NCBI GenBank assembly: GCA_017829005.1
Contig: JAGAJF010000012.1
Location: 1-38,546, forward strand
Direction: 5' to 3'
Length of the DNA stretch: 38,546 bases
Source: Oscillospiraceae bacterium
GTDB taxonomy: Bacteria; Bacillota; Clostridia; Oscillospirales; Ruminococcaceae
Shown here: positions 1 through 38,546 of the stretch, piece after piece
How positions within the stretch are numbered: the first letter of the stretch is position 1
How the letters are laid out: each line of letters starts with the position of its first letter
The notes under the pieces: generated by a model
What the model saw: only the letters and a program-made list of their open reading frames with translations
Databases searched by the model: none
What the model was told of the DNA's origin: nothing
Position numbers and translations under genes: made by a program

Positions 1-515
1 CCCGGCACTGCATAATTACTCTTGGGCTGTTCCGGCTTCTCTTCAATGGAAAGCGCCATGCCGTTTTCATCAAACTCAACCACACCATACTCTCTGGGAT
101 CTCTTACATAATAGCCGAAAATAGTCGCTCCCTGTTCCCTGGACGCTACTTCCCGCAGTACTTTGGAGAAACTCTGTCCATAGAATATATTATCGCCCAG
201 AACCAAAGCAACACTGTCATCCCCGATAAAATCCGCACCGATAATAAAAGCATCGGCAAGTCCTCTCGGATATTCCTGTACCGCATATTCCATCCGCAGT
301 CCCAACTGCTCTCCTGTGCCGAAGAGCTCCTTAAATACCGGCAAATCTCTCGGAGTAGAGATAATGAGTATATCTCTGATCCCTGCCAGCATCAATGTTG
401 ACAGCGGGTAGTAAATCATGGGCTTATCGTACACCGGCATAATTTGTTTTGAAATCGCCTTCGTCAGCGGGTACAATCTTGTACCGGAACCGCCTGCAAG
501 TATAATACCTTTCAT
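1..515 (-). CDS. rmlA: Glucose-1-phosphate thymidylyltransferase, N-terminal part (cut by window edge)
   Basis: This enzyme makes dTDP-glucose from glucose 1-phosphate and dTTP, the first step of dTDP-L-rhamnose synthesis for cell-wall polysaccharides in the cytosol. The frame starts [18 protein letters not shown], the nucleotidyltransferase G-rich loop, followed by [16 protein letters not shown] and the VLGDNIFYG motif near residue 110, all diagnostic of RmlA. About 171 of roughly 290 residues are present; the 3' end lies beyond position 1. The ATG at 515 matches the family start. An ATG four codons upstream is too close to the AGGAG at 529-533. It is third in a minus-strand block after the VTC-like and DUF4956 genes, 160 bp downstream of the latter. 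Codon style differs from genes beyond 2.7 kb. Confidence 0.95.
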
Positions 516-632
516 GTCTATAACCATTCTCCTTTCTCATCCTCAAATTTATAGGCATATGCGAAACGCGTCACAGCGTCTACCTAATTGTGCGAATTTA
601 TGTCCTTCTCTTAAACATGCTGTCATTTCATG

Positions 633-658
633 GGAAGAATCCGCAAATGCATTCTTCC
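633..658 (-). terminator. Hairpin downstream of the DUF4956 gene, possible terminator
   Basis: A perfect 8-bp stem (GGAAGAAT/ATTCTTCC) with an inner GCA/TGC pairing lies 18 nt after the DUF4956 stop codon. There is no clear U-tract on the minus strand, so it may be a processing or stability hairpin and not a true intrinsic terminator. Confidence 0.35.
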
Positions 659-675
659 TGACAAAACCCGATCTT

Positions 676-1350
676 TTAGAAGGTTACCTCCCCGTCATGA
701 TCTACCAGGGATGCAGAAGTAACACATTCCAAATCCATCAGCTTCTCTACCATACCGGCACCCTTGTCAGTTTTGACTTCGACTGCCATATCCAGTTTCG
801 TCTTCGTCAGATTTCTCGCTTTTACCTTATACATACTGCAATGGCTTTCCACGATGTTCATGATCTGACTCTCCGTCTTGTAATCAGTGGTATTTACCAA
901 AAGAATCACTGCCGCCTTATCAACGGATATTCTTTCAAATAATAATACTATCACAGTTATGATAACCGATGCAATCACTGCTACAATGGCAAATCCTGCT
1001 CCGCAGATAATACCGATGCTGATCGCCCAGAATAAAAACACCAGATCCATGGGATCTTTGATTGCCGTACGGAATCTTACAATAGACAAAGCACCCACCA
1101 TACCGAGGGAAATAACAATATTAGACTGAATGGTCAGAATAATCGCCGCTGTAATGACAGCCAGTGCTATCAAAGACAGGTTGAAATTCCGGTTATAAAA
1201 TGCATTTCTGTTTAAAATGCGGTAAACCATAAAGATATACGCAGCGATCAGCACCGTAATCAACATACAAATAATAATTTCCGCCACGTCAATCCGGCTG
1301 GAAGCATACCCTTCCAAAAAAGACTTCTTAAAAATATCTGCAAAATTCAT
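676..1350 (-). CDS. DUF4956 family membrane protein
   Basis: This is a polytopic membrane protein of about 224 residues whose biochemical role is not established. It has hydrophobic segments at roughly residues 25-45, 58-75 and 85-140, and the family hallmark VGALSIVRFRTAIKDP in the middle, followed by a soluble C-terminal domain of about 85 residues. The start is placed at the ATG at 1350, seven codons into the longest open frame, because GGAGG lies about 9 nt upstream and the ATG overlaps the TGA of the upstream VTC gene (ATGA). DUF4956 genes commonly sit beside VTC-type polyphosphate polymerase genes, as here, so the two products probably work together, perhaps in polyphosphate handling at the membrane. 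That functional link is inference from gene order. Confidence 0.88.
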   Translation of the reverse strand: MNFADIFKKSFLEGYASSRIDVAEIIICMLITVLIAAYIFMVYRILNRNAFYNRNFNLSLIALAVITAAIILTIQSNIVISLGMVGALSIVRFRTAIKDPMDLVFLFWAISIGIICGAGFAIVAVIASVIITVIVLLFERISVDKAAVILLVNTTDYKTESQIMNIVESHCSMYKVKARNLTKTKLDMAVEVKTDKGAGMVEKLMDLECVTSASLVDHDGEVTF

Positions 1351-1757
1351 ACTCTGATTCCTCCGTAGCAATTATATTTTCTGCACAAATAATATTTAGA
1401 AAAACTGGTCCACTGCAAAGAGTCCAGTTCTAACTGCTCCTTGATGTAGGATGGCAGGAATTCATCCCATTTCACCTCCAGGATACTCTGCCCTGTGGGC
1501 AATATCTGTCTAAGAGATATCTCAGAGTCCAGAAATCCTGCTATATCATTGGAAGAGGCAATGTTATAGTCAAATGTGACCCGGACATTCCCTGCTTTAT
1601 GGATATACGGTGTTCTCATATACTGCACTATGACAACCGGCCTTAATGTCCGAAGCTTCATCTGGCAAAACATCGCTGCCTGCCTGGGTGAGACGCTTCT
1701 GTCCGGTTCCGGTATCCTTCCGTCCATAAAGCTTCTGCACTGATTTATCGTAATCAC
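1347..1757 (-). pseudogene. VTC domain polyphosphate polymerase, 5'-truncated at the CRISPR junction
   Basis: VTC domains form a tunnel-shaped polymerase that makes polyphosphate from ATP. The surviving C-terminal part carries RPVVIVQYMRTPYI, then GNVRVTFDYNIASS, ILEVKWDEFLP and the end motif FSKYYLCRKY, all typical of the family. Bacterial members run to about 230-250 residues. Here only about 140 residues are in frame, bounded upstream by a TGA at 1776-1778 that lies between the gene and the last CRISPR repeat. The N-terminal half, with several basic phosphate-binding residues, is missing. The GTG at 1757 is only the first start-like codon and has no convincing ribosome binding site. The break may be a real rearrangement or an assembly join. 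The 3' end overlaps the DUF4956 start by 4 nt. Confidence 0.8.
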
Positions 1758-1783
1758 AGGCGTTCTCCCATGTCCTCAGAAAT

Positions 1784-2019
1784 ATTTCAACTCACACACC
1801 CCACAAGGGGTGCGACTCGAAGGAGACAAAAAGACCGAGATCAAGATGACGATTTCAACTCACACACCCCACAAGGGGTGCGACAAGAAAGGCTGCCAAG
1901 CCTGAAAAGGCTTCAAAAATTTCAACTCACACACCCCACAAGGGGTGCGACTGAAGATTATCTTGAAGCCCTCTCAGTAATATTCCATTTCAACTCACAC
2001 ACCCCACAAGGGGTGCGAC
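1784..2019 (-). CRISPR. CRISPR array, type I-C-like, four identical 33-bp repeats and three spacers
   Basis: Four identical 33-bp repeats lie at 1784-1816, 1852-1884, 1919-1951 and 1987-2019, separated by spacers of 35, 34 and 35 bp. Read on the minus strand, each repeat begins GTCGCACCCC, has a GC-rich CACCCC..GGGGTG hairpin and ends GTTGAAAT, which is the type I-C repeat pattern. The Cas2 remnant lies upstream on the minus strand, so transcription is expected from 2019 towards 1784. The leader-distal repeat (1784-1816) is not degenerate, which suggests the array continued further and was cut. Spacer 2 contains a small hairpin (AAGCCT, GAAA loop, AGGCTT). I found no match between spacers and the rest of the window by eye. 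Confidence 0.97.
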
Positions 2020-2167
2020 TCTATATATAGTGCTAAAATAGAGCCGCCACCCATAAGTGGAGCGGACAAGACAATATAAATGTATATTTTATAGTATAAT
2101 CCTCAAAATATACACAATAATCATATAACTCATCTGACATATCCGACATCAACCGGACTTCGCAGAC
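2020..2167 (-). promoter_or_regulatory. CRISPR leader region
   Basis: This AT-rich stretch of 148 bp lies between the stop codon of the Cas2 part and the first repeat, in the usual leader position for type I-C loci. No other gene is visible in it. I cannot define the promoter with confidence; several AT-rich -10-like sequences occur around 2060-2100. Confidence 0.7.
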
Positions 2168-2669
2168 CTACAGAATAATAACACCCTCAGGATCATAGGT
2201 CTCCTTGACCCCGAAATGCTCTATCTTATTCTGCCATTTGTTTCCAAGATAATATATCCGCAGGCTGTCACGGGAATTGTCAATAATTTTCAGCAAACGC
2301 TCCTTGACTTTCAGAAATGTGCCGTAATCAACATCTATCTCGAAAACCGAGTTCTGCACACGCTGACCGTAATTCACACATTCCTTAGCGATTTTTCTAA
2401 GTCTCGTCCTGCCAGCCTTATCCGTCGTGGAAACATCATAGCTAGCACTGCAGCAGGCGTGTTCACAGCGTATATTTGCACCCTCAAGCCGCCTCTGAAA
2501 TCCGGGTCTGCATTTGCCGATATCGTGTATACGTCCAAGATAATAAGCCGCATTTTTCAGCTCAGGTATAGCAAATCCCGAAGCAAGGCGTGCCGTACCC
2601 TCAAGGTGTTCCTCTAAGGTCTGTTTTTCACCGTTGTTGCCGATGTGTGCAAAAATTTCCGTATCGCAT
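2168..2669 (-). pseudogene. Cas3(HD)-Cas2 fusion remnant of a type I-C cas operon
   Basis: A single minus-strand frame from about 2668 to the stop at 2168 encodes two unrelated Cas pieces. The first ~75 residues match the start of type I-C Cas3: FAHIGNNGEKQTLEEHLEGT, the HD metal motif in YYLGRIHDIGK, then PGFQRRLEGANIRCEH. Near position 2441 this runs directly, in frame, into Cas2: SYDVSTTDKAG, NYGQRVQNSVFE, DSLRIYYLG and a YDPEG end. A complete I-C locus has cas3-cas5-cas8c-cas7-cas4-cas1-cas2, so an internal deletion of several kilobases would give exactly this arrangement. The expected ATG at 2669 has a good Shine-Dalgarno (AAGGAAG) but is one base out of frame at a run of five T (minus strand, 2652-2658 region). 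Cas2 lacks its first beta strand. The piece is probably non-functional. Confidence 0.85.
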
Positions 2670-2685
2670 CACTTCCTTTTGTTTA

Positions 2686-2691
2686 ATTATA
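2686..2691 (-). promoter_or_regulatory. Extended -10 promoter upstream of the Cas3-Cas2 remnant
   Basis: On the minus strand TGTTATAAT gives an extended -10 element (TGnTATAAT) about 17 nt before the old cas3 ATG at 2669. No good -35 is visible. It suggests the cas promoter survives although the operon does not. Confidence 0.55.
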
Positions 2692-2763
2692 ACATATTTA
2701 CAGAAAAAAGTAGTTTTTTATAACAAAATGGAATAAAAAAATATCAAATGCTATTTCAGGTAT

Positions 2764-2795
2764 AAAAAAGCTCCTCCCGAAAAAGGGGAAGAGCC
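2764..2795 (-). terminator. Intrinsic terminator of the seven-gene operon
   Basis: On the minus strand GCTCTTCCC pairs with GGGAGGAGC (one G-U pair) and is followed directly by TTTTTT. It lies 13 nt after the epimerase stop codon. Confidence 0.9.
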
Positions 2796-2807
2796 GTAAG
2801 AAACATT

Positions 2808-3659
2808 TTATTTTATCTCAATATCAAAGGAAAAGCTGTAGCTTTCACCCGGAGCAATATGCTTTGCATGGGGCATTTCCGTAAGCTCCTCAGTGTCACA
2901 GCAGTAAACGGGAGCGCTCGCCCAAGACTCAAGGCATACAAAATGACCTCTGTCATCATAAGGCGACCACACCGCAATACAGCCCGAATTATCATAGCTT
3001 ACCGTGACTGCTTTTCCGCTCTTTCTGCTAACAAGTGAGACCTTAGAGGAATCAGGCTTGTCCTTCATAAAAACGTCGTTTTTGAAAAGCTCTCTCGTCA
3101 CCCCGACCTTGTTTCCGTTGTCAAGCACCGTAACGCCGAACTCGTCCTGAGTTATGGTCTCGTTCTTCTCATAAACCACATCATAATCTTCAAAGGAGCT
3201 GTCCTTGTCCGCCTCAAAGGGACACAAGAAACCGGGGTGACCTCCCACAAAGAAGGGCATATCATTGTCACCCGTGTTTTTAGCTTCCATAGTCACCGAA
3301 AGCCTGTCACCCGACAGAGCATATGTAACGGAAAATTCGAAATCAAAGGGATATTTCGCCTTTGTTCCCTCGTCGGAGCATATCGTAAGCGTCACCCTGT
3401 CGCCCTGAACGCTTTTCCCGCCGAACTCCGTATCTCTCGCAAATCCGTGATTTGAAAGAGCATATTCCTTTCCGTTAACAGTGTATTTCTTGCTTTTTGT
3501 GTTGCATACAAAGGGAAAAAGCAGTGGAGCGTGCCGCTTCCATACGTCCTCGGCAGTCCAGATATATTCATTGCCCGCAGTGTCTTTTAAGGAATGAAGC
3601 TCGCCGCCAAAACTGTCGATTACAGCCGTAAGCTTGTCTGATCTAATAGTGTACTGCAT
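2808..3659 (-). CDS. Aldose 1-epimerase family protein (LacX-like)
   Basis: This is a cytosolic GalM-superfamily sugar mutarotase of 283 residues, about the usual length of the LacX-like branch. It would interconvert alpha and beta anomers of a hexose or sugar phosphate. Visible family motifs include FGGELHSLKD near residue 17, APLLFPFVCN near 44, the substrate-binding NHGFARDTEF near 70 and GGHPGFLCPF near 138 with the conserved His. The ATG at 3659 is preceded by AAGGGCGG at 9 nt. It is the last gene of a minus-strand operon, 19 nt after the NYN gene and just before a strong terminator. The exact sugar cannot be told from sequence. Confidence 0.9.
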   Translation of the reverse strand: MQYTIRSDKLTAVIDSFGGELHSLKDTAGNEYIWTAEDVWKRHAPLLFPFVCNTKSKKYTVNGKEYALSNHGFARDTEFGGKSVQGDRVTLTICSDEGTKAKYPFDFEFSVTYALSGDRLSVTMEAKNTGDNDMPFFVGGHPGFLCPFEADKDSSFEDYDVVYEKNETITQDEFGVTVLDNGNKVGVTRELFKNDVFMKDKPDSSKVSLVSRKSGKAVTVSYDNSGCIAVWSPYDDRGHFVCLESWASAPVYCCDTEELTEMPHAKHIAPGESYSFSFDIEIK

Positions 3660-3678
3660 AAAAAAATACCGCCCTTCT

Positions 3679-4434
3679 TTAGTTTTTTCTGCGAATGTAA
3701 ATAACCTTCACATTACCCTTTTCCGAGGGAATGGAGTAGACCTCAAAAATGCCCATAGATTTAATAAAAGGGGTCAGCTTCTGAAAGCCGAAGCTTCGCA
3801 CATCGAAGCTGGGATACCGTTTCAGAAGGATATTGCCCACCTCGCTCAGAGAAGCCCAGCCGTCCTCGTCGGACACCTCGGAAATAATGGCGCAAATAGC
3901 TGAACGAATAGTTTTTACCTTTAAGACCTCGTGTTCACCCTCGCCGCTTTTTTCCTTCTCCTGCTCAACGTTCTCAGCAGCTTCGGCAGGCTCCGAGCTT
4001 TCGCCCTGAGCCAAAATTTCCAGATAAACGAATCTGTTGCAGGCGGAGATAAACGGGGTAGGCGTTTTCTTTTCACCCATACCGATAACATACTTTCCCG
4101 ACTCTCTGAGCCTTGCAGCAAGGCGGGTAAAATCGCTGTCGCTTGAAACGATGCAGAACCCGTCCACATTTCCCGAATACAGAATGTCCATAGCGTCGAT
4201 TATCATAGCGGAATCTGTGGCATTTTTTCCCGTAGTATAGCTGTACTGCTGAATGGGAGTAATGCTGTGATTTAAAAGCACCTGCTTCCATGAACCCAGC
4301 GCAGGACGGGTCCAATCGCCGTAAATTCGTTTGTAGGTAATAATACCGTCGTTTGAAAGCTCGTCCAGAATGGGTTTGATATACTTTTCCGAAACATTGT
4401 CAGCGTCAATCAGCACCGCAAATCTTTTATCCAT
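3679..4434 (-). CDS. NYN domain (LabA/DUF88-like) protein with C-terminal OST-HTH/LOTUS domain
   Basis: The N-terminal ~145 residues form an NYN/PIN-like nuclease fold with the acidic motifs VLIDADNVS (residues 7-15), DSAMIIDAMD (about 75-84) and VSSDSDF (about 95-101), expected to bind a metal ion for RNA cleavage. After a Glu-rich linker (about residues 147-168) there is a LOTUS/OST-HTH-like domain of about 75 residues with GWASLSEVGNILLKRYPSFD, likely to bind RNA. The combination is known in bacteria, but its target RNAs are not. The protein is cytosolic, with no signal peptide. It is sixth in a seven-gene operon, 37 nt after the transglutaminase gene. A role in RNA turnover or regulation is inference. 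Confidence 0.88.
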   Translation of the reverse strand: MDKRFAVLIDADNVSEKYIKPILDELSNDGIITYKRIYGDWTRPALGSWKQVLLNHSITPIQQYSYTTGKNATDSAMIIDAMDILYSGNVDGFCIVSSDSDFTRLAARLRESGKYVIGMGEKKTPTPFISACNRFVYLEILAQGESSEPAEAAENVEQEKEKSGEGEHEVLKVKTIRSAICAIISEVSDEDGWASLSEVGNILLKRYPSFDVRSFGFQKLTPFIKSMGIFEVYSIPSEKGNVKVIYIRRKN

Positions 4435-4471
4435 AAATTTTGTCCAGCCTTTCTTATCGCAATAAGAATAA

Positions 4472-5695
4472 TTATGCAGCCTTATTCAGACGAACCGCCT
4501 TTTTTATCTTAGCAGGCTCGTCATAAGTGCCCGCGCTGTAAATAAGCTTATCGCCCGATATGTAAATATCGTATATCTGCTCTCTGCCCGAAAGCTTTGG
4601 AGAATAAACCTTGTATACCTTCTTTTTAGCGGTGTCATAACGATAAATGGTATCGGTGCTGTTAAAATAAACGCTTTTGCCGTAAACAGCCGTCTGAGAA
4701 AAGGGAATAGTCCATGCTCTGCCCTCATCAGCAAACCATGTGCCTGCAATGTCACAAATGAACTTGCTTTCACCGCTTTCGAAGCTGTATCTGTTCAGCC
4801 CCTCCGCATTTGTGTAATACCAGTAGCCGTTCAGATAGCTTATCCTCGTGTTGGACTCGGTCCAGAAAGCGTCGGTGTAGAAGCTGTCATCAGCCACAGC
4901 AGCTTTTTTAGCAGCGTCATGGTCAATTTTGGGAGCAGTCATACCCTCGTCACTCTGGAGCACCATATTGTGGAACACAGTATTTTTAGTGACCTCCGCA
5001 GAATCATCCCAGGTAACGTCCACGTGATACCATTGTCCGTCAACGCAGACCATATTCCAGATATGATCGTCCGTAGTAACGCATATGCAAGGAATATCAA
5101 GCTTATCCATAAAATACTGAAAGCCCAGTGAATAACCCACGCAAACCGAAGAACCGTCAACAAAGGCGTCATAGATATTTCTGCCGTACTCATTTTCCGA
5201 GCCGTCGTAATAAGTGATATGAGCCGCAAGACGGTCGTGAACGTAAAGTATCTTTTCCTCGTCGCTCCATTTATTCTTTATTCCGCTCATAACGGATTTG
5301 GAGAACTTCTGTATCTTTTTGTTTCTTGCTTCAAGCCCGCCATAGGAGCAGTTGTAAACAGGCTTAAATCCCAGGATATGATCCTTTGTCCTGTAGCTGA
5401 TGGAAACCTGGATAACATTAACATAGTGAAGCTCAGGCTCGTTCATAACTACCGTACTGTAAATATCCTCAAACTCCTCATAGCTTATGTTGTATTTGGA
5501 AATATCCACTTCCTCCTCAACAAAGCTTTCGAGAGTGCTTTTAAAAAGCTCCGCCAGAGCGATCTCGTTCTTATTGTAGCCCTTGACCTCGTAAAGTTCA
5601 TCGCTCACATAAGCCGAAGCTCCTGCCGAAATGCATGAAGCGGCAAAAAACGCAGCAATGAAGGATAAAGCCGTTTTAAAAAATTTTTTCACCAA
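4472..5695 (-). CDS. Secreted transglutaminase-like (papain-fold) protein
   Basis: The protein has an N-terminal signal peptide (MVKKFFKTALSFIAAFFAAS, cleavage near ASA-YVS) and a transglutaminase-like core. The catalytic triad is visible: Cys in SSVCVGYSLGFQYFMDKL (about residue 185), His in TTDDHIWNMV (about 208) and Asp in YHVDVTWDDS (about 225). Such domains act as extracellular cysteine proteases or cross-linking enzymes. The C-terminal ~140 residues hold repeated Tyr/Trp-rich beta strands (NGYWYYTNAEGLNRYS, YRYDTAKKKVYKVY) resembling propeller repeats of the DUF5050 type. The start is TTG at 5695 or the adjoining GTG at 5692. It lies in the seven-gene operon between the second HAD gene and the NYN gene. 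Substrate unknown. Confidence 0.86.
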   Translation of the reverse strand: MVKKFFKTALSFIAAFFAASCISAGASAYVSDELYEVKGYNKNEIALAELFKSTLESFVEEEVDISKYNISYEEFEDIYSTVVMNEPELHYVNVIQVSISYRTKDHILGFKPVYNCSYGGLEARNKKIQKFSKSVMSGIKNKWSDEEKILYVHDRLAAHITYYDGSENEYGRNIYDAFVDGSSVCVGYSLGFQYFMDKLDIPCICVTTDDHIWNMVCVDGQWYHVDVTWDDSAEVTKNTVFHNMVLQSDEGMTAPKIDHDAAKKAAVADDSFYTDAFWTESNTRISYLNGYWYYTNAEGLNRYSFESGESKFICDIAGTWFADEGRAWTIPFSQTAVYGKSVYFNSTDTIYRYDTAKKKVYKVYSPKLSGREQIYDIYISGDKLIYSAGTYDEPAKIKKAVRLNKAA

Positions 5696-5724
5696 AACAC
5701 CGCCTTAAAAATTTGTCAGATGCC

Positions 5725-6381
5725 TTAAATCAAAGGAAGGATATCCCTGAAGCTCATCAGAAAAATATCCGCTATCTGCTTCATAGTAACATAATCCTCA
5801 GAGGAATATTCGTCGTAAACCGCCGCAGTGACCATACCCGCATTGCCTGCACTGACAATGCCCTTCAGAACATCCTCAAACACCGCACATTCCCATGGGG
5901 GAACGCCTATCATCTCCGCCGCCTTGAGATAAATATCGGGATGATCCTTGTCTGCCCCGACCTCGTCGGTGGTGATGAATGCGTCAAACATACCGTAAAC
6001 GCAGTTTCTCCGGAGAACAGGCTCGTAAAGCCGCCTGGGAGAAGCCGTGGCAAGAGCAATTTTTCCGCCCCTTGCCTTAATAAGTCTCAGAGCCTCCTCA
6101 GCGCCGTCCTTTAGGAAAATATTATATCTGTATTCATTTTCCGCCAGCTCGTTGCTCTCCGAGCGAAGCTGCTCCAGCGAATAGCGAAGCCCCTTAGAGC
6201 ATAAAAACTCCAGTACCTCCTCATAGGTCATAGCCGCTGCCTGATGAAGCTCCCTGTCAGAAAGCCTTATGTGATTTTTCTCAGTAAGCTTCCTGTTGAT
6301 TTTTTCCCACACAGCGTTTGAATCCACAAGAGTGCCGTCAAGATCAAAAATAAAACCGTTTATCCCTGAAAATACGCTCAA
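5725..6381 (-). CDS. HAD-family hydrolase (beta-phosphoglucomutase-like)
   Basis: This is a HAD superfamily phosphatase or phosphomutase, about 218 residues. Motif I is FIFDLDGTLVDSN at the N-terminus, motif II LATAS near residue 127, the Lys of motif III near 150, and motif IV GADKDHPDIY then FEDVLKGIVSA, as in the beta-phosphoglucomutase/GPH group with an alpha-helical cap. I place the start at the TTG at 6381 because GGGAGG lies 10 nt before it; a TTG six codons upstream (6399) is inside that ribosome binding site. It directly follows a paralogous HAD gene (25 nt gap), suggesting tandem duplication. The substrate, probably a sugar phosphate, cannot be assigned. Confidence 0.88.
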   Translation of the reverse strand: MSVFSGINGFIFDLDGTLVDSNAVWEKINRKLTEKNHIRLSDRELHQAAAMTYEEVLEFLCSKGLRYSLEQLRSESNELAENEYRYNIFLKDGAEEALRLIKARGGKIALATASPRRLYEPVLRRNCVYGMFDAFITTDEVGADKDHPDIYLKAAEMIGVPPWECAVFEDVLKGIVSAGNAGMVTAAVYDEYSSEDYVTMKQIADIFLMSFRDILPLI

Positions 6382-6406
6382 GTCCTTATGTCCTCCCAAA
6401 ATAAAA

Positions 6407-7051
6407 TCAAAAAAGCTCCATAGCCTCCGTTAGCGAGCTTTTCAGCGCATAAAGCATCGGTATGATATCCTCGTCGGGGGGTATCATATCGGGTATCATA
6501 ACAGGCTTCATACCAGCTGCATGAGCGGCTCTTATCCCGTTTGGCGAGTCCTCGAGAACAAAGCACCTATCGGGACTTATGCCCATTTTCTCGGCGCAGG
6601 CAAGAAAAATATCCGGAAAGGGCTTGCTTCTTAGCCCCATATCGCCGCAAACAAAAATGTCAAAATATTTCAAAACGCCTATCTTGCCCAGAAACTCCTT
6701 CACCGCCCATTCTCTTGTAGAGGAGCCAACAGCGGTAATATAGCCCTTTTTCGTAACATACTCAAGTATCTCGCAGATACCCTCCTTGGGCGGGAAACCC
6801 CTGTCCCCGATGATCTCGTCGATATACCTGTGCTTTAAGTCCATAAGCCTGTCAAAATCAAATTCGCCGTAAACCGAATTGTATATCTCACGAGTGCGCA
6901 CACTGCTTGTGCCGATAGTCCTGAGACTTACCTCTTCAATGCCCGTAAGTCCCATTTCCCTGCCCGCTCTTACAACCGCACGGTTTATTATCCGTTCCGA
7001 GTCGATCATAAGACCGTCCATATCAAAAATAATGCCCTGTGTGCCGCTCAT
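6407..7051 (-). CDS. HAD-family hydrolase (beta-phosphoglucomutase-like), tandem paralogue
   Basis: This 214-residue HAD phosphatase carries motif I IIFDMDGLMIDSE at residues 8-20, motif II AVGSST near 115, a Lys at about 148 and motif IV FVLEDSPNGIRAAHAAG near 170, matching the subfamily of the next gene downstream. The start at 7051 (ATG) fits the family, with the DxD about ten residues in, and AAAGG lies upstream. It belongs to the seven-gene operon, 16 nt after the DUF308 gene. A sugar phosphate substrate is likely from family membership; none can be named. Confidence 0.9.
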   Translation of the reverse strand: MSGTQGIIFDMDGLMIDSERIINRAVVRAGREMGLTGIEEVSLRTIGTSSVRTREIYNSVYGEFDFDRLMDLKHRYIDEIIGDRGFPPKEGICEILEYVTKKGYITAVGSSTREWAVKEFLGKIGVLKYFDIFVCGDMGLRSKPFPDIFLACAEKMGISPDRCFVLEDSPNGIRAAHAAGMKPVMIPDMIPPDEDIIPMLYALKSSLTEAMELF

Positions 7052-7067
7052 AAAATGATATTTCCTT

Positions 7068-7655
7068 TCATTCGGTACCTCTGAAATAGTAAAAATGCTT
7101 AGCCCTGCCTATCCATTCATACAGCAGCTCAGTCCCGTGGATAATGAAATAGATACCCATCGCCAACGGGATAAGATTGGTAAAAATTGCCTCAGCATTT
7201 ACCGCAACGGTGATGCCGAGAACGATAAACACCGCCGAAAAGATCATTCTTGGAATATACCATTCCTTTTCGTCCTTGTTCCTCTGACACGCCGCAAAGG
7301 CACGAACTCCCTCGCATATCAAAGCAACGCCGACGATAATGAAAACCAGCTTACCAAGCTTGTTGAGCAGTCCCGTGTTTAGAAGAAGAAAGCCCAGCGC
7401 AAGCCAGATAACGATATCAAAACCGATATTTCTCTTTCCGAGCCTTTTGACCTGAGAGATACGCAGAATAAGAGTGATAATGCCTGTAATAAGAGCACAT
7501 ACCCCCAGAAATCCCGAGATCGCACCGATAGCCTTCTGACGGTTAACAACAGCCATTATGCCAACAACGATCATTCCGATGTCCGACAGAAGCCATAACA
7601 GCAGCAAAATGAGCTTTTTTCTGTCCGATGCGGAAGAACTGCCTATGATACCCAA
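7068..7655 (-). CDS. DUF308 (HdeD-like) membrane protein
   Basis: A small integral membrane protein of 195 residues with six predicted hydrophobic segments (about residues 15-38, 43-64, 78-96, 103-122, 137-152 and 160-182), the pattern of DUF308/HdeD-type proteins. HdeD of Escherichia coli is linked to acid resistance; function in Firmicutes is not established. The start is a TTG at 7655, chosen because a perfect AAGGAGG lies 7 nt upstream. It is second in the operon, 21 nt after the CAP-domain gene. Confidence 0.85.
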   Translation of the reverse strand: MGIIGSSSASDRKKLILLLLWLLSDIGMIVVGIMAVVNRQKAIGAISGFLGVCALITGIITLILRISQVKRLGKRNIGFDIVIWLALGFLLLNTGLLNKLGKLVFIIVGVALICEGVRAFAACQRNKDEKEWYIPRMIFSAVFIVLGITVAVNAEAIFTNLIPLAMGIYFIIHGTELLYEWIGRAKHFYYFRGTE

Positions 7656-7676
7656 ATCAAAGCCTCCTTAAAACTA

Positions 7677-8729
7677 TCAATCGGAAATAAATATCTGTAC
7701 CCAGCAGTTTGTTGACGGGTCGTAACCCACGCCCACAGCTGTGTAATTGGAAGAGAGGATATTCTGCTTGTGACCCGATGAATTCATCCAGCAGTCCATT
7801 ACCTCCTCAGGGGTACGCTGACCCATAGCAATATTCTCGCCGGCATAGCCATAGGGAACGGTAATAGCCGTAAAGCAGTCGGTGCCGTCGGGACGGGTGT
7901 GGGAGAAATAAACGCTTATCTCCTCAGCACGAAGCTGAGCGTTTTTGCAAAGCTCGTCATTTTTCTTGAGAGCAGACTTGCCTGCAGCCGCTCTTTCCTC
8001 GTTGATAAGACGAATTACCTCGTCAACGTAAGCGGACGCATCGGAAGAGGAAGTTTCGCCTGCGGACGCTGTATCATCTGCTCCCCAGAAATCGGAAGTA
8101 TCCTGAGAAGTCTTTTTTTCGCCCAGCTTAAAGGACACCTTGCCGTCCGAAGAAGAGCCGACCTTAACATCAAATTCAAGAGATACCGACTTGTCATAAG
8201 CGTCATAAAGCTTAAACGAAGACGTTCCGTTCTTCTTTCCCTTAATTTTCAGAACATAACCGCTGCCGCTGCTCAGAGCGCCGCCCGAAACGGAGCATAC
8301 GCTCGAATCGGAGCATTCTATCATGACCTCGCTGACATCGGTGTAAACATAAACGCTTACGCTGCCGCCCTTTTTAACGTTAACAACGTTATTTTCGGAA
8401 GCAGGGACCACAGTGACCTTGCACTTGTACTTCTTGCCGTTGTATTTTGCATAAATGTATGCAGTGCCTTCGCTTACACCCGTCACCTTGCCCTTGGAGT
8501 ATTTAGCCACCTTTTTATCGGACATAGACCAGGTTATCTTGCCGCCGGAAGTGCCTTTGAGCTTCAGAGAAGCGGACTGACCCACCTCAAGGGTAACGGA
8601 AGTCCTGCTCAGCCCCACAGTCTGAGCGGCACTGACAGGCAAAGCCCACAGGGAAGCCATTCCAACCATCAGAATAAGCGCCGAAACAAATACGGCAAAT
8701 GTTTTCTTTACAGAAATTCTCATCATCAT
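7677..8729 (-). CDS. Secreted CAP (SCP/PR1) domain protein with Big2 Ig-like domain
   Basis: A secreted protein: signal peptide from the Met-Met-Met start through about residue 34 (cleavage after VSAA), then a Big2-type Ig-like domain (VGLSRTSVTLEVGQSASLKL, GKVTGVSEGTAYIYAKYNG), a second beta-rich region, a Ser-rich linker and a C-terminal CAP domain of about 120 residues. CAP motifs are intact: EVIRLINEERAAAGKSAL, FSHTRPDG, AGENIAMG and SSGHKQNIL. In bacteria such domains are extracellular and of mostly unknown activity. The start is taken at 8729 (first of three ATGs), about 7 nt after GAAAGG; a longer frame from 8783 lacks good spacing and yields no signal peptide at the N-terminus. It is the first gene of the seven-gene operon. 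Confidence 0.88.
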   Translation of the reverse strand: MMMRISVKKTFAVFVSALILMVGMASLWALPVSAAQTVGLSRTSVTLEVGQSASLKLKGTSGGKITWSMSDKKVAKYSKGKVTGVSEGTAYIYAKYNGKKYKCKVTVVPASENNVVNVKKGGSVSVYVYTDVSEVMIECSDSSVCSVSGGALSSGSGYVLKIKGKKNGTSSFKLYDAYDKSVSLEFDVKVGSSSDGKVSFKLGEKKTSQDTSDFWGADDTASAGETSSSDASAYVDEVIRLINEERAAAGKSALKKNDELCKNAQLRAEEISVYFSHTRPDGTDCFTAITVPYGYAGENIAMGQRTPEEVMDCWMNSSGHKQNILSSNYTAVGVGYDPSTNCWVQIFISD

Positions 8730-8809
8730 GACCGACCTTTCAAAAATATCCCCCGGAGAATAACAATGTCCGTGAACAGACATACCTCTCCATAATTTTA
8801 GATAAATTT

Positions 8810-8838
8810 ATTATACCAAATTTCCTCAGATAAGTCAA
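8810..8838 (-). promoter_or_regulatory. Sigma-A promoter of the seven-gene operon
   Basis: Minus strand: -35 TTGACT (8833-8838), 17-bp spacer, -10 TATAAT (8810-8815). It drives the CAP gene and the six genes behind it. The upstream region to 8886 is AT-rich and shared with the divergent promoter of the first FecR-like gene. Confidence 0.88.
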
Positions 8839-8885
8839 TCATCTTTAATGAATTTTAACAACTGTCGGAAATACTCAAATCCTGT

Positions 8886-8914
8886 TTGACAAATCCGCAA
8901 TGCTGTGCTATAAT
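8886..8914 (+). promoter_or_regulatory. Consensus sigma-A promoter of the FecR-like genes
   Basis: TTGACA (8886-8891), 17-bp spacer ending in TGTGC, TATAAT (8909-8914): a perfect consensus. It is divergent from the promoter at 8810-8838. Confidence 0.92.
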
Positions 8915-8967
8915 GAAGGAGTATACACAGGGACGGTCATATCCCGACCAAAGGAATGATTTTTCGA

Positions 8968-10251
8968 ATGAAAAAAATTATGCAATTTCTCACAGAGCAC
9001 GCACTTATGCTGGTGATAACAGCCATAGCCGCCGTGTCTCTTATACTGATAATAATCGTGTTCACCCTTGCAAGCTCGGGCAGCAGCGACAGAAAGCTTT
9101 CCATAAAGGACATATCGGGAAGCGCATTTATCCTCAAAAGCGACGGTCAGATACCCGCCGACAAGAACACGGTGCTTGAAAGCGGCGACGTGATAATAAC
9201 CTCCTCCGACGGCGAAGTAAAGCTTTCTGTGGATAAGGATAAATACATAATCATCGAACCCGATACCACCTTGTATGTTAACTTTACCGATGTTTCCGAA
9301 AAGGGCAGCGTTATCGTGAATATTTCGGAAGGCTCGGCAATATGCCGCCTTGACTCAAAGCTCCCGAAAAATTCCGCATTTGAGGTACGCACACCCAACG
9401 CCGTCGTATCAGCGGCAGGAACGGTTTTCCGAACGGATTTTTCCTATCTCGACACCTATGGCGGACACGATGCGGTAAAGCTTACCGAGGTAGAATGTGC
9501 CGAAGGCTCGGTGGATATCCAGCTGTATGACGATAACGCCTCCCCCGCCGACCAGCTTATGCTGCTTGCCGAGGGAAAGAGCGCAAGGCTCATGACCTGT
9601 GCTGACGCCGCAAGATTTGAGTATCTAAACAGCGCTACCGACCTTTATTCCCTTTCGGAAAGCACCCTGAGAGCATTTATCAGAATAGCGGCAGACCGTC
9701 CCCTTGCATATTCCCTCACCGACCTGAACAACGCATATCAGACCGCCCTGGGGATATCGGAAACGGCTGCACAGACTGAGCCTATACCCGCCGAAACGGC
9801 ACCTCCCCCCTCGGAAACCTCCGAAAGCGCCGAAATAAGCTTTTCAACAGCGGTAATAACCTCCGAGATTTCCGAAACGGCAGTGCCTTCCGAAACCACC
9901 GTAACCACCGAAAGCAGTTCTGTAACGGAAACGGAAAGCGTGACCACGGAATCCACACCCATATCCGTTGCACAGACCACCACAAGGGTCTACAGCGTAA
10001 CAACAGCCCCGTCCGTGACCACATCACCTCCCTCTGAGACTGTAACAGCCGCTCCGACGGAAACATCTCAGCAGACCGCAGCGTCAATTCCTGCAATAAA
10101 GCCTGCAGCCCCGATCACAGCTTCGTCAGAGACAACGACTTCGTCAGAGACCACGCCGCCCGTTACCGAGCCTTCCGTCTCCGAGACCACCGTCCCCGTT
10201 TCAACTATCCCCTGGTGGGAGATAATAAATTCAGCCGCCCTTACCTCATAA
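8968..10251 (+). CDS. FecR-domain surface protein with long Ser/Thr-rich tail
   Basis: An N-terminal membrane anchor (residues ~9-35, ALMLVITAIAAVSLILII) leads into a FecR-like beta domain: SGSAFILKSDGQIPADKNTV, LESGDVIITSSDGEVKLSVD, then RTPNAVVSAAGTVFRTD, the FecR core pattern. The last ~150 residues are low complexity, rich in Thr, Ser, Glu and Pro, and look like an extended cell-wall-spanning stalk. No LPXTG sortase signal is seen at the C-terminus. FecR of Gram-negative bacteria is an anti-sigma regulator, but no sigma factor or TonB gene is nearby, so a structural or sensory surface role seems more likely; this is inference. The ATG at 8968 is preferred over 8956 because AAAGGA directly abuts the latter. 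It is followed 24 nt later by a paralogue. Confidence 0.8.
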   Translation: MKKIMQFLTEHALMLVITAIAAVSLILIIIVFTLASSGSSDRKLSIKDISGSAFILKSDGQIPADKNTVLESGDVIITSSDGEVKLSVDKDKYIIIEPDTTLYVNFTDVSEKGSVIVNISEGSAICRLDSKLPKNSAFEVRTPNAVVSAAGTVFRTDFSYLDTYGGHDAVKLTEVECAEGSVDIQLYDDNASPADQLMLLAEGKSARLMTCADAARFEYLNSATDLYSLSESTLRAFIRIAADRPLAYSLTDLNNAYQTALGISETAAQTEPIPAETAPPPSETSESAEISFSTAVITSEISETAVPSETTVTTESSSVTETESVTTESTPISVAQTTTRVYSVTTAPSVTTSPPSETVTAAPTETSQQTAASIPAIKPAAPITASSETTTSSETTPPVTEPSVSETTVPVSTIPWWEIINSAALTS

Positions 10252-10275
10252 GGCGTACAGAAAGGAATCAAACCA

Positions 10276-11814
10276 ATGAAAACATATAAAACAGCCATTA
10301 TAACAGGCGCTATCGCACTTGTCGCCGTCATTGCCACAGTAATAATTCTGAATCTGGGCAATGCAGGCAGCGGACTTTACATTGCGGCAGTCTCGGGAGA
10401 TGTGCTTGTAAGCTCCCCCGACGGCGCGTCGGCAGCGGCAGCAGCAGACAGTATGCTTTCAAACGGCGATATCCTCACCGTAAACGAGAGCGGCTCCTGC
10501 AGGCTCATCTACCGTTCAAGAGACAACTCCAACGATGAAAACTACATAGTTCTTGAACCTTCCACACAGATATTTGTAACAGGCGATTTCAACGGCAAAT
10601 CCGACAGCGAGCTTTTCCTTAACCGCGGCGCAGTGTTCGTAAGCTCTCTCACCGACTGCTCTGCAAATGCAGTCATCCGCACCGAAAGCTCCTCATATAC
10701 CACAAAGAAAGCGGTAATGCGCATCTCCTATGAAATGGGCGAAGCTCAGACCGTAACAAACGCCGTTTCCTTCGGCGGCAGTTCGGAGATAAACCTCTAT
10801 GACTCAATGGGCAATCCCGTGGACAGAGATGGCTACAAGCTCCAGTCAGAGGTACCCGAAATACTTGGTGAAGGAAGAACTTCCATAATTGTAAGCGGCG
10901 ATGTTCCGTCATTTGACAGCCTGAATGTCCCTGCCGTACTTTCGGATTACAGTGCATCAACACTCAGAGAGCTTTTCACCGCCTCCTCCTTCGGCGAGCT
11001 TGCATTCTCGGCAGAGGAGATAAAGACAGCCTATGACAATGCTCCCGAGGAAATGCCCTCCGCACCCGTCACCACAGAGACAGCTCCCGAAGAGACTACC
11101 GTAACAATTCCAACCGAAACAACTCCTGCCGAAACCACCGTTCCCGTCAGCGAGACCGAGGAGACTACTACCACCACACCCTACACAACAACTGCTCCTC
11201 AGACCACCACCACACCCTATACGACCACCGCCGCACCCGTTACCACAACAGCGGCACCTGTTACAACTGCCTCTCCTCAGACCACAGCAGCCGAAGCGCA
11301 GTTCATCTCAGTTTATATCATCATTGAGGACGAGATAATCGTCCAGGAGGTTGAATACGGCGGAAATGCTTCACAGCCCTCCGTTCCTGAGATACCGGGC
11401 AAGAAGTTCATCGGCTGGGACGGCGAATTTACAAACATAACCGAGGAGACCACCATAACAGCCATCTTTGAGGACGATCTCTCTTCCACTGCCGCACCCG
11501 AGACCACGGCACCCGATTATGAAAATCCCTTTGAGTCTCAGACAACGACCGCAGATACCACACTCCAGACCTTTACAGTAACAGTTATAGTAAACGGTCA
11601 GGCAACCACCCAGCTTGTTCCCTTCGGCGGCAGCGCATCGCTTCCGAATGTATCTATCCCCGGCTATACCTTCCTCGGCTGGGAGGGCAACGGCACATAC
11701 ATCACCGCTGATACCACCATTACCGCTATCCTCCTTCCCGACACCGGCTATATCAGCGACACTCAGATAACAACAACTGCAACAAGCTATGTGTTCTCAG
11801 ATGTGACACTGTAA
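10276..11814 (+). CDS. FecR-like surface protein with Thr-rich linker and two InlB B-repeats
   Basis: A paralogue of the gene before it: N-terminal membrane anchor (residues ~5-27), FecR-like domain (SGDVLVSSPDG, LSNGDILTVNESGSCRL, FVTGDFNGKSDSELFLNRG), then a linker of Thr/Pro/Ala repeats around residues 265-340. Two Listeria-Bacteroides (InlB B) repeats follow, about 345-395 and 430-490: the first has EYGGNASQPSVPEIPGKKF then IGWDGEF, the second PFGGSASLPNVSIPGYTF then LGWEGNG, each ending in a TTITAI strand. B-repeats are found on surface proteins of Firmicutes. AGAAAGGA precedes the ATG at 9 nt. No sortase motif is visible at the C-terminus. A role in attachment or envelope sensing is inference. 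Confidence 0.82.
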   Translation: MKTYKTAIITGAIALVAVIATVIILNLGNAGSGLYIAAVSGDVLVSSPDGASAAAAADSMLSNGDILTVNESGSCRLIYRSRDNSNDENYIVLEPSTQIFVTGDFNGKSDSELFLNRGAVFVSSLTDCSANAVIRTESSSYTTKKAVMRISYEMGEAQTVTNAVSFGGSSEINLYDSMGNPVDRDGYKLQSEVPEILGEGRTSIIVSGDVPSFDSLNVPAVLSDYSASTLRELFTASSFGELAFSAEEIKTAYDNAPEEMPSAPVTTETAPEETTVTIPTETTPAETTVPVSETEETTTTTPYTTTAPQTTTTPYTTTAAPVTTTAAPVTTASPQTTAAEAQFISVYIIIEDEIIVQEVEYGGNASQPSVPEIPGKKFIGWDGEFTNITEETTITAIFEDDLSSTAAPETTAPDYENPFESQTTTADTTLQTFTVTVIVNGQATTQLVPFGGSASLPNVSIPGYTFLGWEGNGTYITADTTITAILLPDTGYISDTQITTTATSYVFSDVTL

Positions 11815-11841
11815 TACTCTAAGCTCACAAATAAGCCATTC

Positions 11842-11866
11842 TGACCGTTCCCTGCCGGAGCGGTCA
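11842..11866 (+). terminator. Hairpin after the FecR-like genes, weak terminator
   Basis: TGACCGTTCC pairs with GGAGCGGTCA (one G-U pair) around a 5-nt loop, followed by TTTGGCATTT. The U-run is short, so read-through into the AEC transporter gene is plausible. Confidence 0.5.
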
Positions 11867-11897
11867 TTTGGCATTTATGCAAAAAGGACGACCGCCA

Positions 11898-12860
11898 ATG
11901 AACAACCTTATCTACAGCCTTAACGCCACAATGCCCGTATTCCTCGTTATCCTCATCGGGTATATCTTAAACCGTCTCGGAATGTTCAGTGAAGGCTTTA
12001 TCGCTTCATCAAACAAATTCATCTTCAACGTCTGCCTGCCCGTAATGGTGTTTGCAGACCTTGCAAAGGAAAATATCATCGCTTCCTTTAACGGCAGCCT
12101 GGTGATATACAGCGCCGTTATAACCACCATAGCCTTCGCCGTGATATGGCTGTGCGCAAGACTTTTCATAAAGGATAAGTCTATCATCGGAGCCTTTGTG
12201 CAGGCGTCCTACCGAAGCTCGGTGGCAGTAATGGGCTTTGCCTTTATGCAGAATATCTACGGCAGCTCCGGGCTTATCCCAATGATAATCATAGGCTGTG
12301 TGCCCCTTTATAATATCTATGCCGTCACCGTCCTCACCTTTGAAGCCGAGGACGCACAGAACGACCCCGACAAGAAAAACAAGCTTAAAAAAGCAGCGGT
12401 GGGAATAATCAAAAACCCCATCATCATTGGAATAATCGCAGGCTGTATCGGCTCATTGCTAAACGTCTACAGCTATATGCCCCCCATAATCGACAAGACC
12501 CTGACAAATCTCTCCCAGATAGCAACACCTCTCTCTCTTATCGTCATAGGAGCCTCCTTCGAGGGACGCAAGGCAATAGCAAAGCTAAAGCCCACCGCAG
12601 TCTGCTGTGCCGTAAAGCTGCTCATAATGCCCTTCGTGTTTCTCACAGCGGCAATACTGCTTGGTTTCAGAGACGAAGCACTCCTCGCCCTTGTGATATT
12701 GCTTGGCTCCCCCACCACCCCCTCCTGCTATATTATGGCAAATAATATGAAAAACGACGGCGTCCTGACATCAAGCGTAATAGCCGCCACCACCCTTTTA
12801 TCCTCGGTAACGCTTACATTCTGGATATTTTTAGTAAGATCTCTGGGATATATTTCATAA
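11898..12860 (+). CDS. AEC-family transporter (auxin efflux carrier-like)
   Basis: A 320-residue inner membrane carrier with about ten hydrophobic segments and the AEC pattern: N-terminal FLVILIGYILNRLGMFSEGF, NKFIFNVCLPVMVFADLAK near residue 40 and the C-terminal LLGSPTTPSCYIMANNM. Family members export organic acids, malonate or related anions; the substrate cannot be told. I start at the ATG at 11898, since the ten extra codons upstream overlap the region just after the terminator hairpin and AAGGA lies about 10 nt upstream of 11898. It stands alone between the FecR-like pair and the cell-wall-binding gene. Confidence 0.88.
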   Translation: MNNLIYSLNATMPVFLVILIGYILNRLGMFSEGFIASSNKFIFNVCLPVMVFADLAKENIIASFNGSLVIYSAVITTIAFAVIWLCARLFIKDKSIIGAFVQASYRSSVAVMGFAFMQNIYGSSGLIPMIIIGCVPLYNIYAVTVLTFEAEDAQNDPDKKNKLKKAAVGIIKNPIIIGIIAGCIGSLLNVYSYMPPIIDKTLTNLSQIATPLSLIVIGASFEGRKAIAKLKPTAVCCAVKLLIMPFVFLTAAILLGFRDEALLALVILLGSPTTPSCYIMANNMKNDGVLTSSVIAATTLLSSVTLTFWIFLVRSLGYIS

Positions 12861-12904
12861 AAGCCCCAATTTGACAACAAAAGGTTACAGCTTTGCCAAA
12901 TCAC

Positions 12905-12933
12905 TTGAACCGCCTATAAAAATCTGCTATAAT
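12905..12933 (+). promoter_or_regulatory. Sigma-A promoter of the cell-wall-binding-repeat gene
   Basis: TTGAAC (12905-12910), 17-bp spacer, TATAAT (12928-12933), 51 bp before the start codon at 12984. Confidence 0.85.
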
Positions 12934-12983
12934 AATACTGCAGGAAAGAACCCCACGCAAATGAAAGAAAGGCGGAATGATCT

Positions 12984-14411
12984 ATGAAAAGAACCACTGT
13001 GAAGCTGCTGGCAATAGCCGCCGCAGCAGTAATGACCATAAGCGCCGCACCCTGCATCAGCGCCATTGAATACGGCTGGCAGGAGATAAACGGCAATAAA
13101 AAATATTATATGGAAAACGACGAATATGCAAAAGGAATAGTTGTGGTTGACGGCGTTGCTCAGAGATTTGACTCCGAGGGAAATTACATCGGAGTATATA
13201 CGGGACTTGCAACACTCAGCAAAAAAACCGTATTTTTCGACAATGGGCTTATGTACAGGGACGGCTGGCTCAAGGTCGGGGGCAGCACATATTATTTCTA
13301 TCCCGACGGCTCTGCCGCAAAGGGAATAACTGTAATAGACGGCAAGACATATTATTTCACCTCCACAGGCGCTCTGAAAAAGGATACCGCTGCCTATGAA
13401 GTCACAGCCGACAAGCCCGTGATCCTCTCGGGGCAGCGTGAAACGATCCGCTTCACCGTGACAACGGATGATATGAGCTCCGAAGCCATTCTCGGAAACA
13501 TAGGAGCAGGCTCACTACATCAGTTCAAAGGCGGAAAATGGTACAAGGTAAAGCCCGACAGCGGCTACTGCATTGACGATATCGCCCATATTTTAGGCAC
13601 AAGCAAGGACTACGGCACAAGCACCGGCAAGGTGACTCTCACCTTCACTCCCGAGGATTACAGGCTTGACCTTAAAACAGGACTATACCGTGTTGAGATA
13701 CCAATTTACACCAACGGAAAGACCGTTACAAAATACTGTGAATTCAATATCGTTGAGCCTGCACAGGTCACTACTCCCCGAAGCGAGTATTATCTTACCG
13801 ACACCAACGAAATCAGCTTTAGCGTAAATGTAAACAACACCTCCCGTATATATGCCGCGGAAGCCATAGAGCTTTTCTGCAAGAATGAAGCAAGCGGCGA
13901 ATGGGAAAGGATATCCCCAAAGACTGCCTCCTCTGTCTCTGCAGCCTCATATGAAGCAGCGGCAGGCACCTCTGTCACCTCAAAGCTTGATCTGGGCAGA
14001 TACAGCAAAACAAAGCTTAAAACGGGAACATACCGCGCATCACTCGGCACGGGACTCTCCTGTGAGTTCAAGCTCATTGCCCCCTTTGAATGCTCGGCAG
14101 TGCAGACCGAAACAAAGAGCGCCCGCAACAGGCAGATAACCGTAACTGTGGTGAACGATACCGACAGACCCGTTACCCTCAAGGGCTACGGCACTCTTTA
14201 CCGCCTTGAAAAGAACAAATACAAAAAGGTGGAGCTGAAAAAGGGCAAGAAGCTTGACACCGAGCTTACCGTCCCCGCCATGACCAAATGGGACAAGAGC
14301 TTTGTACTCACCGATTACTATTCTCTGAGCAGCCTGAAAAAAGGCTCCTACTGCATACAGCTTAAAGACAATAACGGCTTTGTGAAATACGCATATTTTG
14401 ACCTCAAGTAA
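12984..14411 (+). CDS. Secreted protein with cell-wall-binding repeats and Ig-like domains
   Basis: A signal peptide (residues 1-~27, LLAIAAAAVMTISAAPCISA) is followed by choline-binding-type repeats: YGWQEINGNKKYYME, RDGWLKVGGSTYYFYPDGSA and GITVIDGKTYYFTSTGALKK, about residues 30-135. The rest, ~330 residues, is beta-rich and holds at least two or three related Ig-like modules with recurring features such as LKTGLYRVEIPIY, LKTGTYRASLGTG and LKKGSYCIQLKD. The repeats would tether it to wall polymers. AAAGGCGG lies 8 nt before the ATG. It is monocistronic with its own promoter. No catalytic domain is recognised, so a structural or binding role is inferred. Confidence 0.8.
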   Translation: MKRTTVKLLAIAAAAVMTISAAPCISAIEYGWQEINGNKKYYMENDEYAKGIVVVDGVAQRFDSEGNYIGVYTGLATLSKKTVFFDNGLMYRDGWLKVGGSTYYFYPDGSAAKGITVIDGKTYYFTSTGALKKDTAAYEVTADKPVILSGQRETIRFTVTTDDMSSEAILGNIGAGSLHQFKGGKWYKVKPDSGYCIDDIAHILGTSKDYGTSTGKVTLTFTPEDYRLDLKTGLYRVEIPIYTNGKTVTKYCEFNIVEPAQVTTPRSEYYLTDTNEISFSVNVNNTSRIYAAEAIELFCKNEASGEWERISPKTASSVSAASYEAAAGTSVTSKLDLGRYSKTKLKTGTYRASLGTGLSCEFKLIAPFECSAVQTETKSARNRQITVTVVNDTDRPVTLKGYGTLYRLEKNKYKKVELKKGKKLDTELTVPAMTKWDKSFVLTDYYSLSSLKKGSYCIQLKDNNGFVKYAYFDLK

Positions 14412-14435
14412 ACATCGCACATCAGTTCCATAATT

Positions 14436-14464
14436 ATTATAGCACATTCGTTTTGTTTTGTCAA
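14436..14464 (-). promoter_or_regulatory. Consensus promoter facing into the 3' end of the preceding gene (antisense)
   Basis: Minus strand: TTGACA (14459-14464), 17-bp spacer ending in TGTGC, TATAAT (14436-14441). It is as good as the other sigma-A promoters in the window but points into the end of the plus-strand gene at 12984-14411. No convincing coding sequence follows it on the minus strand, so it may make an antisense RNA. Confidence 0.6.
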
Positions 14465-14484
14465 GTGTTTTTATAAATTTTTCC

Positions 14485-14514
14485 GACCCCGAAGAAAAAT
14501 TATTCTTTGGGGTC
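14485..14514 (+). terminator. Hairpin terminator after the cell-wall-binding-repeat gene
   Basis: GACCCC.AAGAA pairs with TTCTT.GGGGTC (11 bp with one mismatch), followed by AGTTTTATTG. It lies 70 bp after the stop codon. Confidence 0.6.
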
Positions 14515-14566
14515 AGTTTTATTGTAATATATTGTAATATGTTGATACCAAATAAATATCCTCATC

Positions 14567-14595
14567 TTGACATATGTAATAAAATGCCGTAAAAT
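14567..14595 (+). promoter_or_regulatory. Sigma-A promoter of the GH3 gene
   Basis: TTGACA (14567-14572), 17-bp spacer, TAAAAT (14590-14595). It overlaps the longest GH3 open frame and so rules out the upstream start. Confidence 0.85.
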
Positions 14596-14629
14596 AAAGA
14601 AAAATATTATCACCAACGGAGGGATATCT

Positions 14630-17434
14630 GTGAACGAAAATAACAAACCGCTCCCCTATCTTGATACGACTCTTTCCTACAAGGAAAGAGTGACCGACCT
14701 GCTTTCAAGGCTTACCCTTGACGAAAAGATACATATGCTTTCCACCCATCACCAAGCTGTTGACCGTCTTGGGATAAAGGAATGGTTCATCGGAACGGAA
14801 TGTGCCAGAGGCTATGTGACCCACGATAACGACCGTCCCTCCACCGTATTCCCTCAGCCCATCGGAATGGCTTCAATGTTTGATCCTGAGCTTATGGAAA
14901 AGATAGGCGAAATAGCGGGAAACGAGTTTCGTGCCTACTATAACCGTGACGGAAAAGGCGGACTGATGGTCTGGGGTCCCACGGTGGATATGGAGCGTGA
15001 CCCACGATGGGGCAGAACCGAGGAGGCCTACGGCGAGGACCCCTTCCTCACAGGTAAAATGACCGCCGCATATACAAGAGGTCTCAGAGGAAATGACCCG
15101 AAGGTAATGAAAACCATACCCACCCTCAAGCATTTCTGCGCCAACAACAACGAAAAGAACCGCGGAAGCTGCTCCGCCAACATCGACCCCCGCCTCAAGC
15201 ACGAGTATTACTATGCCGCATTCAAGCCTGCCATAACCATAGGCGGCGCATGGTCGATGATGGCGGCATACAACGAGCTGTCGGGCGTTCCTGCGGTCTG
15301 CAATCCCGAGCTTCAGACCGTTGTAAAGGATAAATGGGGACTGGGCTTCGTGGTCTCAGACGGCGGCGATTTTTCCCAGAATGTGACCTATCACAAATTC
15401 TGCACCTCCCACGCCGAGTCGCTGGCACTTTGTCTCAAAGCAGGCTGCGACGTAATGACCGATGTGGAGGAGCTTGTTACCGAAGCGGCATACACAGCGC
15501 TAAAAAAAGGACTTATCACCGAAAAAGACATCGACAAAGCAGTGGGAAACTCCCTTGAAGGAAGATTTCGTCTCGGAGAATTTGACGGCTCCACACCCTT
15601 CGATAACATTACAGCTGATATCATAAACTGTGAAAGCTCCCGTGAAATAAATCTGCAGGCTGCCAAGGAAGGCGTTACCCTTCTTAAAAACAACGGAATT
15701 CTCCCCCTTTCAAAGAACAGCATAAAAAAGCTTCTCATATGCGGTCCCAATGCCGATGAAAATCTCAGAGACTGGTACACAGGCTATTCGTCCTATGAAT
15801 ATTCCGTTCTTGATGGCTTTGAGCATTCTCTCGGAAAGGATAAGATCATTTATGACAATGGCTATGACAGAGTTGCCATAAAATCAAAGGCAAACGGAAA
15901 ATATCTCACCATTGACGAAAACGGGAATGCCGTTTGCTCGGCAGATACCATAGGCGAGCGGGAAATATTCGAGTACCGTGACCTTGATTTTGATGTGCTG
16001 AATATCTATTCCTGCGCCGAAAAGAAATATCTCACATTTACGGACAATGTAAAAGCCGAGACCGAAAAGGTGTTCCAATGGTTCACCACCGAAACTATCC
16101 ACCGCCGTAATTTCGGGGAATATGCCACATTTTCCTCCCGCACCCATGATGAAGTCACACTTGATGAAAACGGCAAGCTTGTCTGCCGTCCAAGGTCGGG
16201 AATGACCGATGAAAAGCTTTTTGAGATAGAGATTATCTCAAAGGGAACAGACAGGATAGCACAGCTTGCAAAGCAGTCCGACGCCGTTATCCTCTGCGTG
16301 GGCAACCACCCCATGCAGGTGGCAAGGGAGTGCTATGACCGCCCCGACATAACCCTTCCAAAGCCCCAGCAGCAGCTTTCCGAGGCTTCATACAGCGCAA
16401 ACAAAAACACGGTAATGCTCATAGTTTCAAGCTACCCCTATGCCGTAAACCATGAAAATGAAGTCCTGCCTGCCATTGTCTACACCTCCCACGCAGGGCC
16501 CGAGCTTGGAAATGCCGTTGCCGCCTGCATTCTCGGTGAATATAATCCCGCAGGCAGAACAACAATGACATGGTACACATCGGTAAGAGAGCTGCCCGAC
16601 ATAACCGATTACGACATCATAAAAAATGACGTGACCTACCGCTATTACAAGGGCAAGCCCCTTTATCCCTTCGGTCACGGACTTTCCTATTCGTCATTTG
16701 AATACTCGGGCTTTAAGCTTTCCGCAAATGAAAACAGCGAAACTGTCACAGCAGAGCTTGACATAAAAAACAGCTCCGAAACAGACGGAGACGAAGTCGT
16801 CCAGATCTATTTCAGAGCCGAGAGCAGCAGGATAAAACGCCCCGTAAAGCAGCTGTGCGGTTTTAAGCGCATACATATCCCATCGGGTAAAACTGTTCAT
16901 ATAAAGCTTGATATCCCAAAATCAGAGCTTCAGTTCTGGGACGTTACAAGGGAAAAATTCTGCCTTGAAACGGGAGATTACACCTTTATGGCAGGCGCCT
17001 CCTCGGAGGATATCAGAGAAACGGTGAAGCTTCATATCGAGGGAGAGACCATTCCCCCGAGAATTATCCGCAAGCACGTCAAAGCTATAAACTACGACGA
17101 TAAGGGCACCGTAAAAATGCTTTGGTCGAAAAAGTATTCGGAGCATTTTATCCAAAATAACGGCTATACCCCCTATCTCATTTTCCAAAGCTGCGATACA
17201 GACGGAGTGACCCTTCTTGAAATAAAAGCTTCCGCCTGGGAAAAGCCCGAAACTGTGCGTGTATATGCCGACAGCGAAAAAAGCACGCCTATTGCGGAAA
17301 TACCCGTCTCCCCCACCGACGGCATAGACGATTTCAGAACTCTGACCGTTCCCATAACCCCGCTTGACGGTGAGCATAATATCATTTTCGAGCTTGGGGG
17401 AAGCTCCGCAATGCTTGAATTTAAAATGATGTAG
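14630..17434 (+). CDS. Glycoside hydrolase family 3 beta-glucosidase/xylosidase
   Basis: A GH3 enzyme of 934 residues that releases a terminal beta-linked sugar. The N-terminal TIM barrel holds LTLDEKIHMLS, GPTVDMERDPRWGRTEEAYG, the substrate KHFCANNNEKNR region and the nucleophile Asp in FVVSDGGDF (about residue 245). The second domain has GVTLLKNNGILPLS and GHGLSYSSFEYS, then a fibronectin III-like domain. A beta-trefoil-like (fascin-type) insert, with NGKYLTIDENGNAV and KKYLTFTDN, splits the second domain at about residues 405-530. The C-terminal ~110 residues resemble a carbohydrate-binding module. No signal peptide is seen, so it probably acts on imported oligosaccharides. Start is the GTG at 14630 with GGAGG 7 nt upstream. 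Confidence 0.93.
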   Translation: MNENNKPLPYLDTTLSYKERVTDLLSRLTLDEKIHMLSTHHQAVDRLGIKEWFIGTECARGYVTHDNDRPSTVFPQPIGMASMFDPELMEKIGEIAGNEFRAYYNRDGKGGLMVWGPTVDMERDPRWGRTEEAYGEDPFLTGKMTAAYTRGLRGNDPKVMKTIPTLKHFCANNNEKNRGSCSANIDPRLKHEYYYAAFKPAITIGGAWSMMAAYNELSGVPAVCNPELQTVVKDKWGLGFVVSDGGDFSQNVTYHKFCTSHAESLALCLKAGCDVMTDVEELVTEAAYTALKKGLITEKDIDKAVGNSLEGRFRLGEFDGSTPFDNITADIINCESSREINLQAAKEGVTLLKNNGILPLSKNSIKKLLICGPNADENLRDWYTGYSSYEYSVLDGFEHSLGKDKIIYDNGYDRVAIKSKANGKYLTIDENGNAVCSADTIGEREIFEYRDLDFDVLNIYSCAEKKYLTFTDNVKAETEKVFQWFTTETIHRRNFGEYATFSSRTHDEVTLDENGKLVCRPRSGMTDEKLFEIEIISKGTDRIAQLAKQSDAVILCVGNHPMQVARECYDRPDITLPKPQQQLSEASYSANKNTVMLIVSSYPYAVNHENEVLPAIVYTSHAGPELGNAVAACILGEYNPAGRTTMTWYTSVRELPDITDYDIIKNDVTYRYYKGKPLYPFGHGLSYSSFEYSGFKLSANENSETVTAELDIKNSSETDGDEVVQIYFRAESSRIKRPVKQLCGFKRIHIPSGKTVHIKLDIPKSELQFWDVTREKFCLETGDYTFMAGASSEDIRETVKLHIEGETIPPRIIRKHVKAINYDDKGTVKMLWSKKYSEHFIQNNGYTPYLIFQSCDTDGVTLLEIKASAWEKPETVRVYADSEKSTPIAEIPVSPTDGIDDFRTLTVPITPLDGEHNIIFELGGSSAMLEFKMM

Positions 17435-17436
17435 TG

Positions 17437-18084
17437 TTAGCCCTTTGTTTTAACAGGGTGACGGATAACCGTTTTAAGACGCTCGGGAGCGCATTTTCTC
17501 GGATCGGAAAGGTATATCTCGTGGTGATAACGCCCCTCGGAAAAATCCTCCTTAAAGCCCATATCCTCTGCAAATTTCCGAAGCTTTTCAATGCTTGCCG
17601 GCTCGTCATCATATGTACCCGTATGCATAAGCTGAATGCAAAGTCCTTCGCACCATTTCATAAGCTGCACCTTTGATGTATCAAGGTGCGGCTTTTTCTT
17701 CTGCACCGCCGCCCTTGCATTCTCAAAAACCTCTTCGGTAACAAACTCGGGCTGACGTATCATAGATATCCACTTAAAATCATTTTTACGTGAATAATCA
17801 ATGCCCTCTGTGTCCTCCTGATACCACAGTCCCTCAAGAGGCGGCACAACATACTCAAAATAACCCTCGGGCTGAGTGCCGTTCATTTTCGACATCTTCA
17901 CCGTAAATGACATTGCGTAAAGAAGCTCCATCGCAGCTTTGTACTCCTCGCTCGTGTTCGGGTCGCCGCAGCCTTTTACCGCAAAAAATATCATCTCGGG
18001 AACATCGACCGCCGACGGCTTTGCAGGGGGCATATACAGCTCCTTGAACTGCTTTTTGTAATCAAGCTTTTCCATTATTTCCAT
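17437..18084 (-). CDS. GyrI-like small-molecule-binding domain protein
   Basis: A 215-residue cytosolic protein with the GyrI-like/AraC effector-binding fold: FKELYMPPAKPSAVDVPEM, FFAVKGCGDPN, a central YFEYVVPPLEGLWY and a C-terminal MKWCEGLCIQLMHTGTYDDEP. These stand-alone domains bind diverse small molecules, and some hydrolyse cyclopropanoid or similar toxic compounds. It overlaps the stop of the upstream DUF3795-PPOX gene by 10 nt and is third in a WYL regulator operon, so it may respond to the same ligand or stress. It converges with the GH3 gene, leaving only 2 nt between the stop codons. Confidence 0.87.
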   Translation of the reverse strand: MEIMEKLDYKKQFKELYMPPAKPSAVDVPEMIFFAVKGCGDPNTSEEYKAAMELLYAMSFTVKMSKMNGTQPEGYFEYVVPPLEGLWYQEDTEGIDYSRKNDFKWISMIRQPEFVTEEVFENARAAVQKKKPHLDTSKVQLMKWCEGLCIQLMHTGTYDDEPASIEKLRKFAEDMGFKEDFSEGRYHHEIYLSDPRKCAPERLKTVIRHPVKTKG

Positions 18085-18803
18085 TCCTTTCTGTACGTGT
18101 TATTTCTGAACTCAAAAAATTCCATATAAGGCTTGCCTGAATGATAATCCCACAAATAAATGAGAGACGGAGTTATCTCAAGCACTCTTTCCGAGGGCAG
18201 AGACGAATATCTTAGTGCCGCAGGCAGGTAATGCTTTTTCATTGCCCTCATAAAGAAGTCATACTTCACAGGCTCCTCAAGTATCTGACATTTTCCCTCA
18301 ATAGAAAAATTTTTCACGCAAAGAGCCACATTCAGATTTTCCCTTATCTGAATGCATTTGAGATAGCTTATATCCGTCTGGCAGTAAAATTTACCGTCAA
18401 TGACCACAACGCTCATAGGACGTGAGGACACCCTGCCTCGGGCGCAGGTGGACAGAGTCATTACACCATGACTGCCCATACTTTTCCAAAGCCGTGAAAT
18501 ATTTTCCTCAAAGTCCATATGCTGCTTTTTATGTTCCTCACCGAGACTTTGCAGCCGCTCTATCCCCTTTTCCTCCCACCTGCATATGGTCTCTTTAAGC
18601 CACTTACAGGGAAATTCTCCGCAGATACCGCAAAATGTTACTCCGTGACTTTGGCAGCATTTGTAAATATCACAGCCCTTGTCCCACATTTTAACACATT
18701 TACCGCCGCTTTGGATACAGCCCTTGCATTCCCCCGAGCAGAAATGCTCGCAGCCCGTGCAGTTTCCGCCGCAGGGGGTAAGCTCATAAAAATCTGTGTT
18801 CAT
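18075..18803 (-). CDS. DUF3795-like Cys-rich domain fused to a PPOX (FMN-binding) domain
   Basis: The first ~85 residues hold twelve or more Cys in DUF3795-like spacing (LTPCGGNCTGCEHFC, CKGCIQSGGKC, CDIYKCCQSHG, FCGICGEFPCKW), suited to bind zinc or an iron-sulfur cluster. The remaining ~150 residues match the pyridoxamine 5'-phosphate oxidase-like split barrel (GVMTLSTCARGRVSSRPMSV, FYCQTDISYLKCIQIREN), which binds FMN or a related flavin. The start at 18803 has GGAAAGAGG about 7 nt upstream. It lies between the WYL regulator and the GyrI-like gene. A redox or detoxifying role is inference; the two domains also occur separately. Confidence 0.85.
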   Translation of the reverse strand: MNTDFYELTPCGGNCTGCEHFCSGECKGCIQSGGKCVKMWDKGCDIYKCCQSHGVTFCGICGEFPCKWLKETICRWEEKGIERLQSLGEEHKKQHMDFEENISRLWKSMGSHGVMTLSTCARGRVSSRPMSVVVIDGKFYCQTDISYLKCIQIRENLNVALCVKNFSIEGKCQILEEPVKYDFFMRAMKKHYLPAALRYSSLPSERVLEITPSLIYLWDYHSGKPYMEFFEFRNNTYRKEWK

Positions 18804-18847
18804 ACATACGCCTCTTTCCTGTATTTGATAATACAAGTATATCAGGC

Positions 18848-19765
18848 TTATTCTGACAGCTGTGTGTCATATTTTGCGGAAATATTTTTAATAAGCTCGG
18901 AAAATTCATTGCGGTAACGAACAGGAGAAATTATTTCCGCACAGTCCCCGAAGGTAAGGATATACCTGAAAAACGAGGGCACGTCCGACCATGTGAATTT
19001 AAGATAAACATTGCCCTCCTCGTCATATCGGGGCATCTCCGCGCCGAACTCGTCGATTATCCGCCACTTGACTGACTTGTCAAATTTCACCTCAGCCTCT
19101 ATCTCCCCCTTGGTGTGGCGCAGCTTGTCGCAGGAATATTCGGGGATATCCCTCTTTTCAAATTTGATGTGCAGATCAACAAGTTCCGTCATTCGTGACA
19201 GCTTGAAAAGCCGCATATCCTTGCGGTCAAGGCAATACCCCCACACATACCAGCTTGACCACTGGTATATGAGCCGATAGGGTTCAATTTTCCGCTCCTC
19301 GGTTCGCTCGGGTGAGTAATATGTAAATGAGATAAGCTGACGGCTTTCGATCGCCTCTTTAATAAGCTCCAGCTTCGGGGCAACACAGGTCTTGTCCCAC
19401 ATGGAAAGGTCGATCATTATGCTGCCCGACCCCTCCGCCCCGTCCGCATAAAGCTTGTCCATAAGCTGACGGTACTTGTTCGTTTCGCACACGCTGTCAA
19501 GGCTTTTAAGCCCTGCAATTATGGCGCACATATCCTCTGTTGACAAAAGAGTCCTGTCTATCTTATATCCGTCCATTATGTAAACTCCGCCGTTTATGCC
19601 CCTCTCTGCCGCAACGGGAATGCCAGCCTTGCAGAGAGCTTCAATGTCTCTGTAAACGGTACGGGCAGAAACCTCGAATTTTTCCGCAAGCTCTGCGGCG
19701 GTTATCCTTTCCCTTTGGAGCAAAACGGACAATATGCCTATAAGTCTGTCTATCTTCATATTCAA
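18848..19765 (-). CDS. HTH-WYL transcriptional regulator (YafY-like)
   Basis: A 305-residue DNA-binding regulator. An HTH_11 domain (RLIGILSVLLQRERITAAEL, VSARTVYRDIEALCKAGIPV) occupies residues 5-60, and a WYL domain about 140-215 contains ISFTYYSPERTEERKIEPYR then WYVWGYC, followed by a WCX extension. WYL proteins sense ligands, often nucleotides or DNA fragments, and regulate nearby genes. It is the first gene of a three-gene operon with the DUF3795-PPOX and GyrI-like genes. TTG at 19765 and ATG at 19759 are both possible starts; AAAGGA lies 5 and 11 nt upstream respectively. Confidence 0.93.
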   Translation of the reverse strand: MNMKIDRLIGILSVLLQRERITAAELAEKFEVSARTVYRDIEALCKAGIPVAAERGINGGVYIMDGYKIDRTLLSTEDMCAIIAGLKSLDSVCETNKYRQLMDKLYADGAEGSGSIMIDLSMWDKTCVAPKLELIKEAIESRQLISFTYYSPERTEERKIEPYRLIYQWSSWYVWGYCLDRKDMRLFKLSRMTELVDLHIKFEKRDIPEYSCDKLRHTKGEIEAEVKFDKSVKWRIIDEFGAEMPRYDEEGNVYLKFTWSDVPSFFRYILTFGDCAEIISPVRYRNEFSELIKNISAKYDTQLSE

Positions 19766-19793
19766 AGCATTCCTTTCGCCTGTCTTTCAAACG

Positions 19794-19822
19794 AGTATAA
19801 CATATTTCATAAAAAATTTCAA
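19794..19822 (-). promoter_or_regulatory. Sigma-A promoter of the WYL regulator operon
   Basis: Minus strand: TTGAAA (19817-19822), 17-bp spacer, TATACT (19794-19799). It begins just after the U-tract of the structured RNA at 19833-19948. Confidence 0.82.
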
Positions 19823-19823
19823 G

Positions 19824-19948
19824 AAAAAAACCGGAGACCCTAAGAGGAGCCACCTTTGCCGCTTCGTTGGTTAAACTGCGAGGCGAACAAAGTGTGTGGC
19901 TCGGTACCGATAATTACTTCTATATCGGTATTACCCTTAAAGATCTCC
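19824..19948 (-). ncRNA. Candidate structured RNA: three-way junction followed by a U-tract
   Basis: On the minus strand, 5' arm GGAGATCTTTAAG (19948-19936) pairs with CTTAGGGTCTCC (19844-19833) as a 12-bp closing stem with U-G pairs and one bulge. Inside are two hairpins separated by only 2-6 nt: ACCGATA/TATCGGT (19906-19929) and GAGCCAC/GTGGCTC (19847-19902), the second continued by CTTTG/CAAAG and a further stem. CCGG and seven U follow. The wobble pairs in the closing stem favour the minus strand; one inner pair favours plus. It lies 24 nt after the stop of the 141-residue gene, so it may be a 3' UTR element, an elaborate terminator or a separate small RNA. I do not recognise a known family. 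Confidence 0.5.
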
Positions 19949-19972
19949 CCTGTAAGGATATGGCTTTGCTCA

Positions 19973-20398
19973 TCAAAGATATGGCTTCAAGCTTTCAATA
20001 TTTTTCTGTTCTCTGCGCAGATATTCCTTTGCGGACTGTATCGCCTGAGGAGAGCTGCAGGAGGTGTGATTAAGCTTTTCGGTAAGCTCGATTATCCCCG
20101 CATTTGTCCCCTTTATCGCCATCTTAGCCGCATTGCCCCCGCTGCTGTCACGCCTGAGCTGCATATTAACGGAAGCCGCTGTCATCATACGTGACATAAC
20201 AGACGGCTCGGAGGGTGTAAAGCCCCGTTCCTTCATCTGACGGGCGGTCAGCTCCTTCTGCGCCTTGTAGCCGTTGTACTGCCTGATAAGAAGATTTTTC
20301 ACATTGCTGTCGCTGACCTTCGGTATCATACTTTTCAGAGCCGTCACGCCCATGGACGCATTTTTATAAACGCTGTCCTGAAACTGCCTGTAGTCCAT
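19973..20398 (-). CDS. Small alpha-helical protein, function unknown
   Basis: A 141-residue protein, mostly predicted helix, with no signal peptide or membrane segment. Features include YRQFQDSVYKNASMGVTALK at the N-terminus, an NLLIRQYNGYKAQKELTARQ helix and a Met-rich middle. The layout resembles four-helix bundles of the CotF/DUF2383/ferritin-like kind, but the match is not strong enough to name a family. The ATG at 20398 has AAGAGG upstream. It is transcribed away from the divergent membrane protein gene at 20558. A candidate structured RNA lies just downstream. No function is proposed. Confidence 0.75.
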   Translation of the reverse strand: MDYRQFQDSVYKNASMGVTALKSMIPKVSDSNVKNLLIRQYNGYKAQKELTARQMKERGFTPSEPSVMSRMMTAASVNMQLRRDSSGGNAAKMAIKGTNAGIIELTEKLNHTSCSSPQAIQSAKEYLRREQKNIESLKPYL

Positions 20399-20485
20399 TA
20401 TAGTACCTCTTGAAAAAATATTGCCGGGGGTTTCCCGACAGAATTATTATGTGAACAACAGGGGTATATTATTAAAGGAAAAGGC

Positions 20486-20514
20486 TTGCAAAGATAAGGG
20501 AAATGCTGTATAAT
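20486..20514 (+). promoter_or_regulatory. Sigma-A promoter of the membrane protein gene at 20558
   Basis: TTGCAA (20486-20491), 17-bp spacer, TATAAT (20509-20514), about 44 bp before the start. Confidence 0.82.
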
Positions 20515-20557
20515 AAAATCCAAGGGGAATTTGATTTCAAAGGAGATTTTTTTATTT

Positions 20558-21112
20558 ATGGTTTCGGACACTCGTGAAAAATTTGTAAAAAGAGCCGCAA
20601 AAGGAATGGTATGGTGGCTGGCGGGAGAGCTTATCTGCATAATTTTCAACCTATGTATGCTGGTATTTATGATAAAATTTATGGCGTTCAAGGTGTTCAC
20701 AGCACTTGCGTCCTCCCTTATCGCCAACGGACTTCTGATAAATTTTGCTTATAACTGCGCCGTCAGGGACAGGAATCTTATCAAATATCACGGCGTGGCT
20801 CATGACCCTCTGATGTCGCTTAAAATAGCCATCGCCGCTCCTCTGCCACAATATGTGATGTGGTTTGTGCTGCTGTTGTCAAAGCTGGGTGTCATTGGAG
20901 ACGTGTTCAACTATTTTATCTGGTGCAATATCCAGTCACTTGCATGGGTGGACCTTTTCACCTCGGGACGAACAATCGAATTCTTAAGCTGGGGGGGACT
21001 TTTCGGACTTCTTGTGCTTATGCTTGTCGCCCCCATCTGCATTATCCTCACCTATGAATGTACCATACGTGAGTTTGACATAAAAGCGTGGCTCTTTTAC
21101 GGCAAGAAGTGA
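20558..21112 (+). CDS. Integral membrane protein, function unknown
   Basis: A 184-residue protein with about four hydrophobic segments (roughly residues 18-45, 50-68, 90-112 and 150-172) and charged loops. I do not recognise the family. The ATG at 20558 is chosen: AAAGGAG (20539-20545) sits 12 nt upstream, and a longer frame from a TTG at 20531 would start before that site. It converges with the LytTR regulator gene, the two coding ends overlapping by 16 nt, so both stop codons lie inside the other gene. No partner gene is evident. Confidence 0.8.
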   Translation: MVSDTREKFVKRAAKGMVWWLAGELICIIFNLCMLVFMIKFMAFKVFTALASSLIANGLLINFAYNCAVRDRNLIKYHGVAHDPLMSLKIAIAAPLPQYVMWFVLLLSKLGVIGDVFNYFIWCNIQSLAWVDLFTSGRTIEFLSWGGLFGLLVLMLVAPICIILTYECTIREFDIKAWLFYGKK

Positions 21113-21858
21113 CAGGCAGCGTTTTTTTCGGGTAAAAGCTCAAAAAGCGCCCTGAATTCCTTCAGCCTGTATTTGCTTATGGAAATGCACTTTCCGATAG
21201 GCGATATTGTCAGGGTGGTGGAGGTCATTTTTGATATGTAATTCATATTCACAATGTAATTCTGGTGGGGAACGGCAAAGGGGAGCATACAGAATTTCTG
21301 CATGACCTCCCGCCACACGGAGCATTTCACCCTGCGGCAGCTGCCGTCCGAAAATGTCACATAAACCTTTTTCATAACACACTCAAGGTATATTATTTCC
21401 GAATAACGCAAATTTATCCGTTCGGGACGGCGCTCACAGCCATAGACCGTAAGCTGTATCATTTCGGCGGCATTTTCATCAATTCGTGGAAGAATGGCTG
21501 CAAGAGTTCCGGGAAGCTTTGAGGGCAGGCTCAGCTTTGAAATAAATCCGCAGGAATCACATTCAAAGGACAGAAAGAAATCCTCCTCCCCTGCGGACAT
21601 TATTATCAGCTTGCAGGACGGATAAAGCTTGTGAAGCCTGTCCGCACATTCCTTTGTCCTGCACATATCAAAATGAGCGTCGATAATGAGCAGATGAGGA
21701 ACGATAATGCGCTCGTCAAGGCATTTCATAAGCTCTTCTGCGTTTCTGAACCTGTGGAAGGCGTATTTTTTCGGCAGAAGAGCAGTTTGGCTAAAGACCG
21801 TGTCCTGAATAATATCGAGAAATACAGCCTCATTGTCGCAGCCGAAAATGTTTATCAT
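21097..21858 (-). CDS. LytTR-family response regulator (REC-LytTR)
   Basis: A 253-residue two-domain regulator. The N-terminal ~120 residues look like a receiver domain: FGCDNEAVFLDII, the likely phospho-acceptor Asp in LLIIDAHFDM near residue 60, IIMSAG near 90 and the Lys in GFISKLSLP. The acidic pair at the start is CDN, not DD, so phosphorylation may be weakened. The C-terminal LytTR domain has IIYLECVMKKVYVTFSDG, PFAVPHQNYIVNMNYISK and ISKYRLKEFRALF. LytTR proteins bind direct-repeat DNA and often control secreted or surface functions. No histidine kinase gene is nearby. AAAGGA is 9 nt before the ATG at 21858. Confidence 0.92.
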   Translation of the reverse strand: MINIFGCDNEAVFLDIIQDTVFSQTALLPKKYAFHRFRNAEELMKCLDERIIVPHLLIIDAHFDMCRTKECADRLHKLYPSCKLIIMSAGEEDFFLSFECDSCGFISKLSLPSKLPGTLAAILPRIDENAAEMIQLTVYGCERRPERINLRYSEIIYLECVMKKVYVTFSDGSCRRVKCSVWREVMQKFCMLPFAVPHQNYIVNMNYISKMTSTTLTISPIGKCISISKYRLKEFRALFELLPEKNAACHFLP

Positions 21859-21903
21859 ATACATTTATCCTTTCTTAAATATTTTTAGTCACTTTATGTA
21901 AAT

Positions 21904-21932
21904 ATTATAAACGTTTTGCAGGATAAAATCAA
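21904..21932 (-). promoter_or_regulatory. Sigma-A promoter of the LytTR regulator
   Basis: Minus strand: TTGATT (21927-21932), 17-bp spacer, TATAAT (21904-21909), about 45 bp before the start codon. Confidence 0.82.
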
Positions 21933-22001
21933 GATATTTCATTTTCTTTAACGTAGATTTAACACTAATTTATTGCATAAAAATGAATAAATAACGATAT
22001 T

Positions 22002-22038
22002 ACGCCCAATCAGACCGTTTTTTCGGACGATTGGGCGT
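22002..22038. repeat. Perfect inverted repeat between two divergent promoters
   Basis: ACGCCCAATC and GATTGGGCGT form a perfect 10-bp stem around a 17-nt loop with its own CCG/CGG pairing. It lies between the LytTR promoter (minus) and the promoter of the 61-residue gene (plus). Neither side has a long U-tract, so it could be an operator or a compact insulating hairpin instead of a terminator. Confidence 0.6.
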
Positions 22039-22044
22039 TTAGTA

Positions 22045-22074
22045 TTGTAAAAATCAAAAATAATATGCTACAAT
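22045..22074 (+). promoter_or_regulatory. Probable promoter of the 61-residue protein gene
   Basis: TTGTAA (22045-22050), 18-bp spacer, TACAAT (22069-22074), 51 bp before the start codon. Confidence 0.6.
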
Positions 22075-22124
22075 AATGACAAAGAAGATGAAACCTCTTT
22101 CAAAAAAAAGAAAGGACTGTTCTT

Positions 22125-22310
22125 ATGTATTACATTATCAGAATAAGCATTCACGGTGAAGAAAGATACATTTTCAACGAAAAGCTTTTTGTATCAAATC
22201 AGGGCTTTGCACGGAAATTCTACTCTCTTGCCTATGCAAGAAGATACATAAAGACCCACCCCGCCTGCAAGGACTACGGCTGTGAGATAATCCCCGCTTG
22301 TACGGGTTAA
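22125..22310 (+). CDS. Small conserved-looking protein of 61 residues, function unknown
   Basis: A short basic, Tyr-rich protein (YYIIRISIHGEERYIFNEK, LAYARRYIKTHPACKDYG) with no signal peptide or membrane segment. The support for a real gene is a good AAAGGA 8 nt before the ATG and a plausible promoter at 22045-22074. It converges with the ABC membrane gene downstream, the ends overlapping by 4 nt. The family is not recognised. Confidence 0.65.
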   Translation: MYYIIRISIHGEERYIFNEKLFVSNQGFARKFYSLAYARRYIKTHPACKDYGCEIIPACTG

Positions 22311-23011
22311 CTCACCCTTTCGCCGTTTCTTGCAAAGTCTCCCCGAAGGGCTGTTACATAGTAGAATATTACATTATAGACCACAGCCCCGATGGGAAGA
22401 ATTATTGCCGCGGGAGCAGGGAGAGCTATGGTTATCTCTGTATCAAGCACACCCGAAACCATCAGGCTCACAAGTAAAATTATCCAGGCAGGAATTATCA
22501 TTGCAAGTGCAATGAATTGGTTTTTCGGCTTGTAGTAATAAACATTGGGCACACCAATGGCAATGAGCGCAAAGCATAAGGAGAAAACCGATATCATTCC
22601 CCTGCATTCTCCGCCGTAATTAAGAATCACAGCCGCCGCAGCTTCGGCGGCTATTATTATAACCAAGGGAAGCCATACCCTGATATGGGACATTATGAGC
22701 TGTTTTCTTGTGGTGGGAAAAAGGCACGCCATATCATAGCAGCCCGACGAACCGCCGAACATATTTCGGTTGTTTGCCGCCCATTTCATTGTCTTTGGTA
22801 TGGCAGGCGTTGAGCCCGTTACGGGAAATACAGCCCCTGTCCACATCAGCACCAAAAAAAGTGAGATCAATCCGCAAAATGACAGCAGAGCGACGATATT
22901 ATCCCTGCTCCCGAATATCATATAAACGGGAAATAAAGCGGCAACAACAGGAGAAACGTACATCTGAAAAAGTGTATATCCCGTTGCAAGAGACTTTAAT
23001 GCCTTATGCAT
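22307..23011 (-). CDS. ABC transporter-associated membrane protein (third in operon)
   Basis: A 234-residue protein with about six hydrophobic segments, the last gene of the GntR-ABC operon. It has no strong motif, but the segment pattern and position match the permease-like subunits of YtrBCDEF-type exporters. The three membrane proteins of this operon share short pieces such as a FPTTRKQLI-type turn (compare FPGTRKTAV in the first and LPAGRETVV in the second), suggesting they arose by duplication. I choose the ATG at 23011, 11 nt after AAAGGA; the frame is open further to a TTG at 23029. It overlaps the end of the preceding gene by 8 nt. Confidence 0.78.
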   Translation of the reverse strand: MHKALKSLATGYTLFQMYVSPVVAALFPVYMIFGSRDNIVALLSFCGLISLFLVLMWTGAVFPVTGSTPAIPKTMKWAANNRNMFGGSSGCYDMACLFPTTRKQLIMSHIRVWLPLVIIIAAEAAAAVILNYGGECRGMISVFSLCFALIAIGVPNVYYYKPKNQFIALAMIIPAWIILLVSLMVSGVLDTEITIALPAPAAIILPIGAVVYNVIFYYVTALRGDFARNGERVS

Positions 23012-23774
23012 TTTCATCATTCCTTTCAATAAACTCGCCTGATATTGAGCGGTTTTTGCAGTCTGAGAGCAGTCTTTTGTGAAGCCTGCTCATAATTATC
23101 ATTGAGACGATACCGAGAATAATGCAGAGTATGCCGCATATCACCGAGGGAACAGGATCTGAAGCGGCAGAGGCGATCAGCAGTTTATCAAACACGTTGT
23201 CAAACAGAAAAAATACCCATACAAGAATGCAGGAAAAAGTATATATATTCTGCCTTAACCGTAATGTTTTTTCGGGTGCGCCGCTTCTGAGCAGATCTGC
23301 CATTTTCAGTACGAAATAGAACAGTGCCAGATATGTCATAAAGACCGATGCCGAAAAGATAAATGCGGCAGGCTTTATTATAAGCACCATTCCGAAAAGC
23401 GCCGCCGAAAGGAATATCATACCGCTTAACGCTCTGTCAATTCCGATATATGACCTCACAACCGTCTCACGTCCGGCGGGAAGCTGATACAGTGCGGTTC
23501 TGCCACGCATATCCGAAAGGGTCAGACCTTTTTTCGGCTTCTGCGTCCCCTCAAATACGGGGTGACTTTCGCTTAAAGTCATCTGAGCAATTGTGTACAT
23601 CATAAGCAGAAACATAATAAAATATGCATATGAAAAAGAAGCTCCGTCAAAGAAAAATGCAACAGACGGAAAAATTGAAAACAGGACAACCATTACAATT
23701 GACATCACATAAAGCACATTTACCGAGCTGTTTGTAAATGCCCTTGCGGCTTTCCTGTACTGTGAAACTGTCAT
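23004..23774 (-). CDS. ABC transporter-associated membrane protein (second in operon)
   Basis: A 256-residue membrane protein with about six hydrophobic segments (SVNVLYVMSIVMVVLFSIFP near the start). It resembles its two neighbours in layout and in the short motif GRTALYQLPAGRETVV. The ATG at 23774 overlaps the previous stop codon (ATGA) and has GGAGAGG upstream; the longer open frame from 23834 is not needed. It presumably forms part of the membrane channel served by the ATPase at 24520-25389. Confidence 0.8.
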   Translation of the reverse strand: MTVSQYRKAARAFTNSSVNVLYVMSIVMVVLFSIFPSVAFFFDGASFSYAYFIMFLLMMYTIAQMTLSESHPVFEGTQKPKKGLTLSDMRGRTALYQLPAGRETVVRSYIGIDRALSGMIFLSAALFGMVLIIKPAAFIFSASVFMTYLALFYFVLKMADLLRSGAPEKTLRLRQNIYTFSCILVWVFFLFDNVFDKLLIASAASDPVPSVICGILCIILGIVSMIIMSRLHKRLLSDCKNRSISGEFIERNDENA

Positions 23775-24505
23775 AATTTTTCCTCTCCTATCTTCTCGCC
23801 GTTTCGGGCGGTATTTTCTGCGTCTCTGAGACATTTGAAATAGCAGATAAGGCTTACCGCAAGAGTAACGAAGGCGTTAAAAAGCATAATTACGCCTGCA
23901 CCCATGGGCTTATCATCGGGAATATCACGGTTTATCTGTGTCAGAGCGGCAAAGGAAAAGCACAATATCATCGTACCCGTGCTGCGCCTTGCGCCGCTGC
24001 TGCCGAGACCCTTTCTTACTGCAATGGCAATGTAATTTATGCAGTATGCGGACACAATAAAAATATCCGAAAGTATAAGCGGCGTGGAATGGATAGATTC
24101 CTTGCAATTAAAAAGCATTATCCCCTGAATAACAAGTCCTGCCGTAAGTATGAGCGAAACCGCAAGCCGCTTGTTCTGATATGCCTTCACCGCTGTTTTT
24201 CTTGTTCCCGGAAATACGGCTGCCCCCATGATTATCTTACGGTTATTTGCCAGAGACAGATCCTGACCGTCTCTGCTCTTTCTTTGAGAAACGGGATATG
24301 CAGGGTCAAGCTCAATATGATAATAGTCCCACATATAGAAAGTCACTGCAAAAAGCGCCCAGAACACCGTAAGAATATTATAATTTACAAATGCAAAGGG
24401 AACGGGTGCCACAAGCCACAGCCCCATTACAGCGATAAGCGCATTATCCCAGAAGCGAAAGCCGTTTAATGTCTCTACAGACTTACCAAATTGCTTTGCT
24501 GTCAT
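23771..24505 (-). CDS. ABC transporter-associated membrane protein (first in operon)
   Basis: A 244-residue membrane protein with about six hydrophobic segments, lying 14 nt after the ATPase gene. It contains the shared NRKIIMGAAVFPGTRKTAV segment also seen in diverged form in the next two genes. Together with the ATPase and GntR regulator it forms a YtrA-like system; such systems respond to cell-wall-active antibiotics or related stress in Bacillus. The substrate here is unknown. Confidence 0.8.
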   Translation of the reverse strand: MTAKQFGKSVETLNGFRFWDNALIAVMGLWLVAPVPFAFVNYNILTVFWALFAVTFYMWDYYHIELDPAYPVSQRKSRDGQDLSLANNRKIIMGAAVFPGTRKTAVKAYQNKRLAVSLILTAGLVIQGIMLFNCKESIHSTPLILSDIFIVSAYCINYIAIAVRKGLGSSGARRSTGTMILCFSFAALTQINRDIPDDKPMGAGVIMLFNAFVTLAVSLICYFKCLRDAENTARNGEKIGEEKL

Positions 24506-24519
24506 AAGTAAGACCCCTT

Positions 24520-25389
24520 TCAGCCGTTTCTCCTGTTTTCCCTGTTCTGCAGAATGGTGTGGACAAGGATATCCTCAAAATTGGGAGTGCGGACGGTAAC
24601 GTTTTTAAACATCTCTGCATTTTTCCGAAGCACCAGCGCTTCAAAGCCGATATCCGTAGTCTTTGCGCCGATGAGAACAGCAGGGAGCATTTCACGCTTA
24701 TCTCCCGAAACCACCGCATATTTTTCCTGTGCCTCGTCAGCGGACAATACTTCGTAAATGTGCCCGTCTATCATAAGGGCAATGTAGTCCGCCACCTTGT
24801 CAAGGTCTCCCGTAATGTGGGTGGAAAAGAGAACCGAGCGCTCCCCGTCCGACACAAATTCACGAAGGATATCAAGCATTTCAATTCTCGCCGCAGGGTC
24901 AAGACCCGCCGTCGGCTCGTCAAGGATAAGAAGCTCTGGGCTGTGAGCAAGTGCAAGGGCAAGCATTACCTTGGTTTTCATACCCTTTGAAAGCTCGCCG
25001 CATTTTTTCTTCACGTCTATCTGCCACATATCCATATATTTCATAAAAATGCTGTCGTCCCAGTTGTCAAATGCATAGGAAAAAGCCTTTGCGGTCTTTG
25101 CCACCGTTGTGTTAATGTAAAGAAAATCCTCGTCTGCAACGAAGCCCAGCTTGTTTTTGAACTCCGGTTCGTTTTTAACGTTGTCAAGACCCTCAAAGGC
25201 TGTTATGCTGCCGCTTGATCTGCCGTAGATATTCATAATAAGCCTTATAAGAGTGGTCTTGCCTGCGCCGTTTTCTCCTATAAGACCCATTATTATGCCC
25301 TTTGGCAGGGATAAATTTATATCGTGCATTGAAAATTTACTGTCCGCAAATTTTTTGCAAAGTCCCTTTATTTCAAGAATATTTTCCAT
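24520..25389 (-). CDS. ABC transporter ATP-binding protein (YtrB-like)
   Basis: A 289-residue ATPase with an intact Walker A (GLIGENGAGKTTLIRLI, about residue 35), Q-loop region (KLGFVADEDFLY), signature ELSKGMKTKVMLALALA near 140 and Walker B LLILDEPTAGLDP near 157, then the switch His in FSTHITGDLD. The C-terminal ~80 residues form the regulatory extension usual in this group. It would energise export or mechanical work by the three membrane proteins downstream. The start is 4 nt after the GntR stop codon, so the two are translationally coupled. Cytosolic face of the membrane. Confidence 0.93.
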   Translation of the reverse strand: MENILEIKGLCKKFADSKFSMHDINLSLPKGIIMGLIGENGAGKTTLIRLIMNIYGRSSGSITAFEGLDNVKNEPEFKNKLGFVADEDFLYINTTVAKTAKAFSYAFDNWDDSIFMKYMDMWQIDVKKKCGELSKGMKTKVMLALALAHSPELLILDEPTAGLDPAARIEMLDILREFVSDGERSVLFSTHITGDLDKVADYIALMIDGHIYEVLSADEAQEKYAVVSGDKREMLPAVLIGAKTTDIGFEALVLRKNAEMFKNVTVRTPNFEDILVHTILQNRENRRNG

Positions 25390-25393
25390 AAAA

Positions 25394-25768
25394 TTACTTC
25401 CCTTCGGTTATGTTTTTTATTGCGCCGATAAGCTCTTCGGGAGTTATGCCCTCGGAGAGCATTTTGTCCGCATACTGTGAAAATTCCGCAAGCCGCCTTT
25501 GCTTGTACTGCTCCATAACTGCGCTTTTGTCGGGGGCTCTCACAAAGGTGCCCTTGCCCGGGGAGGTGTAGATGATGCCCTCGTGCTCAAGGTCGGAATA
25601 TGCACGCTTTACGGTTATTGCGCTGACGGAGAGCTGCGCCGCAAGCTGCCTTACGCTTGGCAGAAGCTCATTATTTTTTAGCTCGCCGCTCATGACCGCC
25701 TGCCTGATATTTTCCTTTATCTGCTCATACATTGGCTTGTCGGCAGTTGGATTTAAAACGATTTTGAT
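25394..25768 (-). CDS. GntR-family regulator, YtrA subfamily, with an unusual start codon
   Basis: A ~124-residue repressor: winged HTH of the GntR type (DKPMYEQIKENIRQAVMSGE, LLPSVRQLAAQLSVSAITVK, YTSPGKGTFV) followed by the short C-terminal helices of the YtrA subfamily. It would repress its own operon through the palindrome at 25786-25825. No ATG, GTG or TTG is well placed. AAGGAG is 8 nt before an in-frame ATC at 25768, where relatives have ATG-Lys-Ile. The GTG at 25825 would lie upstream of the predicted transcription start, and the ATG closer to the Shine-Dalgarno (25776) is out of frame and stops after seven codons. Either AUC is used, or a point mutation or sequence error has removed the ATG. 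Confidence 0.85.
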   Translation of the reverse strand: MKIVLNPTADKPMYEQIKENIRQAVMSGELKNNELLPSVRQLAAQLSVSAITVKRAYSDLEHEGIIYTSPGKGTFVRAPDKSAVMEQYKQRRLAEFSQYADKMLSEGITPEELIGAIKNITEGK

Positions 25769-25785
25769 GTTATCATCTCCTTGCT

Positions 25786-25825
25786 GTGATATACTGTGTA
25801 TATCAGTATATACACAGTATATCAC
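25786..25825. promoter_or_regulatory. Perfect 17-bp palindrome, likely GntR operator
   Basis: GTGATATACTGTGTATA (25786-25802) and its exact reverse complement (25809-25825) flank a 6-bp centre. One arm contains the -10 element and the other lies in the 5' leader. YtrA-type regulators bind palindromes of this sort upstream of their own operons. Confidence 0.85.
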
Positions 25826-25844
25826 AGTGTATTTATATTGTCAA
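25816..25844 (-). promoter_or_regulatory. Sigma-A promoter of the GntR-ABC operon
   Basis: Minus strand: TTGACA (25839-25844), 17-bp spacer, TATACT (25816-25821). The -10 falls inside the palindromic operator, so bound repressor would block RNA polymerase. Confidence 0.92.
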
Positions 25845-25910
25845 GAGTTAAAAAAAAAAAAATTGAGCCGCCGTATCGGGAATTTCATTCCTCTTCTACC
25901 ATTTTGGCAT

Positions 25911-25940
25911 AAAAACAGCGCACCCCTTTCTGGTGTACGC
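25911..25940 (-). terminator. Second of two tandem terminators behind the two-gene cassette
   Basis: Minus strand: GCG-(TA bulge)-CACC pairs with GGTG-CGC around a 7-nt loop, then TG and five T. It follows the stronger terminator at 25943-25973. Confidence 0.55.
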
Positions 25941-25942
25941 AT

Positions 25943-25973
25943 AAAAAAACCGCCTTGACAAGCAGGGCGGTTT
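25943..25973 (-). terminator. Intrinsic terminator of the two-gene cassette
   Basis: AAACCGCC/GGCGGTTT makes a perfect 8-bp stem; seven T follow on the minus strand. It lies 15 nt after the stop codon of the 77-residue gene. Confidence 0.9.
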
Positions 25974-25987
25974 ATATTAAGCTAATA

Positions 25988-26221
25988 TTATGCTATAGAA
26001 AGTTCAGTGCCTTTTTGCAGCTGGCAGGAATTAACCATAACAGTGGTGCTTTTATTTATGTCGGCAGGGTTTTCGTGCCTTGTCATAGCAACGGAAACAA
26101 CGGTAATTGCATTACCACTGCTATCAATAAGTTTGCTTCCATTTTTTAAATCATCGCATGAACCCTCCAAAGTAACCGAGAGCATATTTCCAATTGGAAA
26201 CACATCTAACACTTTTAACAT
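25988..26221 (-). CDS. Small beta-barrel protein resembling EF-Tu domain 2, function unknown
   Basis: A 77-residue protein whose pattern (VLDVFPIGNMLSVTLEGSCD, a KNGSKLIDSSGNAI strand pair, AMTRHENPADI and LQKGTELSI at the end) resembles domain 2 of EF-Tu-like translation factors, where a DVF-x-I start and a final ...kG..l strand enclose a small barrel. There is no GTPase domain. GGAGGTG is 7 nt before the ATG at 26221, and the upstream gene stops 2 nt earlier, so the pair is coupled. The DNA is clearly more AT-rich than the surrounding genes. Within the cassette it could be an immunity or antitoxin partner of the upstream protein; this is inference only. Confidence 0.7.
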   Translation of the reverse strand: MLKVLDVFPIGNMLSVTLEGSCDDLKNGSKLIDSSGNAITVVSVAMTRHENPADINKSTTVMVNSCQLQKGTELSIA

Positions 26222-26223
26222 AA

Positions 26224-26652
26224 TCAAACACCTCCGTCAATATAGTAATCATTTAATTCCTTTTCATACGCTTCCAATGCTTGCTTTGTCTGAACAATTT
26301 CAGCTTCGGTCAACTTGTATGCTTTGGAATATTTAATTAGTTTTTTCTGTGCAGCTATTTCACATTTTAATCTGCTTTCATAGTTTCCGTCATTTTCGCC
26401 AATGCGGTATTGAGTGGCATGAATAAGTTCTTCAAATACACTGGCTCTTGACGGTTTTTGTTTAAGCAAAATCGTTTTGCTGTCATATGTAATAGCTTCA
26501 GCGTGTTTTGACTTCAAATATTCATCTGTTGCATCGTTCATTTGAATAATTCCGCCTTTGGTTTTGAAAGACCTAACAATGCGTTGTAACTGACTTTTGG
26601 GCATAGGCTCTATATATGTGTTGGGCTTTTCCTTGCGTGTTAACGCATTCAT
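26224..26652 (-). CDS. Protein with FEELIHATQ motif, possible toxin or phage-derived domain
   Basis: A ~142-residue soluble protein. Visible features are PKSQLQRIVRSFKTKGGIIQ, DEYLKSKHAEAITYD, the motif SVFEELIHATQYRIGEN near residue 80, and C-terminal helices rich in Lys/Glu. EELIHATQ recalls the helix of minimal zinc metallopeptidases, though the classic HExxH is not present; similar sequences occur at the ends of phage head-morphogenesis or toxin proteins, as far as I recall. I place the start at the ATG at 26652, behind GGGGAG and after the promoter at 26675-26702. The frame stays open upstream to about 26805, so this may descend from a longer protein. It is coupled to the 77-residue gene. 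Confidence 0.68.
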   Translation of the reverse strand: MNALTRKEKPNTYIEPMPKSQLQRIVRSFKTKGGIIQMNDATDEYLKSKHAEAITYDSKTILLKQKPSRASVFEELIHATQYRIGENDGNYESRLKCEIAAQKKLIKYSKAYKLTEAEIVQTKQALEAYEKELNDYYIDGGV

Positions 26653-26674
26653 TGGTAATTCACTCCCCATTTTT

Positions 26675-26702
26675 ATTATACCACTTTCACCGGAATTGTC
26701 AA
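26675..26702 (-). promoter_or_regulatory. Promoter of the two-gene cassette
   Basis: Minus strand: TTGACA (26697-26702), 16-bp spacer, TATAAT (26675-26680). It lies inside the longer open frame and shows that the cassette is transcribed on its own. Confidence 0.8.
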
Positions 26703-26767
26703 GCGGTTTTCTGTTTTTCCTCTCCGCCCAAACCTTAGCAGACTTACTCCTATCATACCCATAAACC

Positions 26768-26883
26768 TGAGTCGCCACGTTTTGAGCAAGCAGTCCCGCA
26801 CAGCCTTAGAGAATAAATTGTAATTCTCCCGCTGTCACCGCATAAGCACAGATTTTTCGGTAAACCAACCGTACAGCGACTCA
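26768..26883 (-). other. Structured stretch with long-range inverted repeat behind the ABC-F gene
   Basis: TGAGTCGC (26768-26775) and GCGACTCA (26876-26883) form an 8-bp closing stem around 100 nt that contains a GAGAAT/ATTCTC hairpin (26809-26828) extended by ACAGC/GCTGT, and a CGGT/ACCG hairpin (26858-26871). It starts 12 nt after the ABC-F stop. No U-tract follows, so it does not look like a simple terminator. This covers most of the gene-free region 26703-26894. Confidence 0.35.
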
Positions 26884-26894
26884 ATATAATCATA

Positions 26895-28388
26895 TTAAAG
26901 ATATATTTCCTCCGCTCCCACATTTCGTCTGAACATTTCATCGTGCTCGGCAAAAATAAGGGTGGGTCGGCAGCTTTTTATTAGCTCCTCTATCTGAGTT
27001 CGGGAAATAACATCAATGAAATTCAGCGGCTCGTCCCATACGTATAAATGCGCCCTTGAAGCAAGACTTGCAGCAAGAAGCGCTTTCTTCCGCTGTCCTG
27101 CACTCATATCCTCGAGACGCTTTGAAAACTGCTGCCTGCCGAAATCAAGCTTTCTGAGAATTGTGAGAAACATGGTAAAGTCTACCGAAACCCTGTCTGC
27201 ATATTCCGAAAGTGTGCCTTTCAGATGATCGGCACTCTGGGGCGCATAGGAAATTATGATACCCGAGGGAAGAATAAGCTTACCCGAAAAAGTAATGCCC
27301 TCCCTTTCTCCGCAGATGTATTTGAGGAAAGTGGATTTTCCGCAGCCGTTTTTTCCGCAGAGGGCTACAGCCTCCCCTTGTCTAAGAGTAAATGACATAT
27401 TTTCAAAAAGCTGTCTTTCCCCGTAGGCAAGCCCGAAGCCTTCTGCGCCGAGAATTACATTGCTATGAAATTTAAGGGGCGAAACGCATATGGTGTCTGC
27501 CTTTTCGATCTCTTTTAAAAGCTTTGACTTCTCCTCCGCCGCTTTAAGGCTCCTGTCCTCAAAGGCTTTCGCTCTTGCCATTGCCTTTTTGGATTTTGCT
27601 CCCTCGTATGCACGCCTTGTAAGGGATTTTTCGGTTTTGGTGGGGTCAAAGCCTATCTTTTTCCGCTCGGAGCGGTCTGCCCATTCGGCACTGCGCCTTG
27701 CCGCATCGGTGAGCCTGCCAATTTCCTTTCGCAGTCTCCTGTTTTCCTCAAGCTCTCTGCTGTCGGCAAGCTCCTTTTCACGCTGCCACACGCTGTAATT
27801 CCCTTTGGTAACGGAAATGCTGTTACGGTTAATGCTCATAATATGATCGGTGCAGCGGTCAAGGAGCGCTCTGTCGTGGGAAACAAGGATAAATCCGCTT
27901 TTCGAGGATAAATAATCTCCCACCGCTTCTCTGGTATCTGCGTCAAGATTATCCGTAGGCTCGTCAATGAGCAGGAAACGGTTTTCCGCAAGGAACATTG
28001 CCCCCAGCAGCAGCTTTGTCCGCTCTCCTCCCGAAAGGGTGTTAAACGGTCTTTCGGTAATGCTCCCGTCAAGCCCCAGCTGTGACAGCTCGCAGTCTAT
28101 CTCCCAATCCTCTCGGCTCTCGCATATGCTTCGGATAATTTCCAGAGCAGGCAGGCTCTCGTCCTCGGGACGGTAGGGAAAGCGGTAGAAATCCACCGAA
28201 GCGGTGATCTTTCCCCGATACTCAAGCTCACCCGTAAGCAGTCTGAGAAAGGTGGTCTTTCCCCTGCCGTTTCGCCCCGTAAGCCCAAGTCTCCAGGACG
28301 TATCAAGCTGTAAATTCACATTTTCAAAAATATTCTCCTCAGCCCCGTCATAACCGAAGCTGAGACCGTTTATAGAAATAACTGACAT
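26895..28388 (-). CDS. ABC-F ATPase, antibiotic-resistance type (Lsa/Vga-like ribosome protection)
   Basis: A 497-residue tandem ATPase with no membrane segments. Domain 1 has Walker A GLTGRNGRGKTTFLRLL, signature LSGGERTKLLLGA and Walker B FLLIDEPTDNLD. A basic, helical interdomain linker follows (about residues 190-290), then domain 2 with GKNGCGKSTFLKYICG, MSAGQRKKALLAASLA and LYVWDEPLNFIDV. The RNGRGKTT box, the WDEPLNFID end and the length match Lsa/Vga-group proteins, which bind the ribosomal E site and displace lincosamides, streptogramins A and pleuromutilins. Activity of this one is inferred. Start at 28388 has GGGGGAG 6 nt upstream; the longer frame from 28466 runs through the terminator hairpin of the leader. 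Confidence 0.93.
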   Translation of the reverse strand: MSVISINGLSFGYDGAEENIFENVNLQLDTSWRLGLTGRNGRGKTTFLRLLTGELEYRGKITASVDFYRFPYRPEDESLPALEIIRSICESREDWEIDCELSQLGLDGSITERPFNTLSGGERTKLLLGAMFLAENRFLLIDEPTDNLDADTREAVGDYLSSKSGFILVSHDRALLDRCTDHIMSINRNSISVTKGNYSVWQREKELADSRELEENRRLRKEIGRLTDAARRSAEWADRSERKKIGFDPTKTEKSLTRRAYEGAKSKKAMARAKAFEDRSLKAAEEKSKLLKEIEKADTICVSPLKFHSNVILGAEGFGLAYGERQLFENMSFTLRQGEAVALCGKNGCGKSTFLKYICGEREGITFSGKLILPSGIIISYAPQSADHLKGTLSEYADRVSVDFTMFLTILRKLDFGRQQFSKRLEDMSAGQRKKALLAASLASRAHLYVWDEPLNFIDVISRTQIEELIKSCRPTLIFAEHDEMFRRNVGAEEIYL

Positions 28389-28512
28389 AAACATCTCCCC
28401 CTTCATCGCCGTACAAACGCAAAAAGGCAGCCTCGGGAATTGCCCAAAGCTGCCTTGACCGTTCATATACCGAAAATTCGGGAATTATTTCAGATGTTGA
28501 CAAAATGCGCAT
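28348..28512 (-). CDS. Possible second leader ORF (54 codons) overlapping the ABC-F start
   Basis: An ATG at 28512 with AAGGTGA about 6 nt upstream opens a 54-codon frame (MRILSTSEIIPEFSVYERSR...) that crosses the whole terminator hairpin and ends inside the ABC-F gene. Ribosomes on it would melt the terminator. It could equally be a chance frame; no homology is recognised. Confidence 0.3.
   Translation of the reverse strand: MRILSTSEIIPEFSVYERSRQLWAIPEAAFLRLYGDEGGDVYVSYFYKRSQLRL
28421..28456 (-). terminator. Strong leader terminator (attenuator) before the ABC-F gene
   Basis: Minus strand: AAGGCAGCTTTGGG pairs with CCCGAGGCTGCCTT as a 14-bp stem including U-G pairs, loop CAATT, followed by three more T and GCG. 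It stands 33 nt before the ABC-F start codon, so transcription must read past it to express the gene. Confidence 0.85.
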
Positions 28513-28600
28513 AAAAGTTCACCTTGCCATATGTCTGAAAAATACGGACACAGACAGTAAAGAAGCTTTAATTCCCGAAAAAAATTGTACGGCAAACACA

Positions 28601-28616
28601 CCGCATAAAAATGCGG
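28601..28616 (-). other. Small hairpin in the ABC-F leader
   Basis: CCGCAT/ATGCGG, 6 bp with a TTTT loop, lies 35 nt after the uORF stop on the minus strand. It may pause RNA polymerase while the uORF is translated. Confidence 0.6.
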
Positions 28617-28651
28617 CTCAAAAATGTATGCATTACAAAAATTATCGGAAA

Positions 28652-28663
28652 TTATTTGCGCAT
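28652..28663 (-). CDS. Three-codon leader peptide (Met-Arg-Lys) of the ABC-F gene
   Basis: AAGGAG (28671-28676) lies exactly 7 nt before ATG CGC AAA TAA, about 25 nt after the predicted transcription start. The spacing is better than for most full genes in the window, which argues it is translated. Very short uORFs of this kind act as antibiotic sensors before ABC-F resistance genes: a stalled ribosome changes downstream folding. The peptide itself probably has no other role. Function is inferred. Confidence 0.65.
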   Translation of the reverse strand: MRK

Positions 28664-28694
28664 CTTAACACTCCTTATCCGTTTTGATGATGTC

Positions 28695-28723
28695 ATTATA
28701 GCACAGCAAATTTAATTTGTCAA
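28695..28723 (-). promoter_or_regulatory. Consensus promoter of the ABC-F gene
   Basis: Minus strand: TTGACA (28718-28723), 17-bp spacer ending TGTGC, TATAAT (28695-28700). A perfect consensus 300 bp from the gene fits regulation by premature termination and not by weak initiation. The adjoining 28724-28837 shows no gene or clear signal. Confidence 0.92.
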
Positions 28724-28837
28724 GCAATTTTTCATATTGTATGTGTCAAGTAAAGGTAAAGTGAGAAATATGAATTATGTTGTGTTTATTTCACAGTGTC
28801 TTTTCTGTTGTTAGTCACTGTTTGCATTATCGGTGAC

Positions 28838-29212
28838 TTACTTTCTGTTGAATTCTCTTATTTTGCCTGCCTCTGTTTCCCATGTCATTGTGTAGTAATC
28901 GATTATTTTAACCTTGAAGGTACTGTTGTTGCCCCAGAACTCATCGTCACTCTCAATGATCAACATATCGCCTTCAAAGTGGAATTTGCCGCTATCCTCA
29001 ATCTCATATGAAATTATTTCGCCTTCCGATACCGATTTTTCGGTATATGTACCATCCGAATTAAAAGTCCATTCCTGATCGATATCAAGAACATGGTTTG
29101 TCCAAGTTCCCGCTATATCCTCACTTGTATAGTTCTTTGAGCAGCCTGTGGATATTATCATAAAAAACGCCGCAATAATACCAAGAACAAAAATTTTTTC
29201 TGCTTTCATCAT
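28838..29212 (-). CDS. Small lipoprotein, lipocalin-like, function unknown
   Basis: A 124-residue exported lipoprotein: signal peptide with lipobox STGCSK (Cys about residue 24), then a single beta-rich domain with SEDIAGTWTNHVLDIDQEWT, NSDGTYTEKS and GKFHFEGDMLIIES, the pattern of small lipocalin-like (DUF4923/DUF5640-type) Gram-positive lipoproteins. It would be anchored on the outer face of the membrane. The start is ATG 29212 or the next codon. Its promoter is 140 bp upstream, leaving a ~130-nt leader with a TGATGTA/TACATCA hairpin at 29301-29321. Monocistronic. Ligand unknown. Confidence 0.83.
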   Translation of the reverse strand: MMKAEKIFVLGIIAAFFMIISTGCSKNYTSEDIAGTWTNHVLDIDQEWTFNSDGTYTEKSVSEGEIISYEIEDSGKFHFEGDMLIIESDDEFWGNNSTFKVKIIDYYTMTWETEAGKIREFNRK

Positions 29213-29351
29213 TCTATTCCCCTTTTAAGATTGATCTGCAACATAAGATAGTGCAGGTTTCAGCATTTTGTGCATAACCTTTGTGAAGCGATTCCTTCAG
29301 TGATGTACTGTTATTACATCATCAAACATATGTAACACCATCTTTCCTAAT

Positions 29352-29380
29352 AGCATACCATAAATCGGCAAAATTGTCAA
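29352..29380 (-). promoter_or_regulatory. Sigma-A promoter of the lipoprotein gene
   Basis: Minus strand: TTGACA (29375-29380), 17-bp spacer, TATGCT (29352-29357). The long leader (about 130 nt) holds a 7-bp hairpin at 29301-29321. Confidence 0.78.
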
Positions 29381-29428
29381 TATTTTTCTCATATTACTTC
29401 ATAGGTATGAAAAATTAACTAAATTCTA

Positions 29429-29457
29429 TTGATTTTATAGGAAAGATGTTGTAAAAT
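29429..29457 (+). promoter_or_regulatory. Sigma-A promoter of the acetylesterase-methionine operon
   Basis: TTGATT (29429-29434), 17-bp spacer, TAAAAT (29452-29457), 51 bp before the first start codon. Confidence 0.78.
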
Positions 29458-29508
29458 AAAAAGGAATAAACTTTCTTTGTACATTTTACCGAAAGGGGAA
29501 AAAATAAA

Positions 29509-31038
29509 ATGGGAGCACTCACCACAGCAGCAATATTCACCGACCACATGGTCATTCAGATGGGAAAGCCTATCGTCATATGGGGTCACGACTACAGCGG
29601 AAGAAAAATAACCGCCTCATTCTGCGGCTACACCGCCGACACACTTTGTATCGACAACCGCTGGCAGATAACCTTTCCACCCGTGAACACCTATGGCGGT
29701 CCCTATGAGCTTACCCTCACAGACGGCAGCGAAAGCCTTACTATTAGCGACATTATGATAGGCGAGGTATGGATAGCAGGCGGTCAGTCCAATATGGAAC
29801 TTGAGCTTCAGAACGAGTGTCACGCCGAAGCCGAGCTTGCCGCTTGTGAAAATTCGGGCGTACGATTCTATTACACAAAGAAAAATCCCTACATAGACGA
29901 ATTTTTCTACATTGACGAGAAAAACGGCGGTTGGGCGCTCCCCTCTGCTGAAAACTCACGGTGCTGGTCGGCGGTGGGCTACTATTTCGGCAAAAAGCTG
30001 GCGGCAGATCTGGGCGTTACCGTGGGTATCATCGGCTGCAACTGGGGCGGCACCTCCGCTTCAAACTGGATAGATAAGAAAAATCTTGTAAGAGACGAGG
30101 ACACAAGGACATACGTTGACGAATATGACAAGGCAATGGAGGGCAAGTCCTTTGAGGATTACCTAAAAGAGCTTCGTGAATACCGTGAATGGGAAGCCGA
30201 GTGGCAGCCCAAGATAAACGAGTTTTATCAAAATAATCCCGAGGGCAGCTGGGACGAGGCTCAGGAATATGCAGGCGGTCCTTCCAGATGGCCCGAGCCT
30301 TTGGGTCCCAAGTCTCCATTCAGAGCAGGCGGTCTTTATGAAACAATGCTCAAGCGTATCGCTCCCTACAGCGCAAAGGGATTTATATACTATCAGGGCG
30401 AGTCAGATGACCACAAGCCGCAGATGTACGAAAAGCTCCTTAAAATGCTTATCTCCCAGTGGCGCACCGACTGGAACGACCCCGAAATGCCCTTCATAAT
30501 GGTTCAGCTGCCTATGTTCATAAACCGCGGCGAGGAGGACAGAAAGAACTGGTGCCTTATCAGAGAGGCTCAGATGAACACTCATCTCACCACCGCGAAC
30601 ACAGGCATTGCCGTTACCCTTGACTGCGGCGAGTACGGAAATATCCACCCCGTTGACAAGATTCCCGTTGGCGAACGTCTTGAGAAGCAGGCAATGTGCC
30701 ACGTTTACGGCAAGCTTTCTCCTGCAGAGGCTTACGGTCCGGTTTATTACCGCTCCTATCCCGAGGAGGACTGCTTCATTCTGGAATTCAAGTATGCTTC
30801 CGATGGCTTCGACCTCAGAAACGAGGACACTCCAAGCGGCTTTGAGGTCGCAGGAGACGACAAGGAATACCACACCGCTGCGGCGCAGATACTCAGCGGC
30901 GGAAAAATTCGTCTCACAAGCCCCGAGGTAAAGGAGCCTAAATTTGCACGCTTCAAGTGGGTAAATTACGGGGAAGTGACCCTCTTCGGCAAGAACGGCA
31001 TACCCGTTGCGCCTTTCAGAACAAATCCCGAGGCTTGA
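29509..31038 (+). CDS. Sialate O-acetylesterase-like SGNH hydrolase
   Basis: A 509-residue carbohydrate esterase of the SIAE type that would remove acetyl groups from sialic acid or plant/host glycans. The N-terminal beta domain (FTDHMVIQMGKPIVIWG) leads to the catalytic Ser in IWIAGGQSNMELEL-like sequence near residue 92, the YYQGESDDHKP block near 305 and the GNIHPVDKIPVGERL His block near 385. No signal peptide is seen, so it likely acts on imported sugars. AAAGGGG is 9 nt upstream. It is the first gene of an operon otherwise devoted to methionine; metF starts 19 nt after its stop, an odd pairing that may simply reflect read-through. Confidence 0.9.
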   Translation: MGALTTAAIFTDHMVIQMGKPIVIWGHDYSGRKITASFCGYTADTLCIDNRWQITFPPVNTYGGPYELTLTDGSESLTISDIMIGEVWIAGGQSNMELELQNECHAEAELAACENSGVRFYYTKKNPYIDEFFYIDEKNGGWALPSAENSRCWSAVGYYFGKKLAADLGVTVGIIGCNWGGTSASNWIDKKNLVRDEDTRTYVDEYDKAMEGKSFEDYLKELREYREWEAEWQPKINEFYQNNPEGSWDEAQEYAGGPSRWPEPLGPKSPFRAGGLYETMLKRIAPYSAKGFIYYQGESDDHKPQMYEKLLKMLISQWRTDWNDPEMPFIMVQLPMFINRGEEDRKNWCLIREAQMNTHLTTANTGIAVTLDCGEYGNIHPVDKIPVGERLEKQAMCHVYGKLSPAEAYGPVYYRSYPEEDCFILEFKYASDGFDLRNEDTPSGFEVAGDDKEYHTAAAQILSGGKIRLTSPEVKEPKFARFKWVNYGEVTLFGKNGIPVAPFRTNPEA

Positions 31039-31057
31039 CGCAGGAGAAAGGAACCCT

Positions 31058-31921
31058 ATGAAAATTTCACAGCTTTTCGGAAACGGCAAATGCGTATTTT
31101 CCTGCGAGGTCTTTCCCCCGAAGAAAAATATGCCTGCCGATACCATATACTCTACACTTGACAGCTTAAAAGCACTTGACCCTGCCTTTATCAGCGTTAC
31201 CTACGGCGCAGGCGGCACCGACGGGGACAATATCACAGGTGAGATAGCTTCATACATCAAAAACGACCTGGGTATTGAGTCCTGCGCTCATCTTACCTGC
31301 GTAAGCAACACACGTGAGGACATTGATATCCTCCTTGACGACTTAAAAAAACGGGGCATCGAAAATATCCTTGCTCTCCGCGGAGATATAAATCCCGAAC
31401 GTCCTCCCAAGCACGATTTTAACTATGCCTGCGAGCTGATTTCCTACATCAAGGAAAGAGGAGATTTCCACATCTCCGCCGCCTGCTATCCCGAGTGCCA
31501 CATCGAAGCGCCCGATATGATAACCGATATCCGCCACTTAAAGGAAAAGGTGGACGCAGGTGCGGAGCATCTTATGTCCCAGCTTTTCTTTGACAACAAC
31601 ACATTTTTTGAATTTCTCGAAAAAGCTCGTATCGCAGGTGTAAATGTTCCCATTGAAGCGGGGATAATGCCCGTTGTGAACAAAAAGCAGATAGAGCGCA
31701 TGGTGTCAATGTGCGGCGCAAGTCTGCCTGCAAAGTTTTCACGAATGATGGCGAAATACGAAAATTCTCCCGAGGCTCTCAGAGACGCAGGAATTGCATA
31801 TGCCGTTGACCAGATAGCCGACCTTATCTCGGCAGGGGCTGACGGAATTCATCTGTACACCATGAACAACCCTTATGTTGCCGAAAAAATCTACTCTGCC
31901 GTTAAAGGATTGCTGAAATGA
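31058..31921 (+). CDS. metF: 5,10-Methylenetetrahydrofolate reductase
   Basis: This flavoenzyme reduces methylene-THF to methyl-THF, the methyl donor for methionine synthase, in the cytosol. The 287-residue protein has the N-terminal CEVFPPKKN, VTYGAGGT near residue 48, LALRGDIN near 105, the MSQLFFDNNTFFEF block and VPIEAGIMPV, as in MetF proteins. The start is the ATG at 31058, preceded by GAGAAAGGA; the longer frame from 31007 overlaps the acetylesterase end. Its stop overlaps the next start (ATGA), so it is coupled to the MetH reactivation gene, and together with metH completes the methyl branch. Confidence 0.96.
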   Translation: MKISQLFGNGKCVFSCEVFPPKKNMPADTIYSTLDSLKALDPAFISVTYGAGGTDGDNITGEIASYIKNDLGIESCAHLTCVSNTREDIDILLDDLKKRGIENILALRGDINPERPPKHDFNYACELISYIKERGDFHISAACYPECHIEAPDMITDIRHLKEKVDAGAEHLMSQLFFDNNTFFEFLEKARIAGVNVPIEAGIMPVVNKKQIERMVSMCGASLPAKFSRMMAKYENSPEALRDAGIAYAVDQIADLISAGADGIHLYTMNNPYVAEKIYSAVKGLLK

Positions 31922-32595
31922 TAAAGCTTACCTCAATTGACCGAAACGAAGCACTCAGATATCTTGCCTGTCACGATGAAAAAAGTATCGGGGAAACTGC
32001 TTCCGTCTATCTTGACGAATGTGAAAGCAGGCTTCTTGAGGTCATTACCCCAAAATATCTCTATAAATATTTTCCCCTTGAAGCTGAAAGCGGCAGACCT
32101 GTTATCAAAGGCTGCACTCTGCCCCTTGAGGGTAATGAAATTGCCGAACATCTTGAAGGCTGCACGGGAATTATCCTGCTGTGCGGCACTGTGGGAAGCG
32201 GTGCGGACAGGCTCATTCGTGTGCTGCAGATTGAAGATATGGCAAAGGCTGTCATAGCCGACGCATTTGCGGGAGCCGCTGTAGAGCAGGTTATGAACGA
32301 AGCCGAAACGCTTATCAAGGCGGAATTTCCGGGGAAATATTTCACATGGCGTTATTCCCCGGGGTACGGCGATTTTCCCATTGAGATTCAAAAGCAGCTT
32401 CTTGATGTGCTTGACGCCCCAAGGAAGATAGGACTTTGCACCTCCGACAGCAGAATGCTCGCTCCTGTAAAATCCGTTACCGCAGTTATGGGCGTGTCGG
32501 ACGCTCCCCTGCCGCCCCGAAAAAGAGGCTGCGTTACCTGCAATATGAGGGAACGCTGCCAATTCAGAAAGAGAGGACTCCACTGTGGATCTTAA
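31918..32595 (+). CDS. Stand-alone methionine synthase reactivation domain protein
   Basis: A 225-residue cytosolic protein matching the SAM-binding activation domain normally at the C-terminus of MetH. Features: RYLACHDEKS at the N-terminus, the FTWRYSPGYGDFPIEIQKQL block near residue 140 (the RxSPGY SAM-binding motif), TSDSRMLAPVKSVTAVMG near 178, and a Cys-rich tail GCVTCNMRERCQF. In MetH this domain re-methylates cob(II)alamin with SAM. Being encoded between metF and a metH that lacks it, it most likely supplies that step in trans, as known in several Firmicutes and in Thermotoga. It overlaps both neighbours. Confidence 0.92.
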   Translation: MIKLTSIDRNEALRYLACHDEKSIGETASVYLDECESRLLEVITPKYLYKYFPLEAESGRPVIKGCTLPLEGNEIAEHLEGCTGIILLCGTVGSGADRLIRVLQIEDMAKAVIADAFAGAAVEQVMNEAETLIKAEFPGKYFTWRYSPGYGDFPIEIQKQLLDVLDAPRKIGLCTSDSRMLAPVKSVTAVMGVSDAPLPPRKRGCVTCNMRERCQFRKRGLHCGS

Positions 32596-34960
32596 AAAAT
32601 TACTATCAGAACGTGAATTTGTATTCTTAGACGGCGCAATGGGAACAATGCTCCAGAAAAGCGGACTTAAAACCGGGGAGACCCCCGAGCTTCTGAACAT
32701 TACCCACCCCGAAATAATCGAAAATATCCATTCGATGTACATCGAAGCAGGCTCGGATATCGTTTATGCCAACACCTTCGGCGCAAACCGCTACAAGCTT
32801 GAGGGCAGCGGTCACACCGTAAAGGAGCTTATCGGAGCAGGTATTGCCTGCGCCAAAAATGCCTGCAAAAAGAGCGGACGGGAAGCCTACACTGCTCTTG
32901 ATATAGGTCCTATCGGACAACTTCTTGAGCCTACGGGCAGCCTTTCCTTTGAGGAGGCATATGACATTTTCAAGGAAGAGGTGCTTGCCGCCGAAGATGC
33001 CGATCTTATCGTAATTGAAACAATGACCGACCTTTACGAGGTCAAAGCCGCTCTCCTTGCGGCAAAGGAAAATTCCCACAAGCCTGTTATCTGTACAATG
33101 ACCTTTGAGCAGAACGGAAGGACATTCACAGGCTGCTCCTGCTCGGCAATGGCTCTTACCTTAGAGGGACTTGGAGCAGATGCCATAGGCGTTAACTGTT
33201 CTCTGGGTCCCACGGAGCTTATGCCTGTGGTGGAGGAAATCTGCAGATGGACAACTCTTCCTGTGGCTGTTAAGCCCAATGCGGGACTGCCCGACCCGAA
33301 TACAAATCTTTACAATGTGACCCCCGAGGAATTTGCCGAAGCAGCTGCAAATTTCTCCCATATGGGCGTAAAAATTCTGGGCGGCTGCTGCGGAACAAGC
33401 CCCGAATATATAAAGGCTCTTACCGAAAAACTGAATGGTAAGCAGGCTGTTGAGAGGTCTGTTGATATTTCTGCCGCAGTATGCTCCTACGCCAACACCT
33501 GCGTTATAGACCAGCCCCGCATAATCGGCGAGCGAATCAATCCCACAGGCAAAAAGCGTTTCAAGGAGGCACTCAAGAGCGGCGATATCAATTACATTCT
33601 GGGACAGGCTATCGAGCAGGCGGGTGCAGGCGCGGACATTCTCGATGTGAATGTGGGACTTCCCGATATTGACGAAAAGGCTATGATGGTGCGCACTGTA
33701 AAGGCGCTCCAGGGCGTTACAGACCTGCCTTTACAGATAGACTCCACCATTCCCGAGGTAATCGAAGCAGCGCTGAGAGTTTATAACGGAAAGGCAATAG
33801 TTAACTCCGTAAACGGCGAGGAAAAATCCCTTGAAGCTATTCTGCCAATTGTAAAAAAATACGGCGCAGCGGTTGTGGGTCTTTGCCTTGACGAAAACGG
33901 CATACCCAAGACCGCCGACAAACGCTTTGCCATTGCCGAAAAGATAATGCACAGGGCAATGGAGATGGGCATTCCCAAGCAGGATATTTTTATTGACTGC
34001 CTTACCCTCACCGCCTCTGCCGAGCAGGAGGGCGTAATGGAAACGGTCAATGCGCTGTATCGTGTAAAGCAGGAGCTGGGACTGAAAACAGTTCTCGGCG
34101 TTTCAAACATTTCCTTCGGACTGCCTAACCGTGAGCTTATTAACAGCAATTTCCTGCAAATTTGCCTTTCTCACGGACTTGACCTGCCAATCATCAATCC
34201 GAATATTTCCGCTATGACGGGCGCGGTAAGAGCGTACAAGCTGCTTACAAATATTGACAAAAACGCCGCAGAATTCATTGCCGCATATAATAATACTGCT
34301 CCCGTACCTGCTCCTAAGGCTTCGGGAGAGCTGAACGTAAGCCCCGAGGGACTTCTTTTTGCTGTACAAAACGGACTCAAGCAGGACGGCGCAGCCATTA
34401 CCGAAAAGCTTCTCGAGACAACCGACCCCATGGTCATCGTTGACGATATGCTTATCCCCGCTCTTGACCGGACGGGCGCTGATTTTGAAAGCGGCAAAAT
34501 ATTCCTGCCCCAGCTTATCCTTTCCGCAGGAGTGGCGCAGGCGGCTTTCGAGGTCATCAAGTCAAAGATAAGCAAGGAGGGCAGCTCTGTTTCCAAGGGC
34601 AAGGTGGTGCTTGCCACAGTCAAGGGCGATATCCACGATATCGGCAAAAATATCGTTAAGGTGCTGCTTGAAAACTACGGCTATGAGGTCATTGACCTGG
34701 GCAGAGACGTGGAATATCAGGCTGTAGCTGACGCTGCAATGCCGGAGGACGTAAAGCTTGTGGGTCTCTCCGCACTTATGACCACCACTCTCAAGTCAAT
34801 GGAGGAGACCATTGCCCTGCTGAGAAAGGTGAAGCCCGGTATCAAGATAGTTGTGGGCGGAGCTGTCCTCACCCCCGAATATGCCGAAAAGATAGGGGCT
34901 GATTTCTATGCCAAGGACGCAAAGGCGACGGTTGACGCTGCAAGGCAGATATACGGGTAA
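32585..34960 (+). CDS. metH: Cobalamin-dependent methionine synthase lacking the reactivation domain
   Basis: This enzyme transfers the methyl group of methyl-THF to homocysteine via cobalamin. Domains in order: homocysteine-binding barrel (1-~285, zinc ligands in IGVNCSLGP and LGGCCGTSP), pterin-binding barrel (~310-570, IIGERINPTGKKRF, DVNVGLPD), cap helices (~590-670) and the B12-binding Rossmann domain (~680-791) with DIHDIGKNIV carrying the base-off His. It ends right after the B12 domain at 791 residues, compared with about 1200 for full MetH; the reactivation domain is the preceding gene. The start is GTG at 32585, inside the end of that gene. No B12 riboswitch is seen in front of the operon. 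Confidence 0.96.
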   Translation: MDLKKLLSEREFVFLDGAMGTMLQKSGLKTGETPELLNITHPEIIENIHSMYIEAGSDIVYANTFGANRYKLEGSGHTVKELIGAGIACAKNACKKSGREAYTALDIGPIGQLLEPTGSLSFEEAYDIFKEEVLAAEDADLIVIETMTDLYEVKAALLAAKENSHKPVICTMTFEQNGRTFTGCSCSAMALTLEGLGADAIGVNCSLGPTELMPVVEEICRWTTLPVAVKPNAGLPDPNTNLYNVTPEEFAEAAANFSHMGVKILGGCCGTSPEYIKALTEKLNGKQAVERSVDISAAVCSYANTCVIDQPRIIGERINPTGKKRFKEALKSGDINYILGQAIEQAGAGADILDVNVGLPDIDEKAMMVRTVKALQGVTDLPLQIDSTIPEVIEAALRVYNGKAIVNSVNGEEKSLEAILPIVKKYGAAVVGLCLDENGIPKTADKRFAIAEKIMHRAMEMGIPKQDIFIDCLTLTASAEQEGVMETVNALYRVKQELGLKTVLGVSNISFGLPNRELINSNFLQICLSHGLDLPIINPNISAMTGAVRAYKLLTNIDKNAAEFIAAYNNTAPVPAPKASGELNVSPEGLLFAVQNGLKQDGAAITEKLLETTDPMVIVDDMLIPALDRTGADFESGKIFLPQLILSAGVAQAAFEVIKSKISKEGSSVSKGKVVLATVKGDIHDIGKNIVKVLLENYGYEVIDLGRDVEYQAVADAAMPEDVKLVGLSALMTTTLKSMEETIALLRKVKPGIKIVVGGAVLTPEYAEKIGADFYAKDAKATVDAARQIYG

Positions 34961-34978
34961 TGCAGGAGGTCATAGACT

Positions 34979-35200
34979 TTGAATATCAAACAACTTGAAA
35001 CAGAACTTAAAAAGAATCATATTCCCGATTGGCATTACAATCTTTCAGGCACGGGAAGGAATGATGAAAGACTCTGCATAGAGAAAAGCAACAAAGGTTG
35101 GAATGTTTATTATCTTGAAAGAGGAGAACGAACTACCGATCTGATGTTTGATACAGAAGATGAAGCCTGCAATTATATTCTAAAGCATTTAGTAAAATGA
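34979..35200 (+). CDS. Small soluble protein of 73 residues, function unknown
   Basis: A short protein (MNIKQLETELKKNHIPDWHY, then IEKSNKGWNVYYLERGE and DEACNYILKHLVK) with alpha-beta-alpha character. It starts at a TTG 9 nt after a perfect AGGAGG, so it is almost certainly translated, and lies 18 nt after metH, before the operon terminator. The pattern recalls small immunity proteins of polymorphic toxin systems, but no toxin gene is next to it and I cannot confirm the family. Its DNA is more AT-rich than metH, hinting at a later insertion into the operon's end. Confidence 0.75.
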   Translation: MNIKQLETELKKNHIPDWHYNLSGTGRNDERLCIEKSNKGWNVYYLERGERTTDLMFDTEDEACNYILKHLVK

Positions 35201-35248
35201 CATTGATTTTCTTTTCAAAAATATACTTGTAAATTTAACCAAAATATA

Positions 35249-35290
35249 AAATCGGAAAACGGTGAGACTGAGCTGTTTTCCGATTTTTTA
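35249..35290 (+). terminator. Intrinsic terminator of the methionine operon
   Basis: AAATCGGAAAAC pairs perfectly with GTTTTCCGATTT (12 bp, 14-nt loop), followed by more T. It lies 48 bp after the 73-residue gene. Confidence 0.92.
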
Positions 35291-35332
35291 AGTTTTCGTC
35301 ATCATTCCTCTTTTTTCATTTCTGCACTCTGT

Positions 35333-35338
35333 TATACT
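35333..35338 (+). promoter_or_regulatory. Extended -10 promoter of the small secreted protein gene
   Basis: CTGTTATACT gives TGnTATACT, an extended -10, about 60 bp before the ATG at 35398. A clear -35 is not seen. Confidence 0.5.
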
Positions 35339-35397
35339 GACTGAGGCTTGAATAAATCAAACCATATCTGTCAAAAATATAGCGGAGAGGATTTGAT

Positions 35398-35910
35398 ATG
35401 ATGAAGAAAATTTTATCTGTAGTTTTGTCGGCTGTGATATTTGAATCAGCTGCCTGTGCCGCCGCAGGTGCATATGAGGAGTCTTTGCCCATTCCCGATG
35501 TGAACACGGATTTCAAGACCTATATGGATTACCGTGCCATAACCAACACCGATTCGGTGCAATATGCCCTCCAGCAGGAGGCATACACCGACAGTCAGGG
35601 AATCCGCCGCATTGACGGTGATGTGTGCGTGGCGCTGGGAACAGCCTATGCCGAAAGCTGCGGCGAACGCTTCGAAATAACCCTTGACTCGGGAAATACA
35701 TTCACCGCCATTGTGGGCGATATCAAAGCCGACTGCCACACCGACCCCTCAAACCGTTATGTGGAGCTTTGGGAGGGTCACGGCGATATGGTGGAATTCA
35801 TAGTTGAAACGGAAAAGCTGGACAAGACCGTCCGCATTATGGGCAGCGTGGGCGAATATGACAAGTACAGCGGCTCTGTTACCTCCATCGTTCCTCTTGA
35901 TGAGAAATAA
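35398..35910 (+). CDS. Small secreted protein with C-terminal beta domain, function unknown
   Basis: A 170-residue exported protein. A signal peptide (MMKKILSVVLSAVIFESAAC, cleavage near AGA-YEE) is followed by a short linker and a domain of about 110 residues: GIRRIDGDVCVALGTAYAES, ERFEITLDSGNTFTAIVGDI, KADCHTDPSNRYVEL and VEFIVETEKL. This resembles the beta-barrel (3D/RlpA-like) domains at the ends of many Firmicute cell-wall proteins, including the DxKADxHTD segment, but catalytic residues cannot be assigned. GGAGAGG is 7 nt before the ATG. It has its own promoter and shares a bidirectional terminator with the convergent cyclophilin-like gene. Confidence 0.8.
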   Translation: MMKKILSVVLSAVIFESAACAAAGAYEESLPIPDVNTDFKTYMDYRAITNTDSVQYALQQEAYTDSQGIRRIDGDVCVALGTAYAESCGERFEITLDSGNTFTAIVGDIKADCHTDPSNRYVELWEGHGDMVEFIVETEKLDKTVRIMGSVGEYDKYSGSVTSIVPLDEK

Positions 35911-35913
35911 AAA

Positions 35914-35955
35914 ATCACGCAGGCAGGCGGCTTTTGTGCCGTATGTCTGCGTGAT
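35914..35955. terminator. Bidirectional terminator between convergent genes
   Basis: ATCACGCAG pairs with CTGCGTGAT (9 bp) with an inner GGC/GCC stem. The sequence after it on plus is ATATTTTATT, and on minus TTTTTATTTC, so it can serve both the secreted protein gene and the cyclophilin-like gene. Confidence 0.82.
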
Positions 35956-35963
35956 ATATTTTA

Positions 35964-36644
35964 TTAGCTAAAGCTTACCGATTCCACATTAACAACCACA
36001 TCACCCGAGGCGCATATCTTTTCCACAATGTCCATACCCTCGATGACCTGCCCGAAAACAGCGTATACACGTGCGTAATTGGGAACTCCCCCGATATCCG
36101 CAAATGTCCTGCTGACTTCTTTCAGCTCGCTTTCATCGCTCCTCAGATATTCCTTTTCTTCCTCCGAAAGCTCTATGGTGTTTATAAAAACAATATCGCC
36201 CTTTTCGGTCATACATACGGCTCCCTTGAAGGGCCACAAATTCACGCTCAGTTCGGGTGAATAAGGCTCCTCACTTGGTGAGTCGAGAGTGAAAATGCTC
36301 TTTAGGTCGTAAAGTCCTGCCTTCATACCGTCATAAACGCCGCTTTCCGCTTCGCTCTTAAAGCGCCGCACAGCTTCGGGGGCTTCCTCGGGATACAGCA
36401 CAAGGGTGATATCCCCTGCAGTGGTGGATATGACCGCACTCTCGGCTCCCTCGGGAGGAGGGGCAAGCTGGATAAGCTCCATATCCGAATAATCCGCAGC
36501 TGTATCGGCAGCAGAAGCCTGTGCCTGCTCCTCGGCATATTTCGTGTAACTTTTTACAACGCTTGTAACCATTATGGCGCCCATAATAAAAATGAGCAGC
36601 AGGAAAACGGTGGACTTGCGCACCCTTATTGTTTTTGTCTGCAT
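35964..36644 (-). CDS. Membrane-anchored cyclophilin-like protein, active site degenerate
   Basis: An N-terminal membrane anchor (residues ~11-30, TVFLLLIFIMGAIMVTSVV) places a ~170-residue cyclophilin-like domain outside the cell. Cyclophilin landmarks remain: STTAGDITLVLYPEEAPEAV, the SGVYDGMK turn, GAVCM, and VFGQVIEGMDIVEKI near the end. However, the catalytic FHRV and MIQGGD segments after the YDG turn are replaced by unrelated sequence (LYDLKSIFTLDSPSEEPY), so prolyl isomerase activity is doubtful. It may be a binding chaperone. It is last in the cysE-cysS operon, 11 nt after cysS. Confidence 0.82.
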   Translation of the reverse strand: MQTKTIRVRKSTVFLLLIFIMGAIMVTSVVKSYTKYAEEQAQASAADTAADYSDMELIQLAPPPEGAESAVISTTAGDITLVLYPEEAPEAVRRFKSEAESGVYDGMKAGLYDLKSIFTLDSPSEEPYSPELSVNLWPFKGAVCMTEKGDIVFINTIELSEEEKEYLRSDESELKEVSRTFADIGGVPNYARVYAVFGQVIEGMDIVEKICASGDVVVNVESVSFS

Positions 36645-36655
36645 CTTTTACAGCC

Positions 36656-38074
36656 TTACTTTCTTGTTATCTTTGTGCCCTGACGGGTCTCCTCGATGAC
36701 ATATCCCAGCTCTGCTATCTTGTCTCTGAGGGAGTCAGCAAGGGCGAAATCCTTTGCTTTGCGTGCTTCCTTTCTCTGCTCTGCAAGGGCTTTTATCTCC
36801 TCGGGGATATCGTCCTCGGCAGAAACGTTCTTCTCCTCGGCTTTCTTTGCATGACCCATAAGGTCGAGGGACAGCACCTTGTCAAACTCGGCTATAAGAG
36901 CAAGCTTTGTGGAGGCATTTGTCTCAGCCTTGAGGACATCGTAAAGTGCAGTCACGGCAAGAGATGTGTTAAGGTCATTGTCAAGAGCCGCCTTGAATCC
37001 GTTCATCAGCTCGTCATAAGCTGTCTTGTCAATGTCCGAAGCAGGCTCGGAAAGAAGTCTTGCTATCCTTGCAATAAGCTTTGTATATGCTCCCGAAGCA
37101 TTATCGAGATTTTCATAGGAGAATACGAGAGATTTGCGGTAATGTGACTGGAGACAGAAAAATCTGTAGACAATGGGGTCATAACCCTTTTCTTTCAGCA
37201 GGGAAACGGTGAGGAACTCGCCCTTGGACTTGCTCATCTTGCCGCTGCTTGTGTTAAGGTGATGCACGTGGAACCAGTAGTTACACCACTTATGACCCAG
37301 ATATGCTTCGCTCTGGGCGATCTCGTTGGTGTGGTGAGGGAATGCATTGTCGATACCGCCGCAGTGGAGGTCCAGATATTCGCCTAAATGCTTCATACTG
37401 ATGCAGGAACACTCGATATGCCAGCCGGGATATCCCACTCCCCAGGGGCTGTCCCATTTAAGCTCCTGATCGTCAAACTTTGATTTTGTAAACCAGAGAA
37501 CGAAGTCCGCCTTGTTTTTCTTGTTGCCGTCCTCATCAACGCCCTCACGAACTGCAACAGCTAAATCCTCCTCGGAGAAATCACCGAAAACATAGTATTC
37601 TTTAAGCTTTGATGTGTCAAAGTAGATATTGCCCCCTGCTTCATAAGCATAGCCTTTTTCGATAAGGGAGGAGATCACCTTGATAAAATCGTCGATACAG
37701 CCTGTTGCAGGCTCAACCACGTCGGGGGTTTTGATGTTAAGCTCGGCGCAGTCGGCAAAGAATGCCTTGGTGTAAAAATCGGCTATCTCCATAACTGTTT
37801 TATGCTCTCTCTTTGCGCCCTTGAGCATTTTGTCGTCGCCTGTGTCGCCGTCGCTGGTGAGATGTCCCACGTCGGTTATGTTCATAACACGCTTCACGTC
37901 ATAGCCCGAAAATCTCAGGTATTTTTCCAGAACGTCCTCCATAATATAGCTTCTCAGGTTTCCGATATGTGCAAAGTGATATACGGTAGGTCCGCAGGTG
38001 TACATACTTACCTTGCCATCAATAATGGGCTTGAATTCTTCCTTTTCGTGGGAAAGTGAATTGTAAAGCTTCAT
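36656..38074 (-). CDS. cysS: Cysteinyl-tRNA synthetase
   Basis: This class I synthetase charges tRNA-Cys in the cytosol. The 472-residue protein has the usual length, MYTCGPTVYHFAHIGNLRSY (zinc Cys and the HIGH-like HIGN) near residue 25, GYPGWHIECSCISMKHLG with zinc ligands near 205, HHTNEIAQSEA near 235 and the KMSKSKGEF loop near 268, then the C-terminal helical anticodon-binding region. The ATG at 38074 fits the family start. It is 26 nt after cysE, the common cysE-cysS pairing that links cysteine synthesis with its use in translation. No T-box leader is present between the two. Confidence 0.97.
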   Translation of the reverse strand: MKLYNSLSHEKEEFKPIIDGKVSMYTCGPTVYHFAHIGNLRSYIMEDVLEKYLRFSGYDVKRVMNITDVGHLTSDGDTGDDKMLKGAKREHKTVMEIADFYTKAFFADCAELNIKTPDVVEPATGCIDDFIKVISSLIEKGYAYEAGGNIYFDTSKLKEYYVFGDFSEEDLAVAVREGVDEDGNKKNKADFVLWFTKSKFDDQELKWDSPWGVGYPGWHIECSCISMKHLGEYLDLHCGGIDNAFPHHTNEIAQSEAYLGHKWCNYWFHVHHLNTSSGKMSKSKGEFLTVSLLKEKGYDPIVYRFFCLQSHYRKSLVFSYENLDNASGAYTKLIARIARLLSEPASDIDKTAYDELMNGFKAALDNDLNTSLAVTALYDVLKAETNASTKLALIAEFDKVLSLDLMGHAKKAEEKNVSAEDDIPEEIKALAEQRKEARKAKDFALADSLRDKIAELGYVIEETRQGTKITRK

Positions 38075-38100
38075 AAATTTTTACTCCTTAATTTTGATTA

Positions 38101-38546
38101 TTACTTCTTATTCTTTTCATTAAAGCATACATCTGTCTTATCCGCATCGGGTACATTAACGCCAAGCTGCTTCTCAAGCCTGTTCAGACGGACGGACATC
38201 TTGCAAAGCTCCTGTGCCACAGGGTCGGGGATATGCACCTGATCCAGATCTGCCGTTGGCTTGCCGTTGCAGCGTGCTATCCTTGCGGGAACGCCCACCG
38301 CTGTGCAGTTGTCGGGAATAGCTTCGAGGACAACCGCATTTGCGGCTATCTTTACGTTGTTGCCCACCTTAAAGGGTCCCAAGACTCTTGCGCCCGAGCC
38401 AACCATAACATTGTTGCCCAGAGTGGGGTGACGCTTTCCGTGATCCTTGCCCGTACCGCCTAAGGTAACACCCTGATAAATAAGGCAGTTGTCCCCTATC
38501 TCGGTGGTCTCGCCTATGACAACGCCCATTCCGTGGTCGATGAAAA
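38101..38546 (-). CDS. cysE: Serine O-acetyltransferase, C-terminal part (cut by window edge)
   Basis: This enzyme acetylates L-serine for cysteine synthesis. The visible 148 residues start inside [20 protein letters not shown], the catalytic His region, and continue through left-handed beta-helix hexapeptide repeats ([40 protein letters not shown]), then a longer tail with [12 protein letters not shown], probably a coiled coil. The N-terminal helical domain lies beyond 38546. The tail after the hexapeptides is the longer form found in Firmicutes. It is upstream of cysS in the same operon. Confidence 0.95.

Follow-up and report, generated by a model that had tools for sequence, protein, structure and literature searches.

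A probable remnant of a type I-C CRISPR-Cas locus with cas3 and cas2 joined in one reading frame

The window, by which we mean the whole stretch of 38,546 nucleotides analysed here, contains what most probably remains of a recently dead type I-C CRISPR-Cas locus: some 7 kb were deleted from its interior, which joined cas3 and cas2 in frame, and the cas3 start was lost as well. The joined frame is very likely such a dead remnant rather than a new kind of protein, since it has no normal start, the GHH and DAD motifs are absent from its HD part, its Cas2 part lacks the first residues and the partner genes are missing. The features of the locus are collected in Table 1.

Table 1. Features of the locus, with positions in the window
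Feature	Position	Strand	Basis and remarks
Start position of cas3 (ACG)	2660..2662	-	ATG start in sibling G015; alignment to G015
cas3 remnant	2444..2662	-	5' end of type I-C cas3, HD part, 73 codons from ACG; TIGR01596, PADLOC Cas3c
HD codons (GRIHDIGK)	2522..2527	-	read in frame
Joint of cas3 and cas2 (GCT/AGC)	2441..2446	-	comparison with relatives
cas2 remnant	2168..2443	-	type I-C Cas2 residues ~5/6-96 and stop codon; PF09827, TIGR01573, PADLOC Cas2c, 3oq2
Leader-side stretch, cas2 to first repeat	2020..2167	-	partly alignable to sibling G008
CRISPR array	1784..2019	-	four identical 33-nt repeats, three spacers of 34-35 nt
Spacer-like 35-nt stretch	1749..1783	-	enters truncated VTC gene; suspicious join near 1751-1757

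The joined frame and its two halves

The frame runs on the minus strand from 2668 to 2168 and holds 166 codons without a stop inside, the stop codon itself occupying 2170-2168. The HD N-terminus of Cas3 comes first and type I-C Cas2 follows from codon 76 on. In family profile searches the Cas2 half is matched by PF09827 (residues 76-149, E 6.8e-22) and TIGR01573 (residues 76-164, E 3e-14); it is also matched by PADLOC Cas2c (residues 76-166, E 6.2e-38) and resembles solved Cas2 structures (PDB 3oq2, E 3.7e-29). The HD half matches TIGR01596 (residues 18-97, E 1.1e-11) with 45.2 bits against a cut-off of 43.45, is recognised by PADLOC Cas3c, and scores slightly below the cut-off of Pfam Cas3_HD (22.5 bits against 23.1, E 1.3e-4); among solved Cas3 structures it has a weak match to 8zns (E 0.026). 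Two independent family matches within one frame are not a product of chance. The HD half is 72% identical to cas3 of sibling G015 across residues 3-77, while the Cas2 half is closest to the cas2 genes of siblings G011 (apparently record L004; protein 88-90% identical) and G008. The PADLOC matches to Cas3c and Cas2c, together with the synteny with siblings, identify the two ends as derived from type I-C cas3 and cas2. The earlier note, made from the letters alone, had assigned the halves to Cas3 HD and Cas2 and was prepared to abandon this if homology searches disagreed; neither half failed, and the family, PADLOC and PDB matches all bear the assignment out.

The same note described one frame reading from the Cas3 N-terminus straight into Cas2. 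The frame is indeed open over its 166 codons, yet the first 97 of them include no ATG, GTG or TTG; the GTG at codon 98 would start a Cas2 piece of 69 residues. The ACG found where G015 has its ATG is not among the listed starts of translation table 11, and an upstream ATG at 2667-2669 (minus strand) belongs to another frame of only 13 codons. Siblings do not strictly share one start codon, cas3 of G011 beginning with TTG. The cas3 start codon appears lost, as judged from a single base of a metagenome assembly against the ATG of a single sibling, and with the start lost, useful amounts of protein are probably not made from the joined frame. A promoter scan found 3 promoter-like sites against 3.4 expected, and the window gave no Rfam match at gathering score and no match in a tRNA and tmRNA search.

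Both halves are also incomplete as proteins. The HD, GHH and DAD motifs are metal ligands, and of the three that together mark the Cas3 HD nuclease the window keeps HD alone: the HD part ends ahead of GHH and DAD, which are present in sibling cas3, align there with the type I-C Cas3 entry 8g9u, and lie beyond the joint. Cas2 keeps residues 5/6-96, its own start and first residues being replaced by cas3 sequence.

Extent and age of the probable deletion

What stood between the two halves can be read from intact relatives. The window resembles the type I-C locus of Ruminococcus bicirculans 80/3 (L005), in which cas3 is the first gene and cas2 the last, and whose Cas2 is 77% identical to the Cas2 half across residues 75-166; unlike that locus, it is without cas5, cas8c, cas7, cas4, cas1 and most of cas3. 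The earlier note had advised looking for complete operons in relatives, and L005 and L022 are both intact, with 7,461 bp and 7,055 bp, respectively, between the points that are joined in the window. By this comparison, about 7 kb were most probably deleted from within the locus, so that cas3 breaks off near codon 73 and cas2 takes up near its codon 6; the five genes and the remainder of cas3 went with the deleted stretch. The loss of these same genes had been proposed from the letters, and both the relatives and the searches of the genome's own assembly agree with it.

These searches covered 2,884,078 bases in 163 contigs (93.69% complete). The effector genes cas5, cas8c and cas7 were not found: a 7,087-bp query of sibling operon DNA, which is the basis for the absence of Cas5 and Cas8c, had the cas2 remnant as its sole match, and a Cas7 HMM had none. 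A Cas1 HMM matched once, and as this only Cas1 of the assembly is of type II, the type I-C Cas1 was not found either. Siblings G015 and G011 carry the same neighbour genes in the same order (DNA identity 82% and 81%, respectively), with the 5' part of cas3 beside them. This synteny, the cas2 matches and the spacing in intact relatives indicate that the window carries the type I-C locus native to the genus, minus about 7 kb.

The joint was placed approximately, by comparison with relatives of other species, and it lies near 2441 with the frame kept, as the earlier note had it, GCT at 2446-2444 being followed by AGC at 2443-2441. The further suggestion that the palindrome GCTAGC is a possible microhomology site finds no support. 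A palindrome alone is not microhomology, the cas3 and cas2 ends of the relatives compared have no long word in common at the joint, and no repeat is visible at the deletion ends. A frame survives by chance in one case out of three, which tells little, and the in-frame state of the joint is probably accidental.

The leader and array, said to remain, do so: four repeats are kept (1784-1816, 1852-1884, 1919-1951 and 1987-2019), as is the leader side at 2020-2167, where the stretch after cas2 can be aligned to sibling G008 as far as about 2081. In type I-C, crRNA is cut by Cas5; with Cas5 and the type I-C Cas1 missing, the array would be neither processed nor extended by its own system. The stretch 1749-2090 had no protospacer match in the phage collection searched.

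How old could the loss be? Since most synonymous distances are saturated, we compared nonsynonymous differences only. Those of the Cas2 half amount to 0.139 from L022, 0.155 from L005 and 0.147 from L007; the intact cas2 of G011 gives 0.167, 0.163 and 0.158, and that of G008 gives 0.163, 0.167 and 0.137 in the same order. From two outgroups the window Cas2 is slightly farther than G008 (L007, 0.147 against 0.137; G012, 0.216 against 0.195). The Cas2 half therefore does not clearly seem faster than intact copies and, with the frame still clean, the loss looks recent; retained function would give the same picture in this comparison.

Alternative readings of the joint

Another possibility is that the joint was made by the assembler, either by leaving the operon out or by combining strains that have it with strains that lack it. 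We consider this unlikely, while allowing it some weight on account of the surrounding contig. A second suspicious join lies about 690 bp away on the same contig, where the array leads straight into the interior of a VTC gene at about 1755: the VTC sequence begins within the spacer-like stretch and its profile match starts at position 129 of 235. No second VTC match was found in the own assembly, and bases 1757-1784 (28 nt) are 93% like G013:C40:190691-190718. Bases 1-1755 are compositionally unusual, only 3 of 171 chunks being as far or further by KL and 2 of 171 by correlation. We read them as foreign DNA or a wrong join, which weakens trust in the whole contig and keeps the artefact in consideration. 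The array is also hard to assemble, as contig C151 (G000:C151, L125 4674-4841) ends exactly in the same CRISPR repeat, and at 93.7% completeness a contig may be missing. Against an artefact, the skipped genes would be expected on another contig and were not found in the own assembly, the cas3-cas2 joint has no repeat able to mislead an assembler, the cas3 start codon is changed too, and the stretch 2021-3775, which partly overlaps the background set, is ordinary in composition.

Window positions 1-1757 hold nucleotidyltransferase, DUF4956 and truncated VTC genes. On C151 the outer repeat is degenerate and stands beside a gene that we take to be RapZ-like; no such array was found beside the RapZ-like gene of siblings G011 and G013 in the stretches fetched.

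In the Cas2/3 fusion of type I-F the Cas2 part comes first. It is very improbable that a short HD-Cas2 hybrid is produced here from an unusual start codon, either the ACG at 2660 or an ATT close by, and keeps some nuclease or DNA-binding role; we give just as little credence to a minimal hybrid in the reverse of the type I-F order, translated from such a start and kept for a role outside immunity. The open 166 codons and the good conservation of both halves are as a working fusion would show, and fusions of Cas2 and Cas3 parts sharing a reading frame exist in type I-F (PMC7074321); Cas3 is complete there, whereas the window has about the first 73 Cas3 codons, without the helicase part, placed first in order and with the normal start lost. 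Of the two readings that the earlier note had left side by side, a snapshot of CRISPR loss is favoured by the synteny, the identity of the halves and the missing genes, while an active hybrid is opposed by the want of a usual start before codon 98, the missing motifs and Cas2 residues, the lack of a type I-C partner Cas1 in the own assembly, and the failure to find the fusion in any other genome searched.

The same fusion was indeed to be looked for in other strains. No match spanning both halves was found in the 20 genomes of the genus (19 besides the own one) or in 100 relatives, the own genome being included in both counts, nor in the 80 loci kept out of 155 relatives in a GTDB scan. Two candidates were set aside: L017 (listed residues 34-166) has separate cas3 and cas2 genes with an ordinary cas2, and G008 (listed residues 51-166) has an ordinary cas2 with its own start behind cas1.

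Decay of type I-C loci and known CRISPR-Cas loss

The probable remnant in the window is accompanied by damage of other kinds in related loci. A simple scan of the 80 GTDB loci flagged three: L007 (9422-9979), where cas4 runs in frame into the end of cas1 at a place where both genes encode LPF, unlike the joint in the window; L083, where cas7 adjoins, out of frame, a cas1 without its first 232 residues; and L061, where cas3 is cut at about residue 226 and adjoins cas4, the cas3 frame stopping ahead of the cas4 start. In sibling G008 (G008:C308, L129 3099-4451), at the end of a contig, a late part of cas3 continues in frame into cas8c, which is present from about residue 196 onward. A bias to in-frame deletions was considered, as beyond the window G008 and L007 are in frame and L083 is out of frame, L061 not being counted. 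The G008 case was found by reading lists of open reading frames, which favours in-frame joints, and was missed by the scan, so no conclusion on such a bias is drawn.

The cas3 genes of siblings G011 and G015 are both interrupted by the same sequence at the Walker A lysine codon (L128 3953-8001, G011:C24; L127 1-926, G015:C33; L004 1-280). Behind this sequence in G011 come an HsdM-like methylase (PF02384, E 4.3e-23) and a weak integrase match below its cut-off (PF00589, E 0.0046). The presence of one sequence in two siblings, together with these matches, suggests that a mobile element uses the site. Its left end was matched in full in G011 alone among 396 family genomes, with 23-24 bases matched in 2 others, and no element within the Walker A codons of cas3 was described in the literature titles and abstract openings searched. 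Elsewhere in the genus, cas3 of G012 is matched in two frames, and G017 has a long open cas3 of 731 codons. Altogether cas3 is damaged in five of the six close type I-C loci examined in the genus, all in draft metagenome assemblies; type I systems further removed, those of G001, G002 and G006, do not enter the count. The type I-C system of the genus appears to be breaking in several different ways.

Loss of CRISPR-Cas is a known process, of which the window supplies a further example. In Pseudomonas aeruginosa, an array without cognate cas genes occurs in 26 of 300 genomes according to PMC8105352; the window likewise keeps its array and has lost cas genes, and differs from those degenerate loci, as described there, in the cas3-cas2 stub that is left and in both deletion ends being readable. 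Laboratory escapers of Staphylococcus epidermidis lost immunity through deletions, insertions and point mutations, the large deletions spanning 65,712 to 306,488 nt and arising via transposons, homologous regions or a cassette, as described in PMC3784566. The window shares with these the loss of CRISPR-Cas by deletion, although its deletion is only about 7 kb and has no repeat at the joint. No HD-Cas2 fusion left by deletion was described in the literature titles and abstract openings searched.

CRISPR-Cas loss is mostly observed in its empty or orphan state, whereas the window shows both ends of the deletion. With these ends readable and cas3 damaged in most of the close loci, the genus offers a small, usable case in which to ask if interference is being shed along several independent routes within one lineage, this damage being read from draft metagenome assemblies.

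A separate CRISPR locus lies on contig G000:C60 (L126) of the own assembly. At 1031-2686 it comprises a type II Cas1 that an in-frame TAA divides, together with a Cas2 and a six-repeat array of another kind; the open reading frame ahead of it, at 3-1070, has no family match.
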